A DNA stretch of 64,000 bases from contig NZ_JADEWC010000013.1 in NCBI RefSeq assembly GCF_015207825.1, positions 1 to 64,000 on the forward strand, given 5' to 3'. The translations under genes and the position numbers were made by a program. Under the pieces are notes generated by a model. It was not told the origin of the DNA and searched no databases. It saw nothing but the letters and a program-made list of their open reading frames with translations. How positions within the stretch are numbered: the first letter of the stretch is position 1; every line of letters starts with the position of its first letter. Positions 1 to 64,000 of the stretch are shown here, piece after piece. The DNA comes from Cyanobacterium stanieri LEGE 03274 (lineage in GTDB: Bacteria > Cyanobacteriota > Cyanobacteriia > Cyanobacteriales > Cyanobacteriaceae).

Positions 1-2
1 AT

Positions 3-440
3 TCCAACGTTAATGCCCCCATTGCCAATCAAGAAACCCCCCTAGCCCCCGGGGAAAAAATTCCCATCACCAGACCTAACAGCGCCCCTCAACCCCCCAC
101 AGGATGGGAAATTACCACCACTTCAGGACCAGCAGAAATTGAACTAGCCCAACATCTAGCTTCGGTGGGTGCTACTAAATATACTGCCTACTGGTGTCCC
201 CACTGTTACGATCAAAAACAACTATTTGGGGAAGAAGCCTATAATATTGTCCCCCATGTGGAATGTACCCCCGATGGTTTAAATGGTGAACCTCAAAAAT
301 GTGAAGGGGTTGTCAGGGCTTTTCCCACTTGGTTAATTGATGGACAAGTTTATGAAGGTACTCAAACCCTTGAGCGTTTAGCCCAATTAACGGGATACAC
401 GGGCAACACAGACTTTAAATATACTTTACCCGGTCGTTAA
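3..440 (+). CDS. C-terminal part of VKOR/thioredoxin-like disulfide oxidoreductase (5' end outside window)
   Basis: The reading frame is open from the first bases of the window, so the gene starts upstream; about 145 residues are visible. A thioredoxin-like active site WCPHC is followed by a second cysteine pair roughly 30 residues later (CTPDG...QKC) and a cis-proline type segment FPTWLIDG. This is the layout of the periplasm-facing thioredoxin domain that cyanobacteria fuse to vitamin K epoxide reductase (VKOR), where it passes electrons from substrate cysteines to the membrane quinone-reducing part to form disulfides. The membrane part is not in the window, so the fusion is inferred from the family. 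The stretch before the domain is rich in Pro and Thr and looks like a linker. A terminator follows the stop directly. Confidence 0.75.
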   Translation, partial: SNVNAPIANQETPLAPGEKIPITRPNSAPQPPTGWEITTTSGPAEIELAQHLASVGATKYTAYWCPHCYDQKQLFGEEAYNIVPHVECTPDGLNGEPQKCEGVVRAFPTWLIDGQVYEGTQTLERLAQLTGYTGNTDFKYTLPGR

Positions 441-448
441 TTTTGTTT

Positions 449-473
449 CCTCCCCTGTAGGGAGGTTTTTTTT
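449..473 (+). terminator. Rho-independent terminator
   Basis: Six-base-pair stem CCTCCC/GGGAGG with a five-base loop, followed by eight T residues. It lies nine bases after the VKOR-like stop codon and ends just before the convergent CapA-like gene. Confidence 0.85.
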
Positions 474-479
474 CGCCCA

Positions 480-1781
480 TCACTCTTGAGATTGTAGAAT
501 GTTAACATAAGCACCACGGGCATTAGAATGAACCCCAGCGCGCCAGGCCTCATCATCAACGGGTTGCCAAGAAAGATTACTAACTATGCTTTTGGGGTCA
601 AAATTATTATTGAAAGAAACATAAACCTTATCGGTGGTAATGGGAATCACCTGCACTTGTCGTAATGTTAGGGTTTCCTTGTCAAATAAAACTCGTCCAA
701 TGACGTTTTCAGGAACGGGCAATAATACAGGGTGAATAAAATTCCCCAGACTCTCAAAAATAACTCCTCTTTTGCCCCTAGGAGACTCTACAACCCTGAT
801 GGGTTCGAGACGGTGGGGGCCATGTCCAAAAACTATATCCCCTTCAAAATAACGGATAAAATTAACCCCTATGTCCACCAATTGTTTTTGGGTTTCCCTT
901 GTCCAACTGTGGATGGAAAGGATACGAATATCGGCTTCAGAGTCACGGAGCGATCGTAATATAGTTAGTTTATCTTTTAAACAGGCGGTGTAAGTACAAT
1001 CCCCGTAAGCAAGATAAAGACTTGCAAAGGCAATCTTAACGGATTTATCTTTGATCATCATGGTTTTAACTACCGCTCCCTTGTTTTCCCCCGCCCCATG
1101 CCATAACCAACTAGCATTTAATTCCCTGGTTAACCTTTCCATGTGCCTAGCGGTAGCATAAACCCCGTCAACCCCTTCTTCGGTGCGATCGCAATCACGG
1201 GTATGATTATTCGCCAAACCAATCAAATTAAACCCCCTCTCATAAATACCCCTCATATTCTCAGGGTGAGACACAAAAGCAAAGGAGCGAGGGGCCGGGG
1301 GCTCCCAAAATTGATGACAAGATAAGCCCAAAGTGCTTTCCCAATTGAGAAAAGATAAATCCCCCCGATAGGATTTTCCCGTACCATCAAAAGCGTCTAA
1401 TAATTGTCCAAAGTTAGCCCTTACCCTCGGAAATACGGCATCGGTTAAAGCCATGGGTTGTCTATGGCTATGGGCCATCCCTGCATCCCCCACCCCTCGA
1501 ATGTCAATAAAATCCGTTGCTTTTTCATGGTCAAGGGCGATCGCCCCTAAAGTATCATAAAAATTAGTTTGATTGGGCTTATGCTTTATTCTTCTGGCTA
1601 TTACAGGGTTTTTTGGCTCAGGAAGGGGCATAAAAGTTTCTTCCATAGCATCAGTTACAACTTCATCATCTATGGCCATAGTCTGAGAAATCTCCCCCAC
1701 AACATAATCGTTATTGTTATTGCCATCACAACCAACCATGGAAAAAGCCATAAACAATCCTAGTAAAACCCTATTAACCAT
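480..1781 (-). CDS. CapA/PgsA-family metallophosphatase-like lipoprotein
   Basis: Predicted 433-residue lipoprotein of the CapA (poly-gamma-glutamate capsule biosynthesis, calcineurin-like) family. An upstream ATG would add 24 residues, but the start chosen here opens directly on a lipoprotein signal (MVNRVLLGLFMAFSMVGC), with Cys18 as the lipid anchor, followed by an Asn/Asp-rich linker. Family motifs appear in order: GDAGMAH, a NWE segment, LANNHTRD, IHSW, GHGPHRLEP and SLGNF. These match the metal-binding pattern of CapA proteins with small deviations (NWE for NLE, HSW for HWG). The substrate in cyanobacteria is unknown; no capB/capC partners are nearby, so a role in polyglutamate synthesis should not be assumed. 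Confidence 0.75.
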   Translation of the reverse strand: MVNRVLLGLFMAFSMVGCDGNNNNDYVVGEISQTMAIDDEVVTDAMEETFMPLPEPKNPVIARRIKHKPNQTNFYDTLGAIALDHEKATDFIDIRGVGDAGMAHSHRQPMALTDAVFPRVRANFGQLLDAFDGTGKSYRGDLSFLNWESTLGLSCHQFWEPPAPRSFAFVSHPENMRGIYERGFNLIGLANNHTRDCDRTEEGVDGVYATARHMERLTRELNASWLWHGAGENKGAVVKTMMIKDKSVKIAFASLYLAYGDCTYTACLKDKLTILRSLRDSEADIRILSIHSWTRETQKQLVDIGVNFIRYFEGDIVFGHGPHRLEPIRVVESPRGKRGVIFESLGNFIHPVLLPVPENVIGRVLFDKETLTLRQVQVIPITTDKVYVSFNNNFDPKSIVSNLSWQPVDDEAWRAGVHSNARGAYVNILQSQE

Positions 1782-1972
1782 AACTTTGTTAATAAATAAA
1801 AAATCTTTACAGCAAAAATTAAAAAACCCGCAATACTCGAAAAACTCTGACAAAGCGTCATTACACCTCGAATTTTAGCCCTAACCTGAAAATTTATCAG
1901 CCCTTTTTTCAGGAAATATGAACAAAATGTTAAAAAAATATTACGAAATGTCAAGAAATGCTACTAAAATAG

Positions 1973-3424
<1,452 letters not shown>

Positions 3425-3593
3425 TCACAATGATTTATTTCTCAAGGGGTTTAACGGTTGTTGAGGTTCAGGAATTTTGTTAGACTCTATGGGAAATAAA
3501 TAGTTAAAACTTGCCAGATAGTGAGACAATACTAGAAAATTGTCATTATTTTTATTTTTAAACTTAATCTAGTAATTATTTCAGCAGGGATGA

Positions 3594-4523
3594 ATGCTGC
3601 AACTGCCTAAAAAATTAAAACCAAAACACCCCCTAGCTTCCGTCGAGGAGTCCTATGAATATTGTCGTCAAGTAACGGCTAAGTATTCCAAGACCTTTTA
3701 TCTTGGTACTTTGTTGATGCCCAAACAAAAAAGAAAGGCAATCTGGGCTATCTATGTCTGGTGTCGTCGTACTGATGAATTAGTGGATGGCCCTCAGGCT
3801 AAATTTACCACCCCTGAAACCCTTGATTTGTGGGAAACTCAATTGGAGTCGGTATTTGATGGTCAACCCATTGATGATCCTGATGTGGCTCTGGTAGATA
3901 CCCTTAGCCATTTTCCTATGGATATTCAACCCTTTAGGGATATGATAGCTGGTCAGAGAATGGATTTGTATCGTAACCGCTATGATACTTTTGAGGAGTT
4001 AGATTTATATTGTTATCGTGTGGCAGGTACGGTGGGCTTGATGTCTTCGGCGGTGTTGGGGGTTGACGATCGCAATGTCAGCGTCCCTTGGAATCGTCAA
4101 TCTATCATTGTACCTGAACAAGAGGCGATCGCCCTTGGTATTGCCAATCAACTCACCAACATTTTAAGGGATGTGGGAGAGGATATTGATCGTAATCGTA
4201 TTTACTTACCCCTAGAGGATTTAGCCAAATTTGACTACACTGAGGAAGATTTATTTAACAAAGTAATTGATGATCGTTGGCGTAATTTAATGAGGTTTGA
4301 GATCAAACGAGCCAGAAAGTATTATGTGGATGCAGAGAGGGGTATCAGGGCTTTAAACCCCGATGGTCGTTGGCCTGTGTGGACTGCTTTAATGTTGTAT
4401 CAAGGTATTCTCGATGTCATTGAAAAAAATGATTACGATGTTTTTAACCGTCGTGCTTTTGTACCAACTCCCAACAAAATGCTTTATCTTCCTGTGGCAT
4501 GGTTGAGGGCTCAAGCTCTTTAA
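3594..4523 (+). CDS. crtB: Phytoene synthase
   Basis: 309-residue squalene/phytoene synthase family enzyme that condenses two geranylgeranyl diphosphates into 15-cis-phytoene, the first committed carotenoid step. Both Mg-diphosphate binding aspartate motifs are visible: DELVD at residues 61-65 and DVGED at 193-197, the latter in the NILRDVGEDIDR context. The ATG at 3594 is preceded four bases earlier by another ATG in a different frame that stops at once; the in-frame one gives the normal family N-terminus. It acts directly before the crtP product encoded upstream. A dispersed repeat begins a few bases after the stop. Confidence 0.95.
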   Translation: MLQLPKKLKPKHPLASVEESYEYCRQVTAKYSKTFYLGTLLMPKQKRKAIWAIYVWCRRTDELVDGPQAKFTTPETLDLWETQLESVFDGQPIDDPDVALVDTLSHFPMDIQPFRDMIAGQRMDLYRNRYDTFEELDLYCYRVAGTVGLMSSAVLGVDDRNVSVPWNRQSIIVPEQEAIALGIANQLTNILRDVGEDIDRNRIYLPLEDLAKFDYTEEDLFNKVIDDRWRNLMRFEIKRARKYYVDAERGIRALNPDGRWPVWTALMLYQGILDVIEKNDYDVFNRRAFVPTPNKMLYLPVAWLRAQAL

Positions 4524-4552
4524 AATAACCTGAGTTCGGAATTAGTGATAAA

Positions 4553-4821
4553 TAACCTCAGTTCGGGATAAGAGTTGTGTTATGTGGTAGGGGACGTACC
4601 ATGGTACGTCCGTACAGGCTTTTGGTTGCAGGTTGCAGGTGGTAGGTAGGCCATAGTTGGTTAATTATTCATTGTCCATGGTGAATTCTTCACAGCTTTA
4701 AAAAGCTAAAAATGTTATTCCTAACTTTAGTTAACATATAGTTTTTGTCAACTTCTTAACCTGATACCCGATACCTGACACCTTTTTTACAAGACTACAA
4801 ATTTTATCCTAAACTCAGGTT
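4553..4821. repeat. Dispersed repeat with AACCT-type inverted ends (family 4), filling the crtB-kinase gap
   Basis: The gap 4524-4868 has no gene. Its left side carries two near copies of AACCTNAGTTCGGGAT (4527 and 4553) and its right side ends with the inverse, ending AACTCAGGTT at 4821. The right 40 bases, including ACAAGACTA and AAATTTTATC, recur at 27864-27900. The middle has low-complexity words (CCATTGTCCATGG, GCAGGTTGCAGGT), and 4826-4866 is a tandem of CCCATTGC-like units. This looks like a non-autonomous mobile element or its decayed form; no target duplication is evident. Confidence 0.5.
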
Positions 4822-4868
4822 AATGATTACCCATTGCCCATTGCCTATTACCCATTGCCCATTACCTC

Positions 4869-7800
4869 CTAATTTTTGACTAAAATCTGTTTTAAACTTT
4901 CTAAATCAATGGGTTTAGAGATATAACCATTCATTCCTGCATCAAGACATAAAGTGCGATCGCCCTCCATAGCCCCTGCTGTCATGGCAATAATATGGGG
5001 TTGTTGAGATGAAGGATAATTATTTCTAATCCAACGGGTAGCTTCTAAACCGTCCATTTCGGGCATTTGTATATCCATCAAAATAACATCATAATGCTGA
5101 CGTTTTAGGGCTTCAATAACTTCTAAACCATTGGATACCACATCGGCTAGATGGCCTATTTTTTTGAGACTAAGTAGGGCTACTTTTTGATTGACGTTAT
5201 TATCTTCGGCTAAAAGAATTTTGAGGGTTTTTTTATGGGTGGATGATTTAGGTTGATGAATTAATGTATTATTTTTTATGGGTTGTTTTTCTTCCATAGT
5301 AGTAACTTTGACGGTGAAATAAAAGGTTGCCCCCATGCCGATGTCACTGTTTACCCAGATTTTTCCGCCCATCTTTTCGGTTAATAATTTACTGATAACT
5401 AGGCCTAATCCTGTTCCTCCATATTTACGGTTAATGGAAGAATCTATTTGAGTGAAAGATTTAAATAGTCGATTTTGTCTTTGTTTAGGAATACCGATAC
5501 CAGTATCCTTAATGGCAAATTTAATCTGATATGGCTGATTTTTATTATTGGTTTGATAATCATCAATTTTAAAACCTGTCACCGTGAGGGTGACTTTTCC
5601 TTTTTCTGTAAATTTGAGGGCATTTCCCAAAAGATTAACTAAAATTTGACGGATGCGGGTTACATCACCGATAAATATTTGGGGAAGCTCGGAAGAATAA
5701 TAATAGCTAAATTGTAAGTTTTTCTTTTTAGCTTGAAATTGTAATAAATCAAAGATACTTTCAATACATTTGACTAAGTTAAAGGTTTGTTTTTCTAACT
5801 CTAGGTTTCCTGATTCAATTTTGGAAAAGTCGAGAATATCGTTAATGATGGTTAATAAACTTTCTCCACTACTACGGATAATTTCAACAAATTCTTTTTG
5901 TTGGGGGGTTAATTTAGTGTCTAATAATAAGCCTGTCATGCCGATTACTCCATTCATGGGAGTACGAATTTCATGGCTCATCATGGCTAAAAATGCACTT
6001 TTTGATTTGGTGGCTTTTTCGGCGGTTTCTTTGGCTTTGATTAACTCCTGTTGGGTTTTAATGCGATCGCTTATATCACAAATATAACCATGCCAGATAA
6101 TGCTTCCATCGGCTTGTGTGGTGGGGGTAGAATGTCCCGAAACCCAAATTATGCTTCCATCTTGACGACAGATACGGTATTCACAATAACATAACCTTAG
6201 ATCTTGAGTTGATTCTTGGAGTAATTGGCGAACCTTTTCCATATCTTCGGGATGAATAATGTTAAATACGGGGGTAGCATCGTCTTTTACTTCTTCTGGG
6301 GTGAGTTGAAATATTTGTTTGATACCGTCACTGGCGTAGGGAAAATGGGAACTACCGTCGGGGCGAAGACGATATTGAAAAATCATGCCAGGGATGTGTA
6401 GGGCTAGTTGTTGTAATGTGTGTTTAAATTCAATTAAGGCGAGTTCGGTTTGGCGGCGATCGCTTATATCCGTTATCATGGCTAAACTACCAAGATATTC
6501 ACCCTTTTCGTTAATATTGGGAGTAGTAGAAACGATCGCCCATAAATCAGAACCATCTTTACGGGTAAAACGAAAATCATGTTGCTCTTTAATTCCCTGC
6601 ACCAGTCTTTTGAGATATTTTTTAGCTAAATTTTTAGCCTCTTGATCCATAAAATAAAATAAAGGTTTACCCAACATTTCTTCTGCGCTATAACCTAACA
6701 TCTCTCCCATTTGAGCGTTAACAAAGTTAGTGTTACCATTTTTGTCAATCATCCAAATTCCTTCGGTGGTGGTTTCAACGATACGACGATATTTTTCTTC
6801 ACTGTTTTTTAGGGCAGTAATATCAAGGATTGTGCCAAAATACCCCGTTACCTTTCCTTCTTCATTTTTGATGGTTACTCCATTCCCAGATACCCAACAA
6901 ACTTTGTGATTTTTTTGATTAATAAAACGGTAGGTGGAAACAAAAGGAATATTATTAATAATAGAATTATGCCACTCCTCAAAAACTCGCTCTTTATCCT
7001 CTGGGTGTAGTGCCTTTGCCCAACCAACCTCCATAGCTTCGTTATATGTCATACCAGTCATCTTTAACCATTGAGGATTAACATAATGACATAATCCCTG
7101 TTCATCGGTTTGAAAAATACCCACGGGGGCATTATTGACTAAAATTCGGAATTTTTTTTCACTTTCTTTGAGGGCCACTTCAATAATTTTGCGATAATCA
7201 ATGTCGCTATGGGTGCCGATAAATCTGCTGGGGCGGCCATGGGAATCCCTTTCGATTACTTGGCCTCGATCTAATATCCACTTATATTGCCCATTTTTAC
7301 ACTTTAATCGATGTTCATTTTGATAAATGGGGGTTTCTCCCTTCAAATACCTTTCAATGTCTCGGTAACAGGATTTGAGGTCGTCAGGATGCACCCTGTC
7401 ACTCCATTCCTGGAGGCGATCGCTTATTTCCCAATCTTCATATCCTAACATTCGTTTCCACTGCCTAGAAAAATGCACCTCATCGGTTTGAGGATTCCAA
7501 TCCCAAGTGCCATCCCCCGAACCTTCCACGGCTAATTGCCACCTAGCTTCACTTTCAATTAAAGCCAGTTCATTTTTTTTGCGTTCGGTAATGTCAATAA
7601 TCATGGCTAAAAATACATCTTGATTTTCCTCCCTAATTAGTTGTAAATGAACTTCTACGGGATACTGACTCTTATCAGCCCTTTGGTGGATAGTTTGATA
7701 AATTAATAATTCTTTTTCTTGTGTGCGTAGGGGTTCAATTTTTGTCTGAAATTGTTTTTCGTTAAATTCTGGTTTAATATCAACGGCAATCATTTTGCTT

Positions 7801-8390
7801 AAGATTTGCCATGGAAAACCTAAGTTATCGATCGCCCTTTTATTGGCGTATAAAATTTGTAAGGTATCAGGGGAAAAAACTAAGATTTCATTGAGACTTG
7901 ATTCTAAAAAATAAGCTAAACGATGGTTTTGTTGCTCAATTTTTTTATGATTTTCACAAGAAGAGTTGACGGATATATTTATCTCTTTTAGTAAACTTTG
8001 GGGGGTAATGATACCAATTCCTTTACCCTGACTATCTACAATGGTTAAAACATCAATACTTTGTTGAGAAAATAAATTAATTAAATCATTGATATTGTTT
8101 AATTCATCTTGGCTATGGGTGAAGAATTTTTTTCTCATTACCCGCACAACGGTAAGGGATTCTAAGGGCAATTTATCCCCTAACCATGACACAATATCCC
8201 TTGGGGTAACTAATCCAACCAAACGGAAATTATCTTCCACAAAGGCATATGTTAGTGGTTGAGATGGGGCATCATCAAGCATTTTTTTTCCCTGATTCAT
8301 CTGTTCAATGACTTTCAGAATCGGTGTTTGAGGATTTACAGTGACAAAGTTATGTTCAATGTATGGTGGTAAAGCCGATGACGAATTCAT
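4869..8390 (-). CDS. CBS/multi-PAS hybrid histidine kinase with receiver domain
   Basis: 1173-residue cytosolic hybrid kinase with no clear membrane segment. Order: a CBS-domain pair (about residues 10-140), then five PAS/PAC modules (about 155-275, 280-405, 410-530, 535-650 and 655-785; several begin with ESEARW or SEEKYRRIVE-like joints), a HisKA dimerisation helix with phospho-acceptor His806 in SHEIRTPMNG, a HATPase domain with DTGIGIP and GGTGLGL boxes, and a C-terminal receiver with acidic pair ED at 1062-1063, Asp1106 in LMDIQMPEMDG and the KP lysine. It probably integrates an adenylate-type ligand through CBS and redox, light or small ligands through PAS, then feeds a phosphorelay. 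No HPt or separate response regulator is adjacent, so the output is unknown. Confidence 0.9.
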   Translation of the reverse strand: MNSSSALPPYIEHNFVTVNPQTPILKVIEQMNQGKKMLDDAPSQPLTYAFVEDNFRLVGLVTPRDIVSWLGDKLPLESLTVVRVMRKKFFTHSQDELNNINDLINLFSQQSIDVLTIVDSQGKGIGIITPQSLLKEINISVNSSCENHKKIEQQNHRLAYFLESSLNEILVFSPDTLQILYANKRAIDNLGFPWQILSKMIAVDIKPEFNEKQFQTKIEPLRTQEKELLIYQTIHQRADKSQYPVEVHLQLIREENQDVFLAMIIDITERKKNELALIESEARWQLAVEGSGDGTWDWNPQTDEVHFSRQWKRMLGYEDWEISDRLQEWSDRVHPDDLKSCYRDIERYLKGETPIYQNEHRLKCKNGQYKWILDRGQVIERDSHGRPSRFIGTHSDIDYRKIIEVALKESEKKFRILVNNAPVGIFQTDEQGLCHYVNPQWLKMTGMTYNEAMEVGWAKALHPEDKERVFEEWHNSIINNIPFVSTYRFINQKNHKVCWVSGNGVTIKNEEGKVTGYFGTILDITALKNSEEKYRRIVETTTEGIWMIDKNGNTNFVNAQMGEMLGYSAEEMLGKPLFYFMDQEAKNLAKKYLKRLVQGIKEQHDFRFTRKDGSDLWAIVSTTPNINEKGEYLGSLAMITDISDRRQTELALIEFKHTLQQLALHIPGMIFQYRLRPDGSSHFPYASDGIKQIFQLTPEEVKDDATPVFNIIHPEDMEKVRQLLQESTQDLRLCYCEYRICRQDGSIIWVSGHSTPTTQADGSIIWHGYICDISDRIKTQQELIKAKETAEKATKSKSAFLAMMSHEIRTPMNGVIGMTGLLLDTKLTPQQKEFVEIIRSSGESLLTIINDILDFSKIESGNLELEKQTFNLVKCIESIFDLLQFQAKKKNLQFSYYYSSELPQIFIGDVTRIRQILVNLLGNALKFTEKGKVTLTVTGFKIDDYQTNNKNQPYQIKFAIKDTGIGIPKQRQNRLFKSFTQIDSSINRKYGGTGLGLVISKLLTEKMGGKIWVNSDIGMGATFYFTVKVTTMEEKQPIKNNTLIHQPKSSTHKKTLKILLAEDNNVNQKVALLSLKKIGHLADVVSNGLEVIEALKRQHYDVILMDIQMPEMDGLEATRWIRNNYPSSQQPHIIAMTAGAMEGDRTLCLDAGMNGYISKPIDLESLKQILVKN

Positions 8391-8464
8391 AGTTTATCTA
8401 TTGCTGATGTGCTTTTCCCTTAACTCTTTAATTATAGTTACAAAGATAGTTGATCAATTCGATC

Positions 8465-8486
8465 AAAAAAGCCCCCGTAGGGGCTT
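8465..8486 (-). terminator. Rho-independent terminator of hpf
   Basis: Read on the minus strand: a seven-base-pair stem AAGCCCC/GGGGCTT with a four-base loop, running into a T tract (six A on the plus strand at 8465-8470). It lies about 30 bases beyond the hpf stop codon. Confidence 0.85.
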
Positions 8487-8514
8487 CAAAGTTAAAGCTA
8501 ATTAGACTTGTAGT

Positions 8515-9093
8515 TTATTTACTGGCTCGGGGTTGAATGACTCCAAAACCGCCATGGTTTCTGATGTAGATAACGTTAATCTCATTGGTTTCTTTATTGC
8601 GGAACATATAGAAGTCATGATCTACTAATTGTAGTTGTTCTTTGGCTTCATCAATGGTCATGGATTCCATGGCAAAGTATTTCATTCTTACCACTTCTTC
8701 GGGTAGTTCGGCGTGGCGATCGCCTATTAAACTATCTTCCACGGGTTTATCTTCGATGGCTTCTACGGTTTTTTCGACGGGATGAATTTTCTTGTCGAGA
8801 TTTCTTTCTTTATATTTGCGTAATTGACGAGTAATTTTATCGGAAACTAAATCAATACTGGCGTACAAACTTTCACTATTTTCCTGCGCCCTAATTACTG
8901 TTCCGTTAGCATAAACTGTTACTTCTGCTTTATGTTTATTACTGATACGAGCATTACGGGCAACGGATAGATGAACATCCACTTTACTAGCTAAATTTTG
9001 GAAATGCTTAACTGCTTTTTCTAGTTTTTCCTCTACATAATTATGGATAGAATCTGTGACTTCGATATTGTTTCCTTGAATTAATAGTTTCAT
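8515..9093 (-). CDS. hpf: Long-form ribosome hibernation promoting factor (LrtA type)
   Basis: 192-residue long HPF. Residues 1-100 form the S30AE/RaiA domain that sits in the 30S decoding region; residues about 130-190 form the short C-terminal dimerisation domain ([34 protein letters not shown]) that pairs two 70S into 100S. In cyanobacteria this protein is LrtA, whose transcript accumulates in the dark and under stress and has a long leader. The start is supported by GGAG about 10 bases upstream. The linker carries a HIP1 site. It is monocistronic, with its own terminator and a long AT-rich upstream region. Confidence 0.93.
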
Positions 9094-9578
9094 AATTTAT
9101 ACTCCATTTTACTCGCAATATTTTAATATCTCAACTTATTATCTTGTTGGATATTTTTTGTTTTTTCTCTTGGTAATGATTAAGAGAATTTAGCCAGTTT
9201 GCTTTCCATTTTACTTGATATTGATTATTTTAGCCATAAACCACATATATTAGAATTTTTCTTTTTTTATTTCTTTTAAAGAAAAAACGCCTGTTTTAAG
9301 GTTAAAATAAATTTTGAATCCTTTTAGTTAATTTATTCTCCTTTTCTTTTCCTTATACTAATACCATAACACTTTTGTGATCTAAAAAACACTCTTTTTT
9401 AACTTATTTTTAGGTTTAGTCTTTTTCTGTAACCTTTAGTTACAAAGTCGGTAAATTGTAACAAATTGTCTCTATTTTAGAATTTGTACAAAAGGTGCTT
9501 AGGGTGTTAAAAGAATTGAAAAAAAAAGGATTACCTGATATTTTTAAGAAATATTATTAATATTTATTTACATTAATT
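9094..9578. other. AT-rich intergenic region between divergent hpf and amidase genes
   Basis: 485 bp with no credible gene. It must hold the promoter and probably a long leader for hpf on the minus strand and the promoter of the amidase on the plus strand. One clear inverted repeat, TGTAAC-CTTTA-GTTACA, lies at 9428-9444, with a further TTGTAACAA at about 9477; these could be operator half-sites, but the spacing does not fit the NtcA consensus. Otherwise only A/T runs are visible. Confidence 0.5.
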
Positions 9579-11372
9579 ATGATTAAAAGTAATAAATTAT
9601 TTAGTTTTTTAGGGCTAATGGTTTTAGGTATAACAATTCCTAATTATGTTGACAATATAATAAAACCCGTTCAGGCTCAAAGCCAACCCCTAAAAATTGT
9701 TTATCCGCCCCATAACCATCAAACCGTTGCCAGGTCAATATTTTTCATTGGCTCAGCGCCCCAGGGTGCTACAGTGTCGGTAAATGGAGAAAACATAGAC
9801 ACATCAACCCAAGGATTTTTTGCCCCAAGTTTCCCATTACAAATGGGGGAAAACACCTTTATTATTCGTTCTCAAAATCAAGAAATCAGAAAGGTAATTA
9901 CCAGAAATGCCGATCAACCCAGTGAGGAGGATTTGAACAGTTTAGCCCCTAATTTAGTTTACCCTAGGGTTGACATTGCCCGATTAGCCGATGAATTGGT
10001 GTGCTTCGAGGCGATCGCCCCTAAAGATGCTCAAATATCGGTAAAACTAAGCCAAAATACCGTAAAACTAGAGCCTAACCCCAGTATTGTTAACCTTCCT
10101 CCCAATTCAGCAGTTTTAAACGCTAATAATAAACCAGAAACCATCATCAATAAATCATGGACAACCATGAAAGGATGTCAAACCCTCCAGGATAATAACC
10201 CAATCGAAAAACCCGTCTTTGTGATGGAATATCAAGGGCAAACCATTAGCCAAAATCAGGTGGGGCAAATTGAAACCCTTTCCCCCCAAAACTTGCCAGT
10301 AATAGAAGTTACCGCCTCCCAAGGGGTTGCTAGAAGCGGGCCTAGTACCAATCATTCTCGCCTTACACCCTTACCCCAAGGCACTCAAGCTCAAGTAACA
10401 GGTAAAGAAGGAGAATGGTTACGCCTTGATTATGGAGCATGGATTAGGGAAAATGAAACCCGCCTCTTATCCATTCAAGCCCCCCCCATCAGTAACATCC
10501 GCAGTGTTAATTCTCGTTTCGGTGATGATGCCACACAAATTATTTTCCCCTTAGAAAATCCCGTACCCATCACCATCAAACAAGCCGATGATACCTTTAC
10601 CCTTTCTCTCCATAACACCATTGCCCAAACCGATACTATTCGCTTAGATGATAATCCCTTAATTCGTCGTCTCGACTGGTATCAAGTAAAACCTACCCAG
10701 ATTGATTATGTATTTAGGCTTAAATCATCCACTCAGTGGGGTTATGATGTCCGTTATGAGGGTAATAATTTAATTTTAACCCTTAACCATGGTCCTAGGG
10801 TTTTATCGGTGGATAATTTACAGGGTGTTACCATTTTACTCGATCCTGGTCATGGGGGTGATGAATTGGGCGCAGTGGGGCCCAATGGTTATCCGGAAAA
10901 GGATATTAATCTTGTGATTTCTAAGTTAGTCGCTAAAAGGTTAAGGGAAAAGGGGGCGGAGGTGATTTTAACCAGGGAGGATGATAGGTTTGTTTCTCTG
11001 GGCGATCGTATGGCGATGATTGATAGAATAAAGCCTACCCTTGCCCTATCTATCCATTACAATGCTTTACCCGATGGGGGAGATGCGATTAATACAAAAG
11101 GCATCGGAATGTTTTGGTATCATCCCCAAGCCCATGATTTAGCGATTTTTTTGCAGGATTATTTAACTACTAATTTAAATCGTCCGTCTTATGGGGTTTT
11201 TTGGAATAATCTGGCGCTTACTCGCCCCCATACAGCCCCTAGTTTGTTGTTAGAGTTAGGTTTTATGATTAATCCCGAAGAATTTGAGTGGATTATTAAC
11301 CCCCAAGCCCAAGAAAAATTGGCTGGTGGGGTTGCTGATGGGGTTGCCCAATGGTTATCAAAAACTAGGTAG
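9579..11372 (+). CDS. Secreted N-acetylmuramoyl-L-alanine amidase (AMIN-like + Amidase_3)
   Basis: 597-residue periplasmic cell-wall hydrolase. Residues 1-33 form a signal peptide ending at a VQA-Q type site. An SH3b-like segment follows at about 240-300 (VTASQGVARSGPSTNHSRL...GEWLRLDYGAWI), then an AMIN-like region at about 300-400, and the Amidase_3 catalytic domain at about 415-597. The zinc site and catalytic residues are visible: DPGHGG, the glutamate in YPEKDIN, SIHYNA and LLLELGF. It cleaves the bond between MurNAc and L-Ala, probably at the septum. Such AMIN/SH3 amidases are usual in cyanobacteria, where they work in cell separation. The exact paralogue (AmiC1/C2 type) cannot be decided here. 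Confidence 0.9.
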   Translation: MIKSNKLFSFLGLMVLGITIPNYVDNIIKPVQAQSQPLKIVYPPHNHQTVARSIFFIGSAPQGATVSVNGENIDTSTQGFFAPSFPLQMGENTFIIRSQNQEIRKVITRNADQPSEEDLNSLAPNLVYPRVDIARLADELVCFEAIAPKDAQISVKLSQNTVKLEPNPSIVNLPPNSAVLNANNKPETIINKSWTTMKGCQTLQDNNPIEKPVFVMEYQGQTISQNQVGQIETLSPQNLPVIEVTASQGVARSGPSTNHSRLTPLPQGTQAQVTGKEGEWLRLDYGAWIRENETRLLSIQAPPISNIRSVNSRFGDDATQIIFPLENPVPITIKQADDTFTLSLHNTIAQTDTIRLDDNPLIRRLDWYQVKPTQIDYVFRLKSSTQWGYDVRYEGNNLILTLNHGPRVLSVDNLQGVTILLDPGHGGDELGAVGPNGYPEKDINLVISKLVAKRLREKGAEVILTREDDRFVSLGDRMAMIDRIKPTLALSIHYNALPDGGDAINTKGIGMFWYHPQAHDLAIFLQDYLTTNLNRPSYGVFWNNLALTRPHTAPSLLLELGFMINPEEFEWIINPQAQEKLAGGVADGVAQWLSKTR

Positions 11373-11488
11373 GGTGCGCTGAATAAATTTCCATGGAGGG
11401 AGAGTAATTGTTTATGGTTTACTTTCAGGGGTGAATTGTTTTCTTTAAGCCTAAGATAGTATGGAGTAATAAAACTTAAAATTTATTT

Positions 11489-12931
11489 ATGTTTATTAAT
11501 ATTTATCAACCAGATAAGGTGAAAAAGTTCATTGAAGATAAAATCTTATTCGGTAATGAGCTTACCCCTGAATTGGCAGCTATTTTAACGGTATATTTTG
11601 TTCAAGGTATTTTGGGTTTGGCGAGGTTGGCGGTGAGCTTTTTCCTTAAGGATGAGTTAATGTTATCCCCGGCGCAGGTGTCTGCTTTGATGGGGGTGGC
11701 GGCCATTCCTTGGGTTACTAAACCGATTATTGGTTTTTTTAGTGATAGTAAGCCTTTATTTTCTTATCGTCGTCGTAGTTATCTTATTTTATCAGGTTTT
11801 TTAGGGGCGATCGCATGGCTTAGTTTAGCTACCATTGTTAGTAATGCTTGGGGCGCTACGGTGGCCATTTTAATGACTTCTTTATCGGTGGCCATGAGTG
11901 ATGTTATCGTTGATTCTGTGGTGGTAGAAAGGGCAAGGAATGAATCCCTAGAAACCGCTGGTTCACTGCAATCGGTAACTTGGGGTTGTTCGGCATTGGG
12001 GGGAATTATTACCGCCTATTTCAGTGGTTTATTGTTGGAATATTTCAGCGCCTCCCAGGTGTTTATGGTAACGGCTTGTTTTCCTCTGATTGTGGTGGGG
12101 GTAGCGTGGTTAATTATCGAAAAACCTGTCATGGAGGAGGAAGAAACGCCGAGCGCATGGAATCAAACAAAGCAGTTATGGAATACCCTCAAACAAAAAA
12201 CTATTTTAGCCCCTGTAATTTTCATTGCCCTCTGGCAAGGCACTCCTAGCGCCGATTCTGCTTTTTTCTTTTTTACGACTAATGAGTTAGGATTTCAGGC
12301 GGAATTTTTGGGGCGGGTGCGATTGGTGACGAGTGTGGCTTCTTTAATTGGGGTGTTTTGTTATCAGAAATGGTTGAAACAAATTTCTTTTCGGGTGATG
12401 TTGGGTTGGAGTGTGGTTTTATCTTCTTTGTTGGGGATGACGAGTTTAATTTTGGTTACCCATTTTAATCGTACTTTAGGTATTGATGATCATTGGTTTA
12501 GTTTGGGTGATAGTCTGATATTGACGGTAATGGGGCAAATTGCTTTTATGCCTGTGTTGGTGTTATCTGCCCGTCTTTGCCCCGAGGGGATTGAGGCAAG
12601 TTTTTTTGCCTTATTGATGTCTATCTGGAATTTTGCGGGGTTAATTTCCCATGAATTGGGGGCTTTATTGACTGATTGGTTAGGGGTAACGGAAACGGAT
12701 TTTTCTAATTTAGCTTTATTATTGCTGATTACTAATTTATCTAGTTTGTTGCCTTTATTTTTGATTAATTTTTTACCTAACCATGATCCGCAGGAGGTGG
12801 CTTCTGTTAATCTTCCTATATCTGAGGTTTACGAGCATCATAGTCCTGGGGCGATCGCCTCTAGTGATATAATGCCCGAGGTGGTTTATTCTTCTAGTAA
12901 TAGACGCCCACAGCAAATTAAGGAAAACTAA
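11489..12931 (+). CDS. BT1/folate-biopterin transporter family MFS protein
   Basis: 480-residue polytopic membrane protein with about twelve hydrophobic segments. The N-terminal TPELAAILTVYFVQGILGLARLAVSFFLKDEL and the loop IGFFSDSKPLFSYRRRSYLILSG are typical of the BT1 family of the major facilitator superfamily, which includes folate/biopterin carriers of trypanosomatids and cyanobacteria. Transport of folates or pterins across the plasma membrane is the family-based expectation; specificity is not shown by the sequence. The C-terminal 50 residues are hydrophilic and cytosolic. It starts 116 bp after the amidase gene and could be read with it or alone. Confidence 0.8.
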   Translation: MFINIYQPDKVKKFIEDKILFGNELTPELAAILTVYFVQGILGLARLAVSFFLKDELMLSPAQVSALMGVAAIPWVTKPIIGFFSDSKPLFSYRRRSYLILSGFLGAIAWLSLATIVSNAWGATVAILMTSLSVAMSDVIVDSVVVERARNESLETAGSLQSVTWGCSALGGIITAYFSGLLLEYFSASQVFMVTACFPLIVVGVAWLIIEKPVMEEEETPSAWNQTKQLWNTLKQKTILAPVIFIALWQGTPSADSAFFFFTTNELGFQAEFLGRVRLVTSVASLIGVFCYQKWLKQISFRVMLGWSVVLSSLLGMTSLILVTHFNRTLGIDDHWFSLGDSLILTVMGQIAFMPVLVLSARLCPEGIEASFFALLMSIWNFAGLISHELGALLTDWLGVTETDFSNLALLLLITNLSSLLPLFLINFLPNHDPQEVASVNLPISEVYEHHSPGAIASSDIMPEVVYSSSNRRPQQIKEN

Positions 12932-12942
12932 AAAACATTTTC

Positions 12943-13065
12943 GGCGTTGCTGACTTTAGGTATGATTTCTCGTTGAGGAAGGGAACGGGGAACGGTTATA
13001 ATATCTAAAAGTATTAGTTTTTAGTGTAATTCAACGATATTTCATACTATAACCCGTGCAATGCC
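12943..13065. mobile_element. 122-bp-type MITE (family 2), copy 1
   Basis: Starts with GGCGTTGCTGACTTTAGGTA and ends with the degenerate inverse, ending GCAATGCC. The eight bases immediately outside are ACATTTTC on the left and ACATCTTC on the right, a 7/8 target duplication. No ORF. The same ends, length and 8-bp duplications occur at 22029-22150 and 51606-51727. Confidence 0.75.
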
Positions 13066-13077
13066 ACATCTTCACAG

Positions 13078-13205
13078 TATATCAAGTCCGCTTGAACACT
13101 TACAGATTAATTCAAAATAATGAAAGTTTAATTTATTAAACGAAGTATCATTAGCCGTGTAATTTATTACACGGTTGGTAAAACAGGTAATTGAGCGAAC
13201 TTAAC
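13078..13205. repeat. Family-3 repeat (TATATCAAGT ends), diverged copy A
   Basis: Begins TATATCAAGTCCGCTTGA and runs to GAGCGAACTTAACAT, matching the layout of the better copy at 44987-45139. It contains both hairpins of the shared module: GTTTAATTTATTAAAC (13126-13141) and CCGTGTAATTTATTACACGG (13155-13174). With the preceding 122-bp element it fills the space 12932-13248 between the convergent transporter and pstB genes. Confidence 0.65.
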
Positions 13206-13223
13206 ATTAAATTAAGGATGCTA

Positions 13224-13238
13224 GTGGGCATCGCCCAC
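13224..13238 (-). terminator. Hairpin after pstB (possible terminator)
   Basis: Six-base-pair stem GTGGGC/GCCCAC with a three-base loop, about 11 bases past the pstB stop. There is no clear T run on the minus strand, so termination may be weak or may depend on the repeat hairpins further on. Confidence 0.4.
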
Positions 13239-13248
13239 CATAACAACT

Positions 13249-14058
13249 TTAACCAAAACGGCCACTGACATATTGTTGGGTAGCTTCCTCGGCTGGATTT
13301 TGGAAAATATTTTCAGTTTTATCATATTCCACCAAATAACCTAATTTGCCCCCTCCTCCCTCAACACTACGGGCATTAAAAAAGGCAGTTAAATCGGATA
13401 CCCTTGAAGCCTGTTGCATATTGTGGGTAACGATGATGATGGTGTAGTTACGCTTTAATTCGTGGATGGATTCTTCTACCTTAAGGGTGGAAATAGGATC
13501 TAGCGCCGAGCAAGGTTCATCCATTAAAATAACATCAGGTTGAATGGCGATGGTACGGGCGATACACAAGCGCTGTTGTTGCCCCCCTGAAAGGGCTAAA
13601 CCACTCTGTTTGAGTTTGTCTTTCACTTCATCCCAGACGGCCGCTTTGCGTAGGGAATCTTCTACTAAGTCATCCATATTGCCTTGATAGCCATTGAGTC
13701 TTGCACCCCAGGCGATGTTTTCGTAGATGGATTTGGGGAAGGGGTTGGGTTTTTGGAATACCATACCAATTCTAGATCTTAAACCCACAGGATCAACGGA
13801 TTTGGCATAAATATCTTTACCTTTGAAGGTAATTCTGCCTTTAACTCTGGCGCTGGCGACTAAGTCATTCATGCGGTTGATACATCTGAGGATGGTGCTT
13901 TTTCCGCATCCAGAAGGCCCGATGAAGGCTACGGCGTTATTTTTGGGGATGTCTAGGTTGACTCCTGCCACGGCTTTATGAGTGCCATAATAGACATCTA
14001 CGTTTTCGATCTGGACTAGGGGTTCTTGTGCTATATTTTTATCTAATTCTGGACTCAT
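13249..14058 (-). CDS. pstB: Phosphate ABC transporter ATP-binding protein PstB (stand-alone copy)
   Basis: 269-residue ABC ATPase of the PstB subfamily. It has Walker [10 protein letters not shown], the PstB-type segment [21 protein letters not shown], the signature [16 protein letters not shown] and Walker [14 protein letters not shown]. It energises high-affinity phosphate uptake with PstSCA. No other pst gene is adjacent; a second, more diverged pstB sits in a complete pstSCAB operon at 38.4-41.7 kb. This copy is closer to canonical PstB, so it may serve another Pst permease elsewhere in the genome or be shared. The 170-bp upstream gap has two TTAA half-sites 11 bp apart near 14201-14215, a weak hint of a Pho box. 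Confidence 0.9.
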
Positions 14059-14231
14059 GGTTATTTTTAGTAATTAAAATATTTTATTTGGGCTTTTTTG
14101 TCTGGGTAGAGTTAAACTAAACTACTGTAAAGCTCTGGCTGAATTGAAAAATAAAAAGCAAATTTACAGTAATTATAGTCTGAGTGTGCCAATTATCAAG
14201 TTAAGACGAAATTAACAAAATTGAGAATCTA

Positions 14232-15428
14232 ATGAGTAGTATTTCCCTATGTATGATTGTTAAAGATGAGGCGAAGTCTTTGCCTAATTGTCTTAATAGT
14301 GTAAAAGATTTTGTTTCGGAAATGGTGATTGTCGATACGGGTTCGACGGATGATACTAGGGAAGTGGCGCAGGGTTTTGGGGCGAAGGTGGTGGATTATG
14401 AGTGGAATAATAATTTTGCGGATGCTCGTAATTTTGGTTTGGGTTTTGTGGAGTCGGATTGGGTTTTGGTTTTGGATGCGGATGAGGTTTTTAATGGGGA
14501 GGTTTTTCCTGCCATAGAAAAGGCGGTGGGGAAGGATGATAATTTGGTGGTGAATTTGATTCGTCATGAGGTGGGGGCGAATTCTTCTCCTTATTCGTTG
14601 TTGTCTCGTTTGTTTCGTCGTCATCCTCAAATTAATTTTTCTCGTCCTTATCATGCTTTGATTGATGATGCGGTGGAGGGTTTACGGGAGGAAGAAGGCC
14701 ATTGGCAGGTGGTGGATTTGGCTCAAGTGGCGATCGCCCATTATGGTTATCAACCTGCTATTATTGAGGCACAGGATAAGGCACAGAGGGGAAGGGTTGC
14801 CATGGAGTCTTATCTTAAGGAGAATCCCAATGATAGTTATGTATGCAGTAAGTTGGGGGCGCTTTATCTACAGTTAGGGGAGAAAAAAAAGGGTTTAAAG
14901 TTGTTAACTAAGGGCTTAAAGTTACATGGTAGTAGTCCTGCGACTACGTTTGAGTTACACTATCATCTAGCTAATGCTTTGGTAAGGGATAGTCAGATTG
15001 ATTCGGCGATTAAACATTATGACAAGGCGATCGCCCTTCCCCTTTTACCTATGATAAAATTAGGGGCTTATCATAATTATGCTAGTTTATCTTACCAACA
15101 AAAGGAATATTTAAAGGCGATCGAGTTATACCAAGAATGTCTAAAAATTCAGCCTAATTTTGCTTTGGTTTACTATAATCTGGGTTTATGTTACAAGGCT
15201 TTGGGGCGTAATTTCAAAGCTATTACGGCCTATCAAAACGCCATTAAACTTAATCCTAACGATGCCTATGCCTATCAAAATCTGGGGTTATTGTTATATC
15301 GACAGGCTCAATACGAAGATAGTCAGAAAGCCTTACAACAGGCTGTTATGTTGCACCGTCAACAAAATCCTAACTTTGCCATACAATTAGAACAGGAGTT
15401 AAGGGCGATCGGTTTTTCTTTTGAATAG
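14232..15428 (+). CDS. Family 2 glycosyltransferase with C-terminal TPR repeats
   Basis: 398 residues. The N-terminal GT-A domain (about 1-170) has the typical SLCMIVKDEAKSLPNCLNSV opening, VDTGSTDDT and the metal-binding ESDWVLVLDADE. It is followed by at least four TPR units (about 200-380; clear ones start YHNYASLSYQQKEY, VYYNLGLCYKALGR and AYQNLGLLLYRQAQ). This SunS-like GT2 plus TPR layout is common in cyanobacteria; the sugar and acceptor are unknown, and both protein and polysaccharide targets are possible. No membrane segment is seen, so it is probably cytosolic. The first 500 bases are unusually rich in GAT/GAG codons, giving long shadow frames on the other strand. Confidence 0.8.
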   Translation: MSSISLCMIVKDEAKSLPNCLNSVKDFVSEMVIVDTGSTDDTREVAQGFGAKVVDYEWNNNFADARNFGLGFVESDWVLVLDADEVFNGEVFPAIEKAVGKDDNLVVNLIRHEVGANSSPYSLLSRLFRRHPQINFSRPYHALIDDAVEGLREEEGHWQVVDLAQVAIAHYGYQPAIIEAQDKAQRGRVAMESYLKENPNDSYVCSKLGALYLQLGEKKKGLKLLTKGLKLHGSSPATTFELHYHLANALVRDSQIDSAIKHYDKAIALPLLPMIKLGAYHNYASLSYQQKEYLKAIELYQECLKIQPNFALVYYNLGLCYKALGRNFKAITAYQNAIKLNPNDAYAYQNLGLLLYRQAQYEDSQKALQQAVMLHRQQNPNFAIQLEQELRAIGFSFE

Positions 15429-15514
15429 AAGTTTATCATCACCCACATTCCCTCTCTTGCCTTTTAACCCCTTGCTAAGATAAAGTATAAATCGTCCGTA
15501 ATAGTGATTAGAAG

Positions 15515-16396
15515 ATGAGAATCCGTCGTCAAGAGCCTTCCCCCGCCGTTGCCGTTGAAAGTTTGCGCTATCAAGTAAAAGTACCAGAAGCCGAGCCACA
15601 AAACATCCTTGAGGAGATTGTTTGGTACAAAGAGCAAGAGGTGGAGAAAATGCGCGATCGCCTTTCTCTGTTAGATTTGAGGGTAAAGGTAAACAACCTA
15701 ACCAACCAACCCAAGGACTTTTTAGGGGCGCTACGTCATAGCCCTAATCAACCCGCCCTCATTGCTGAGGTGAAAAAGGCATCCCCCAGTAAAGGGGTTA
15801 TTCGTGCTGATTTTGACCCCGGTGCGATCGCCTCTGCTTACCAACAAGGGGGCGCGGCTTGTCTATCTGTATTAACTGACAAAAAATTTTTTCAGGGTAG
15901 TTTTGAAAACCTTGCCATGGTTAGAAACACCGTCAATTTACCCCTACTGTGTAAAGAATTTGTCATCTACCCCTATCAAATATACCTCGCTAGGCTCAAC
16001 GGAGCTGACGCTGTCTTACTCATTACCGCCATTCTCAAAGATAGTGACATTAAATATTTTCTGAAAATTATCGAAGGATTAGGCATGACAGCCTTAATTG
16101 AAGTTCATACTCTCTCAGAATTAGATCGAGTATTAGCCATTGAGGGAGTGAAGTTAATTGGTATTAATAATCGCAACCTTGAAGATTTTACCGTTACCCT
16201 CGATACCACCAAAGATATTCTCGCCCAAAGGGCAGATATTATTAAGGAAAAAGATATAACCATTGTCAGTGAATCGGGTTTATATACCAAAGAGGATTTA
16301 CAGTTTGTACAACAAGCCGGGGCAAACGCCGTATTAATCGGTGAATCTTTGGTAAAACAAGACAACATCACTGCGGCAGTGCAAAATCTTTATTAA
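15515..16396 (+). CDS. trpC: Indole-3-glycerol-phosphate synthase
   Basis: 293-residue TIM-barrel enzyme of tryptophan synthesis that converts 1-(2-carboxyphenylamino)-1-deoxyribulose-5-phosphate to indole-3-glycerol phosphate. Family motifs are plain: [64 protein letters not shown] and [13 protein letters not shown]. An extra N-terminal 40 residues precede the barrel, as in other cyanobacterial TrpC. No other trp gene is adjacent, as usual in cyanobacteria, where the pathway genes are scattered. Its 3' end overlaps the convergent NurA-domain gene by four bases. Confidence 0.95.
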
Positions 16397-17589
16397 GCTA
16401 TACTTCCCCGTTTTCGGGCTTCTTTATAAGAAACGCCCACATTTCGCACCCCATATCTTAACATTTGATCTTCGATGAGGGAAAAAAATTGGGTGCGATC
16501 GCCCCCTTTCACCACCGCCAAATTATGGGCTTCGGCTAAGGCTACGGGATAACCAAAACCTTTATCAATTTGAGTCAGGGTAATACTAAGGGCTTGATTT
16601 AACAATTCTGAATCCTCTGCTATCCACTGTGGAAACTCTATTCTAGCCACCTCTGCACCCCCATGGAGGTAACAAAAATGGGTTTTTTGACTTTCAGGGT
16701 AAAAATCCAGAATACGGCTGTTACTGCGAAAAATAGCACTTCTTTGGCGAGGTTGTAAAATTTTTTGCCATAAACTACTATCCCTGAGGGGTTCTACTTT
16801 TTGACAAGGATTTTTTTCATTGTCCAATGAGCAGTAATTATTACAATTAGGTACATCGTAGGGACAAGCCATGAGGCGCAAAAAGCTGATTGCTTCGGTA
16901 CTACGGGAAGCGCTGATATAGCCCACGATGGGGATTTTACTTTCCCTTAATTGTTCCCATGATTCAATGACAGGGTTTAATATCTCCTCTCTGGCTTCGG
17001 TGGGCAGGGTATCTAAAAACCAAAAAGCCAACGAACCATCTGTCATGGCTAAATTCGGGACATTAAAATGCGCCCCTGGAGGGTTTACCCATGTACAAGC
17101 CATTTCTGTTAATATTTGGATTTCTTTTAAGGTGCGCTGGTAGCCCATCCATTCTTCGGTGCGGATGCCCCATTTCCTTGAGCCGTAAAGATCTTCTGTT
17201 TTATAGTATATTTCGGGAATGCTATCTAGTAGGGGATGGAGATTTTGTCCATAGTGAAGCATTATTCTGCCGATGTTAATCAGATAACAATAGATAATTT
17301 CATGGTGGGAGGGGGCAATTTGTGAGCCATCACTGGAAAAAACACTATGGCTGGGGGGGGCTTCTGGTATGTCTATGGCTGTATCTAATGATTCTACGGG
17401 TGTGCCAGGGGAGAATATGAGGCGATCGCACCATAATTCCTGTGCTTTAATTAAATTATCTTGATGCTCGTTGGCTTGGAAAAAAAGTTGTTGAGCCATT
17501 TCCAATCTTTTTACACTAGCTTGGGCGTCTTTTTGCATCTGTTGCCCGATTTCTGGCATTTGTCGAGCTAATTTGGCTATGTCAAGCAT
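16393..17589 (-). CDS. NurA-domain protein (putative DNA repair nuclease)
   Basis: 398-residue protein that fits the NurA family of 5'-3' nucleases. The central acidic motif [14 protein letters not shown] (about residues 85-98) and the later [10 protein letters not shown] and [13 protein letters not shown] segments match the family core. In archaea NurA works with the HerA ATPase in end resection. No HerA-like gene is in the window, so the partner is unknown, and cyanobacterial members may have another role. A Cys cluster ([12 protein letters not shown]...NPCQ, about 250-275) could bind metal. It ends convergently with trpC, and its promoter lies next to a 600-bp repeat-rich gap. Confidence 0.7.
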
Positions 17590-17708
17590 TTCATTTAATG
17601 GACAATGGACAATTATCAGGTTTTAATATCTCGGTATTATACTAAATTCTGTTTTAATAATGTACTAATTAAGACAGGGAACAGGGAATGGGTAACGGGC
17701 AATAGTAA

Positions 17709-17950
17709 TATGAAATAGAAAAAATATTGCTATAAATATAATTAACTTCAGTATTTCCCGCCTTGTAATGAATTACAAGGCTACGGATTTTTCGTTCAAT
17801 AAATTGAACTTTTATGTTTGGAAATAAATGGATTCAGCACCCATAAATCTATACAAGGAATGGTCAAGGGTTTTAACCTAAATTGAGGTTAATTAGGCTG
17901 GGATTTTATTTGAGAGGTTTTATTTGTCGTAAACATTTAAGTATTTCATA
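17709..17950. mobile_element. 242-bp MITE (family 1), copy 1
   Basis: Terminal inverted repeats TATGAAATA/TATTTCATA, flanked on both sides by TAA (17706-17708 and 17951-17953), a 3-bp target duplication. No coding capacity. Internally it has CCTTGTAATGAATTACAAGG (17761-17780) and GTTCAATAAATTGAAC (17794-17809). It is the same length as, and about 97% identical by eye to, the copy at 43258-43499, so it moved recently. Confidence 0.8.
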
Positions 17951-17982
17951 TAAGTTAAATATTTTCGACCATTTCTGGCTAT

Positions 17983-18085
17983 TATATCAAGTTCGGATAA
18001 TTCGTTATCAATAGATTTTATCTTCGTATCCCCACCCTGTAATAAATTACACGGCTAATGATAGTTCGTTCAATAAATTGAACTT
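17983..18085. repeat. Family-3 repeat, truncated copy B
   Basis: Starts TATATCAAGTTCGGATAATT and contains both module hairpins, CCCTGTAATAAATTACACGG (18035-18054) and GTTCAATAAATTGAAC (18068-18083), then breaks off. It is in the orientation of copy C at 43176 and opposite to copies A and D. The rest of the gap 17590-18203 is low-complexity (GGGAACAGGGAATGGG, CCCTATCCCCCTTACTCC). Confidence 0.65.
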
Positions 18086-18142
18086 ATTGTACCTTTACTC
18101 CCTATCCCCCTTACTCCTCATTTCCAAGCCATTGCCCATTCC

Positions 18143-18188
18143 CTATTGCCACACTAAACTAAAAATCATACCTTAATTCACCAACGCC
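18143..18188. repeat. Right-end remnant of the 122-bp MITE (family 2)
   Basis: 46 bases from CTATTGCCACACTAAACT to CACCAACGCC match the right part of the element at 22029-22150 with very few changes, but no left end lies at the expected distance. It sits just downstream of uppP. Confidence 0.6.
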
Positions 18189-18203
18189 AATTTTTGATGT
18201 TTG

Positions 18204-19154
18204 CTAGTTAAAAAAGATCACCCCTAAAATTATTAAACCAAAAAGAAGGCGATACCAGACAAAAATCCAAGTTTTCTTTTTCTGTAAAAAACGAATTAAC
18301 CAAGCAATGGCTAGATAGGAAAAAATTGCTGAAGATATAGTACCAACCACAAGGGGCATAATGGACTCGGCATTAACATTAACCGTTAACACATCCCTTA
18401 ACTCCACCAATCCGGCGATGGTAATGGCCGGGATACCCAATAAAAAAGAAAATCTGGCGGCCGTGGAACGTTCTAAATTAATAAATAATCCTGCGGTAAT
18501 AGTTGAGCCTGAGCGAGACACCCCCGGAATTAGGGCTAGGGTTTGGGCTAATCCCATCAGGATACCATCTCTAATGGAGAGGTCATCAAAATTTCTTTTC
18601 GGGTGAGAAAATTTTTCCGCCATGGCAAGGAGTATGGACATAATTATGGACGTAAGGGCGATCGCACTCAATCCCCTAACCACAGAGCTATCATAATCAG
18701 CCACAAATGCTTTAATACTTAAACCCACCACACATATAGGAATAGTACCTACAATAATACCCAAACCGATTTTAAATTCATGGGTATCATAATTTTTGGT
18801 GTGCCATGCCTTAACCATTCCTAAAGTCAGAGTTTTTAAATCTTGCCAAAAATAAGAAATAACTGCCAGAATACTACCTAACTGAATAATAGCAGTAAAA
18901 GCAACCCCAGGATCGCCCCATCCGAGCGCCATGGGTACAACCTTCAAATGAGCAGAGCTACTGATGGGTAAAAACTCCGTCATGCCTTGTACAAAACCCA
19001 AAAAAACGGCCTGAAAAAAGTTTAATGGCTGGTAATTTGTCTCAACCACCAAATTTTGGGCAACGGTTACCCCCTGACTCAATACCACAAGCATTAAGCC
19101 ACCTAAAACACCAGACACCCAAGTAAAAATCGATGATTGAGACTTTATAGACAT
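18204..19154 (-). CDS. uppP: Undecaprenyl-diphosphatase
   Basis: 316-residue BacA/UppP membrane enzyme that recycles undecaprenyl diphosphate to the monophosphate carrier for peptidoglycan and other surface glycans. The two catalytic regions are plain: GFVQGMTEFLPISSSAHL and PGVSRSGSTITAG. About seven further hydrophobic helices follow. The protein is about 40 residues longer at the N-terminus than usual; the extra part is a hydrophobic helix followed by TVAQNLVVETNY, resembling a signal peptide or an added membrane anchor. No internal Met lies close to the usual start, so the extension is probably real. Confidence 0.93.
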   Translation of the reverse strand: MSIKSQSSIFTWVSGVLGGLMLVVLSQGVTVAQNLVVETNYQPLNFFQAVFLGFVQGMTEFLPISSSAHLKVVPMALGWGDPGVAFTAIIQLGSILAVISYFWQDLKTLTLGMVKAWHTKNYDTHEFKIGLGIIVGTIPICVVGLSIKAFVADYDSSVVRGLSAIALTSIIMSILLAMAEKFSHPKRNFDDLSIRDGILMGLAQTLALIPGVSRSGSTITAGLFINLERSTAARFSFLLGIPAITIAGLVELRDVLTVNVNAESIMPLVVGTISSAIFSYLAIAWLIRFLQKKKTWIFVWYRLLFGLIILGVIFFN

Positions 19155-19250
19155 TTAATAAGTAATGAATAATTAAAAGATGGATAGACAAAGAGAAAAC
19201 AGCCAATTGGACTGTCATTGTGCATTATCCATGGTGTATTGTCAATGAGT

Positions 19251-20345
19251 TTATTTTAAAATTTCTTTTATTTCTTGAGCAGAGGCTACATCCCCCCTTT
19301 GTTGATAAATTTCTTCTGCTTTTTTGAGCATGGTGGCGGCTTCTTCATTTCTACTTCTTTCCTTGAGAAGCATTCCTAAACGATGATAGCCATAGGGGTT
19401 TTGAGGTGCTACTTCGATAAATTGGCGATAAGCCACAATGGCCATGATATTATTTCCCTGTCTTTCTAACACCCTTGCGATACTACCATGGGCAACCACA
19501 GAGTTAGGATCTAAACTAGAAGCCCTCCGATAAGCACTTAGAGCCATTTCCCAGTCTTCGTTTTGCTCATATAACATTGCCATTTTCAAGATGACATTGG
19601 CATCACTGAGGTGATTAACGTGTAAACTTTCTAATTTTTTTAATCCCTCGGCGGCATCGCCCTGTTGAAAATAAGCAGTGGCTAATTTTACTTGTAAATC
19701 TGTATTGGTGGGAAATTTATTGATGGCTTCGGTTAAAAGGGCGATCGCACCTTCATACTTACCCTGTTGATATAAGGAAGTAGCCATCATATCATAAGCG
19801 GTTTCATTGGTTGCATTGAGGGAAACGATTTCTTGATAATGTCTTTCTACCGCCTCATGTTGTCCATTTCTGAGGGATAAAACCCCCAAAGCTAAGTGAT
19901 ATTCCACATTTCTAGGCTGTAATTCCAACGCCCTACCATAAGCCTGTATGGCCTCGGCTTCCTCACCATTTTTGGCTAAAGTATAACCCAAAGCCCCGTA
20001 AAAACTAGCATTATCAGGCTCTAGGGAAACCGCCCGACGATAAGCCCTAGCTGATGCAGAAAAATCACCATTACTAGCATACAAAAAGCCCATCCCTGAA
20101 AAAATACGAGCATTGGTATCATCAATACTAGAGGCTTGACGATAGGCATTAAGAGCGTTATTCAAATCTCCGTTATCAATATATTCCTTTCCTTGGGTTA
20201 GTAACTCATAAAGTTGCTCTTTTTGCTGAAAAGTAAGCTGTTTACTAACCTTCTGCTGTGCCTCGGCAGAAGACATTACGTTTAGTAATCCCATACCACC
20301 AATTACCAGTGAGAGGGTTAACTGACTCAGAAATTTTCTGTTCAC
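19251..20345 (-). CDS. Secreted tetratricopeptide repeat protein
   Basis: 364 residues. A signal peptide (about 1-30, ending SSAEAQ) is followed by about nine tandem TPR units from residue 37 to the end, with clear W/Y-x-x-L-G/A-x-x-x-A/Y pattern (for example ARIFSGMGFLYASNGDFSASARAYRRAVSLEPDN). There is no catalytic domain. It should be a periplasmic or membrane-linked scaffold for protein contacts. The partner is unknown; the neighbours uppP and a HEAT-repeat gene lie on the same strand but 96 and 133 bp away, so a shared operon is not clear. TPR proteins of this type are common in cyanobacteria, and the repeats alone do not identify a function. Confidence 0.75.
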   Translation of the reverse strand: MNRKFLSQLTLSLVIGGMGLLNVMSSAEAQQKVSKQLTFQQKEQLYELLTQGKEYIDNGDLNNALNAYRQASSIDDTNARIFSGMGFLYASNGDFSASARAYRRAVSLEPDNASFYGALGYTLAKNGEEAEAIQAYGRALELQPRNVEYHLALGVLSLRNGQHEAVERHYQEIVSLNATNETAYDMMATSLYQQGKYEGAIALLTEAINKFPTNTDLQVKLATAYFQQGDAAEGLKKLESLHVNHLSDANVILKMAMLYEQNEDWEMALSAYRRASSLDPNSVVAHGSIARVLERQGNNIMAIVAYRQFIEVAPQNPYGYHRLGMLLKERSRNEEAATMLKKAEEIYQQRGDVASAQEIKEILK

Positions 20346-20478
20346 TGTTCGTAAATCTCCATTTTGACTTAATGAATCTTAATATTAGCAAACCCAAAAG
20401 TCAAATGGGGGAGATTTTTTTAGTTCAAAACATTCTTCCTATGCACTCATATCCCTAACACTTTGTAATACCTACTAC

Positions 20479-21147
20479 CTAACTTCCTGCATCAACATAG
20501 TTTTTGGCTTCCTCTGCCACGGCATCGGACTTGTCTTGTGTTAATTTTTGTAAAGCACCTTGAGCTTTTTCCCCTCCGAGTCGCCCGAGGGCTTGGGCTA
20601 GACGGTGGCGAATTTGCCAATCATCGTTATCCACAAAATTTAGAAGTAAATCGATGGCTCGGTTATCGCCTAATTCCCCTAAGGCGCTGATGGAAGCTGT
20701 TTGTAGTAAAGTATTATCGGAATTAAGAGCTTTTTCTAGTAAATCAAATCCACGGCTATCCCCCAATTCCCCTAAAGCGGCCACTATACTAAATTGGATT
20801 AACCAATCATCGGTGCTGTTATACACTTTTTCTAAATCGGGATAAGCATCCTTCATTTTCAGCCCCGCAATGGCATCGGCGGCTGCTGCCCGAACATCGG
20901 ACTCTGGATCGTTATATAATCTATCTAGCAATACTTCTTTACTTTTAGCTAAATCTGCCCCTCCGAGGGTGTCTAGTTGTGACACGGCTGCATATCTCAC
21001 CCTGACATTATCATCTTGAATCACAGGGATAATCAAGGCAAAAGCGTCTTGGGGGGATAGATTTCTAAGTTCATTGATGCCCCTGATGCGATCGCCAAAG
21101 TCCTCAGAATAGAGAAGTTTTTTAACTGATTCTGGTGTACTACTCAT
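20479..21147 (-). CDS. HEAT-repeat protein, NblB-like
   Basis: 222 residues built almost entirely from about six PBS-lyase type HEAT repeats (units such as DDNVRVRYAAVSQLDTLGG, DPESDVRAAAADAIAGL and DDWQIRHRLAQALGRLGG). The opening SSTPESVKKLLYSEDFGDRIRGINELRNL and the total length resemble NblB, the small HEAT protein needed for phycobilisome breakdown during nutrient starvation. That assignment is from memory of the family, not proof. Phycobilin lyases CpcE/CpcF share the fold but are usually paired and next to phycobilisome genes, which are absent here. Confidence 0.65.
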   Translation of the reverse strand: MSSTPESVKKLLYSEDFGDRIRGINELRNLSPQDAFALIIPVIQDDNVRVRYAAVSQLDTLGGADLAKSKEVLLDRLYNDPESDVRAAAADAIAGLKMKDAYPDLEKVYNSTDDWLIQFSIVAALGELGDSRGFDLLEKALNSDNTLLQTASISALGELGDNRAIDLLLNFVDNDDWQIRHRLAQALGRLGGEKAQGALQKLTQDKSDAVAEEAKNYVDAGS

Positions 21148-21336
21148 ATGTATATTGTTTTATTATGGTTTGTAATCAGCACCCTTAGTAAGAGTCCGAT
21201 TAATTATTGATTAAAAAAGAGTTAAAGAAATCGAAAATTAACAACAAATAAAGTGGAAATGATAAATTATAGTATCTGTTGCGTCATATTCTATAACTAA
21301 TTTTCCATTACCACCATCAAAGTATTTAATTAATGA

Positions 21337-21798
21337 CTAGCTATCTAAAGCCATAGCTTGAATAATATCCCCTTGGGTAACAATACCAACCACATTACCA
21401 TCAGCATCCACTACGGGTAAACGACTAATTTTTTTCTCGTGGAGAATTTGAGCCGCCCTTTTCACAGAATCATCGGATTTTATGGTAATTGGCTTATTTG
21501 TCATAACCTCCCCTACGGTTTGCCCTAGGGCTTTATGAATATCCTTCTCATAACGATTGGGATTTTGTAAATAAATAACACTATCTAAAATCATAATATA
21601 GGGGGGTGGCTCAACTCCTGTTTCTTGCCACATTAAATCTGTTTCAGAGATTACCCCCACTAATTTATTATCCTTATCCACTACGGGTAAGCCGCTCAAT
21701 TTCTTTTGGGCCAAAATAGTAATGGCATCTTTAAGGGGGGTATCAGGATTCACCGTGATGGGTGAGGGTGTCATTATATCTGCAACGGTTTTATTCAT
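21337..21798 (-). CDS. CBS-domain pair protein
   Basis: About 153 residues from the start MNKTVADIMTPSPITVNPDTPL; a longer frame would add 20 residues of AT-rich, unconvincing sequence. Two CBS domains fill the protein (about 1-65 and 85-150), each with the usual G-hydrophobic-V(S/T)(E/Q)xD ending (VGVISETDLM and VGIVTQGDII). Such stand-alone pairs bind AMP, ADP, ATP or SAM and regulate partner enzymes; plant and cyanobacterial ones have been linked to thioredoxin control. The partner is unknown. The insert between the domains (about 65-85) is slightly longer than average. Confidence 0.8.
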   Translation of the reverse strand: MNKTVADIMTPSPITVNPDTPLKDAITILAQKKLSGLPVVDKDNKLVGVISETDLMWQETGVEPPPYIMILDSVIYLQNPNRYEKDIHKALGQTVGEVMTNKPITIKSDDSVKRAAQILHEKKISRLPVVDADGNVVGIVTQGDIIQAMALDS

Positions 21799-21891
21799 TA
21801 TTTTTTGTATATAAAATATCTTATGCTCCCTTAATTTTATCAAAATCAAAGGCTTCATACGTCAAAACGGTTAAATAATTAACAAAATCAT

Positions 21892-21966
21892 AGGGGAGAT
21901 GGAGTGATGAGGAGTGAGGGAGTAGGGGTGATGGGGAGTATGGGTGATGAGGAGTATGATTAGGGT
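21892..21966. repeat. G-rich degenerate minisatellite
   Basis: Irregular tandem units of the type GATGAGGAGTGAGGGA and GGTGATGGGGAGTATG. The same words recur at 27768-27822 inside a family-4 repeat. The remaining gap 21799-22260 holds this tract, a full family-2 element (22029-22150) and AT-rich filler. Confidence 0.55.
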
Positions 21967-22028
21967 TTAGGTGACATATCATAGTTTATTAATTGTCCAT
22001 AGTTTTCACTTTGACAAGACTATCAATT

Positions 22029-22150
22029 GGCATTGTTGATTTTGGGTATGAAGCATTATTGAATTACAGTAAATGTATAGCATTAAAACTATTATTACTA
22101 TTGCCTATTGCCAAACTAAACTAAAAATCATACCTTAATTCACCAACGCC
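22029..22150. mobile_element. 122-bp MITE (family 2), copy 2
   Basis: Left end GGCATTGTTGATTTTGGGTA, right end the inverse of GGCGTTGGTGAATTAAGGTA. Flanks are TATCAATT (22021-22028) and TATAAATT (22151-22158), a 7/8 match 8-bp duplication. Inverted ends extend about 30 bases with mismatches. It has no ORF. Confidence 0.78.
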
Positions 22151-22260
22151 TATAAATTTGCTCTCTAACTCAGGTACTTTTACCATTTTTAAATTTCAAA
22201 GTTAGTAAAACGCTATATATATCCTTGTGGATTAAGAATTCTGGCACATTTTACTAATGA

Positions 22261-23727
22261 TTAAAATGCTTGAGCGCCTTGAAATTCGGCTTTTTGAGCG
22301 TTGGCAGATTCTCCGCAGGTGCGAGGGGTAGGAAAGATTTTTTCGGGGTTAGCTAATCCTTTGGGGTTGAAAGCACTTCTAACATATTGCATGGTTTCTA
22401 AGTCTGCTTCGGTGAACATATCTGCCATGTAACATTTTTTATCGCTACCGATGCCATGCTCCCCTGATATGCTACCACCTACTTTGACACAAAGTTTGAG
22501 AATTTCTCCTCCTAATTCTTCTACTTTTTCAAAACTTCCTTCTTCGGCTTGGTTGTATAAAATGAGAGGATGCAAATTTCCGTCTCCTGCGTGGAAAACA
22601 TTGGCGATGCGGTAGCCATATTGTTCTCCTAAGGCGTTTATTTCGCTTAATACGGAGGCTAATTGCGATCGCGGCACAACCCCATCCTGTACGAAGTAAT
22701 TAGGGCTAATTTTGCCCATGGCGGCGAAGGCTGCTTTTCTGCCTTTCCATAGTTTTAGACGGGTGGGGGCATCTTCGGCGGAGGTAATGCTTCTTGCCCC
22801 ACATTTTAAACAAATTTCTCCGACTTTTTCCTTGTAATTTTTGACTTCCACTTCTAAGCCGTCTAATTCTACTAAAAGAATGGCTTGGGCATCTCGGGGG
22901 TAGCATTGGGTGGCGACAATGTTTTCTACGGCGTTGATGCTAAAGTTATCCATCATTTCCATTCCTGCCGGGATAATTCCTGCTTGAATAATTTCACCTA
23001 CGGCGTTTCCTGCTTCTTCTATGCTATTAAAGTCGGCTAAAACTACGGAAATAGAATCGGGGGTTTTGAGGATTTTGAGGGTGATTTCTGTGGCAATGCC
23101 TAAAGTGCCTTCTGAGCCAACAAATAATCCTGTGAGGTCATATCCTGGGGTTTCTGGTACTTTACCGCCTAGTTTTACTATATCTCCTTCTGGGGTGACG
23201 ATGGTTAAACCCAATACATGGTTGGTGGTGGTGCCATATTTGAGACAGTGGACACCCCCTGAATTTTCGGCTATGTTGCCCCCAATAGAACAAATGATCT
23301 GGCTGGAGGGATCGGGGGCATAGTAAAATCCTGCACCGCTGACGGTTTGGGTTACCCAGTTATTGATGATTCCTGGTTGTACGACAATTCTTTGGTTTTC
23401 GTAATCTACTTCTAAGACTTCGCGCATTCTGGCGGTGACGATTAAAACGCAGTCTTCTACGGGTAATGCACCCCCTGATAATCCTGTACCTGCACCCCTT
23501 GCAATCCATGGGATGTCGTTTTCATGACAAATACGGGCGATCGTACTTACTTCCTCAGTGGTTTTCGGTAAAGTAACCAAGGCAGGCCGTTGCCGATATT
23601 GGGGTAACCCATCACATTCATAGGTAAGTAATTCTTCTTTACGCTTGATGACTCCTTTTTTTCCTAAAACGGCTTCTAACTGTTTAATTATCGATTGCCA
23701 TTTATTGCGTTTAACACTGAAAACCAT
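22261..23727 (-). CDS. glcD: Glycolate dehydrogenase subunit GlcD-like FAD oxidase
   Basis: 488-residue FAD_binding_4 plus FAD-oxidase_C protein. The PP-loop region IARGAGTGLSGGALPVEDCVL and PDPSSQIICSIGGNIAENSGG identify the vanillyl-alcohol-oxidase type FAD fold; the C-terminal half has GNLHPLILY and SGEHGIGSDKK, the metal/substrate motifs of GlcD and D-lactate dehydrogenases. In cyanobacteria this enzyme oxidises the photorespiratory product glycolate to glyoxylate; D-lactate is an alternative substrate. No glcE or glcF gene is adjacent. It is flanked by repeat-rich DNA on its 3' side. Confidence 0.88.
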   Translation of the reverse strand: MVFSVKRNKWQSIIKQLEAVLGKKGVIKRKEELLTYECDGLPQYRQRPALVTLPKTTEEVSTIARICHENDIPWIARGAGTGLSGGALPVEDCVLIVTARMREVLEVDYENQRIVVQPGIINNWVTQTVSGAGFYYAPDPSSQIICSIGGNIAENSGGVHCLKYGTTTNHVLGLTIVTPEGDIVKLGGKVPETPGYDLTGLFVGSEGTLGIATEITLKILKTPDSISVVLADFNSIEEAGNAVGEIIQAGIIPAGMEMMDNFSINAVENIVATQCYPRDAQAILLVELDGLEVEVKNYKEKVGEICLKCGARSITSAEDAPTRLKLWKGRKAAFAAMGKISPNYFVQDGVVPRSQLASVLSEINALGEQYGYRIANVFHAGDGNLHPLILYNQAEEGSFEKVEELGGEILKLCVKVGGSISGEHGIGSDKKCYMADMFTEADLETMQYVRSAFNPKGLANPEKIFPTPRTCGESANAQKAEFQGAQAF

Positions 23728-23934
23728 TGATTTAAGAACCTAGTAGCTACTAGAACTATTATATATTGAACTGAAGATTAAAGATAAACTCAAATTGTTT
23801 TCAACATTCACAAAACAAATGTTAGTAGTAAATAATTACTCAAGTTACCTATTAAAAGTCACTTTATCTATCTTATATTTAGTCTTTTATACAACAGTAT
23901 TTTAATGGTAAATAATTCCGTAACACTTAAAAAT

Positions 23935-24732
23935 CTAATCATGAAGTTCTTTTTTTACCCCAGAGCCAAAGCCCAATGCTGCTAAAGATAAGATTCCTAA
24001 CACGAGGGATGGTTCTGGAATTTCTGCAGGTGCATCTACTTGATCAAAATTGATGTTGTCAAGTCCTATTGATAGCTGGTTATTTTCTAAAAATAACTGT
24101 ATTTTTAAGGAATCATTATTAAAAATATTTAGTCCTGAATAGGTGACAATAGAGTTTGGATTTATTGTGAAACCGGTACTATTAGTTCCGGGATCCCATA
24201 AAAGATTATAGTTCTCATCAAAAATGGCTAACCAGCCTGATACAGCACTATTTGAACCATTGAGCAAGTCAAAACTATTAAACCTCACTCCAAAACCTGT
24301 ATCTGGCGTTAAGGATATTTCCGCTACTTCTCGTTGTGGAGCTCCTGAAGAAGGTAGTCCTGCGGAAAACTGGCTATCGAAATCGATTGTTGTCTGAACA
24401 ATATTCAAATCATCTAAGACTCTAAGCGTTTTTGAACTATCAACAAATCCTTGATCTAGTCCACCATTGGAGTTGAAGTTAGGATTATCAACGTTGTATT
24501 CGAACCTTTGATAATCAACAACAACATTGGGGGTGAAACCGTTTCCTTGTAGGTAATTAAAATTACCCATGGTTTCGCTGGTAATCCTTTCACCATATCC
24601 TTGTGGGATCGCATTTCCTGAACCTAAACCGTTAATGTCAAAGGTCAATACGGAGGCGGAGCTTTTCTGGATGGGTAAGAGAATCAGAGTTGGGGCTATG
24701 AGGGCTGATATTAATATGAATTGCTTGTTCAT
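23935..24732 (-). CDS. PEP-CTERM sorting domain protein
   Basis: 265 residues: N-terminal signal peptide (about 1-26, ending SSA), an Asn/Asp/Gly-rich beta-type body, and a C-terminal sorting tail with EIPEPS, a hydrophobic helix (LVLGILSLAALGFGSG) and a short basic end KKELHD. This is the PEP-CTERM signal read by exosortase; no exosortase is in the window. The body has no motif I recognise. These proteins are usually exported to the surface or extracellular matrix. AT content upstream is high and no operon partner is present. Confidence 0.8.
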   Translation of the reverse strand: MNKQFILISALIAPTLILLPIQKSSASVLTFDINGLGSGNAIPQGYGERITSETMGNFNYLQGNGFTPNVVVDYQRFEYNVDNPNFNSNGGLDQGFVDSSKTLRVLDDLNIVQTTIDFDSQFSAGLPSSGAPQREVAEISLTPDTGFGVRFNSFDLLNGSNSAVSGWLAIFDENYNLLWDPGTNSTGFTINPNSIVTYSGLNIFNNDSLKIQLFLENNQLSIGLDNINFDQVDAPAEIPEPSLVLGILSLAALGFGSGVKKELHD

Positions 24733-25489
24733 CTCATTATATTTTTAATTTATAGATTTAATTGTAGTTATTTATAATATTGCTATTGATATATATAGTA
24801 TATAACTTAACTTACTAAATAATAAAGTTCTATGCAAACAAAATTTCTATTTAGTTGTTTGGAGTTATTATTTAAATTTACTATTAATAACTACGTAAAT
24901 TTTCAGTGTTCCGTTGAATTTATAGTTTAAGATTAAATTAAGATACATAAGTGGGAGGACAAAGCATTTTTCGTCAACCTAGCTAATGTCAAATGTCTTG
25001 TTTTAAACACATTATCTTTAACCTAGAATCATTATATACTTATTGCAGAAAATTGGTTACAAAAACGATCGCCCTTAACCGATATAATCATACACTCTTT
25101 AAATTTAAGGTAGTGGGATATATCAAGAAAATAAAAAATATTAAATCCCTCACTACTACCACGGTAAGTAAGAAAGTTAATGTTTATGGACAAATAAAAG
25201 CTACAGGAAAAAAGATTTAGTTGGTTAATTGGATGTTCATTTTGTGTGCGGTGTAATAATTTTTACTATCATTAATAAACTCCCCTTTATTCATAATATA
25301 GATGAATGTAAAAAAATGTTTATTTTTACTGAAAAAATCCTCAGAAATAATACTATAGTAGTATCCCCTTGAATTTATATTAAAGATTTAAAGATTTTTG
25401 TCTAAAAAGATTTTCAATAATTGTATAAATTTTTCTTTTTTATTAATTTGAGGTACAACCACCACATTTATATTTAGAGGACTAGAACG
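24733..25489. other. Long AT-rich gap; no convincing gene
   Basis: 757 bp between the divergent PEP-CTERM and secreted-protein genes. A 75-codon frame at 24993-25220 has no recognisable family, a Lys/Ile/Thr-biased composition and no convincing ribosome binding site; I do not call it. Short palindromic words such as TATATATAGTATATA (around 24790) and ACTATAGTAGT (around 25353) occur, but there is no clear terminator or repeat family. Confidence 0.45.
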
Positions 25490-25966
25490 ATGATTCGTAA
25501 ATTAGTATATTTTAGTGCCACAATCCTGAGTGCGATCGCCTTTGGAGCATCAGCCCAAAACCATCAACTTTCCCCCAACTATGGAGAAACAAGACTATCC
25601 GCTGACTTTTACCCAGACCCCCACACAGTCAGTGTCCAAGCCGGAGGATCCATTGAAGCAAGTAACCTGGGCTATTCCTGTACGGGTACTATTAGCGACG
25701 CTCCTGACTATCGTATTCGCTTTACAGGGGGCGGTAGCAGACCCTTAATTATATCCGTTGATTCTGCCTATGACACAACCTTAATCATTAACGACCCTGA
25801 CGGTCAATGGTTTTGCGATGATGACAGTGGAACTTCTCGCGCCCATAATCCATCCATTCGCTTTAATTCCCCAAAATCAGGGCAATATGACGTTTGGGTA
25901 GGAACTTTTAACCCAGGAGAAATTCGGGAAGCAACCCTCTACATTTCTGAATTAGATAGTCAATAA
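25490..25966 (+). CDS. Small secreted protein with PPC-like beta domain
   Basis: 158 residues. The signal peptide ends at SASAQ-type cleavage (about residue 22). The mature part has two Cys (in SCTG and WFCDDDS) and the pattern LIISVDSAYDTTLIINDPDGQWFCDDDSG...YDVWVGTF, which resembles bacterial pre-peptidase C-terminal (PPC) domains and a cyanobacterial family of secreted proteins. The fold is inferred; no catalytic residues are apparent. The GGACT-type sequence before the ATG is compatible with translation. It lies 78 bp upstream of the cupB-like gene on the same strand. Confidence 0.65.
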   Translation: MIRKLVYFSATILSAIAFGASAQNHQLSPNYGETRLSADFYPDPHTVSVQAGGSIEASNLGYSCTGTISDAPDYRIRFTGGGSRPLIISVDSAYDTTLIINDPDGQWFCDDDSGTSRAHNPSIRFNSPKSGQYDVWVGTFNPGEIREATLYISELDSQ

Positions 25967-26044
25967 CCTCCCTTAAAGTTAATCGGCGCGCAGTAACCTC
26001 CAATGTTAAAATAAAGTCTGTTTATAGTTGCGTACAATAGCTTT

Positions 26045-27190
26045 ATGGTCACTACTCCTATTCAACCATCACAACATCCCTTAGCAGAATATATCTATAG
26101 ACTAGAACGGGGAGATGCCCTTTTAAAAGATACCCCTGATAATCTTTTGGAGGTGGTGGGGATACTCAAATCCTACGGAGTAGTATTAGACAAATACTCT
26201 AATAACCTGAATTATATTGGTAAACATCAATTTTTAGTATTATTTCCTTTCTTTAAATATTTTAATGGGGATGTTTCCTTTTCCAAGTTACTTAAACATT
26301 GGTGGCACGATCGCATTAACTACGAATATGCAGAATATTGTATGCGAGGAATGCTCTGGCATGGGGGAGGAAAATTAGATGATTATATCGATAGTCAAGC
26401 ATTTAAAGCTAACTGCGATCGCGCCATACAAGCAAAATTAAAAAATAATCCTTTCATCCTAGGATTAAACAAAATTTTTCCTAATTTCCTCCTCGAACAA
26501 GCTAAAATGTCAGCCTATTATGCAGCACTCGGACAATTTTGGCGAGTCATGAGCGATATGTTCTTAAGTTTATCAGATCGCTACGATGCAGGGGAAATCA
26601 ACTCCATTCCCGACGTAGTCCAACATATTTTAGATGGCTTGGTGGCTGATGCCTCTCGCCCCATCACCTTTGAAGTGGACATAAAAGGGGAAATATATAC
26701 TATCATTCCCCAAGAAGCAGGGTTAACCTTTTTAATGGAAACCGCTGTCCCTTACGTAGAAGCAGTGTTTTTCCGTGGATTTCCTTTCCTCGGTACGGTA
26801 TCCTACAACGCTCAAGCTAGTCAAGTACCCCATGAGCAGGGAGATTTTAACTACGGGGCTTTATATGCCGATCCTTTGCCCGTGGGCAGTGCAGGAGTAC
26901 CCCCTACCCTCTTAATGCACGATATGCGCCATTATATCCCTGAATATCTCCATCATTTATATCAAAATTCCCTGCGAGGAGAAGACGATTTACTGGTAAA
27001 AATATGTATTAGTTTTCAAAAGTCTATGTATTGTGTGACAACGGCAGCCTTAAGGGGTTTAGCCCCCCATGGTTTGGACACCCAAAACCCAGAGGAAATC
27101 ATGGCTAATCGTCAATTTTTAGAGGGTTGGATGAGTCGTTTTCTTTCAGCTCGTATGGTAGATGTTAATAATGATGTTTTAAAACTGTAA
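26045..27190 (+). CDS. cupB: CO2 hydration protein (ChpX/CupB-like)
   Basis: 381 residues, full-length member of the CO2 hydration family found only in cyanobacteria. With specialised NDH-1 complexes (NdhD3/F3 or NdhD4/F4) it hydrates CO2 to bicarbonate on the thylakoid's cytosolic side, driven by electron flow. Typical segments are HWWHDRINYEYAEYCMRGMLWHGGG, AKMSAYYAALGQFWRVMSDMF and PPTLLMHDMRHYIPEYLHHLY. Inducible CupA genes are normally next to ndhF3-ndhD3; this one is not beside any ndh gene, as for the constitutive cupB of Synechocystis, so CupB is the better guess. purE begins 12 bp after the stop, suggesting co-transcription. Confidence 0.85.
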   Translation: MVTTPIQPSQHPLAEYIYRLERGDALLKDTPDNLLEVVGILKSYGVVLDKYSNNLNYIGKHQFLVLFPFFKYFNGDVSFSKLLKHWWHDRINYEYAEYCMRGMLWHGGGKLDDYIDSQAFKANCDRAIQAKLKNNPFILGLNKIFPNFLLEQAKMSAYYAALGQFWRVMSDMFLSLSDRYDAGEINSIPDVVQHILDGLVADASRPITFEVDIKGEIYTIIPQEAGLTFLMETAVPYVEAVFFRGFPFLGTVSYNAQASQVPHEQGDFNYGALYADPLPVGSAGVPPTLLMHDMRHYIPEYLHHLYQNSLRGEDDLLVKICISFQKSMYCVTTAALRGLAPHGLDTQNPEEIMANRQFLEGWMSRFLSARMVDVNNDVLKL

Positions 27191-27202
27191 TTAAATTTAG
27201 AT

Positions 27203-27733
27203 ATGGAACAAACAAAAGCCGAAGTAGGAATTATCATGGGTAGCGATTCCGATTTACCTACCATGGTAAGTGCGATCGCCCTTTGTGAACAATTTAATGT
27301 GGCCTGTGAAGTGGAAATCGTTTCTGCCCACCGTACCCCCATGAAGATGGTAGAGTATGCCCAAAATGCTCACAAAAGGGGAATAAAAGTAATCATAGCA
27401 GGGGCGGGGGGCGCTGCCCATTTACCAGGCATGGTAGCCTCCCTAACCCCCTTACCCGTCATTGGCGTACCAGTGCAAACCAGACAATTAAACGGTTTAG
27501 ACTCCCTTTATTCCATCGTGCAAATGCCCAGGGGAATTCCCGTAGCCACCGTTGCCATTGGCAATGCTCAAAATGCTGGTTTATTAGCCATCAGAATTTT
27601 AGGCGCTCAACAACCCCAATTACTAGAAAAAGTTTTGGCATATAGCCAAGATTTAAAAACAATGGTTGACCATAAACAAGAGGAATTAAGCAAAATAGGT
27701 TATCAAAAATACTTAGAAAAATATTATCAATAA
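27203..27733 (+). CDS. purE: N5-carboxyaminoimidazole ribonucleotide mutase
   Basis: 176-residue class I PurE. It moves the carboxyl group of N5-CAIR to make CAIR in purine synthesis. The active-site segments are complete: [36 protein letters not shown] and [12 protein letters not shown]. Length is normal. It follows the CO2 hydration gene after 12 bp. PurK, the ATP-dependent partner that supplies N5-CAIR, is not in the window. A family-4 repeat begins at its stop codon. Confidence 0.95.
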
Positions 27734-27900
27734 CTTTAGTTCGGGATTTCTCAGTATGGTTAGTATTAAGGTGATGGGGAGTATGGGAGATGAGGAGCAC
27801 GGGGGATGGGGAGTAAGAGTAAAATAGTTCAATTATTCATTGTCAATTGTCAATTATTCACGCCTTTACAAGACTATAAATTTTATCTCGAACTCAGGTT
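27732..27900. repeat. Family-4 dispersed repeat after purE
   Basis: Left end AACTTTAGTTCGGGAT overlaps the purE stop; the right end is the inverse of AACCTGAGTTCGAGAT. The right 40 bases match 4782-4821. The centre holds a G-rich minisatellite (27768-27822) and CATTGTCAATTGTCAATTAT words. It would place inverted arms able to form a long hairpin after purE. Confidence 0.5.
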
Positions 27901-27923
27901 ATCAATAATCCGTCACCTCCCCA

Positions 27924-29180
27924 TTAAAAGCTATACTTAACTTGTGCTTTTAACTGTTCATTACGATAGGAAGTTGCATCTCCTTCCACCGTTAAGATAT
28001 TGGAAACTCGATAACTTAAATCTAATACTGTACGGGGAAATAAAGTAGCCTGACATAAACCCTCATAAACAAAAGCGTCGGAAAATTCCCCCTCTAACCT
28101 TTGTTGCCCAAAACTTGCGGCTAAACGACAGATTAAAGAATCGGTAAACTGTTTTTTCCAAGCCAACTCTAGGTTATAAACCAAAAAATCTGGGGGAGAA
28201 AAATAACCACTGGAATTTTCAAGATTTTGGGCAAAACTCCAGATAAATAAGTTGCCAGATAAGCTAAATTCACCCAGAGTTTTTTCTAGGCGACTGAAAG
28301 ATTGAAACTCGTGGTTACCATCGGAAAAACTACCATATTGGGCAAAACTAAATAAACTTATATCAGGGGCGATTAACCAGTAAAATTGAGGTCTAAATCT
28401 CCATAATGTCACTTCATTTTCAATGGTTGTTGCATTAAATTTATAGGCTTGATGTTCAACGGTTGCCCCCGCCACAAACAATGATTGTAATGCCCCATCT
28501 TCTTCTATGTTAATGGATAGTGGTTGCTCTACACTTACACTCAAGTTAGGGCTATTTCTGATACGGTCAAAAAAATCTACCCCTACATTAAGATTTAGAT
28601 TAGTATTATTAAGCTGTTTTTGCCAACCAAAGATTAAGGGAATATGGTTAATGTCTTCGATGTCTGTTTTTCTAAAACTATTAATTCCTGTACGAAGATT
28701 AAAGTTATTTTGATTGGGGCTTTGAAAGTTTAATAGTATTTCTCTATAAATATTTTCTTGCCCAAAGTTGTCACTGTCTAAATAGAAGCTGGGGGTAATA
28801 CTTTCTATTTTAAATCTGTTGATTTCATTGGTTTGTAAATCCCTAGACTCAGGATTTATAAATGTGTCGTTGAGGGAAGGGTTAAAGTTTTCTGGGGAAG
28901 CAATTAGATATTCTTTTTTATCAAATATTTGGTTATATAATTTTATTTTGTTGTTAACAATAACACTACTTTTAGTTGGTATTTTAAAACTAGAATGACT
29001 AATAAAATATTGTTTATTAAGTTTTTTATTAGATGATAAATAGTCTTGATTAAGGTTTTCAGAGGTATTATTGTAATTGTTATCATTAGCTGTGATTATT
29101 CTTGTTACTAAGAAAAAGTCTCCTAAAAGGAAAGATAAAAATAGTATAAATAACTTTGTATTATATTTTTTTTTATGCAT
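27924..29180 (-). CDS. Putative outer-membrane beta-barrel protein
   Basis: 418 residues with an N-terminal signal/anchor (KLFILFLSFLLGDFFLV, about 9-25), an Asn/Ser/Lys-rich spacer to about residue 115, then alternating amphipathic strands (for example NLNLNVGVDFFDRIR and PQFYWLIAPDISLFSFAQYGSF) and a terminal ...AQVKYSF. A C-terminal phenylalanine after an alternating strand is the assembly signal of outer-membrane barrels. It is not recognised as a named family. It is divergent from the DUF3131/GT2 genes with 123 bp between starts, so it may be the export channel of that locus; this is inference. Confidence 0.6.
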   Translation of the reverse strand: MHKKKYNTKLFILFLSFLLGDFFLVTRIITANDNNYNNTSENLNQDYLSSNKKLNKQYFISHSSFKIPTKSSVIVNNKIKLYNQIFDKKEYLIASPENFNPSLNDTFINPESRDLQTNEINRFKIESITPSFYLDSDNFGQENIYREILLNFQSPNQNNFNLRTGINSFRKTDIEDINHIPLIFGWQKQLNNTNLNLNVGVDFFDRIRNSPNLSVSVEQPLSINIEEDGALQSLFVAGATVEHQAYKFNATTIENEVTLWRFRPQFYWLIAPDISLFSFAQYGSFSDGNHEFQSFSRLEKTLGEFSLSGNLFIWSFAQNLENSSGYFSPPDFLVYNLELAWKKQFTDSLICRLAASFGQQRLEGEFSDAFVYEGLCQATLFPRTVLDLSYRVSNILTVEGDATSYRNEQLKAQVKYSF

Positions 29181-29303
29181 ATTAGTAGATTAATTATTTT
29201 TTTTCTATTAACATATACTATGATTACGTACCAAAGTAAAAATAACAAAAATTAACCTTTACAAAACTTTGTTTTAATTTTGAGCTAGGAATGGATAAAA
29301 ATA

Positions 29304-32072
29304 ATGGGTATAAAACGTAAAAGAAGTATTATTAACCGATGGCTAAAAATAATTAGTTTGTGTCTAATGAGTTTTTTAATTAGTCATTATATTAGTTTGA
29401 ATACTGTGGAACGATCACTTTTTTTTAGCAAAACAGCATCTATGGCCTTTGCACAATCGGGGCAAATCAGTTTCTGTGCCAATATTAGTAAGCCTTTAAC
29501 GGAAGAAGAAAATCAGTGGGCGCGAGTGGCATGGTCATATTTTGTGAATAATTATCAATGGGAAACAGGTTTTGTTAATTCAGCTAATGATTTTACTTCG
29601 ACTACTGCTTGGGATATGGGGAATTATCTAACGGCATTAAATGCGGCTCGTTGGTTAAATATTATTGATCAAGGGGATTTTGATGCTCGGTTGAATAGGT
29701 TTTTAGAAAGTTTGGTTAGTATTAAGTTATTTGAGGATTCTTTGCCCCATAAGGTTTATAGTACGGTTTCTAGGGAGTTTGTGGATTATGGAAATAATCC
29801 TGTAATTAATGGTATTGGTTGGTCTGCCCTTGATATAGGTAGGCTTTTGGTTTCTTTACATAGTTTGCGCACTTGTCATCCTCAGTATGGGGATTGGATA
29901 CAATCTATTGTGGGGGGATGGGATTTAGATCGAATTGTTCAAAATGGGCAGTTATATGGTGCTACGGTTTCAAGAAATGGACAGACTAGGTTAGTACAGG
30001 AGGGGCGATTGGGCTATGAACAATATGCTGCTAGGGGGTTTCAGTTGTGGGGTTATGAAGCGCCTTTGGCTCTTTCTTTTGAGCCATTTAATTTGGTAGA
30101 AATATATGGGGTGGAAATTCCTGCGGATAGTCGTGATTTTCAGAGTACCAATGGTAATAATTATGTGGTGAGTGAGTCTTATATTCTTGATGGTGTGGAG
30201 TTTGGTTTTTTGGGTACTCAGATGCAACAGTATGCGAGAAATATTTTGGAGGTGCAAGAAAGACGTTATTTAGCTATGGGGCAGTTAACGGCGGTGACGG
30301 AAGATAATATTTTAAGGGAAGATAAAGATCCTAATGTACCTTCTTTTTTATATAATTCCATTTATGCTAATGGTAATGCTTGGACTACTATTACGGAGGA
30401 TAATATGCAGTATCCTCAGTGGAGCACTATTAGCACTAAGGCGGCTTTGGGTTTACATTATCTTTTTCCTCAGAGTGAGTATGGCAATAGGTTAAGGGCT
30501 TTTGCATCGGGGATGATTAGTCCTAATGGTGGTGGTTTTTATGCTGGGGAGTTTGAGGAAGATGGTAGTAAGAATATTATTTTGACGGCTAATACTAATG
30601 GTTTAATTTTGGAGATGCTTTATTATAAGGCTAGGGGCGATCGCCCTTTAATCCGTAATCCTGTGGTGAGTAGCTCGGTTGGCAATCCTGAAGGGATTAA
30701 GGTAATGAGTAACTATCCTTCTCCTTTGGCTTGTGCTGGTGAAAATAGGGGCGTTATAGAGGTTGAACCTATTCCCTCCATTGGGGGAGTTTTCGGGGGA
30801 AATTGCTATGGCATTAATGGTAACCGTTGGGATGAGGAAACTAGGATAATTGCCCAAAGGGCGTGGAAATATTTTGAATCCCATTATGAACCTAGTACGG
30901 GGTTAGTGCGCGATCGCACCGATGTAAGAGCCACAAGTTTATGGGGCATGGGGGATTATCTTATGGCATTACAGGCCGCAGAATCTTTAGATATTATCAG
31001 CAATGAAGTATTTGAAGAAAGAATGAGAATGTTTTTAGGGGCGCTCGGAAAATTACCTTTATTTGCGGGGGAATTGCCCCATCGGGGTTACAATGTGCGA
31101 ACTTTGCAACCAGTGGACTATGGTAATAATAACTTATCAGATATGGGTAATGGTTGGTCTGGATTGGATGTTGGTAGATTACTTTTAGCCCTCCATGATC
31201 TCAAATCTTGCTATCCTCGCTATGGTGAGTCTATTGATTCTATTGTCCTTAATTGGTCTTATTTAAGGGTAATTCAAAATCAAAGGATTCACAGTGCGAT
31301 CGCCCTTGAAACAGACAATCAAAATCTAACTAGGGTATATCCCAATAGCTACATTGGCTATCAAGAAATAGCAGAAAAAGGTTTTCAACTGTGGGGCTTT
31401 GAGATTAACAACTTAAATCGACAATATCAGACACAAACCATAGAAGGCATTTCTCTGCCCATCACTACTCAAAGCCTAGTCAATCAAACCCTTCCTGAAA
31501 ATAATCCTCTACTCAGTAGCCCCTTACTACAATACGGCTTATACTTCGGAATAGAATCCCCCCTCAAACCTTACCTAGAAGGAATACTAGAGGCAGAAAA
31601 TAAACGTTACCAAGGCACAGGAAGACTCAGCGCCAGTGGTACGAGCCTGATTTCTACTTCCCCTTATATTATCCATAGCACCATTATCGGCAAAGATAAT
31701 CAACCCTGGGCCACATTTAGTAACCAAGAATCCCTTTCCCCAGAGCAAAGAATTATCAACACAGGTTCAGCTTTTGCCTACAATGCCCTTTTTCCTGACA
31801 ATAATTATGCTCGTCAGCTAAAGGAATCCGTTAAAAACGCCTATGATAACAACCTTGGTTATAGGGAAGGCATCAGAGAAGTGAATGGGGAAACCGTTCA
31901 AGGTTTTAGTGCTAAAACTAATAGTTTGATATTACAATCCTTGCTTTATCATGTTACCGAGCAACAACCCACTTTGCTTAAAAATTTTAACCTTAATTCT
32001 CCTTGGTGGAGAGCCATAAGGGAACAAAAACAGGGAAATGGGTTACCTACCATTGCCAATCCCCAAATCTAG
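29304..32072 (+). CDS. Exported protein with two DUF3131 domains
   Basis: 922 residues. An N-terminal signal or anchor (about 1-50, ending MAFAQ) precedes two homologous domains of about 430 residues. Domain 1 starts near 65 (WARVAWSYFVNNYQWETGFV...TTAWDMGNYLTAL) and domain 2 near 510 (IAQRAWKYFESHYEPSTGLV...TSLWGMGDYLMAL); both share LPHKVY/LPHRGY, VDYGNN, GWSALDIGRLL/GWSGLDVGRLL and GFQLWGYE/GFQLWGFE. DUF3131 has an alpha/alpha barrel-like glucoamylase look and is often found beside cellulose-synthase-like glycosyltransferases, as here (220 bp upstream of GT2). A periplasmic glycosidase or glycan-binding role is likely but unproven. The tandem duplication inside one chain is notable. Confidence 0.8.
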   Translation: MGIKRKRSIINRWLKIISLCLMSFLISHYISLNTVERSLFFSKTASMAFAQSGQISFCANISKPLTEEENQWARVAWSYFVNNYQWETGFVNSANDFTSTTAWDMGNYLTALNAARWLNIIDQGDFDARLNRFLESLVSIKLFEDSLPHKVYSTVSREFVDYGNNPVINGIGWSALDIGRLLVSLHSLRTCHPQYGDWIQSIVGGWDLDRIVQNGQLYGATVSRNGQTRLVQEGRLGYEQYAARGFQLWGYEAPLALSFEPFNLVEIYGVEIPADSRDFQSTNGNNYVVSESYILDGVEFGFLGTQMQQYARNILEVQERRYLAMGQLTAVTEDNILREDKDPNVPSFLYNSIYANGNAWTTITEDNMQYPQWSTISTKAALGLHYLFPQSEYGNRLRAFASGMISPNGGGFYAGEFEEDGSKNIILTANTNGLILEMLYYKARGDRPLIRNPVVSSSVGNPEGIKVMSNYPSPLACAGENRGVIEVEPIPSIGGVFGGNCYGINGNRWDEETRIIAQRAWKYFESHYEPSTGLVRDRTDVRATSLWGMGDYLMALQAAESLDIISNEVFEERMRMFLGALGKLPLFAGELPHRGYNVRTLQPVDYGNNNLSDMGNGWSGLDVGRLLLALHDLKSCYPRYGESIDSIVLNWSYLRVIQNQRIHSAIALETDNQNLTRVYPNSYIGYQEIAEKGFQLWGFEINNLNRQYQTQTIEGISLPITTQSLVNQTLPENNPLLSSPLLQYGLYFGIESPLKPYLEGILEAENKRYQGTGRLSASGTSLISTSPYIIHSTIIGKDNQPWATFSNQESLSPEQRIINTGSAFAYNALFPDNNYARQLKESVKNAYDNNLGYREGIREVNGETVQGFSAKTNSLILQSLLYHVTEQQPTLLKNFNLNSPWWRAIREQKQGNGLPTIANPQI

Positions 32073-32292
32073 TCAAGCTATGACGAGGTTATAAAGTACC
32101 TTTGAATATCAGTCAAAATAACATTAGTTTTCTTGCATCCTTAGAGTATTGATTATTTTGTTTGTTGGTTGAGATATTGAGGACATATCAACCTCCTTTA
32201 GTTAGAAAATCCTTTAGGGGGTAAGTTAGATGGTTGAAGTTCAAATCCCCTGAATTGATTGGTAGAGAGTATCAAATTATCAAAAAAAAATT

Positions 32293-34671
32293 ATGGTTGA
32301 AGATAATTATTGTTTTTCAGGAAACTTAGAAACCCGTTTAAAAAAAGGCACACGACCTTTACGTTTTCTGATTATTATTAACCTTATCTGTGGGGCTTGG
32401 TATTTACAGTGGCGTATTTTTAATTCTATTAATGTATCTGCCTTGTGGTTATCTATCCCTCTATTGTTAGCGGAAATTTATTGTTATGTGGGGGGAGTGA
32501 TGTTTTTTATTGGGTTGTGGAATCCCCTCGAGCGCCGCATACGTTCATTAAAATATCTTCAACCAACCTTGCCAGAGGAGCAAATTCCGAATGTTGATGT
32601 ATTTATTACCTGTTATAACGAACCTGTGGAAATGGTCGAAAAGACGGCAAGAGCGGCATTGAATATGGATTATCCCGTATCAAAGTTAAAAGTTTATATC
32701 CTTGATGATGGTAATTCTCCCGAAATGAGGGCCATGAGTCAAAGACTTAATATTGAAGATTTACAAACTCCCCGTTTAAGACAGGAGGTTAAGTCCATTT
32801 CCCAGAGGCGATCGCAATTACTAGCCAACCTAGAACAAGTAGAAACCTTAACCCCAGAGCTAGATAACGCCCAACAAATCCTCAACAAATTTCGGATCAA
32901 AGTTAAACCTACTAAAGAATACACCAAAAAAGTATTACGCTGGTTTGAGAAACAAAAGCCCTTATATGTACCAGCTGAAGTGTGGCAAGACTGTCATTTA
33001 GCAGTATTAGAAGGATTTGAACATCAAATTATCAAAAATAGTTTACAAATAGAGAAAAAATATTTAACCTTAATAGATTTAACTATTTTAAGCTATGGTA
33101 TTGAAATCAAAATTTGGGATAATAATCGTCATTACCAAACCAATAAATTATTTACAAGTCCGAATCTACCTGCCGTTAATGAAGAAGAAGGACAACACTT
33201 AAAAACCATTGCTGAGGTGATGGATAGTTATAGTTATATTTCTATGGGTAACCAAGGAAACTGTCTTACCCTTTATAAATCCTATACTGCCATTCCTAAC
33301 ATGGAGGAAATCGCCACAAAATCTATAATGGCAGGATATTTAAAAGGATTAACGGAGTTAGTTTTACAATTTAATCCTAGTTTAAGTCACATAAACCAGT
33401 ACTTAGTAAAAAAAAGAGCAGAATTATTAGACACCATAGAAAAAGAAGAATTAAAACTAAGTAGCCTATTAAGATGTCACTATATTGCTCGTCCTAAACC
33501 TCCAGGGAAACCGCACCACGCCAAAGCAGGGAATATTAACTACGCTATTTTTTCTGGAAGCACAAAAGGAGACTTTATTTTAACTTTAGATGCTGATCAT
33601 ATTCCTCAAGCTCAATTTTTACAAAGGGTAATTCCTTATTTTTTCTCCTACAATTTGATGACAGGTCGATATTATGAAAATATGATTGCCTTTGTGCAAA
33701 CCCCCCAAGCCTTTTATAATTTACCTTCTGGAGATCCTTTCGGTCATCAGGCTCATCTTTTCTATGGATTAATTCAACAAAGTAAAGATGGTATGAATTC
33801 GGCTTTTTATACGGGTACTAACGCAGTATTAAGAAGAGAAGCATTAATTATGGTGGGTTTAAAAAATTTTGCCGCCGATTTTCAGAAAGATCAATCTCGC
33901 TTGGAGGAATTTGATTTGGTGGGGGGGGTATCGAGTAATAGTATTACTGAAGATATGAATACCGCCATGAGGTTACATAGTGCAGGGTGGAGGTCAGTTT
34001 ATCACAATGAGCCTTTGTCGGCCGGACTTGCGCCTGATGATTTGATTTCTACCTTGCAACAACGGTTGAGATGGGCGCAGGGTACTATTCAGGTGTTACT
34101 GAGGGAATCTCCCCTAACGAAAGAGGGTTTGACCTTGGGGCAAAGGTTACAATATTTTCAAACTATGTATAGTTATTTTTCTGGGTTTGGGATTGTTATT
34201 TTTTTGTTAAGTCCCATTGTTTATTTTTATACAGGGATAGTGCCTGTTGTTGATTTTAACAATGATTTTGCTTTTTATTTTGTTCCCGCTTTTGTGCTTA
34301 ATCGTCTTACTTTTATGATGGCGAGTTGGGGTATTCCTGCAAGGGAACTTTGGCGCAGTGAGCAATATGCGATCGCCCTTTTTCCTTTATATATTCAGGC
34401 GGTAATTAGTGTTTTTAGTGGTAAACCCCTTAGCTTTAAAGTAACCCCAAAGGAAAGACAATCGGGAAACTATTTTCGTTTAATTATTCCCCAAGTTGCG
34501 ATCGTTGTCCTGACGGTTGGAGGTATCTTCTGGACAGGTATTCAACTTTTGATCGGCACATATAAAGAACCCGCACTTTTTTTATTGAATGCGGGTTGGT
34601 CTATTTATAATATAAGTGTACTATCCATTGTTATTAAGGCAGCCACATGGCAACCATCAGAAAAAGATTAA
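32293..34671 (+). CDS. Cellulose-synthase-like GT2 with large insertion and no PilZ domain
   Basis: 792-residue processive membrane glycosyltransferase. Two N-terminal helices (about 24-75) are followed by the GT-A domain with FITCYNEP (104-111), DDG (138-140), HAKAGN (409-414), LDADH (432-436), SITEDMNTAM and QRLRW, and four or five C-terminal helices. The residues match BcsA-type synthases using UDP-glucose or a similar donor. Two deviations stand out. About 225-240 residues (roughly 155-395) are inserted between DDG and HAKAGN, where BcsA has only about 20-45. The protein also ends soon after the last helices, so there is no C-terminal PilZ domain for cyclic-di-GMP. Product: a beta-glucan or related exopolysaccharide. 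Confidence 0.88.
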   Translation: MVEDNYCFSGNLETRLKKGTRPLRFLIIINLICGAWYLQWRIFNSINVSALWLSIPLLLAEIYCYVGGVMFFIGLWNPLERRIRSLKYLQPTLPEEQIPNVDVFITCYNEPVEMVEKTARAALNMDYPVSKLKVYILDDGNSPEMRAMSQRLNIEDLQTPRLRQEVKSISQRRSQLLANLEQVETLTPELDNAQQILNKFRIKVKPTKEYTKKVLRWFEKQKPLYVPAEVWQDCHLAVLEGFEHQIIKNSLQIEKKYLTLIDLTILSYGIEIKIWDNNRHYQTNKLFTSPNLPAVNEEEGQHLKTIAEVMDSYSYISMGNQGNCLTLYKSYTAIPNMEEIATKSIMAGYLKGLTELVLQFNPSLSHINQYLVKKRAELLDTIEKEELKLSSLLRCHYIARPKPPGKPHHAKAGNINYAIFSGSTKGDFILTLDADHIPQAQFLQRVIPYFFSYNLMTGRYYENMIAFVQTPQAFYNLPSGDPFGHQAHLFYGLIQQSKDGMNSAFYTGTNAVLRREALIMVGLKNFAADFQKDQSRLEEFDLVGGVSSNSITEDMNTAMRLHSAGWRSVYHNEPLSAGLAPDDLISTLQQRLRWAQGTIQVLLRESPLTKEGLTLGQRLQYFQTMYSYFSGFGIVIFLLSPIVYFYTGIVPVVDFNNDFAFYFVPAFVLNRLTFMMASWGIPARELWRSEQYAIALFPLYIQAVISVFSGKPLSFKVTPKERQSGNYFRLIIPQVAIVVLTVGGIFWTGIQLLIGTYKEPALFLLNAGWSIYNISVLSIVIKAATWQPSEKD

Positions 34672-35966
34672 TAATTTCTACTGAGGGGATTTTGTTCCAC
34701 GGAAGATGTGGCCAGATTACGTAAAACACTAATAGCCCTGTAATATTGAGGATCGGAAGATGTGCCAATGAGAGAAGGATTATCCCTCAAATTGGATAGT
34801 TGTTGACGGCTAATATTTTGGACTACATTGGGGGCGATGCCATTTTTACTGATATTTAATCCGCTTGGGGGAAAATAACGGGAAATAGTCACCGCCAAAC
34901 CAGAACCATCAGATAAAGAGTGTACTGATTGTACAGTACCTTTACCAAAAGTATTTGTTCCCACCACCGTCGCCCGATTATTTTCCTTGAGCGCCCCTGC
35001 TAAAATTTCACTGGCGCTAGCAGAATTACCATCCACCAAAACCACCAGGGGAAGATCCGTCAGGGCCGAATTGTTAGCATGAAAACGACGATGTCCCCCT
35101 CGGCGATCAACCACATCGACTATTTCCCCTTCCTCCATCCACATTCTGGCGATGTCCACACTAGCAAATAAAAGCCCTCCGGGGTTACCTCGTAAATCTA
35201 AGACGAAAGCAGAGGCATTGTTTTCCTGTAAACTGGTGATCGCTTCTTCCATTTGTGCAGAAGCGTTGGAGCTAAATTCTTCTAATTTAATATAACCAAT
35301 TTTTAAATCTCCTTCTTCTCTCATGCCGAAGTCCACCGCAGGGATTTGAATTTCCGCACGGGTGATTACTACCTCAAAACTAGACTCCCCTTGCCGGGCT
35401 ATTTGTAAACGCACATCTGTGCCATTGTCTCCCTGCATCGCTTCCGATGCCTGTTCTAAATCCATTAAAGCCGTCGGTTTACCGTCAATGCGTACGATGC
35501 GATCGCCCCTTCTCAAACCCATTTCCGCTGCGGGAGATTTACGAATAGCTTCCACCACATATAAATCTTGGGTTCTTTGGTCAATGGCCATACGAATCCC
35601 AACCCCCGATACCCGACCAGATGTCTGATTCGTAAGGGTTTCAAACTGATCGGGAGCTAAAAAACGGGTATAAGGATCACCTAAATCCTTCAGCGCCCCT
35701 TCTATGGCCTCATAGGCTTGACGAGTATTACGATAATCCCTACTTAGTAATTCCGTTCTTTTCCTTTGCCAATCAACCTGATTAAAATCTCCATCCACAT
35801 ATTCTCGATGGACAATTTGCCACACCTCATCCACCACCGATTTAGGACTATCCACCATTTCCGCCTGAGTAGCGATGGGGTTTAACAAAGGCAAAAAAGT
35901 ACCTGTGGCAAAAGCAAGAAAAAACTTTTTAAAATTCAGAGATTGTGTCGTAATATGCTTTTTCAT
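34668..35966 (-). CDS. C-terminal processing protease (S41 family)
   Basis: About 432 residues from the chosen Met, which gives a good signal peptide (MKKHITTQSLNFKKFFLAF... cleaved near TQA-E); an upstream Met would add 12 residues that weaken it. The PDZ domain covers about 85-175 (VSGVGIRMAID...GDRIVRIDGKPT), and the S41 domain holds the catalytic Ser in GNSASASEILAGAL and Lys in TFGKGTVQSV. Cyanobacteria have CtpA, which matures the photosystem II D1 C-terminus in the lumen, plus CtpB and CtpC. The sequence alone does not settle which this is. The 3' end overlaps the convergent GT2 gene by four bases. Confidence 0.87.
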   Translation of the reverse strand: MKKHITTQSLNFKKFFLAFATGTFLPLLNPIATQAEMVDSPKSVVDEVWQIVHREYVDGDFNQVDWQRKRTELLSRDYRNTRQAYEAIEGALKDLGDPYTRFLAPDQFETLTNQTSGRVSGVGIRMAIDQRTQDLYVVEAIRKSPAAEMGLRRGDRIVRIDGKPTALMDLEQASEAMQGDNGTDVRLQIARQGESSFEVVITRAEIQIPAVDFGMREEGDLKIGYIKLEEFSSNASAQMEEAITSLQENNASAFVLDLRGNPGGLLFASVDIARMWMEEGEIVDVVDRRGGHRRFHANNSALTDLPLVVLVDGNSASASEILAGALKENNRATVVGTNTFGKGTVQSVHSLSDGSGLAVTISRYFPPSGLNISKNGIAPNVVQNISRQQLSNLRDNPSLIGTSSDPQYYRAISVLRNLATSSVEQNPLSRNY

Positions 35967-36175
35967 AAAATCAGTGTGGATGAATATATATTTAACTCTC
36001 ATCTTTTTTCAGTGTATCAAATTTATTTTGCGATGGGGTGTTCACCGCCAACCTTCTTAACATCCCAACTCTTTTAAGATTTTGATAATCAAATCATTGT
36101 TATGATCATCTAAGTTAAAACCTTTTTTGTATTAGGTTCGTATCTACCATAGCTAGAAATTTATTACACAACCCT

Positions 36176-37138
36176 ATGACCTATTTAGAAACCACAGCCC
36201 AATTTTACTCTGAAGTCGCTCAAACCCCCGAAGTGGGTTTATGTTGCGTCCAAAGCAGTTCATTACAACTACCAGGATTAAAAATTCCCTGCAAAATGCA
36301 AGAAATGAACTACGGCTGTGGTACAACGGTACACCCCAACGAATTAGCCAACAATCCCACCGTTTTATATGTAGGAGTAGGGGGCGGTTTGGAAGCTCTG
36401 CAATTTGCCTATTTTAGCCGTCACCAAGGGGGAGTTGTTGCCGTTGAGCCTGTAGAAGCCATGAGAAATGTGGCAAGGGAGAATTTAAAACAAGCCACCA
36501 ACCTTAATGAATGGTTTCAAGAAGAATTTGTAGAAATCCGAGAAGGAGATGCCTTTAACTTACCCGTAGCAGATGAATCCGTTGATTTGGTAGCCCAAAA
36601 TTGTCTATTTAATATTTTTGAACCCCAAGACTTAGCCACAGCCCTCAAGGAAGTTTATCGAGTCTTAAAACCGGGGGGAAAATTGTTAATGAGTGATCCC
36701 ATCGCCACCCAACCCATACCCTCCCATCTTAGACAGGATGAACGTTTACGCGCCATGTGCTTATCAGGGGCGCTGACTTATAACCAATATATCAAACATT
36801 TAATTGATACAGGTTTTGGGCAGGTAGAAATTCGTACCCGTCGCCCTTACCGTTTATTAGACACTAATAATTATCAGTTAGAAAAACCCCTGTTATTAGA
36901 AAGTTTAGATACCGTATCTTTTAAAGTACCTATTGCCGATGATGGGGCTTGTATTTTTACAGGAAAAACAGCCATTTATCATGGTGATTTAGATCATTTT
37001 GATGACAATGCAGGACATATTTTAACTAAAGGAGTACCGGCTTCTGTATGTGATAAAACCGCCGCCAAATTAAACGAATTTTCTGATATTTATATCACTG
37101 ATTCCACATGGCATTATGACGGTGGAGGTTGTTGTTAA
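36176..37138 (+). CDS. arsM: Arsenosugar-pathway arsenite methyltransferase ArsM
   Basis: 320-residue SAM methyltransferase. The SAM site is VLYVGVGGGLEALQFAYF with the acidic VAVEPVEAM; after it comes the motif-IV region SVDLVAQNCLFNIFEP. N-terminal cysteines (LCCVQSS, IPCKMQ and NYGCGTTVHP) and a terminal GGGCC are the expected As(III) ligands. This is the cyanobacterial ArsM subtype linked to arsenosugar synthesis, methylating arsenite to dimethylated species. The radical-SAM gene arsS follows 221 bp downstream on the same strand, then pstSCAB. Confidence 0.88.
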   Translation: MTYLETTAQFYSEVAQTPEVGLCCVQSSSLQLPGLKIPCKMQEMNYGCGTTVHPNELANNPTVLYVGVGGGLEALQFAYFSRHQGGVVAVEPVEAMRNVARENLKQATNLNEWFQEEFVEIREGDAFNLPVADESVDLVAQNCLFNIFEPQDLATALKEVYRVLKPGGKLLMSDPIATQPIPSHLRQDERLRAMCLSGALTYNQYIKHLIDTGFGQVEIRTRRPYRLLDTNNYQLEKPLLLESLDTVSFKVPIADDGACIFTGKTAIYHGDLDHFDDNAGHILTKGVPASVCDKTAAKLNEFSDIYITDSTWHYDGGGCC

Positions 37139-37359
37139 TTAGGGGTTAATGAAAAGATGTAATCATTAGAGTAGGGAACAGGGAACGGGGAACAGGCAAA
37201 AGATGATAATTATTTATCGTAAATAGTTACACGTTGGATAATACTAAAATTGACTAATTAAATTTGGTATTATTTGTTTTTAATTTAATGGTAATACACT
37301 TTAAAACCTACTTTTATCTATACTCTGTGACCAAATTAATAAAAAATTAATCAATAAAT

Positions 37360-38355
37360 ATGACTGTAAATACAATCACTACAATAACTCCTTTTAATCA
37401 GAAAATAAAAACGCCTTTACTTAAAGATAAAATAACCGTTTTACAAATTAATTTAGGGAAAAAATGTAACCTTGCTTGTCGTCATTGTCATGTGGAAGCA
37501 AGTCCAAAACGTACAGAGGAATTAACCCCCAAAATTTGTGAACAACTACAACAATTAATTGCTAAATTTCCTCAGATACAAACAGTAGATTTGACTGGAG
37601 GAGCACCCGAATTAAATTACGGTTTTAAGCCCTTGGTGGACACTGCAAGGCAATATAACAAAGAGATTATTGTGCGCTCAAATTTGACTATCTATTTTGA
37701 GGAAGGTTTTGAGGATATTCCTGTCTATTGTGGAGAAAACAAGGTTAGGATTGTGGCTTCTTTACCCTGCTATTTAGAAGATAATGTAGATAAAGTGCGA
37801 GGTAAGGGAGTTTACGATCAATCTATTAAAGCTATTCAATGGCTCAATGATTTGGGTTATGGAACAGATCCAGATTTGATTTTAGATTTGGTTTATAATC
37901 CTCCTTTACCTACTACTACAAAGTTTTCTTTGACGGCGGATCAATATAAATTGGAAACAGCTTATAAAATGTTCTTACAAGAACATTTTGAGATTAATTT
38001 TAATAACCTTTTAACCATTACTAATTTGCCCATTGGCAGAACTAAAGTTTTCTTGGAAAAACAGGGCTTCATTGATGATTATTTATCTTTTTTAGAGTCT
38101 AATTTTAATCCCACTACGATTAATAATTTAATGTGTCGTAATCAATTATCTATTGACTACTTAGGTAATGTTTATGACTGTGATTTTAACCAGATGGAAA
38201 ATTTACCTGCTAAAACCGATGATGGTGAAGATTTGACGGTTGCTAAGTTACTGGCAATGGATAGTTTGGATGTCATAGAAAAGGTACAAACTGCACCCTA
38301 TTGTTATGGTTGCACGGCAGGGAGTGGTTCGAGTTGTGGTGGTGCTTTGAGTTAG
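37360..38355 (+). CDS. arsS: Arsenosugar biosynthesis radical SAM protein ArsS
   Basis: 331 residues. The radical SAM cluster motif CNLACRHC (residues 36-43, C-x3-C-x2-C) is followed by the family's DLTGGAPELNYGF and a C-terminal DUF3641-type region with CRNQLSIDYLGNVYDCDFNQ and a Cys-rich end APYCYGCTAGSGSSCGG, probably a second iron-sulfur site. ArsS transfers a 5'-deoxyadenosyl group to dimethylarsenite, the step after ArsM. pstS begins 30 bp after the stop, so arsS and the transporter are probably one transcript. Confidence 0.9.
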   Translation: MTVNTITTITPFNQKIKTPLLKDKITVLQINLGKKCNLACRHCHVEASPKRTEELTPKICEQLQQLIAKFPQIQTVDLTGGAPELNYGFKPLVDTARQYNKEIIVRSNLTIYFEEGFEDIPVYCGENKVRIVASLPCYLEDNVDKVRGKGVYDQSIKAIQWLNDLGYGTDPDLILDLVYNPPLPTTTKFSLTADQYKLETAYKMFLQEHFEINFNNLLTITNLPIGRTKVFLEKQGFIDDYLSFLESNFNPTTINNLMCRNQLSIDYLGNVYDCDFNQMENLPAKTDDGEDLTVAKLLAMDSLDVIEKVQTAPYCYGCTAGSGSSCGGALS

Positions 38356-38385
38356 CACATCTCAACAAATCGAGGATAGGTGATT

Positions 38386-39240
38386 ATGATTTCAAAAAAA
38401 GCTATTCAAATTTTTTCTCTGGGGATAATTGCACCTCTTACTTTGCAATCATGCCAACAAAATACGGTAACTAATTCGGCGAATACCGATATACTAACAG
38501 GGAGATTGATTATTACAGGTTCAAGCACTGTTGCTCCCTTGGTGTCGGAGATAGGGAAAAAGTTTGAAGGGGAAAATCCTGATGTGCGTATCGATGTACA
38601 AACGGGAGGCTCATCCCGTGGCATTAGTGATGTGCGCAATGGTATTGCAGATATTGGCATGGTTTCCCGTGGCATTACCCCAGAGGAAGATGATTTATCG
38701 TTTCATAGTATCGCTCAAGATGGGGTGGGTATTATCATTCATCAAGACAACCCTATTGATAGTTTATCCGATGAGCAAGTTAAGCAAATTTTCACGGGGG
38801 AAATTAGCAACTGGCAGGAGGTGGGAGGAAAGGATGCCCCCATTACGGTGGTAAATAAGGCGGAGGGGCGCTCTACTTTGGAGCTATTTTTAGATTATTT
38901 TGTCCTTACTAATAGTCAGATAAAGCCTTCTGTGGTGATTGGGGATAATCAACAGGGTATTAAAACCGTTGAGGGAAACTCTTTTGCTATTGGTTATGTA
39001 TCTATCGGCACGGCGGAATTTAGTATTAATAATAATGTACCAATTAAATTGCTTCCTCTCGATGAAATTGGGGCAACTAGGGATAATGTTGCTAATGGTA
39101 GCTTTCCTTTATCTCGTCCTCTTAATTTGGTAACGAATGGTGAGGAGGATTTTTTAACTCAAACTTTTATTAATTATAGTCAATCGGCGGAAGTTCATGA
39201 TCTCATTAAAAAACAGGATTTTGTCACCCTCTCACGGTGA
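38386..39240 (+). CDS. pstS: Phosphate ABC transporter substrate-binding lipoprotein
   Basis: 284 residues from the ATG chosen because GAGGA lies nine bases before it; a GTG two codons earlier is too close. The lipoprotein signal ends LTLQSC. The oxyanion site is visible as ITGSSTVAPL, TGGSSRGISDVRNG and DIGMVSRG, with a later EGRSTLELF. These are PstS motifs. It is a short PstS form. Because it follows arsS closely, its selectivity between phosphate and arsenate is of interest; the sequence does not decide this. Confidence 0.88.
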   Translation: MISKKAIQIFSLGIIAPLTLQSCQQNTVTNSANTDILTGRLIITGSSTVAPLVSEIGKKFEGENPDVRIDVQTGGSSRGISDVRNGIADIGMVSRGITPEEDDLSFHSIAQDGVGIIIHQDNPIDSLSDEQVKQIFTGEISNWQEVGGKDAPITVVNKAEGRSTLELFLDYFVLTNSQIKPSVVIGDNQQGIKTVEGNSFAIGYVSIGTAEFSINNNVPIKLLPLDEIGATRDNVANGSFPLSRPLNLVTNGEEDFLTQTFINYSQSAEVHDLIKKQDFVTLSR

Positions 39241-40075
39241 TTTGCTATGGCGTTGGTTACTCACTATCATTGCGATGATTACGGGGATTATTGTGGTGGT
39301 AATCACGGTATTTTTGTTTTCTGAAGCCTCGACGGTTTTGCAGGAGGTGGGATGGGGAGCTTTTTTTCTAGATCCTTCTTGGCATCCCCAAGAGCAGTTT
39401 TTTAATTTGATACCGATGTTGTTGGGGACTTTGTCGGTGACGGTGGGGGCGGTTTTTTTGGCGATTCCTTTGGGGGTTGCTTCGGCTATTTTTACTCAAT
39501 ATTATGCGCCTCGTGGGGTGGCTTATGTTTATCGTCAGTTAATCGAGTTGTTGGCGGGTATTCCTTCGGTGGTATATGGTTTTTGGGGTTTGGTGGTATT
39601 AGTACCATTGATTAATCGGTTTCAGGCACCTGGTACGAGTTTATTGGCTGGTATGGTTATTCTTACTTTGATGATTTTGCCAACGGTTGCCCTGACGGCG
39701 GAGGCTAGTTTTGAGGAAGTACCTTGGGAGTATCGACAGGGTGCGATCGCACTGGGTTTGTCAAAATGGGCGATGATTTGGGGGGTAATATTACCTGTGG
39801 CAAAATCGGGGGTGATGACGGGGTTTATTTTGGCGACGGGAAGGGCATTGGGGGAGACGATGGCGGTGTTGATGGTATGTGGCAATGTGGTACAAGTGCC
39901 TGACAGTTTTTTTGCCCCTGTGCGTACTTTGACGGCAAATATCGCCCTCGAAATGGCGTATGCCACTGGGAATCATCGTTCGGCTTTGTTTGTCAGTGGT
40001 TTATGGTTGATGGGTGCGATCGCCCTTATGGTATTAATAGCAGAAATTATGAGGGATCAAAATGTTAAGTTATAA
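39197..40075 (+). CDS. pstC: Phosphate ABC transporter permease PstC
   Basis: 292 residues with six membrane helices; opening HGDLLWRWLLTIIAMITGIIVV and the permease loop PSVVYGFWGL...ALGLSKWAMIWGVILPVAKSGVMTGFILATGRALGETMAVLM identify PstC. The ATG at 39197 overlaps pstS by 44 bases; a TTG at 39242, right behind the pstS stop, is an alternative that would remove 15 residues. It pairs with PstA to form the channel. Translational coupling along the operon is likely given the overlaps. Confidence 0.9.
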   Translation: MISLKNRILSPSHGDLLWRWLLTIIAMITGIIVVVITVFLFSEASTVLQEVGWGAFFLDPSWHPQEQFFNLIPMLLGTLSVTVGAVFLAIPLGVASAIFTQYYAPRGVAYVYRQLIELLAGIPSVVYGFWGLVVLVPLINRFQAPGTSLLAGMVILTLMILPTVALTAEASFEEVPWEYRQGAIALGLSKWAMIWGVILPVAKSGVMTGFILATGRALGETMAVLMVCGNVVQVPDSFFAPVRTLTANIALEMAYATGNHRSALFVSGLWLMGAIALMVLIAEIMRDQNVKL

Positions 40076-40913
40076 GAAAAGGGAGGGGTTATTAATTAGC
40101 ATTTCATTATGGTTAATGGCTCTGATTATTGTGGTATTTTTTAGTTGGTTTTTAGGAGATATTATTATCAATAGTCGGGGTAAAATATCTTGGCAATTTT
40201 TATTTTCTCAGCCATTAAATGCTGGTAGGGAGGGCGGTATTGCCCCTATTTTGGTGTCAACTTTTTTGATTTTATTCGTAACCATGGTAACGGCTTTACC
40301 TTTGGGAGTTGGCACGGCTATTTTTTTGACAGAATTTACAGAACAAAATAATTTTTTAGGAGTTTTAATTAGGCGTAGCTTAGATATTTTGGCTGGTGTT
40401 CCTTCCATTGTTTTTGGTTTGTTTGGCAATGCTTTTTTTACTATTAAATTAGGTTTAGGTTTTTCCATTTTATCGGGAGGTTTAACCCTTGCTTGTATGG
40501 TATTACCCATCCTCATTCGCACCACCGAGGAAGGACTGAGAAACGTTCCCCTCGATTATCGTTTGGGGGCGGCGGCGTTGGGCATATCTCAACGGGCAAC
40601 TTTATGGCGGATTGTCTTACCCTCTGCGGTGGGGAGTGTCATCGTCGGGTTTGTGTTGGGGGTTGGCAGGGCGATCGCCGAAACCGCTGCCTTAATTTTT
40701 ACCAGCGGTTATGTGGACAGAATGCCTGAATCTTTGATGGATTCGGGGCGCAGTTTATCGATTCATATTTTTGATTTGAGTATGAATGTTAGTGGTGGTG
40801 ATGATAATGCTTATGGTTCAGCTTTGGTGTTATTGATGCTTTTTTTCCTGATTAATTTTATTGCCAAAATAATTTTAAATGTAACTTCTATTGCTCATAA
40901 TAAAAATGTCTAA
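40062..40913 (+). CDS. pstA: Phosphate ABC transporter permease PstA
   Basis: 283 residues, six membrane helices. Typical PstA segments are ISWQFLFSQPLNAGREGGIAPILVSTFLI, DILAGVPSIVFGLFGNAFF and the coupling loop EEGLRNVPLDYRLGAAALGISQRATLWRIVLPSA. The start overlaps the end of pstC by 14 bases in another frame, so translation is probably coupled. Confidence 0.92.
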   Translation: MLSYKKREGLLISISLWLMALIIVVFFSWFLGDIIINSRGKISWQFLFSQPLNAGREGGIAPILVSTFLILFVTMVTALPLGVGTAIFLTEFTEQNNFLGVLIRRSLDILAGVPSIVFGLFGNAFFTIKLGLGFSILSGGLTLACMVLPILIRTTEEGLRNVPLDYRLGAAALGISQRATLWRIVLPSAVGSVIVGFVLGVGRAIAETAALIFTSGYVDRMPESLMDSGRSLSIHIFDLSMNVSGGDDNAYGSALVLLMLFFLINFIAKIILNVTSIAHNKNV

Positions 40914-41700
40914 TTCATCAAAACAAAATATTGTTTTACCATCTTTAAATATAGATAATTTGTCACTTTTTTATCATAAAAAACCTGCTTTTAAAGGAAT
41001 TAATATACCCATCCATGGAGGAAAAATAACTGCTCTTATAGGGCCTTCTGGTTGTGGCAAAAGTAGCTTTTTGAGTTGTATTAATCGTTTGGTGGATATG
41101 ATTCCTAATACTCACATTGAAGGTAATATTCGTTTGGATGGTTTACCCATTTTAGGTAAAAAAATAGATACCCTTAACCTTCGTCGTCATATAGGTACAA
41201 TATTCCAAAAACCTAATCCTTTTCCTTTTTCTATATATAAAAACCTTGCCTTTCCCCTCAAAGAACATGGTATAAAAGATAAAAATAAAATTGAATATTT
41301 AATCGAAAAAAGCCTAAAAAATGTTGGTTTATGGCAAGAAATAAAAGATCGACTGCATCAAAATGCCCTATCCTTATCAGGAGGACAAAAACAAAGATTA
41401 TGTATTGCCAGAGCCTTGATATTAGAGCCAGAAGTGTTACTATTTGATGAACCCTGTAGCGCCCTTGATCCCATTTCCAGCGGTGTTGTAGAAGATTTAA
41501 TCGCCAGTTTGAGAGATAAATATACCGTGGTAATTGTCACCCATAACCTCGCCCAAGCCAAGAGAATCGGTGATTATGGGGCTTTATTTTGGACTGAAAA
41601 TAATATCGGCACTTTGGCAGAATTTGGCACTATCGAACAAATTTTTAACCATCCCCAATCAGAAATTACCAGAGCTTATATTCAAGGAATTAGAGGTTAA
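40906..41700 (+). CDS. pstB: Phosphate ABC transporter ATP-binding protein PstB (operon copy)
   Basis: About 264 residues from the ATG that overlaps the pstA stop by eight bases; a TTG five codons earlier is less likely. Walker [10 protein letters not shown], the PstB signature [37 protein letters not shown] and Walker [14 protein letters not shown] are all present. It is more diverged from typical PstB than the lone copy at 13.2-14.1 kb (for example KSSF for KSTI), fitting the atypical PstB2 class that cyanobacteria pair with a second Pst system. Confidence 0.9.
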   Translation: MSNSSKQNIVLPSLNIDNLSLFYHKKPAFKGINIPIHGGKITALIGPSGCGKSSFLSCINRLVDMIPNTHIEGNIRLDGLPILGKKIDTLNLRRHIGTIFQKPNPFPFSIYKNLAFPLKEHGIKDKNKIEYLIEKSLKNVGLWQEIKDRLHQNALSLSGGQKQRLCIARALILEPEVLLFDEPCSALDPISSGVVEDLIASLRDKYTVVIVTHNLAQAKRIGDYGALFWTENNIGTLAEFGTIEQIFNHPQSEITRAYIQGIRG

Positions 41701-41863
41701 TTTTATGCCCTACTTTCAGATTATAATTTTACTGTAATAAAAACATCAATACCTTAAAAAATATAATTAATCATATAATAAAGTTATTATATTATTGTTT
41801 TTACATTAATACTTAGAATACAAATAAAACCAATAATAATTAGGTTAAAAAAATAAATTTAAA

Positions 41864-42250
41864 ATGGTTAATTTAGAAAACATAAAAATATATCAAACTA
41901 ATGGTATAAATTATGATGTTACCACCGAAGATATTATAGTTAAACTTCTGGATTGGGATCAGAAATTCGGAATAACCATTAGTAATGTTAGTTATGATAC
42001 ATTAACAGTATATTTTCACAATTTACCAAATAATGTAAGAATTATGGCTGAGGAAATTTATGAATTTTGCCCCGATATAATTGATCAAGGATACGGTTGT
42101 ATGGATGAAATATTAACAATGGGGCAGAAAATAGATGAACGACTCAAGCCTTTATTACAAGGGGTTGAGATGAATAGTCCAGATTTTGGTTTGCAAATTT
42201 TAGAGAATGTTTTAAAAGTAAAGAAAAAAGTTTGTTTATGGTGGGATTAA
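41864..42250 (+). CDS. DUF4253-like protein
   Basis: 128 residues; soluble, acidic. The pattern YEFCPDIIDQGYG...LWWD at the end, with a preceding MDEILTMGQKI helix, resembles DUF4253 proteins, small domains often seen alone or next to toxin-immunity or SMI1/KNR4-like proteins. No function can be given. The surrounding 400 bp are very AT-rich compared with the pst genes, which could mean recent acquisition. It lies 163 bp after pstB. Confidence 0.55.
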   Translation: MVNLENIKIYQTNGINYDVTTEDIIVKLLDWDQKFGITISNVSYDTLTVYFHNLPNNVRIMAEEIYEFCPDIIDQGYGCMDEILTMGQKIDERLKPLLQGVEMNSPDFGLQILENVLKVKKKVCLWWD

Positions 42251-42313
42251 ATTAAAGGTTAAGTGATGATATTATAAAGTTTTCTGTTGCTAATAAAGAA
42301 AGTTTAGAAATAT

Positions 42314-43132
42314 ATGATGGAAAACTTATTTATATTTTTAACGGTAATTTCTCCTAAAATAAAAAGAAGATTATGGCGTTCATGGTATGATTTTTTAGCT
42401 AAATCATATCAAAAAGAAGATTGGGAATTTATGAATTATGGTTTTGCTGATATTGATCATCAATTAAAACCAATCAATTTATCTTTAGAAGAAGCACAAA
42501 ATAAATATTTTATTCAACTTTATCAAAAAGTTGCTAGTATTACGAATCTACAACATAAAAAAGTATTGGAGATTGGTTCGGGTAGGGGTGGAGGTAGTTT
42601 TTTTATTGCCAAATATTTATCCCCAATGCAGATTATTGGGATTGATATTGCTCAAGAAAATATTGCTTTATCAAAACAACTATATAAATTACCAAATTTA
42701 TCTTATCAAGAGGGTGACAGTGAGAATTTGCCTTTTTTAGATAATTCTTTTGATGTAATTTTAAATGTGGAATCTTCCCATTGTTATGGTTCTATGGATA
42801 AATTTTTAGCAGAAGTTCACAGAGTTTTAAAGCCTGATGGTTTATTCTCATGGGCTGATTTGCGTCCTGTAAATGATCTGGAAAAATTAGAAAATAGTTT
42901 GAATAAGTCTGGTTTAGTTTTAGTAGAAAAACAGGATATTACAACTAATGTAATTAAGGCTTTAGAATTAATTGATCAACTAAAAAAAGAAAAAATAAAT
43001 AATAATGTACCTAAAATTTTGCGTCACACTTTTTCTGAATTTGCGGGGGTAAAAAATAGTAAAATTTATAATGGTTTTGTTAATGGAAGTCTAGTTTATC
43101 TCACTGCATTTTTACAAAAAAAAGATAGTTGA
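42314..43132 (+). CDS. Class I SAM-dependent methyltransferase
   Basis: 272 residues. The SAM motif KVLEIGSGRGGGSFFIAKYLSP, acidic IGIDIAQENI, EGDSENLPFLDNSFDVILNVESSHCYG and the post-II segment EVHRVLKPDGLFSWADLR give a Methyltransf_11 type fold. The N-terminal 60 residues resemble bacterial proteins annotated as phthiotriol-type methyltransferases, suggesting a lipid, quinone or polyketide substrate, but this cannot be fixed. AT-rich and Lys/Asn-rich like the DUF4253 gene 63 bp upstream; the two may have arrived together. Confidence 0.75.
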   Translation: MMENLFIFLTVISPKIKRRLWRSWYDFLAKSYQKEDWEFMNYGFADIDHQLKPINLSLEEAQNKYFIQLYQKVASITNLQHKKVLEIGSGRGGGSFFIAKYLSPMQIIGIDIAQENIALSKQLYKLPNLSYQEGDSENLPFLDNSFDVILNVESSHCYGSMDKFLAEVHRVLKPDGLFSWADLRPVNDLEKLENSLNKSGLVLVEKQDITTNVIKALELIDQLKKEKINNNVPKILRHTFSEFAGVKNSKIYNGFVNGSLVYLTAFLQKKDS

Positions 43133-43175
43133 TAATTTAAAAAATAACCTAAAGCTCAAAGGCTTCAAGTTAAGT

Positions 43176-43572
43176 TATATCAAGTTGACGGAATTCGTTA
43201 TAGATAGATTGTACCTTCGCCGTTGCCCCACCGTGTAATGAATTATACGGCTAATAATATGAAATATAAAAAAGATTGCTATAAATATAATTAACTTCAG
43301 TATTTCCCGCCTTGTAATGAATTACAAGGCTACGGATTTTTCGTTCAATGAATTGAACTTTTATGTTTGGAAATAAATGGATTCAGCACCCATAAATCTA
43401 TACAAGGAATCGGAAAGGGTTTTAACCTAAATTGAGGTTAATTAGGCTGGGATTTTATTTGAGAGATTTTATTTGTCGTAAACATTTAAGTATTTCATAT
43501 AATTTATTGTTCAATAAATTGAACTAAGATATTGATATTGCTAATTTGTAAGTGATCAAGGGGAGTTGATAT
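43176..43572. mobile_element. Family-3 element, copy C, interrupted by a family-1 MITE
   Basis: Left end TATATCAAGTTGACGGAATT, right end GTAAGTGATCAAGGGGAGTT then GATATT, matching the reverse complement of copy D (44987-45139). Removing the 242-bp insert and one TAA leaves about 152 bp, the length of copy D. Module hairpins lie at 43231-43250 and 43509-43524 on either side of the insert. It fills most of the gap 43133-43609. Confidence 0.75.
43258..43499. mobile_element. 242-bp MITE (family 1), copy 2, nested in family 3
   Basis: TATGAAATA/TATTTCATA ends flanked by TAA at 43255-43257 and 43500-43502. Same length as copy 1 at 17709-17950, with about seven differences by eye. It sits inside copy C of the family-3 element, dating it as the later insertion. 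Internal hairpins at 43310-43329 and 43343-43358. Confidence 0.82.
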
Positions 43573-43609
43573 TATTTATGTTTATCCTGAAGGTCAGATT
43601 TGATATACT

Positions 43610-44353
43610 TTACAAATTACTAACCATAACAGGTTGTCCTTGGGGAGATAAATCACTTTTTGAGTTTTCGAGGGTAATTACTATTTGGGAAGGATTGAGC
43701 ATATCTGGATCTAAGGGAAATTTTATCAAACTATTACCTTGGGAATCGGGTTTAAATTCTCCGCAGTATATTTTTTCACCGTCCACAATACCCCAAAGAC
43801 GATATACTTTGTTTTCAGCGATGGGGGATAAATTTTGAGTTATTACCATGATGGTATCTGCGTCGGTATTAACTAATAAACTACCTGATGATTGAGGATT
43901 GGATTCTGTACCTTGGAGAGAAACTAGGTTATTATTTTTTTGACGTAGAAGGGCGATCGCACTTTGATATTCTTGTAATTCCTTATCCATCCTGGCAACT
44001 TGTCTTTGTAAACCATAACTATAACCCCCTAAAACTATTATCAACATGGCGCTAATGGCGCTAAAAATTAGAGGTAAAGGGCGATGTTTAACTATGGTTG
44101 TAGTTTTTGGAATTATTTGATTTTCTTGTTTTGCTTGGGCTAAGATGCGATCGCCCAGTGTCTTGGGTAACTCCACCTCAGGTAAGGCAAGGGGATAAAG
44201 GGCAAGGGTTTTTTGTAGGCTTTCAATTTCCTCTTGTAACTCAGGTTTAGATTGCAATAACTGATGCACCGTGGATGTTTCTTCGGGGGTAGAATCACCC
44301 AACACATAACTGGCCAAAAGTTCCTTGATTTCTTCTTCTTTAAAATCTTTCAT
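43610..44353 (-). CDS. RskA-like anti-sigma factor
   Basis: About 247 residues from the ATG; a GTG one codon earlier overlaps the sigma-factor stop by one base. N-terminal helical part (KEEEIKELLASYVLGDSTPEE) lacks the His-x3-Cys-x2-Cys zinc motif; one membrane helix lies at about 90-110 (LIFSAISAMLIIVLGGYSYGL); the periplasmic C-terminal RskA domain has YRLWGIVDGEKIYCGEF. It should hold the ECF sigma factor encoded just upstream at the membrane until a signal releases it. The absence of the zinc motif argues against direct redox sensing at that site. Confidence 0.85.
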   Translation of the reverse strand: MKDFKEEEIKELLASYVLGDSTPEETSTVHQLLQSKPELQEEIESLQKTLALYPLALPEVELPKTLGDRILAQAKQENQIIPKTTTIVKHRPLPLIFSAISAMLIIVLGGYSYGLQRQVARMDKELQEYQSAIALLRQKNNNLVSLQGTESNPQSSGSLLVNTDADTIMVITQNLSPIAENKVYRLWGIVDGEKIYCGEFKPDSQGNSLIKFPLDPDMLNPSQIVITLENSKSDLSPQGQPVMVSNL

Positions 44354-44355
44354 CA

Positions 44356-44910
44356 CTAATTTACTAACTCCTGTAATAACTCTCTCAACTTCAATAATCC
44401 TTTGCGTTTATAGGTTTTCACCGTGCCGAGGGGCATATTTAATTTTTCGGCAATTTCCGATTGACTCAAGCCGTCAAAATACGCCATTTCTAATACCTGT
44501 TGATGTTGCATCGGTAAACGGGCGATCGCCTTTCTAACCTTGTGTGACACTTCCTTTAGAGCAACTTTATCCATCAAACCACTATATTCCTGAGAAGGAG
44601 AATTATTAAACCATTTGAGAATCCTTTGACGATAAGAACTTTTTTGCCTGTGTCTATCAATCGCCCGTGAGCGAGTCATCGTTACCAAAAACACCAGCAT
44701 TGAGCCTCGACTTTCATCATAATTTCCCTTTTTAGAAAAATAAAGGAAAATCTCTTGGGTTAAATCCTCCGCTTCTTGAGTATTGCCCAACATACGCAAC
44801 GCTACCCGATAGACAACTTCACCATAACGCTCATAGAAAATTCCCAAAACGGAAATATTGCCTGAGCGCAACTGTTCAAAAAGTTCTGCATCTGTCCGAT
44901 TTGACAGCAT
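44356..44910 (-). CDS. ECF-type RNA polymerase sigma factor
   Basis: 184 residues. Region 2 includes YRVALRMLGNTQEAEDLTQEIFLYF and region 4 has LPMQHQQVLEMAYFDGLSQSEIAEKLNMPLGTVKTYKRKGLLKLRELL. Region 3 is absent, as in group 4 (ECF) sigma factors. The anti-sigma gene follows without a gap, the usual ECF regulatory pair. Which of the cyanobacterial SigG/H/I groups it belongs to is not decided here. Autoregulation is expected, but I could not identify its promoter in the 235-bp upstream region, which also holds a family-3 element. Confidence 0.9.
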   Translation of the reverse strand: MLSNRTDAELFEQLRSGNISVLGIFYERYGEVVYRVALRMLGNTQEAEDLTQEIFLYFSKKGNYDESRGSMLVFLVTMTRSRAIDRHRQKSSYRQRILKWFNNSPSQEYSGLMDKVALKEVSHKVRKAIARLPMQHQQVLEMAYFDGLSQSEIAEKLNMPLGTVKTYKRKGLLKLRELLQELVN

Positions 44911-44986
44911 GGTAATTAACCGATTATTTTACAAAATAGGGATACATTCATTTAATAAAAATACGAAACCCAAGCAAAAAAGGATT

Positions 44987-45139
44987 TATATCAAGTCCGC
45001 TTGATCACTTACAAATTAGCAATATCAATATCTTAGTTCAATTTATTGAACGAACTACCGTTAGCCGTGTAATTCATTACACGGTGGGGCAACGGGGAAG
45101 GTACAATCTATCTATAACGAAGTTAGCGAACTTGGTATT
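44987..45139. mobile_element. Family-3 element, best complete copy (D)
   Basis: 153 bp, starts TATATCAAGTCCGCTTGATC and ends with AGCGAACTTGGTATT. It contains GTTCAATTTATTGAAC (45036-45051) and CCGTGTAATTCATTACACGG (45065-45084). A TACAAT box at 45102-45107 lies 40 bases before the TauE start, so the element may supply the -10 region of that gene; no good -35 is seen. Confidence 0.7.
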
Positions 45140-45146
45140 ACGATTA

Positions 45147-46007
45147 ATGAATTTAGAATATTGGTATTTGTTTCCCACTGCCATCGGCATCGCCACCATT
45201 GCCATGGCTTCGGGGGTAGAAGGGGCTACTTTTTTTACTCCTTTGTTTCTCATTGCCTTAAAGTTACCCCCAGAAGTAGCCATCGGTATCGGTTTAATTA
45301 CCGAGGTTTTTGGTTTTTCCAGTGGTTTATTTGCCTATATTCGCAAAGGCTTAATTGACTTTAAATTGGGCAGAATGCTTTTACTGGTTAGTATTCCCAT
45401 GGCTTTAGTGGGAACATGGTTTGGTAATATTATTCCTGCCGATGTCCTTAAAGGAATTTTAGCAATTGGTTTATTTGTCATTGCCACCAGTTTTTTGAAA
45501 TCTCCCGATCAACATACCTTAGAATTATTGGATGAAGATATAAAAACCACCCAAGAAGAAAAAGAACCTCAAACCTGTATTACAGACAAAAATGGCAAAA
45601 CATACTGTTATACTATCTATAACCGCATTGAAGGAAGTTTATTGGCAAGTATAGGGGCTTTATTTTTGGGGATGGTATCTACTGGTTTAGGTCAATTGAA
45701 CGGATTTTATCTCCTGCAAAGATGCCGTGTACCAAGCCCCGTTGCGATCGCCACTAGCGTATTTATCGTCGCTATCACTGCCCTAATTGCATCCATTGGT
45801 CATGTTATTCAATTTGCCCAAGCAGGGGGCGAGGAATTACAAATGGTGTTTAATATCGTTATATTTACAGCTCCAGGAGTGTTAATAGGTGCGCAGTTTG
45901 GTTCAATTGTTGCCACAAAATTATCTCAGGAAAAACTAGAAAGGGCTATGGGTATATTATTTATATTTGTAACCCTATTAATTATGGGAGAATTAGTTAT
46001 ATCTTAG
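45147..46007 (+). CDS. TauE/SafE family membrane permease
   Basis: 286 residues from the start MNLEYWYLFPTAIGIATIAM; a longer frame would take 21 residues from inside the repeat element and is rejected. About eight membrane helices in two halves, each opening with the family's G-x-G-G/S type turn (ASGVEGATFFTPLFLIALKLPPEVAIGIGLITEVFG and MVSTGLGQLNGFYLLQRCRVPSPVAIATSVFIVA). TauE/SafE proteins export sulfite, sulfoacetate or related organosulfonates; the substrate here is unknown. A cytosolic loop at about 130-165 carries CITDKNGKTYCYT, a Cys pair not usual for the family. Confidence 0.82.
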   Translation: MNLEYWYLFPTAIGIATIAMASGVEGATFFTPLFLIALKLPPEVAIGIGLITEVFGFSSGLFAYIRKGLIDFKLGRMLLLVSIPMALVGTWFGNIIPADVLKGILAIGLFVIATSFLKSPDQHTLELLDEDIKTTQEEKEPQTCITDKNGKTYCYTIYNRIEGSLLASIGALFLGMVSTGLGQLNGFYLLQRCRVPSPVAIATSVFIVAITALIASIGHVIQFAQAGGEELQMVFNIVIFTAPGVLIGAQFGSIVATKLSQEKLERAMGILFIFVTLLIMGELVIS

Positions 46008-46021
46008 TTTTTTCAAAGTTA

Positions 46022-46045
46022 AAAATGTTCTTATAAGAACATTTT
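46022..46045. terminator. Perfect 24-bp palindrome after the TauE gene
   Basis: A 12+12 perfect palindrome centred on TTATAA with AAAATG/CATTTT outer arms, 14 bases after the TauE stop. Its T-rich right arm could act as a weak intrinsic terminator; a protein-binding site is an alternative. Confidence 0.5.
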
Positions 46046-46232
46046 GAGTTTCAATTTGATAACCCCTAAATCCTTTTACAAAATCATTGAAAGTGGAATT
46101 ATACTTTTTGGAAATAATTTAAAGGTTATTTTAATAAAAATTCCTTTCATCGTCATAACATTATTTATTTGAAACTTTCAAAACTTTTAAATCCATTTTC
46201 TTATTGAGTTCGTATTCTTGATAAATCAATTG

Positions 46233-47015
46233 ATGGAATATCACGAAGATATGGATTCTAAATCTTCTATTAAGAGCAACAAGTTTACTAAAATTAAGTG
46301 GCTGATAATTTTTGGATTAAGTTTACTTGCCTTGATAACAATTCACTACCTTAATCCTACCCCACTATGGAATCAAATGTTAACGGGGATTAAGGAAATG
46401 GGTTTTTGGGGTTTTATCCTCTTTATTGCCATCTATAATATAGCGACTCTTTTATTCATTCCAGGTTCATTATTAACCATGAAAGGAGGTTGTTTATACG
46501 GGGTAATTTGGGGAACAATTTATGTATCTATTGCCGCTATTTTAGGAGCTATTTTTGCTTTTTTATTAGGACGTTATTTTTGTCGTAATTGGGTACTAAG
46601 AAAGCTGGATCAATATCCAAAAATTAAGGCGATCAAGAAAGCAGTAACTCAAGAAGGTTGGAAAATCGTGCTTTTGATGCGTTTATCTCCCCTATTTCCC
46701 TTTAATTTACTTAACTACCTGTTAGGAATAACCGATATTTCATTCCGAGACTATTTCATCGGTTCTTTAGGAATATTTCCTGGAGTTTTTGCCTATGTTT
46801 ATCTGGGTTCTTTAGCAGTTGATTTAAGCAGTGTTAATCAATCTTATTATTCAGATAACAATGATCATCATATAATGTTTTTAATTTTAAGAATAATCGG
46901 ATTAATTGCTACCCTGTTACTCACTGTATATCTTAACAAATTAGCTAAAAAAGCCCTCAAACATAACCTTGAAAATGGAGAAAAAAATCATGTCACCATT
47001 AACAAAAAGTGTTAA
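46233..47015 (+). CDS. TVP38/TMEM64 (DedA-superfamily) membrane protein 1
   Basis: 260 residues from the ATG; a TTG five codons earlier is possible. The VTT domain is plain: FIPGSLLTMKGGCLYGVIWGTIYVSIAAILGAIFAFLLGRYF, then RLSPLFPFNLLNYLLGITDISFRDYFIGSLGIFPGVFAYVYLGSLA. Members are thought to move lipids or act with proton-coupled transport in bacteria; the precise role is unproven. It overlaps the next TVP38 gene by 26 bases, and a flavoprotein gene follows, so the three form a tight operon. Confidence 0.87.
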   Translation: MEYHEDMDSKSSIKSNKFTKIKWLIIFGLSLLALITIHYLNPTPLWNQMLTGIKEMGFWGFILFIAIYNIATLLFIPGSLLTMKGGCLYGVIWGTIYVSIAAILGAIFAFLLGRYFCRNWVLRKLDQYPKIKAIKKAVTQEGWKIVLLMRLSPLFPFNLLNYLLGITDISFRDYFIGSLGIFPGVFAYVYLGSLAVDLSSVNQSYYSDNNDHHIMFLILRIIGLIATLLLTVYLNKLAKKALKHNLENGEKNHVTINKKC

Positions 47016-47760
47016 GACAGTAACAAGTAAAATATCTAAATTGTCTCAGTTAATTATGTTAACTTTTTCTACCCTTATTTTGACCCTATTTTTTCATGTT
47101 AATCCTCTATTTGCCCAAGAAGCAGGGGGCGGTTTTAATCCTCAACAATGGTTACTCGATGCTTTACAGTGGATTGATAGTTTAGGGGGGTTAGGGGCGA
47201 TCGCCTTTATCCTGTTATACATAATAGCTACAGTAGCCTTCCTACCCGGTTCCATTCTCACCCTTGGGGGAGGAGTCGTCTTCGGAGTGGTTTTAGGTTC
47301 AATATACGTCTTTGTTGGGGCAACCATCGGCGCTACCCTTGCCTTTCTAGTTGGTAGATATATCGCCCGAGACTGGGTAGCTGGAAAAATACAAGGCAAC
47401 CAAAAATTTGCAGCCATCGATGAAGCCGTAGGGCGAGAAGGCTTAAAAATTGTACTGTTAACCCGTTTATCACCCGTTTTCCCCTTCAATCTTCTTAACT
47501 ACGCCTACGGAGTCACAGGGGTATCTCTCAAAGATTATTTTATCGGTTCGGTAGGCATGATACCAGGCACCATTATGTATGTCTATATCGGCTCATTAGC
47601 TGGAAATATCGCCACCATCGGCACCGACACCCCCAGTAACCCCACTGTAGAGTGGGCAATCAGAATTATCGGTTTCATTGCCACCGTGGCCGTAACTATT
47701 TATGTCACAAAAATAGCCAGAAAAGCCCTTGACAATAAAGTATTAGAACCCACCAAATAG
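46990..47760 (+). CDS. TVP38/TMEM64 (DedA-superfamily) membrane protein 2
   Basis: 256 residues from the ATG at 46990, chosen because GGAG lies nine bases before it. A hydrophobic N-terminal segment ending LFAQEAGGG could be a signal peptide. VTT core: FLPGSILTLGGGVVFGVVLGSIYVFVGATIGATLAFLVGRYIARDW and RLSPVFPFNLLNYAYGVTGVSLKDYFIGSVGMIPGTIMYVYIGS. It is a clear paralogue of the preceding gene, so this is a tandem duplication with divergence. Two different halves may pair as a heterodimer. The flavoprotein gene starts 13 bp later. Confidence 0.88.
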   Translation: MSPLTKSVKTVTSKISKLSQLIMLTFSTLILTLFFHVNPLFAQEAGGGFNPQQWLLDALQWIDSLGGLGAIAFILLYIIATVAFLPGSILTLGGGVVFGVVLGSIYVFVGATIGATLAFLVGRYIARDWVAGKIQGNQKFAAIDEAVGREGLKIVLLTRLSPVFPFNLLNYAYGVTGVSLKDYFIGSVGMIPGTIMYVYIGSLAGNIATIGTDTPSNPTVEWAIRIIGFIATVAVTIYVTKIARKALDNKVLEPTK

Positions 47761-47773
47761 AAAAAAACTCACC

Positions 47774-49312
47774 ATGAATACACAGCAATCCATCAACATC
47801 CCTCCCATGGATGAATATAACCAACAATTAATATCCCATGTACACCCCCCAGATTGGCAAAATCCCACCCCCCAAGAAAAGTATGATCTGGTGGTCATCG
47901 GTGCAGGTACGGCAGGGTTAGTGGTGGCGGCAGGGGCAGCAGGATTAGATTTAGGCTTAAAGGTTGCTCTCGTGGAAAGGCATCTGATGGGGGGAGACTG
48001 TCTCAACTTTGGTTGTGTACCTTCTAAGGCGGTAATTCGTTCGGCGAAGGTGATTGGGGAGATGCTCAAAGCCCCTGATTTGGGGGTAAATGTGGATGGT
48101 GTTACCGTTGATTTTCCTCAAGTAATGGCAAGGATGCGTAAATTGAGAGCGGGAATTAGTCACCATGACTCGGCAACTCGGTTTCAAAATTTGGGCATTG
48201 ATGTTTTTTTGGGGGAGGCTCGTTTTTTACGTGGTAGTACCATTGAAGTGGATGGACAAACATTAAGCTACAAAAAAGCGGTGATTGCGACAGGGGCAAG
48301 GGCGGTTACTCCCAAAATAGAAGGCATTGAGGAGGTAGGTTTTTTTACCAATGAAACCATCTTTTCTCTAACAACATTACCCCCTCGGTTGGCGGTGATA
48401 GGAGGGGGGCCCATTGGTTGTGAATTAGCCCAAACTTTTCATAGGTTGGGTTCACAAGTTAGCTTAATCCATAAGTATCCCCATCTTTTGAATAAGGAGG
48501 ATGAGGAAGCAGCGAAAATTATTGAAGATACTTTGATTAGGGAGAAAGTTAATTTAATTTTATCGGCTCAACCCATCAGGGTGGAAAATACGGAGGAGGG
48601 TAAAAAGATATATTATCGCTCGGATAGGGGGGAAGATTCGGTAATAGTGGATGAGATTTTGATGGGGGCAGGAAGAGCGCCTAATGTGGAGGGTTTGAAC
48701 CTGGAAGCGGTGGGGGTGGAATATGATAACCGTAGGGGGGTTGTGGTGAATGATTTTTTACAGACTACTAACCCGAAAATTTTTGCGGCGGGGGATATTT
48801 GCAGTAAGTTCAAATTTACCCATACGGCGGATGCCATGGCACGGATTGTGATTAAGAATACTCTGTTTTCTCCTTTTGGGTTGGGTAAGTCGAGGTTTAG
48901 TGATTTGGTGATTCCTTGGGTTACTTTTACTGATCCTGAAATTGCCCATGTGGGTATGTCTGAGGGGGATTTACAGCATAAGGGCATTGAATATAATGTT
49001 ATCAAAGTTTTGTTTAATGGGGTTGACAGGGCGATCGTGGATGGGGAGGAGGAAGGTTTTGTAAAAATAATCCACTCCAAGGGTTCGGATAAAATTTTAG
49101 GGGCTACCATTGTGGCATCCCATGCAGGGGAAATGATTTCGGAAATAACTGCGGCGATGGTTAATGGGGTGGGTTTAAATGGTTTATCGTCGGTGATTCA
49201 TTCTTATCCTACCCAAGCTGATGCGATTAAAAAGGCGGCGGATGCTTATCGGCGTACTTTGTTAACTCCTACTTCTAAGAAGATTTTGGGTATTTTGACT
49301 AGGTTGTCATAA
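47774..49312 (+). CDS. Mercuric-reductase-like pyridine nucleotide-disulfide oxidoreductase
   Basis: 512 residues of the class I flavin disulfide reductase family. FAD site GAGTAGLVVAAGAAGLDLG (residues 43-61), redox-active disulfide C76-x4-C81 in GGDCLNFGCVPSK, NAD(P)H site GGGPIGCELAQTF, second FAD motif FAAGDI, and a C-terminal interface with HSYPTQADAI. It has the mercuric reductase look but neither the N-terminal HMA metal-binding domain nor the vicinal cysteines at the C-terminus that hand Hg(II) to the active site, so mercury reduction is doubtful. In many bacteria this flavoprotein is fused to a TVP38/TMEM64 domain; here it sits 13 bp behind two of them. Confidence 0.88.
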   Translation: MNTQQSINIPPMDEYNQQLISHVHPPDWQNPTPQEKYDLVVIGAGTAGLVVAAGAAGLDLGLKVALVERHLMGGDCLNFGCVPSKAVIRSAKVIGEMLKAPDLGVNVDGVTVDFPQVMARMRKLRAGISHHDSATRFQNLGIDVFLGEARFLRGSTIEVDGQTLSYKKAVIATGARAVTPKIEGIEEVGFFTNETIFSLTTLPPRLAVIGGGPIGCELAQTFHRLGSQVSLIHKYPHLLNKEDEEAAKIIEDTLIREKVNLILSAQPIRVENTEEGKKIYYRSDRGEDSVIVDEILMGAGRAPNVEGLNLEAVGVEYDNRRGVVVNDFLQTTNPKIFAAGDICSKFKFTHTADAMARIVIKNTLFSPFGLGKSRFSDLVIPWVTFTDPEIAHVGMSEGDLQHKGIEYNVIKVLFNGVDRAIVDGEEEGFVKIIHSKGSDKILGATIVASHAGEMISEITAAMVNGVGLNGLSSVIHSYPTQADAIKKAADAYRRTLLTPTSKKILGILTRLS

Positions 49313-49372
49313 CGGAAGTTATTTTGACTAGGATAAAATATAAGATGACTTGTCCCCCGAAAGATAAAGATT

Positions 49373-50239
49373 ATGAAAACGCAATTAATAGGTTTAAAGG
49401 CTGATGATTTTCGACATCCTCTTGATTTACAGGCAACCACTAATCTTAAACAGTTACCGGGGTTAGATATTGCCATGAGAGGTATTTTGGGTTCGGTGGC
49501 AGAGGATTTTTTCTATTTAAATAATATTGCTTCTAGTATTTTGATTAGTGAAAGACAACTTCCCCATCTTCATCAACTTTTGTTAAATGCTTCTTCTATC
49601 CTTGATATAGATGCGCCTCAACTTTATCTTAAACAAAATCCTGTTCCTAATGCTTACACTTTGGCTATTAGGGGGAAAAAACCTTTTATGGTGATTCATA
49701 CTTCTTTGTTGGAAATTTTGACGGATGAGGAGGTTGAAGCGGTAATAGCCCATGAGTTAGGACATTTGAAGTGTGAACATGGGGTATATCTTACCCTTGC
49801 TAATTTAATTGTTTTGGCTACTAATTTGTTACCTAGTTGGGGTAGTCTTTTGGCTCAGTCGATGCAAAATCAGTTGCTACAATGGTTACGCTGTGCTGAG
49901 TTTAGTTGCGATCGCGCGGCACTCTTGGTAGCTCAAGATCCTAAAATTGTTATGTCTGTACTGATGAAGTTAACGGGCGGCTCACCTTCTTTGGCTTCTA
50001 AATTAAGTTTAGATGCTTTTATGGAACAGGTGAAAGATTATCAACAAATGAGCAATACTGACATCGGTGAAATGCTTCAGGATATGCAAACAGCTCAGTT
50101 AACCCATCCTCTTCCTATATTACGGGCAAAGGCGATCGAAAGTTGGTCTCGTTCTTCTACATATTATGACTTGCTAGAAAGGGAAAAAGTTAGTTATAAT
50201 AGTCAAGGTCATACCAAGGGCGGATGGCGAAATTGGTAG
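49373..50239 (+). CDS. M48 family metalloprotease, 3' end overlapping tRNA-Leu
   Basis: 288 residues. The zinc motif HELGH is at residues 127-131, and a third ligand is likely in the later AEFSCDRAALL segment. One hydrophobic stretch follows the motif (LTLANLIVLATNLLPSWGSLL). It resembles the HtpX/Ste24 fold but lacks extra membrane helices. The oddity is the 3' end: the last seven codons lie in the tRNA-Leu gene that starts at 50218, and the stop TAG (50237-50239) is the D-loop GGTAG of the tRNA. The final GGWRNW residues are therefore tRNA sequence read as protein. Confidence 0.88.
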   Translation: MKTQLIGLKADDFRHPLDLQATTNLKQLPGLDIAMRGILGSVAEDFFYLNNIASSILISERQLPHLHQLLLNASSILDIDAPQLYLKQNPVPNAYTLAIRGKKPFMVIHTSLLEILTDEEVEAVIAHELGHLKCEHGVYLTLANLIVLATNLLPSWGSLLAQSMQNQLLQWLRCAEFSCDRAALLVAQDPKIVMSVLMKLTGGSPSLASKLSLDAFMEQVKDYQQMSNTDIGEMLQDMQTAQLTHPLPILRAKAIESWSRSSTYYDLLEREKVSYNSQGHTKGGWRNW

Positions 50240-50299
50240 ACGCACCACACTCAAAATGTGGCGACTTCGGTCATGCGAGTTCGAGTCTCGCTCTGCCCA
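50218..50299 (+). tRNA. tRNA-Leu (CAA)
   Basis: Acceptor stem GGGCGGA/TCTGCCC with one G-T pair, D-arm with GGTAGAC, anticodon stem CCACA/TGTGG enclosing the loop CTCAAAA (anticodon CAA at 50252-50254), a long class II variable arm (GCGACTTCGGTCAT), and the T-arm GCGAG-TTCGAGT-CTCGC. The discriminator base is A; CCA is not encoded. The 5' 22 bases overlap the M48 protease CDS. Confidence 0.95.
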
Positions 50300-50374
50300 T
50301 ACATTCATTTTGCTAGTTTCTATTTGTATAGTGAGAGATAAATGATTGTTTAAAGCATAAGGTACAATCTACAC

Positions 50375-50517
50375 GGGTCTTGGAATCGGAAGGTTGATAA
50401 AATATCGCTTAACCGAAGGAAGATTTTCTTTGGTGAAAACTAATATCAAGCCAAGATAATTGAGTATGGGAAAATGCTCTTGCTTTTCGCTACTAATGAT
50501 GGCAAGTTAAATTTTTT
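50375..50517 (+). ncRNA. Candidate structured small RNA between two tRNA-Leu genes
   Basis: The 333-bp gap between the tRNAs has no ORF but shows an ordered set of signals: a TACAAT box (50363-50368), a closing stem TCTTGG/CCAAGA (50378-50383 with 50451-50456), an inner stem GGTT/AACC (50392-50395 with 50411-50414), and a final CTTGC/GCAAG stem (50479-50483 with 50502-50506) followed within a few bases by six T. That is the outline of a roughly 140-nt transcript. No -35 box is obvious and I cannot match it to a known RNA family. The word AAGGTACAATCT is shared with the family-3 element. Confidence 0.35.
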
Positions 50518-50632
50518 ATTAACTCTTGTTTTCTTCACGTCATAAAAGGTATTAATACGAAAATAATTTGTTACAACGTCATTTAACTTGTTAATGTACA
50601 ATAGCACCAAACTTTGATACATTCCTTTAGAA

Positions 50633-50713
50633 TGCGGACGGAGAGACTCGAACTCTCACATCAGAGATACTAGAACCTAAATCTAGCGCGTCTACCAATT
50701 CCGCCACGTCCGC
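50633..50713 (-). tRNA. tRNA-Leu (UAG)
   Basis: On the minus strand: acceptor GCGGACG/CGTCCGC, D-arm with GGTAGACGC, anticodon stem CTAGA/TCTAG with loop TTTAGGT (anticodon TAG), long variable arm, T-arm GAGAG-TTCGAGT-CTCTC, discriminator A, no encoded CCA. It is convergent with the tRNA-Leu(CAA) gene. Confidence 0.95.
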
Positions 50714-50769
50714 TTTAAACAAGACCGAATACTATATTAACATTATATAGATAAAAAATCAAGTCTTAA

Positions 50770-51321
50770 TTATTGATGAGTACCAAAGCGCATTTGGGTA
50801 AGGGCTTTTTGGGTTTTACTATCAAGGGAATTGAATAAAAAACGCCCCTGGGATTTGTTACGGGAGCGATGGTTGCGTTTTTCTTTTCTGTGGGTTGTGT
50901 CAACTTCTTTGGCAAGGAGTTGAGCTGACATCCATTCTGCCCCATATCCTACCACGGTATGACGTTGGGCTTGATCGGAGGTGGCGACTATAATTCTGGT
51001 GCTAGTGTCGGGATTTTTGCGTTTAAAGGAGGCACAATATTTTTCGATATAGCTGTCGGCTGTTTCGTTGTATGATGTGTAGTGTATCCAAAGGCGATCG
51101 CTATATTTTTCTTTATATCCTGGGGTTTTTTGATAGTGGGCATCAAAAACAACTTTAGTATCTAGCGCTTTATAACCAGTATAGTTAACGAGGGTGTCTA
51201 ATAAAGATTGTCGGGCATATTCTAAGCCGTTTTTATCCCTTATGCGTTTAAGGGAATTCCATGCCCCAATTATGTTGTAACCATCTACCAGCAAAATAAT
51301 TTGAGAAGTAGTAGAAACCAT
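50770..51321 (-). CDS. NYN-domain (YacP/Rae1-like) putative RNase
   Basis: 183 residues. It opens with LLVDGYNIIGAW, the first acidic motif of the NYN/PIN-like nuclease fold, followed by VVFDAHYQKTPGYKEKYSDRLWIHYTSYNETADSYIEKYC and the second acidic cluster IIVATSDQAQRHTVVGYGAEWMSA. The basic C-terminus (THRKEKRNHRSRNKSQG) suggests RNA binding. Bacillus Rae1 (YacP) cuts mRNA on ribosomes; cyanobacterial members are untested. It sits next to tRNA-Leu(UAG) on the same strand. Confidence 0.82.
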   Translation of the reverse strand: MVSTTSQIILLVDGYNIIGAWNSLKRIRDKNGLEYARQSLLDTLVNYTGYKALDTKVVFDAHYQKTPGYKEKYSDRLWIHYTSYNETADSYIEKYCASFKRKNPDTSTRIIVATSDQAQRHTVVGYGAEWMSAQLLAKEVDTTHRKEKRNHRSRNKSQGRFLFNSLDSKTQKALTQMRFGTHQ

Positions 51322-51605
51322 TTTCCTGCATATATCCTTATTTTATGGGTTTATCTGTCTTGATGTCATAATGTTAAATTTTAGCAAAATTTTATAATTG
51401 TCGGTGTATGAATATTGACAGTTTAGGAAAAACCGTTAGTTATGGAAAACTATTCCCCATTCTCAATTTAAACCAAGGCTATTTTTGCTACAAACCCTTG
51501 GTAGTGATTAATGAATGAGGAATAAATTACACTAAAGCCTAAATACAGATTGATGTTTACTCCTCTGGGTGGAATTGGTGTTATGCTAAATCCTCTTCAG
51601 AAAAT

Positions 51606-51727
51606 GGCATTGCTTAATGATGGTATGAAATATAATTAAATAACACCAGAGATTGAGACTTTACAATAGTATCACTATTGCTTGTTCCCTTTCTCCATGA
51701 GAAATCATCGCTAAAATCAGCAATACC
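51606..51727. mobile_element. 122-bp MITE (family 2), copy 3
   Basis: Left end GGCATTGCTTAATGATGGTA, right end the inverse of GGTATTGCTGATTTTAGCGA. Outside lie CAGAAAAT (51598-51605) and CAGCAAAT (51728-51735), a 7/8 target duplication. Same length as copy 2. The rest of the gap 51322-51824 holds the module below and AT-rich sequence with no gene. Confidence 0.75.
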
Positions 51728-51748
51728 CAGCAAATATATCATCACTCG

Positions 51749-51797
51749 CCTTGCGATGAATTACAAGGCTAACAGTTTATCGTTCAATTAATTGAAC
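51749..51797. repeat. Isolated double-hairpin module
   Basis: CCTTGCGATGAATTACAAGG (51749-51768) followed 13 bases later by the perfect palindrome GTTCAATTAATTGAAC (51782-51797). It is the same two-hairpin module as in families 1 and 3, here without recognisable element ends, about 28 bases after the HNH-gene stop on that gene's minus strand. Confidence 0.65.
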
Positions 51798-51824
51798 TAA
51801 GGTATATTTTGATTCACTGATTTA

Positions 51825-52322
51825 TTAAATGCCAATGACATATTTTCTCCATTCATGGTTAAGGTTATCCTTGGTACATTTAACTATTTCAAAGTGTAAA
51901 CTACTGTAAGGCTTTCTGGGTTGAACCAGTAAGGGCATTTGAGCTTCCTTAGGAGTTCGATTTCCTTTCCTAATGTTGCATCTTACACAGGCTGTAACTA
52001 GATTTTCCCAACTATCGGGGCCGCCCCTAGAGCGAGGAATTACGTGATCTAGTGTTAGTTTTTCCCCTCTATAATTACAATATTGACATGAGTGGCGATC
52101 GCGCTCTAAAATATTTTTACGAGTTAGGGGAATTTCTTTATAAGGGACTTTGACATAATACCGTAACCTAATCACCGAGGGTAACGGGAATGTGTGACAA
52201 AGAAATGTGCTATGATGCTCTAATTGTTCTGCCTTGCCTTTTATTAACAGAATTACCGCTCTTTTCCAACTGGTGATATTTAGCGGTTCATAGGAGGCAT
52301 TTAAGACTAAAACCTTACCCAT
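51825..52322 (-). CDS. HNH endonuclease
   Basis: About 165 residues from the start MGKVLVLNASYEPLNITSWKRA; an upstream Met would add 15 residues with no family support. The HNH fold is in the C-terminal half: RHSCQYCNYRGEKLTLDHVIPRSRGGPDSWENLVTACVRCNIRKG. It has the two CxxC zinc pairs and the DH...N catalytic set. The N-terminal part (VLVLNASYEPLNI, YVKVPYK) is shared by a widespread cyanobacterial stand-alone HNH family. The DNA target is unknown and no phage or restriction gene is nearby, so it may be a housekeeping nuclease. Confidence 0.88.
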   Translation of the reverse strand: MGKVLVLNASYEPLNITSWKRAVILLIKGKAEQLEHHSTFLCHTFPLPSVIRLRYYVKVPYKEIPLTRKNILERDRHSCQYCNYRGEKLTLDHVIPRSRGGPDSWENLVTACVRCNIRKGNRTPKEAQMPLLVQPRKPYSSLHFEIVKCTKDNLNHEWRKYVIGI

Positions 52323-52436
52323 AAACGTCTTTTCTTCCAAGGATTTATTGCTGATACTAGCACACACAACGAATTTATTGCACGAATTGGGGACGACAAT
52401 TAAAATTAATTTGTACCAATAAATAATTTTTTAAAA

Positions 52437-52715
52437 ATGAGTGAGATTATTGATCAAACTGTGAGCGATCGCATTTGTAAACATATGAATGATGATCATC
52501 AAGATGCTATAATGTTATATGCTCAGGCCTTCGCTAAAATCAATGATGTTCAAAGTGCTACCATGATTTCCATTGACCATGAGGGCATGAATATTGCTGT
52601 TAATAATGAAGTTGAAAACCCCGTCAGGATTAATTTCGATCATACCCTAGCCGATGCTAAGGATGCCCATACAACCCTCGTGGAAATGATCAAAACTGCT
52701 AAGGCACAACAATAA
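52437..52715 (+). CDS. DUF2470 protein
   Basis: 92 residues, entirely one DUF2470 domain: SDRICKHMNDDHQDAIMLYAQAF at the start and a beta-type second half (MISIDHEGMNIAV...VRINFDHTL). The same domain forms the C-terminal part of HugZ-like haem-degrading proteins and plant chloroplast homologues, where it binds haem. A stand-alone version may bind tetrapyrrole; this is inference from the family. It is a single gene with AT-rich flanks. Confidence 0.82.
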   Translation: MSEIIDQTVSDRICKHMNDDHQDAIMLYAQAFAKINDVQSATMISIDHEGMNIAVNNEVENPVRINFDHTLADAKDAHTTLVEMIKTAKAQQ

Positions 52716-52736
52716 TTTCCCATTCACGGTTAAGTG

Positions 52737-54275
52737 TTAGGGATAAACAAAGGTTTTAAATTGATTTCTACCTTCTTGCTTCGCTAGATATAAAGCCTCA
52801 TCGGCTTTTTGAATCAAATTATCGGGATTATCCTCATAACTCGGAATGGTAGTGGCAATACCTATACTGAGGGTAAGATATTTTGATACCTCTGATGATT
52901 CGTGGGGAATCTCTAAAAGTGCGATCGCCCCTTGAACTTTTTTGGCCACCACCACCGCATCATCAACATTAGTATGAGGCAACACAATTATAAATTCTTC
53001 TCCCCCATATCGAGCCACCATATCAGAAGAATTACGAATCACAGACTGTAAACATTGAGCAACCATCGTTAAACACTCATCCCCCTGCAGATGTCCGTAA
53101 AAATCATTATATTGCTTAAAATAATCCACATCTATCAATAGCAAAGATAAACACTTTTTGTGCCTAATCAACATATCCCATTGTTGTTGTAAAAACTCCT
53201 CAAAATATCCCCGATTAGCTATTTGAGTAAGACTATCAACATAAGCTATTTTTTCTAAAAATCTATTAGTATTACGTAAATTTGCCTGAATTATTTCTAA
53301 TTCTTTCGTCCTTTCTTTTACCTTTTCTTCCAAACTTTCTAAGGTATCATTTAACCTATTCTCAGTTATTTTTTTCTCCGCCAAAATAGCCGATAAAATC
53401 AAAGTTACCATAGAAATTACTCCAGTAAATGACTGCAATAAAATCAAAGATAAATTAACAGAATCCTTGACAAATGCACCATATCCCCGACTTGTAGAAA
53501 TAATCGCCATTAAAGCAATCATACTCACCAATAAACTAGCATGAAAACTTTTAAGCCTAAAAACAGCCCAGATAATCGGCGGAAAAATTAAATATTCCAC
53601 AGGATAACCCAAAATAAAAGTTAAACTGCAAGTACAAAAAACAATCACCATTAAAATTAAAACTTCTCCCCTTGTTGCGCCAGGAGACATAACATCTTTT
53701 TTATTCCATAACATAATGGTAGGGGAAAAAATTAAGTGGGCTAATGCGCTACCCAACCACCAAGTAACCAAAGAATAGGAGTATTCATTCAAAGTAATGA
53801 TATTTAAAATCAATAACGCAGAAACCCCCATTAAAGCTGAAATAATCGGCGATAAAATTACCGCCCCAATGAAGACACAAACCGACTGAGTATTGATAAA
53901 AACGTCTTTACTAACCGCAAATCTTCTAATTATCCATGTAGCAATTATGGGCTGAAAACAGTTAGCTAAAGCACAACTTATCTGGATAAAAGCAAAGCTA
54001 AAAAATGATAAGTCAGGGCTAATTCTTTGTAATGAAGGGGTAAGCCCGATAATAGACGCTAAACTTATACCGGGGAAAACCTGAATACCATACTTTAATA
54101 CGAGGGGTAAAGTTATGGCGGAAGGAAACCACACAGAAGCTACTTCAGATTGAAGGGTACTAAATTGATGACTAGCATTAATTCCAATAATATAAAGTAG
54201 TACCAGTAGCACATTGATACTGATTAAAAATAAGTTTGATTTTTCTGTTTCTCTGTGTAGTTGTATAAAGACCAC
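52737..54275 (-). CDS. MASE1-GGDEF membrane diguanylate cyclase
   Basis: 512 residues. About eight hydrophobic helices in the first 300 residues form a MASE1 sensor (SEVASVWFPSAITLPLVLKYG is typical), a short coiled coil (ILAEKKITENRLNDTLESLEEKVKERTKELE) links to a GGDEF domain at about 345-510 with active site RYGGEEF. The product is cyclic-di-GMP. The allosteric I-site RxxD is replaced by NSSD, so product inhibition at that site is probably lost. The ligand of MASE1 is not known. The gene stands alone; its 3' end is 21 bases from the DUF2470 stop. Confidence 0.88.
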   Translation of the reverse strand: MVFIQLHRETEKSNLFLISINVLLVLLYIIGINASHQFSTLQSEVASVWFPSAITLPLVLKYGIQVFPGISLASIIGLTPSLQRISPDLSFFSFAFIQISCALANCFQPIIATWIIRRFAVSKDVFINTQSVCVFIGAVILSPIISALMGVSALLILNIITLNEYSYSLVTWWLGSALAHLIFSPTIMLWNKKDVMSPGATRGEVLILMVIVFCTCSLTFILGYPVEYLIFPPIIWAVFRLKSFHASLLVSMIALMAIISTSRGYGAFVKDSVNLSLILLQSFTGVISMVTLILSAILAEKKITENRLNDTLESLEEKVKERTKELEIIQANLRNTNRFLEKIAYVDSLTQIANRGYFEEFLQQQWDMLIRHKKCLSLLLIDVDYFKQYNDFYGHLQGDECLTMVAQCLQSVIRNSSDMVARYGGEEFIIVLPHTNVDDAVVVAKKVQGAIALLEIPHESSEVSKYLTLSIGIATTIPSYEDNPDNLIQKADEALYLAKQEGRNQFKTFVYP

Positions 54276-54737
54276 CTGTAAAATATTATTTGAGAGTCTA
54301 TCTTAACGTTAAAGAGTAGATACTATCAAAATAATAAAATATTTGTTAATAATCATCTATGGAAGATTATATATTACAAGAAAATATCTATCGTCTGCTT
54401 TTTTAGTATTGCTAATAAAGGTTATTCCTGGATGATGTATTTCTCTTATAAGTGTAAGTTGTATTTTTTATAATCAAATTTTTTTTTTCATGAATAAGAT
54501 GTTTTTAAATACTTAAAATATCCTTAACTGAGTATTTAATATAATTAATTTATACGGTATAATTACTTCAATGATGTTTAAAATAATTTTCTTTTCTAAA
54601 AGTATTATCAAAGGAATATTGTTGCATCAGATAGCGTTTTATTCCAACATTTATTAATTATAAGTATTTTTAAAATTAGTTAAAAAATATTCGATACAAA
54701 TAATTTTTGTTAATAATTTTCTTTAGTATTTATTTTA
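54276..54737. other. AT-rich gap, no feature seen
   Basis: 462 bp between the diguanylate cyclase start and the EcfT gene end. It is strongly AT-rich with poly-T runs (around 54480) but I see no gene, hairpin with T run, or member of the repeat families. Confidence 0.4.
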
Positions 54738-55613
54738 TTACATTTGTCCAATAGCCACTCTAAATAACCAAAAAATGACTAAGAAAAATAGGGCGACCAC
54801 ATCATTAGTTTTTATCCTGGATTCGTGCCATTGAACTTCGTGGTTTTTTGGGTTTGTAAATCCTCGAGACTCCATAGCGATCGCAATTTGTTCCGCCCTT
54901 AATAAAATATTTTCTAACAATTTTTCCATGACAATTACCCATATTTGAACACTTTTTTTAATACCTAATTTACGCCATTTTATAGCCCGAGTACGAATAG
55001 AGCGAATTAAATTTTGGATTTCTTCTAATACTAAAGGAATAAAACGAAGGGACAGAGTGAGGGTTAAAATCATTTCGGTAACGGGAAATTTAAACCGATT
55101 TAAGGGAGATAATAAATCTTCAATTCCTGCGGTAATTTCTTCGGGGGCGGTGGTTAATAAAAATAGATTACTACTATAAATTAAGGTAAAAAATAAGGTA
55201 CTTACTCTAATGGCTAAATCAAAAGATCTTCTAGTAACATTAAAGTTGCCAAAACTATATAAGATATATTGATAGTCAGTGGGTTGATTAATATTAATAT
55301 CACTTTCTGGCAAACGAGGTTGATAATTAATACTTAATCCATCAGGAGCAAAAGCTGTTAAAATAAATATCAAAATACCTACTAATAACAACCAAGTTAT
55401 TTGTTTTTTTTGCACTCGCCAAGGAATAAAAGATAACCAAGTAATTAATAATAAGAAGATTACCAAAAAAATGCGCCATGAACTATTGGCTAATAAAGGA
55501 GATAATATTAAACTCATTAACCATCCTAATTTTACCCTCGGATCTAGTCTATGAAGCCAAGAAAATGGTTTTTCTATATATAAGCCAATGGGGAGCGATC
55601 GCAATAAATCCAT
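54738..55613 (-). CDS. Energy-coupling factor transporter transmembrane protein (EcfT/CbiQ family)
   Basis: 291 residues. Five to six membrane helices with the EcfT opening SWLHRLDPRVKLGWLMSLILSPLLANSSWRI, and the cytosolic coupling region with the two Ala-Arg type motifs seen as IRTRAIKWRK and LLRAEQIAIAMESRGF, the latter the A-R-G coupling helix. It links the ECF ATPases to an S component that binds vitamins or metals. No EcfA or S gene is adjacent, so it probably serves a shared, group II type ECF module. It has a slightly long periplasmic loop (about 100-130). Confidence 0.85.
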   Translation of the reverse strand: MDLLRSLPIGLYIEKPFSWLHRLDPRVKLGWLMSLILSPLLANSSWRIFLVIFLLLITWLSFIPWRVQKKQITWLLLVGILIFILTAFAPDGLSINYQPRLPESDININQPTDYQYILYSFGNFNVTRRSFDLAIRVSTLFFTLIYSSNLFLLTTAPEEITAGIEDLLSPLNRFKFPVTEMILTLTLSLRFIPLVLEEIQNLIRSIRTRAIKWRKLGIKKSVQIWVIVMEKLLENILLRAEQIAIAMESRGFTNPKNHEVQWHESRIKTNDVVALFFLVIFWLFRVAIGQM

Positions 55614-55785
55614 AAAAAAGAATTATCAAAAAAATGATGGTTGACAATTATAACATTCAGATTAAAGTATTTCCATTAATTTAATAAAACAGCCAAAAAG
55701 TTGCGACTTTTAAAATTAAAAGTATAAAATTTAACAAAAAGTTATTACTTTTTAGTAGCAACTGAAAACAAGCAATCATATTATT

Positions 55786-56028
55786 ATGAATACTCAAATT
55801 TTTCCCGCTGTATCCTCCTATGGATATAACTTCGAGTTTATTAGAGACGAGATTAGGGCATTAGTAGAAAAAGGTGTACTAAGTCGTCATCAGCCCATTT
55901 ATAGCGTAGCTCAATTTATCCCTGCACGGGAATGGGTTGGGGTAGAAAAAAACCTCGAGGAGCAAGATTTTCTATTGCGCGATCGCATTTCCGACCTTTT
56001 AGGGGCCGAAGAATGGGATAATGACTAG
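55786..56028 (+). CDS. DUF4327 protein
   Basis: 80 residues, conserved cyanobacterial family of unknown function. Pattern: YGYNFEFIRDEIRALVEKGVLSRHQPIYSVAQFIPAREWVGVE, then LEEQDFLLRDRISDLLGAEEWDND. It is soluble and acidic, with a HIP1 site across the RDRI codons. It lies between a divergent ecfT gene and an aminotransferase gene, with 81 bp to the latter that includes a hairpin. Confidence 0.8.
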   Translation: MNTQIFPAVSSYGYNFEFIRDEIRALVEKGVLSRHQPIYSVAQFIPAREWVGVEKNLEEQDFLLRDRISDLLGAEEWDND

Positions 56029-56080
56029 GGCTTCTAAAATTGACAATGTACAATGGACAATTGACAATTAAACTTTAAAA

Positions 56081-56101
56081 GGGTTGAAAATATTTCAACC
56101 C
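56081..56101 (+). terminator. Hairpin between DUF4327 and aminotransferase genes
   Basis: GGGTTGAAA and its inverse TTTCAACCC form a perfect nine-base-pair stem with a three-base loop, ending eight bases before the ATG at 56110. T residues after it are sparse (CTCATTTT). It could terminate the DUF4327 transcript, or sit in the aminotransferase leader and cover its ribosome binding site. Confidence 0.5.
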
Positions 56102-56109
56102 CTCATTTT

Positions 56110-57255
56110 ATGGATATTAAAGAATTAAGAACAGGTTTTAAAGGTTTAGAAGATAAACATTATTTTAATTTTGGTGGTCAAGGAATTCTTGCTGATTCAG
56201 TCTTAGAGACTATTATTAATACTTATAAATATGTTGAAAAAGTAGGCCCTTTTGGTTTAAAAATAAATAGTTGGATTAACGACAATATCAAAAATGTTAA
56301 AAGTGCGATCGCCCTTGAAACTAACAGTAAAATAGAAACTATTACCCTGAGTGAAAATGTCACAGGTAGTTGTAATATTGCCCTTTGGGGCATAGAATGG
56401 CAACCCGATGATGAAATATTACTCAGTGACGCCGAACATCCTGGAGTAATTGCTAGTATCAAAGAAATTAGTAGAAGATTTGGTGTCAAAGTTTGCACCT
56501 TTCCCCTCACCCTCAACCCAGGAAACCCCGTCGAAGTAGTTAAAAATCACCTTACCCCAAACACTCGCCTAGTCGTCATCAGCCATGTATTGTGGAATAC
56601 GGGGCAAGTATTACCCCTCAAACAAATCAGCCAAGTATGTCATCAATACCCCAGTAAAAAACCTATCCAAATTCTTGTAGATGGCGCCCAATCTGCCGGA
56701 TTAATACCCCTCAACCTGCCCGAAACAGAAGTTGACTTTTATGGATGTACAGGGCATAAATGGTTATGTGGCCCCACGGGAGTCGGTTTTTTGTATGTCA
56801 AAGACAATTTAACAACTCCCCTCCATCCCACCTTTATCGGTTGGCGTAGCCTTGATTTTAGTAAATCTGATTTACCTTTTGCTTCCGATGGCAGTAGATA
56901 CGAAATAGCCACTTCAGCATATCCATTATATGCAGGATTAGCAAGGGCGATCGCCCTTCACCAAGTATGGGGAAACCCTGAGAAACGCTATCAACGCATC
57001 TGCCAACTAAGTGCCTACCTCTGGGAAGAATTAAACAAAATAGAGGGTATCCAATGCCTAAAAAATAGTCCTCCTCCATCGGGATTAGTTTCCTTTTATA
57101 CCAACAACCCTAGCCAATTGGTATCAAACCTAGAAAACAAAAGCTACTATCTGCGCACCCTTGCTTATCCCTCTTGCGTCAGGGCTTGTGTCCATTATTT
57201 TACCCTCGAATCAGAAATTGAAAGTCTCATAAAACAAATTCGCTCAATGGTTTAA
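56110..57255 (+). CDS. Class V aminotransferase-fold PLP enzyme
   Basis: 381 residues. The internal aldimine lysine is in DFYGCTGHKWLCGPTGVGFLYV, the PLP phosphate-binding part in TLSENVTGSCNIALWG, and the pyridine-N aspartate in ILVDGAQSAG. It resembles the isopenicillin-N-epimerase/cysteine-desulfurase-like branch of class V enzymes, but lacks a desulfurase's clear catalytic Cys loop, so sulfur mobilisation is uncertain. The substrate is unknown. No neighbouring biosynthetic gene points to one. Translation may be limited by the hairpin ahead of the start. Confidence 0.82.
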   Translation: MDIKELRTGFKGLEDKHYFNFGGQGILADSVLETIINTYKYVEKVGPFGLKINSWINDNIKNVKSAIALETNSKIETITLSENVTGSCNIALWGIEWQPDDEILLSDAEHPGVIASIKEISRRFGVKVCTFPLTLNPGNPVEVVKNHLTPNTRLVVISHVLWNTGQVLPLKQISQVCHQYPSKKPIQILVDGAQSAGLIPLNLPETEVDFYGCTGHKWLCGPTGVGFLYVKDNLTTPLHPTFIGWRSLDFSKSDLPFASDGSRYEIATSAYPLYAGLARAIALHQVWGNPEKRYQRICQLSAYLWEELNKIEGIQCLKNSPPPSGLVSFYTNNPSQLVSNLENKSYYLRTLAYPSCVRACVHYFTLESEIESLIKQIRSMV

Positions 57256-57294
57256 AATTAGGGTGGGCATTGCTCACCCCATAATTGTCCATTA

Positions 57295-57522
57295 TCAATT
57301 GTCAATTGCCATAATCTCATCTTCCCGAAGATGAGCCTTAAACTTTTTGCTAAACTTAACCAAATAAGGAAAATTAGCGCTTACAGGTCTTCCCTGCCAC
57401 TCTGTTACAATTTCTATTAACTCTCCTTCCATGCCCTTAATATCAAAAGCAGTCTTCTTATGCTCAGGGTGATGATATACAATTACTGATTCTGTTACCT
57501 TAATGCGATCGCCTACGTTCAT
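57295..57522 (-). CDS. ftrV: Ferredoxin-thioredoxin reductase variable subunit
   Basis: 75-residue SH3-like small subunit: MNVGDRIKVTESVIVYHHPEHKKTAFDIKGMEGELIEIVTEWQGRPVSANFPYLVKF matches FtrV throughout. It stabilises the catalytic FtrC subunit, which uses photosynthetic ferredoxin to reduce thioredoxins. ftrC is not in the window, as usual in cyanobacteria. A structured element lies in its upstream region. Confidence 0.92.
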   Translation of the reverse strand: MNVGDRIKVTESVIVYHHPEHKKTAFDIKGMEGELIEIVTEWQGRPVSANFPYLVKFSKKFKAHLREDEIMAIDN

Positions 57523-57579
57523 AATTTAGATATAATGATTTGAATAAACTAACTGTTTTAGTTTGCCTTGATTGAATAA

Positions 57580-57646
57580 GCCTCAGGTTAAGAGAAAAAA
57601 ACCTCTAGCATAGACCAGACTAAGAAAATCCAATCTCTCAAGAGGC
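57580..57646 (-). promoter_or_regulatory. Possible structured leader of ftrV
   Basis: Between ftrV and the divergent DUF1830 gene (57523-57955, 433 bp, no ORF) an outer stem GCCTC/GAGGC (57580-57584 with 57642-57646) encloses an inner stem AGGTT/AACCT (57585-57589 with 57600-57604). On the ftrV strand it lies about 60-125 bases before the start codon, followed by GAGGTTTTTTT, which looks terminator-like and could cause early stops. The remaining gap is AT-rich with no other feature. Confidence 0.3.
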
Positions 57647-57955
57647 AACCATATTATTTTTGCACAATCCGTGAGATCTGCAAACCATCTTTATTATCTC
57701 ATTGACAAAAATTAACTAATCTTTTTTTCCAATGAAGAATTTATCGATTTAGCAAGAAAATAAATTAGTTTTTCTCAATTTTAAAAATCTTTTTTTTAAC
57801 AATAATAAAAGTTAATGTTTTTTTAATCTTTTACATATCCAAGAAAAATCATAAATTCAATCAAATTGGTAATTATCTTTACAGCGAGTCGGGATCAAGG
57901 AATGTTAACGTAGATGATGTAAAGATAAACAAAATATAAAAATATCATAATTATT

Positions 57956-58294
57956 ATGGCACAGATATTAGACGCAATTCCTAACGATGATAATAATAAA
58001 ATTATGTGTTGCTATGTAAATGCCACTAGCCAAATTCAGGTAGCCAGAATTACCAACGTAGCGAATTGGTATTTTGAAAGAGTAGTATTTCCAGGACAAC
58101 GATTAATATTTGAAGCCTTACCAGAAGCCCTACTAGAAATTCATTCAGGAATGATGGCAAGTTCAATTCTTTCCGATACCATACCCTGTGGCACTTTATC
58201 CATTCAAGAAGAAATAGAGGGGAATGAAAATCAAAACAACACCCATCCATCTTCCGAATCTCCCACGGAAAATCTCGAACTTCTTTCCGCTTAA
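57956..58294 (+). CDS. DUF1830 protein
   Basis: 112 residues, cyanobacteria-specific family. Core CCYVNATSQIQVARITNVANWYFERVVFPGQRLIFEALPEALLEIHSG, then a 25-residue acidic Asn/Ser/Glu-rich tail (about 85-112) that is not part of the core. Function unknown. It is convergent with nirA and shares the intergenic hairpin at 58311-58333. Confidence 0.8.
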   Translation: MAQILDAIPNDDNNKIMCCYVNATSQIQVARITNVANWYFERVVFPGQRLIFEALPEALLEIHSGMMASSILSDTIPCGTLSIQEEIEGNENQNNTHPSSESPTENLELLSA

Positions 58295-58310
58295 ACAAAA
58301 TTTAGAGATT

Positions 58311-58333
58311 AAAAAAAGGCTGGGTAACCAGCC
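58311..58333 (-). terminator. Rho-independent terminator of nirA
   Basis: Minus strand: GGCTGG, a four-base loop and CCAGCC, then seven T (A run at 58311-58317). It lies 43 bases after the nirA stop. The hairpin may also slow DUF1830 transcripts from the other side but has no T run in that direction. Confidence 0.87.
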
Positions 58334-58375
58334 TCCCATAAAAAACCTAACACCCGATACCTAAAACCTCAAATG

Positions 58376-59926
58376 TTATTTAATCGTCGCCCCAAACTGA
58401 TTAATTAATATATCTTTTAAAACAGGTTTAAGATCATCACAAGGAATGCTTTTTTGAGATAATTCCCCTAATTTTGCATCCTTACCCACCTTACCACCAA
58501 GGAAAAGATTAACTCCCTCCACCACAGAGCCATCTTTTTTCGCCTTAGTACCCATTAAGCCAATATCTCCCGCCTGGGCTTGTCCGCAGGAGTTAGGGCA
58601 ACCTGTCCAGTGAATACGCACCCTTTGGGGGATATTTAACTCCTCATCCAATTCTTGAGCCAATTTTAAGCCCCTTGCTTTTGTTTCCACCAAGGCAAAA
58701 TTGCAGTATCTTGCCCCCGTACAGGAAATTAAAGAGCGCACCAACGTAGTAGGATTTAGGGGATAACGCTGTAAAATAGGCTCACTCAAAAACGCTTCTA
58801 CTTTATCATCTGCCACATAGGGGATAATGAAATTTTGTTCCACCGTTGCCCGAATTTCCCCATTACCATAAACATCAGCCAAACGGGCAATTTCAAACAT
58901 CCCTTCTGCATCCAAACGTCCTACGGGAATATGAATTCCAATATAACTATACCCCTCTTGCTTTTGAGGATGTACACCCAAATGATCCCGTTTATCCATA
59001 GTAATCTCATCTTCAGGGGCGGCAAACTGCAAGGATTTACCTAATTCTTTTTCCACCTCAATGCGAAAACGATTCATCGTCCATTTATCAATCAACCACA
59101 TCAAACGGGCTTTACCACGATTTTCCCGTAATCTTTCCTCTAAGCCATGGGTGGTATATACCGTTAAAATAGCCCGACAAAGTTCGACAATCTCGTCATC
59201 ATCAGCCCTTACCCACACATCCATGGGAATCGCTTCAGCGCACCGTTGCGCCGACAAATAACCCCCAATTAAAACATTAAATCCTAATTCTTCATCTTTA
59301 TAGGCAGGAATAAAAGCCACATCATTGATTTCCGCATGAATGGAGTTATCTTTTGCCCCCTCCACCGCAATGTTAAACTTACGAGGTAGGTTACTCAATT
59401 CATAATTACCCTCGCCATTGTTGGTAATCATCCCCTGTAACTTATAGTTAACCTCCCTAGTATCATACAACTCATGGGGATCAATTCCAGCCACGGGAGA
59501 GCCTGTGAGGTTGCGTACGTTATCCATCCCTGATTGAATGGAGGTTAAACCCACCGCCTCAAGTTGACTAAAAATAGTGGGGATGTCTTCGAGTAAAACC
59601 CCTCTTAATTGAATATTTTGACGGGTGGTAATGTCTGCACTACCATCATCCCCATATCTTTGAATAATTTGTGCCAAGGTGGTTAATTGTTGACTATTTA
59701 AGATACCATTAGGCATCCTTAGTCGTAACATAAATTTGCCGGGGGTGACGGGGCGGAAAAAGATTCCTAACCATTTTAATCTAACGATTAAATCATCTTC
59801 GTTAAGGGCTTCCCAACCTATTTGGGCAAAATGTTCTATTTCTTTTTTTACATCTAAGCCATGTTTAGCTGCTTTTACTTTTTCTATTTTATTTAATTTA
59901 ATTTTTTTTTCTGTTGTCACCGTCAT
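58376..59926 (-). CDS. nirA: Ferredoxin-nitrite reductase
   Basis: 516 residues. The two siroheme/iron-sulfur boxes with their four cysteines are SCTGARYCNFALVETKARG and TGCPNSCGQAQAGDIGLMGTKAKK. N-terminal ferrodoxin-like half-domain FMLRLRMPNGILNSQQL and TRQNIQLRGV are typical of the nitrite/sulfite reductase family; overall it fits NirA, not sulfite reductase. It reduces nitrite to ammonium with six electrons from reduced ferredoxin. It is not followed by nitrate-transport or narB genes, as it often is in cyanobacteria. NtcA control is likely (see site upstream). Confidence 0.9.
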   Translation of the reverse strand: MTVTTEKKIKLNKIEKVKAAKHGLDVKKEIEHFAQIGWEALNEDDLIVRLKWLGIFFRPVTPGKFMLRLRMPNGILNSQQLTTLAQIIQRYGDDGSADITTRQNIQLRGVLLEDIPTIFSQLEAVGLTSIQSGMDNVRNLTGSPVAGIDPHELYDTREVNYKLQGMITNNGEGNYELSNLPRKFNIAVEGAKDNSIHAEINDVAFIPAYKDEELGFNVLIGGYLSAQRCAEAIPMDVWVRADDDEIVELCRAILTVYTTHGLEERLRENRGKARLMWLIDKWTMNRFRIEVEKELGKSLQFAAPEDEITMDKRDHLGVHPQKQEGYSYIGIHIPVGRLDAEGMFEIARLADVYGNGEIRATVEQNFIIPYVADDKVEAFLSEPILQRYPLNPTTLVRSLISCTGARYCNFALVETKARGLKLAQELDEELNIPQRVRIHWTGCPNSCGQAQAGDIGLMGTKAKKDGSVVEGVNLFLGGKVGKDAKLGELSQKSIPCDDLKPVLKDILINQFGATIK

Positions 59927-59970
59927 GGTTAAACCCCGTTAATATATATATTTTTTTTAGCTGTGACCAT

Positions 59971-60012
59971 AGACTATCAATCACATTCTTTTTATTTTGT
60001 CAGTTTCACTAC
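59971..60012 (-). promoter_or_regulatory. Candidate NtcA-activated promoter of nirA
   Basis: On the nirA strand, GTAGTGAAACTGAC (59999-60012) fits GT-N10-AC and differs by one base from the NtcA site GTA-N8-TAC. A TAGTCT box (59971-59976), matching the TAN3T -10 form, follows after 22 bases, the class II NtcA spacing. The start codon is about 45 bases further. The rest of the gap 59927-60274 is AT-rich with no other signal seen. Confidence 0.5.
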
Positions 60013-60274
60013 TAAACTTCGGAATAATATGTAGTTTATAAAATATTAAGATGTATTAATTGCATTAATAATTTAAGGTGCGATTAAGTATCTCTGTAGG
60101 AAAATTAAGCTATTTGCTACATTTATTACAAAAAAGTTAATCTTGATAACCTTTTGGGGGATTATAGGTAAGCTAATAAGTATGATAGAAGTCTTTTCAT
60201 CAAGAATAGTCTTTCTATATATCTGACAAAAAAAATCAGTTTTTGATTGGCTATATATCAAGGAATTTAGCTCA

Positions 60275-61033
60275 ATGTTGCTATTTGACATCAATAATCT
60301 TACCTATTGGATATTTTTGGGCATCGGCGTATTTTTGTTTTTATTGGTCATTGTTTCTGGGGGAGGTGATGATCAAGATTTTGATACCGATGCCGATTTC
60401 GATGTGGATGCAGACGCTGATTTTGATATGGATGCGGATATGGATGCGGATGCGGATATGGATGCGGATGCGGAAAGTAATTTTGATGCGGATATGGAAG
60501 CTGATGAGGGTTTGGAGGGAAATTTTTTATTATTTTTATCTTGGTTTGGGGTTGGCAAAAGTCCTTTATTAATTCTTCTTGCCATTGATTTTTGCAGTTG
60601 GGGGGTGATTGGTTGGTTTCTTAATGTGATGATTGGTGGGGTGATGGGGGAAATTCCTCAAGGGGCGATCGCCCTTATAATCTTTTTGGTATCCTTAGCT
60701 TGTAGCCTCTGGATAGGGCGCATTTTATCTAACCCCATCGGTAAAATTTTCGCCAATTTTGGAGAAGAAATAGATGGAGAACGTTTAGTCGGTTGTATTG
60801 GCAATGTAACCTCTAGTAAACTACCCTATCTCATTGACGGTAAGGTAGCCCAAGCAGATGTTTTAGATAATGCCCGAAACCTTGTCACCATTGAAGTAGC
60901 CCTCCCTGATTGGGCAAAAGTGATTCCCCATCGAGGACAAGAAATTTTAATAATTGATCGTCAACAACATTGCTACATTGCGATCGCCAAAGACACCTCC
61001 GACGAAGATAAATGGCTTAATTCTAATAATTAG
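60275..61033 (+). CDS. YqiJ-like (DUF1449/OB-fold) membrane protein with an Asp-Ala repeat
   Basis: 252 residues. Helix 1 (about 10-28), then an acidic low-complexity stretch (about 31-75) of Asp alternating with Ala/Met, two helices (about 84-105 and 115-145), and a soluble C-terminal OB/NfeD-like domain (about 165-245) with LVGCIGNVTS and PHRGQEILIIDR. This layout is YqiJ, the membrane partner of the YqiK flotillin, encoded 97 bp downstream. The acidic stretch is unusual for YqiJ and comes from a DNA tandem of GATGCG/GATATG units (60425-60472). It could bind cations on one face of the membrane. Confidence 0.78.
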   Translation: MLLFDINNLTYWIFLGIGVFLFLLVIVSGGGDDQDFDTDADFDVDADADFDMDADMDADADMDADAESNFDADMEADEGLEGNFLLFLSWFGVGKSPLLILLAIDFCSWGVIGWFLNVMIGGVMGEIPQGAIALIIFLVSLACSLWIGRILSNPIGKIFANFGEEIDGERLVGCIGNVTSSKLPYLIDGKVAQADVLDNARNLVTIEVALPDWAKVIPHRGQEILIIDRQQHCYIAIAKDTSDEDKWLNSNN

Positions 61034-61130
61034 GGGGTGAGGTAACAAGCAATAGAGACAAAATCAACAAAGCCCAAAAAATTTATCCTAACTAACAAAA
61101 TTTTATTTAATAAAAAAAGAGGAAAAAAAG

Positions 61131-63218
61131 ATGAACAACTTCTGGCTTACCTTTATCCAAAAACTGCCCACCATTGACGTTGATCAACTAAACTTAGATA
61201 ATACCCAATCCCTACCCATATCAAGGCGAAACCTCAACGAAACCAGCGCCACCATTCCCATCAATAGTTCTCCCGTAATGGGACAATTAAACGTAAGTAA
61301 TATCACCTTTTTTGGTGGTTTAATTGCCATTTTAGTAATCTTAGGTTTATTGGCAATTTGGGGTTATACCAAAGTTTATACCATCACCCCCAACAACGAA
61401 GCCTTTGTACGCACAGGGGGCATCTTCACCAAGGATAAAAAAGTAATCCTCAACGGTGGCTGTATGGTAATCCCAGGATTCCATGAATTAACCCGAGTGC
61501 CATTGCGAGAAATCTCCATTGATGTGGTAAGACAAGGTAACTTAGCCGTGCGCACCCGAGACTATTTACGGGCAAATATGCGAGTTACTTTCTATGTCTG
61601 TATTAGCGCCGATAAAGATTCCGTATTAACAGCCGCCCAACGACTATCGAAACAGGGCAAAATCTCCGAAGTAGATATAAAAGATGCCCTCGAAAAACGG
61701 GCAGATGATGCCATTCGAGCAGCTGCGAAAAAGAAAAGCATTGCCGAAATTGACTCAGATAAATTAGGCTTTGCCGATGAGGTTTTAAACTTAATTCAGC
61801 AGGATTTACGCAAGGTGGGCTTAACCCTCAATAACATTGCCATCTCAGAAATAGAAGAAAGCGACACCTACGACGAAAATAACTATTTTGATGCTCAAGG
61901 GGTAAGGTTACGTACCGAAACCATCCAAAAATCCATTAAGCAAAAATTGGATGTGGAATTGGAAATGAGTCGGGAAAAGAGCGAAATTGAATTAGATACA
62001 AGGGTAGCCATCGAGCAACAGGAATTGGCGGCCGAAAAACAAAGTTTATCTATCGGCAAGGAGAAAGAGGAAGCCAAATTAACCAAGATGAAGGAGATTG
62101 AGTTTCTCAAAGCCCAGCGAGAAAGGGAAATTCAAGAATCACGGGATCAAGAACAAGCAAAAGTTGAACGTAATAAAATATTACAACAACAGGCCATTGA
62201 GGAGGAAAAAATTAAACAACAATTGGCAGTGCAACAAAGCCAAATCCAAGCTAATATTACCCTAGAGGAGCAAAATAAAAAGTTCCGTGTAGCTCAAACT
62301 CTGCAAGAACAAGAAGCGGAAGTGGCTCAAATTGAACGTCAGCGCACCGTAGAAGCCACAAGGTTACTGGCTCAAATTGCCATTGCCGAAGCCGAGCAAG
62401 AATCACAAATCGCCCAGCAACAAGCCTCCATTGCTATCGCTACTAAGGAAAAAGAAAGATTTGCCGCCGAAGCCCAACGCGCCGAGGCTGAAGAAGGAGT
62501 TAAAACCGCTCGGGAGGTAGAAAATGCGGAAAGGGAAAAACAACTATCCCTCATTGTCGCTGAAAGGGAAGCCGAAGAAAAACGAATTACCGATCAAAAT
62601 GTGGTGGAAATTGATGTTTTCCGTCGTCGTCGTCAAGCAGAAATTGCCCGTCAGGCCGCCGAGTTAGAAGCCGAATCCATTCGTACCCTAGCCGATGCTC
62701 AAAAGTATAAATTAATAGCTGAAGCCGAAGGTAAAAAGGCTCTTATTAATGCAGAAAATAGCCTCAGTGACGCAAACCGCACAGCGGAGATCATAAAATT
62801 CATTTTCCCTGAAATAGCCCCCCAATTGCCCGAATTGTTAAGGGCGATCGCCCCTCAACCTGGTATTTTAGGAGATGCCCGAATCTATTCTTTTCCCGGT
62901 GCTAATGGTAATGGTAATGGACAAGGCAATGGTAATGACATCAATAAATTACTATTTTCCACCAGTGGTTTATCCTTAATTAATACCCTCATGGATGAAG
63001 GAAAATTAGGCACTATCCTAGGGCAAATCAAAGGTTTATTAAATAACAACAACGAATATACTCCAAGCAATCTAAACCCCGAAACTAAATCCGTACAAGC
63101 CCAAACCACCGCCCCCGAAATCCAAGAAAATAACAATGTTGATGCTCAACCGTCTCCTATGGAAGAAGAAGACATTAACTTTTCTCCTTGGATAGAGGAT
63201 GAAGAAAACATCATCTAA
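61131..63218 (+). CDS. Flotillin-like SPFH protein (YqiK type)
   Basis: 695 residues. One N-terminal membrane helix (about 60-82), SPFH/band 7 domain (about 85-270; VYTITPNNEAFVRTGGIFTKDKKVILNGGCMVIP and the later ISEIEES), then a very long Glu/Gln/Arg/Ala coiled coil (about 280-560), a conserved region (AEGKKALINAENSLSDAN...FPEIAPQLPELLRAI), a short Gly-Asn linker (GANGNGNGQGNGND) and an acidic Pro-rich tail. It forms large membrane oligomers that organise lipid microdomains. With the YqiJ-like gene it is a likely operon. Confidence 0.88.
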   Translation: MNNFWLTFIQKLPTIDVDQLNLDNTQSLPISRRNLNETSATIPINSSPVMGQLNVSNITFFGGLIAILVILGLLAIWGYTKVYTITPNNEAFVRTGGIFTKDKKVILNGGCMVIPGFHELTRVPLREISIDVVRQGNLAVRTRDYLRANMRVTFYVCISADKDSVLTAAQRLSKQGKISEVDIKDALEKRADDAIRAAAKKKSIAEIDSDKLGFADEVLNLIQQDLRKVGLTLNNIAISEIEESDTYDENNYFDAQGVRLRTETIQKSIKQKLDVELEMSREKSEIELDTRVAIEQQELAAEKQSLSIGKEKEEAKLTKMKEIEFLKAQREREIQESRDQEQAKVERNKILQQQAIEEEKIKQQLAVQQSQIQANITLEEQNKKFRVAQTLQEQEAEVAQIERQRTVEATRLLAQIAIAEAEQESQIAQQQASIAIATKEKERFAAEAQRAEAEEGVKTAREVENAEREKQLSLIVAEREAEEKRITDQNVVEIDVFRRRRQAEIARQAAELEAESIRTLADAQKYKLIAEAEGKKALINAENSLSDANRTAEIIKFIFPEIAPQLPELLRAIAPQPGILGDARIYSFPGANGNGNGQGNGNDINKLLFSTSGLSLINTLMDEGKLGTILGQIKGLLNNNNEYTPSNLNPETKSVQAQTTAPEIQENNNVDAQPSPMEEEDINFSPWIEDEENII

Positions 63219-63278
63219 AACAACGTCAAAACTAAAAACCTTTTCAACACTACCAATGTTCATAGAGATAAAATATGA

Positions 63279-63300
63279 GCCATGTAATCAATTACACAGT
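63279..63300. repeat. Degraded module hairpin
   Basis: GCCATGTAATCAATTACACA resembles the CCGTGTAATGAATTACACGG arm of the repeat module, with mismatches at both ends. It lies between the flotillin-like gene and the next start codon. Confidence 0.35.
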
Positions 63301-63354
63301 CGGTGATGGTAAACTTTACTGTCATTGTCCATTTTCAACTCATCTATTATTTCT

Positions 63355-64000
63355 ATGAATCCATCTCAATTAATAGCCACTGCCACGGAAAAATTAGCCC
63401 CTACTTTTGCCCAAGTTGATCAACAGATAAAGCATAATCTCCATAAGGTATTAAAGGCTTTTCAGGAATATAAGGTAGGGGTACATCATTTTAGTAGTGT
63501 GAGTGGTTATGGTCATGATGACTTGGGAAGGGAGGTGTTAGATCAGGTTTTTGCAAGGGTTGTGGGGGCGAGTAGTAGTGCGGTACGAGTGCAGATAGTA
63601 TCCGGTACCCATGCGATCGCCTCTTGCTTATATGGAGTGTTACGCCCCGCAGATGAAATGTTAGCGGTGGCAGGACATCCTTACGACACCTTAGAGGAGG
63701 TTATCGGTATTCGGGGAGAAGGGCAAGGAAGCCTAAAGGAATTGGGTATCAAATATCGTGAATTGGATTTAACTCCCTCTGGGGAAATTGACTGGGAAGG
63801 TTTACAAACGGCGGTAAAACCAGAAACAAAATTAGTCTTAATTCAGCGCTCCTGTGGTTACTCTTGGCGTAAAAGTCTTTCGGTGGCGGACATTGAAAGG
63901 ATTGTAACCATAGTTAAGGCTCAAAACCCTGATACGGTTTGTTTTGTGGACAACTGTTATGGAGAATTTATCGAAACCCTTGAACCGACGGCGGTGGGGG
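63355..64000 (+). CDS. Methionine gamma-lyase family (aluminium-resistance type) PLP protein, 3' end outside window
   Basis: 215 codons are visible from the ATG at 63355 and the frame is open at the window end. It fits the family annotated as aluminium resistance protein or cystathionine-beta-lyase-like: GVHHFSSVSGYGHDDLGREVLDQVFARVVGASSSAVRVQIVSGTHAIASCLYGVLRPADEMLAV, then GYSWRKSLSVADIERIV and VCFVDNCYGEFIE, the aspartate of the last part contacting PLP. The lysine lies beyond the window. The real substrate in the family is not established. No operon link to the flotillin-like gene is evident (136 bp gap with a decayed hairpin). Confidence 0.87.
   Translation, partial: MNPSQLIATATEKLAPTFAQVDQQIKHNLHKVLKAFQEYKVGVHHFSSVSGYGHDDLGREVLDQVFARVVGASSSAVRVQIVSGTHAIASCLYGVLRPADEMLAVAGHPYDTLEEVIGIRGEGQGSLKELGIKYRELDLTPSGEIDWEGLQTAVKPETKLVLIQRSCGYSWRKSLSVADIERIVTIVKAQNPDTVCFVDNCYGEFIETLEPTAVG

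Follow-up and report, generated by a model that had tools for sequence, protein, structure and literature searches.

Genes for an outer-membrane barrel, a periplasmic protein with two DUF3131 domains and a GT2 synthase lie together in Cyanobacterium stanieri LEGE 03274, which raises the question of whether their products make and export a glucan and what would control the synthase. A sequence-only reading of the 64,000-nucleotide stretch analysed here (the window) had proposed that the three supply synthesis, periplasmic trimming or guidance, and an exit pore for what could be an undescribed secretion route.

The gene set and its distribution

We confirmed all three open reading frames. The barrel gene (27924..29180, minus strand; 418 aa) diverges from the DUF3131 gene (29304..32072, plus strand; 922 aa) across a 123-bp, AT-rich intergenic region (29181..29303) that is possibly a shared promoter region, and the GT2 gene (32293..34671, plus strand) encodes 792 aa. 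In the congener G390 (locus L141), the barrel and DUF3131 genes have the same divergent order.

We surveyed approximately 376 genomes of the cyanobacterial class for co-occurrence and 42 GT2 loci for synteny, the latter within the stretches fetched; a single scan of genome contigs yielded only four close relatives. The GT2 clade, the DUF3131 protein and the barrel family occupy nearly identical sets of 39-40 genomes. Specifically, the GT2 clade is present in 39 of the 376 genomes and the barrel family in 44, with strong matches in 40 of those 44. The GT2 clade and the barrel occur together in 36 genomes (GT2 alone in 3, barrel alone in 4), and the GT2 clade and DUF3131 also share 36, with each alone in 3. 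Weak DUF3131 matches in G191 and G252 are short fragments and were left out of these counts, and a 401-aa open reading frame that clustered with DUF3131 by linkage (L050:13254-14459) is not DUF3131 and was excluded before the profile search. The barrel adjoins the DUF3131 or GT2 gene in 27 loci besides the window, and a DUF3131-family open reading frame falls within the fetched stretch in 36 of the 42 GT2 loci. The conserved link between barrel and GT2 on which the earlier reading depended thus holds, both in gene content (36 of 39 GT2 genomes) and in position (the 27 other loci). A STAS gene is found in 35 of the 42 GT2 loci, immediately downstream and on the same strand in 29. One genome, G342, encodes a long GT2 and STAS without DUF3131 or the barrel, which indicates that the four are not inseparable. 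The barrel, DUF3131 and GT2 genes form a conserved set, which, judging from sequence, probably makes and exports a cellulose-like glucan.

The synthase, the barrel and the DUF3131 protein

As the sequence-only reading had it, the GT2 is a synthase, and its resemblance is to cellulose synthases. It matches PF03552 (E 5e-38), its PDB matches include BcsA (E 5e-55), plant CesA and CslF6, and it carries the invariant motifs DDG (residues 138-140), DAD (433-435), TED (552-554) and QxLRW (590-594) together with a BcsA-like FxVTPK gating-loop segment. It scored 330 bits against the CelA equivalog model TIGR03030, below the cut-off of 699. A Pfam scan found no PilZ domain in the GT2, which ends after its C-terminal membrane helices, and the best match to BcsB across the genome reached 11.4 bits against a cut-off of 21.

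The barrel was correctly read as divergent. It comprises a signal peptide, a linker, a BcsC-C-terminal-like barrel and a C-terminal Phe, and it passes the Pfam model BCSC_C only narrowly (25.6 bits; gathering score 23.5). Among 28 members of the barrel family, 18 match BCSC_C at E<=0.1, all end in the outer-membrane-type C-terminal Phe, and none has a TPR match; a Pro-rich linker occupies the place of the TPRs. Searching PDB sequences with the family profile gave no meaningful match and no BcsC structure. The barrel is thus free of TPRs and weakly resembles the C-terminal part of BcsC. The claim that the set lacks the usual BcsB and BcsC therefore stands for BcsB, which has no match over the cut-off genome-wide, but not fully for BcsC, since a BcsC-like barrel exists, albeit without TPRs. 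The claim of an undescribed secretion route was overstated, because an exit through a BcsC/PgaA-type barrel is what one would expect, and one proteobacterial DUF3131 cluster encodes a TPR and PgaA-type barrel.

The 922-aa protein has an N-terminal anchor or signal peptide and, as claimed, two full DUF3131 domains (922 bits in Pfam), of which the first (29514..30638, plus strand) scores 503 bits and the second (30849..31958, plus strand) 427 bits; the genome has no second DUF3131 protein. The DUF3131 fold is (alpha/alpha)6 and is closest to GH144, GH162 and GH189, which belong with the SGL group of beta-1,2-glucanases and cyclic-glucan synthases (clan GH-S; PMC12102758, PMC10834661). The top 15 matches of the fold search were all SGL-group proteins or unnamed 'putative glucoamylases' (Z 33.7-22.5). 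The sequence match is weak but specific: a DUF3131 profile found PDB entry 8wy1 at E 1.3e-5, with an alignment that spans only the N-terminal ~95 residues. The SGL group conserves a general-acid Glu, a Tyr and a Phe (E239, Y367 and F286 of XcSGL), and the SGL and GH189 papers found (PMC12102758, PMC10834661) do not mention DUF3131 by name. The kinship of this enzyme-like fold to beta-1,2-glucan enzymes supports periplasmic trimming and also permits a periplasmic or cyclised glucan.

From these features we infer that the GT2 would use UDP-glucose to build a glucan, probably of beta-1,4 or mixed linkage, and thread it through the inner membrane; the SGL-type (alpha/alpha)6 domains of the DUF3131 protein would trim, transglycosylate or guide the chain in the periplasm, and the BcsC-like barrel would be its exit. 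Given the co-occurrence, a linked set for synthesis, trimming or guidance, and exit is the most economical reading, although polymer, linkage and secretion go beyond the sequence evidence. We consider it doubtful that the product instead remains unsecreted, as a glucan of the periplasm (OPG-like or cyclised) or of an envelope layer, which DUF3131 cuts or cyclises while the barrel serves something else. OpgC homologues occur in several clusters, and in Synechococcus PCC 7002 a layer of cellulose lies between the membranes (PMC12430437); both would fit an unsecreted glucan. However, the barrel family tracks the GT2 very closely, the GH9 and GH16 genes among the neighbours of the clusters suit beta-1,4/1,3 chains, and the GT2 resembles BcsA and matches OpgH/MdoH only weakly.

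One of the systems closest to this set is BcsA-BcsB-BcsC, with which it shares the GT2 core (D, DxD, TED, QxxRW), the gating-loop motif and the type of outer-membrane barrel. It differs in that BcsB is absent from the genome, PilZ from the GT2 and TPRs from the barrel, and it has a DUF3131 protein and a HATPase insert instead. The XcsA/XcsB/XcsC-TolC model of Thermosynechococcus also features a cyanobacterial cellulose-synthase-like GT2 without BcsB, but XcsA contains a PilZ domain, and HlyD and TolC are its proposed partners (PMC12430437), whereas the window set is PilZ-free and pairs DUF3131 with a BcsC-like barrel.

The HATPase domain within the synthase

Between catalytic blocks U1 and U2, the GT2 contains an RsbW/SpoIIAB-like HATPase domain (residues 196-334; 32878..33294, plus strand), which lies between the first arm (residues 151-195; 32743..32877, plus strand) and the second arm (residues 335-394; 33295..33474, plus strand) of a helical linker. 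The first arm also occurs in short cyanobacterial GT2s and is absent from proteobacterial GT2s. This domain had been overlooked in the sequence-only reading. In the predicted structure, whose confidence is low (mean pLDDT 52 for the whole GT2, 65-86 for most of the insert), the insert matches the folds of RsbW (Z 15.7) and SpoIIAB (Z 15.4). Orthologous inserts match Pfam HATPase_c_2 at E 1e-16 to 1e-18, and a profile built from the remaining domains recovers the insert of the window GT2 at E 3e-20. The window's own GT2 gave no Pfam match to a HATPase at E<=1 because its copy is too degenerate, so that the domain is visible only through relatives.

This degeneracy includes the loss of ATP-binding residues. 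The positions of Asn244, His250, Gly278 and Gly302 are invariant in 31 of 31 other domains and changed in the window, where the substitutions are N244 to H, H250 to S, Gly278 of the G1 box to N, and R301G302 of the G2 box to QH. G390 shows the same losses and has no STAS gene beside its synthase, and G394, of the same family, has an intact domain plus STAS. Between the window and G390, dN/dS is 0.07 for the HATPase domain and 0.07 for the core, values that are approximate since dS exceeds 1, and this comparison of coding sequences indicates that the domain is still under purifying selection without its ATP site. We conclude that the domain is probably a pseudokinase in the window's lineage.

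Proposed partner switching and control of the synthase

Relatives of the synthase come in two forms. In the long form, to which the HATPase-containing GT2 of L034 was assigned, the domain lies inside the synthase with its ATP residues intact and usually with a neighbouring STAS gene; the long forms are compatible with a single clade (AU p 0.56). In the short form, the synthase is shorter and the same domain is often a separate gene: we found 13 standalone relatives of the insert (136-167 aa) near short GT2s, while at nine short-form loci the stretch fetched contains no RsbW-like gene. STAS and SpoIIE+PAS neighbours were identified by Pfam. No STAS gene adjoins the window synthase, but elsewhere in the genome C11 carries a cluster-type STAS and C20 an RsbW-like protein of the standalone kind, so loss of the adjacent STAS gene need not mean loss of the partner.

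Similar partners accompany DUF3131 in Proteobacteria. Clusters in Pantoea, Salmonella, Paracoccus, Pseudooceanicola and Klebsiella (block 3b, PMC12974863) combine GT2 and DUF3131 with STAS, an RsbW-like protein (annotated 'ATP-binding') and SpoIIE, mostly with OpgC, GH2 or GH16, but their GT2s lack the helical linker and HATPase insert; the papers found do not describe their function. The insert also resembles the kinases of RsbW/SpoIIAB partner switching (SigB, SpoIIA; SypE/SypA; SiaABCD; HmpUVW) in its fold (Z ~15) and, in relatives, in its STAS and PP2C partners, and differs in lying within a glycan synthase and, in the window, in lacking ATP residues. SypA and HmpV, which have no known target, take part in the control of polysaccharide or hormogonia (PMC8256260). 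Anabaena All4160, as described where it is cited in PMC8256260, likewise fuses a partner-switching-type domain to a glycosyltransferase, although that domain is an N-terminal STAS rather than RsbW. In the open-licence literature we found no description of partner switching or RsbW linked to a cellulose synthase.

We therefore favour, as reasonably likely, an envelope glucan synthesis and export set in which a partner-switching module is tied to a PilZ-less synthase and the window copy is a pseudokinase. Such a module would consist of the RsbW-like HATPase, within the synthase or separate, the STAS protein and SpoIIE-type PP2C phosphatases. We infer that, in relatives, the intact HATPase would bind and phosphorylate STAS, and that the synthase would be gated by STAS binding to it or being released. 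The window's lineage may have its synthase set to one state, or a STAS protein from another locus may still dock on it. A stronger version, which we hold to be possible at somewhat less than even chances, is that these synthases form a class gated directly, in which the built-in kinase phosphorylates and releases STAS, PP2C resets it, and STAS docking controls synthesis without a sigma factor or c-di-GMP, with the pseudokinase of the window's lineage fixed in one state.

The usual, textbook targets of RsbW and SpoIIAB are sigma factors, and the RsbW-like protein is separate in short-form loci, which would suit a scheme where the cluster is transcribed by an alternative sigma factor on which the STAS, RsbW and PP2C genes act, the domain in long GT2s being only a tether or scaffold. 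We regard this scheme as unlikely, because long forms carry the domain, with ATP residues intact, within the synthase's own catalytic domain, and the gene immediately after the GT2 is in most cases STAS. A far less probable identity for the insert is the 'plant-conserved region' (PCR) reported from PilZ-less cyanobacterial cellulose synthases. The PCR-type proteins A2118, alr3757 and Npun_F1469 are PilZ-free and have a U1-U2 insert likened to plant PCR (PMC12430437), and the window GT2 shares both this position and the absence of PilZ, but for this protein we rejected a PCR, since its insert is assigned to HATPase_c_2/RsbW by both Pfam and fold searches. Lastly, chance neighbourhood, for which one could cite the divergent transcription of the barrel gene in the window, is refuted by co-occurrence and synteny, as the linkage recurs across the class.

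The favoured reading, with a degenerate switch-kinase domain buried in the synthase, suggests an undescribed on/off control of polysaccharide synthesis. Processive glucan synthases are switched by c-di-GMP via PilZ. A synthase with a switch kinase in its catalytic domain would, if true, supply a target for polysaccharide-affecting partner switching. The (alpha/alpha)6 match gives DUF3131, a function-unknown family spread across Proteobacteria and Cyanobacteria, its first clue at the level of fold. A 2025 review calls cyanobacterial glucan secretion poorly defined (PMC12430437), and the BcsC-like barrel is a candidate exit route for these glucans. Furthermore, the existence of intact, separate and degenerate natural versions of the domain makes the switching idea directly testable.

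The three genes and their conservation

The three open reading frames that the sequence-only reading had proposed as an exopolysaccharide system are present in the window: a barrel gene (27924-29180, minus strand), a gene for a double-DUF3131 protein (29304-32072, plus strand) and a GT2 gene (32293-34671, plus strand). The middle protein contains two complete DUF3131 domains and is the sole DUF3131 protein of the genome. The DUF3131 profile matched with support only cyclic glucan synthases among PDB sequences (E 1.3e-5 and 6e-4), a group with established catalytic residues (PMC10834661, PMC12102758). The GT2 is cellulose-synthase-like with a full set of catalytic motifs and no detected PilZ domain, and a whole-genome search found no BcsB. 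The barrel exceeds the Pfam BCSC_C threshold by a narrow margin; 18 of 28 members of its family match BCSC_C, a linker replaces the TPRs, and all members end in a C-terminal Phe. The most economical reading would be that the three genes provide synthesis, periplasmic processing and exit. The flanking genes are unrelated, with ChpXY and PurE upstream and a convergent CtpB protease gene downstream, which overlaps the GT2 gene tail to tail by 4 bases (34668-34671), the site where most relatives carry a STAS gene. Further downstream (36176-41700) lie, in this order, an arsenosugar-type ArsM (NF038099, 585 bits), a radical-SAM-like gene and phosphate-binding/transporter-like genes, which look like an arsenosugar/phosphate cluster.

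DUF3131 is patchily distributed, occurring in 41/388 cyanobacterial genomes (two with fragments only). The GT2 clade, found in 39/376 genomes, is sharply bounded (E ~1e-180 or lower versus ~1e-51 for the next GT2s), and the barrel profile matched in 44/376, 40 strongly. The GT2 shares 36 genomes with DUF3131 and 36 with the barrel, and all three co-occur in 34 (Fisher p < 1e-41, related genomes not being independent). Several exceptions are fragmented assemblies. One genome (G342) looks like a real exception: its long GT2 (locus L087), with an intact HATPase domain, adjoins a STAS gene without DUF3131 or barrel, which indicates that switch and synthase can occur as a pair where the export set is lacking. 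Another genome (G230), without this GT2 clade, encodes two diverged barrel relatives close together (C202:9938-10774 and 14179-15021). The usual order is barrel, single-domain DUF3131, DUF3131 with 2-4 domains, GT2 and STAS, with SpoIIE/PAS phosphatases, OpgC, GH16, GH9, GH2 and PIG-L as further recurrent neighbours.

Plasmid records from Pantoea, Salmonella, Paracoccus and Pseudooceanicola encode a GT2 of 604-611 aa without insert, 2-3 DUF3131, STAS, an RsbW-sized ATP-binding protein, a SpoIIE phosphatase and OpgC or an acyltransferase. Some of these records also contain GH2, GH16 or a TPR plus PgaA-type barrel. A block of this type is mentioned for Klebsiella (PMC12974863). Enterobacterial plasmids carry the whole GT2-DUF3131-STAS-SpoIIE-OpgC cluster (L111, 4323-20101 of Salmonella CP074295.1, and L107), together with globin and hybrid kinase genes, and one is typed conjugative. 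Between their SpoIIE and OpgC genes lies a conserved protein of ~299 aa without a Pfam match (L107:7493-8392, L111:6325-7224).

An RsbW-like domain within the GT2

Standalone ORFs of 136-167 aa near short GT2s resemble the window GT2, and alignment places them at the insert between catalytic blocks U1 and U2 of the long GT2s, the window's included (residues 196-334). Long GT2s number 19 with the window's, and locus L034 is a twentieth. In orthologues the insert is HATPase_c_2 (Pfam; E 3.5e-17, 1.2e-18 and 1.1e-16), and a domain profile built without the window sequence found the window insert at E 3e-20. The predicted structure of the window GT2 is poor overall (pLDDT 52), with the insert mostly at 65-86; the predicted insert fold matches RsbW (6m37; Z 15.7, rmsd 1.9 over 112) and SpoIIAB (1til; Z 15.4), and the remainder matches BcsA. 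A helical linker carries the domain at its tip; this linker is also present in short cyanobacterial GT2s and absent from proteobacterial ones. A GT2 tree computed without the insert is compatible with a single clade of long forms (AU p 0.56).

Degeneration and putative partner switching

Several residues that are identical in 31/31 other domains, among them Asn and His of the N box and the glycines of G1 and G2, are replaced in the window (N244H, H250S, G278N, G302H), where the structural residues W217, F218, W231, E240, D311 and Y315 are kept. The congener G390 (GT2 85% identical) has the same gene order and residue losses and no STAS, and G394 of the same family (65%) has an intact HATPase, followed after 48 bp by a STAS gene. 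For the domain, the comparison of window and G390 gives dN 0.14, dS 1.9 and a ratio of 0.07, approximate at dS > 1; the core ratio is also 0.07, so the domain is being maintained and is not decaying at present. Against G394, linker and domain are 39% identical versus 77% for the core, a much faster change.

Elsewhere, on separate contigs, the genome encodes a cluster-type STAS (C11:35070-35354; 132 bits against the profile of cluster STAS proteins) and a standalone RsbW-like protein (C20:3000-3428). The latter is present in 15/15 genomes of the family and is thus a general gene. These two proteins are possibly partners in trans, and possibly equivalents of HmpV and HmpW, respectively. Known parallels to the proposed synthase switching include SypA and HmpV, STAS proteins in polysaccharide control with unknown targets, and the STAS-glycosyltransferase fusion All4160 (PMC8256260), as well as SiaABCD, which modulates c-di-GMP (PMC8457831). 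Literature searches of open-licence papers turned up no cellulose synthase described as carrying an RsbW-like domain. Taken together, the fusion, the neighbourhood and the intact motifs in relatives lead us to infer that partner switching would control this synthase, and the window version must be a degenerate form of that control.
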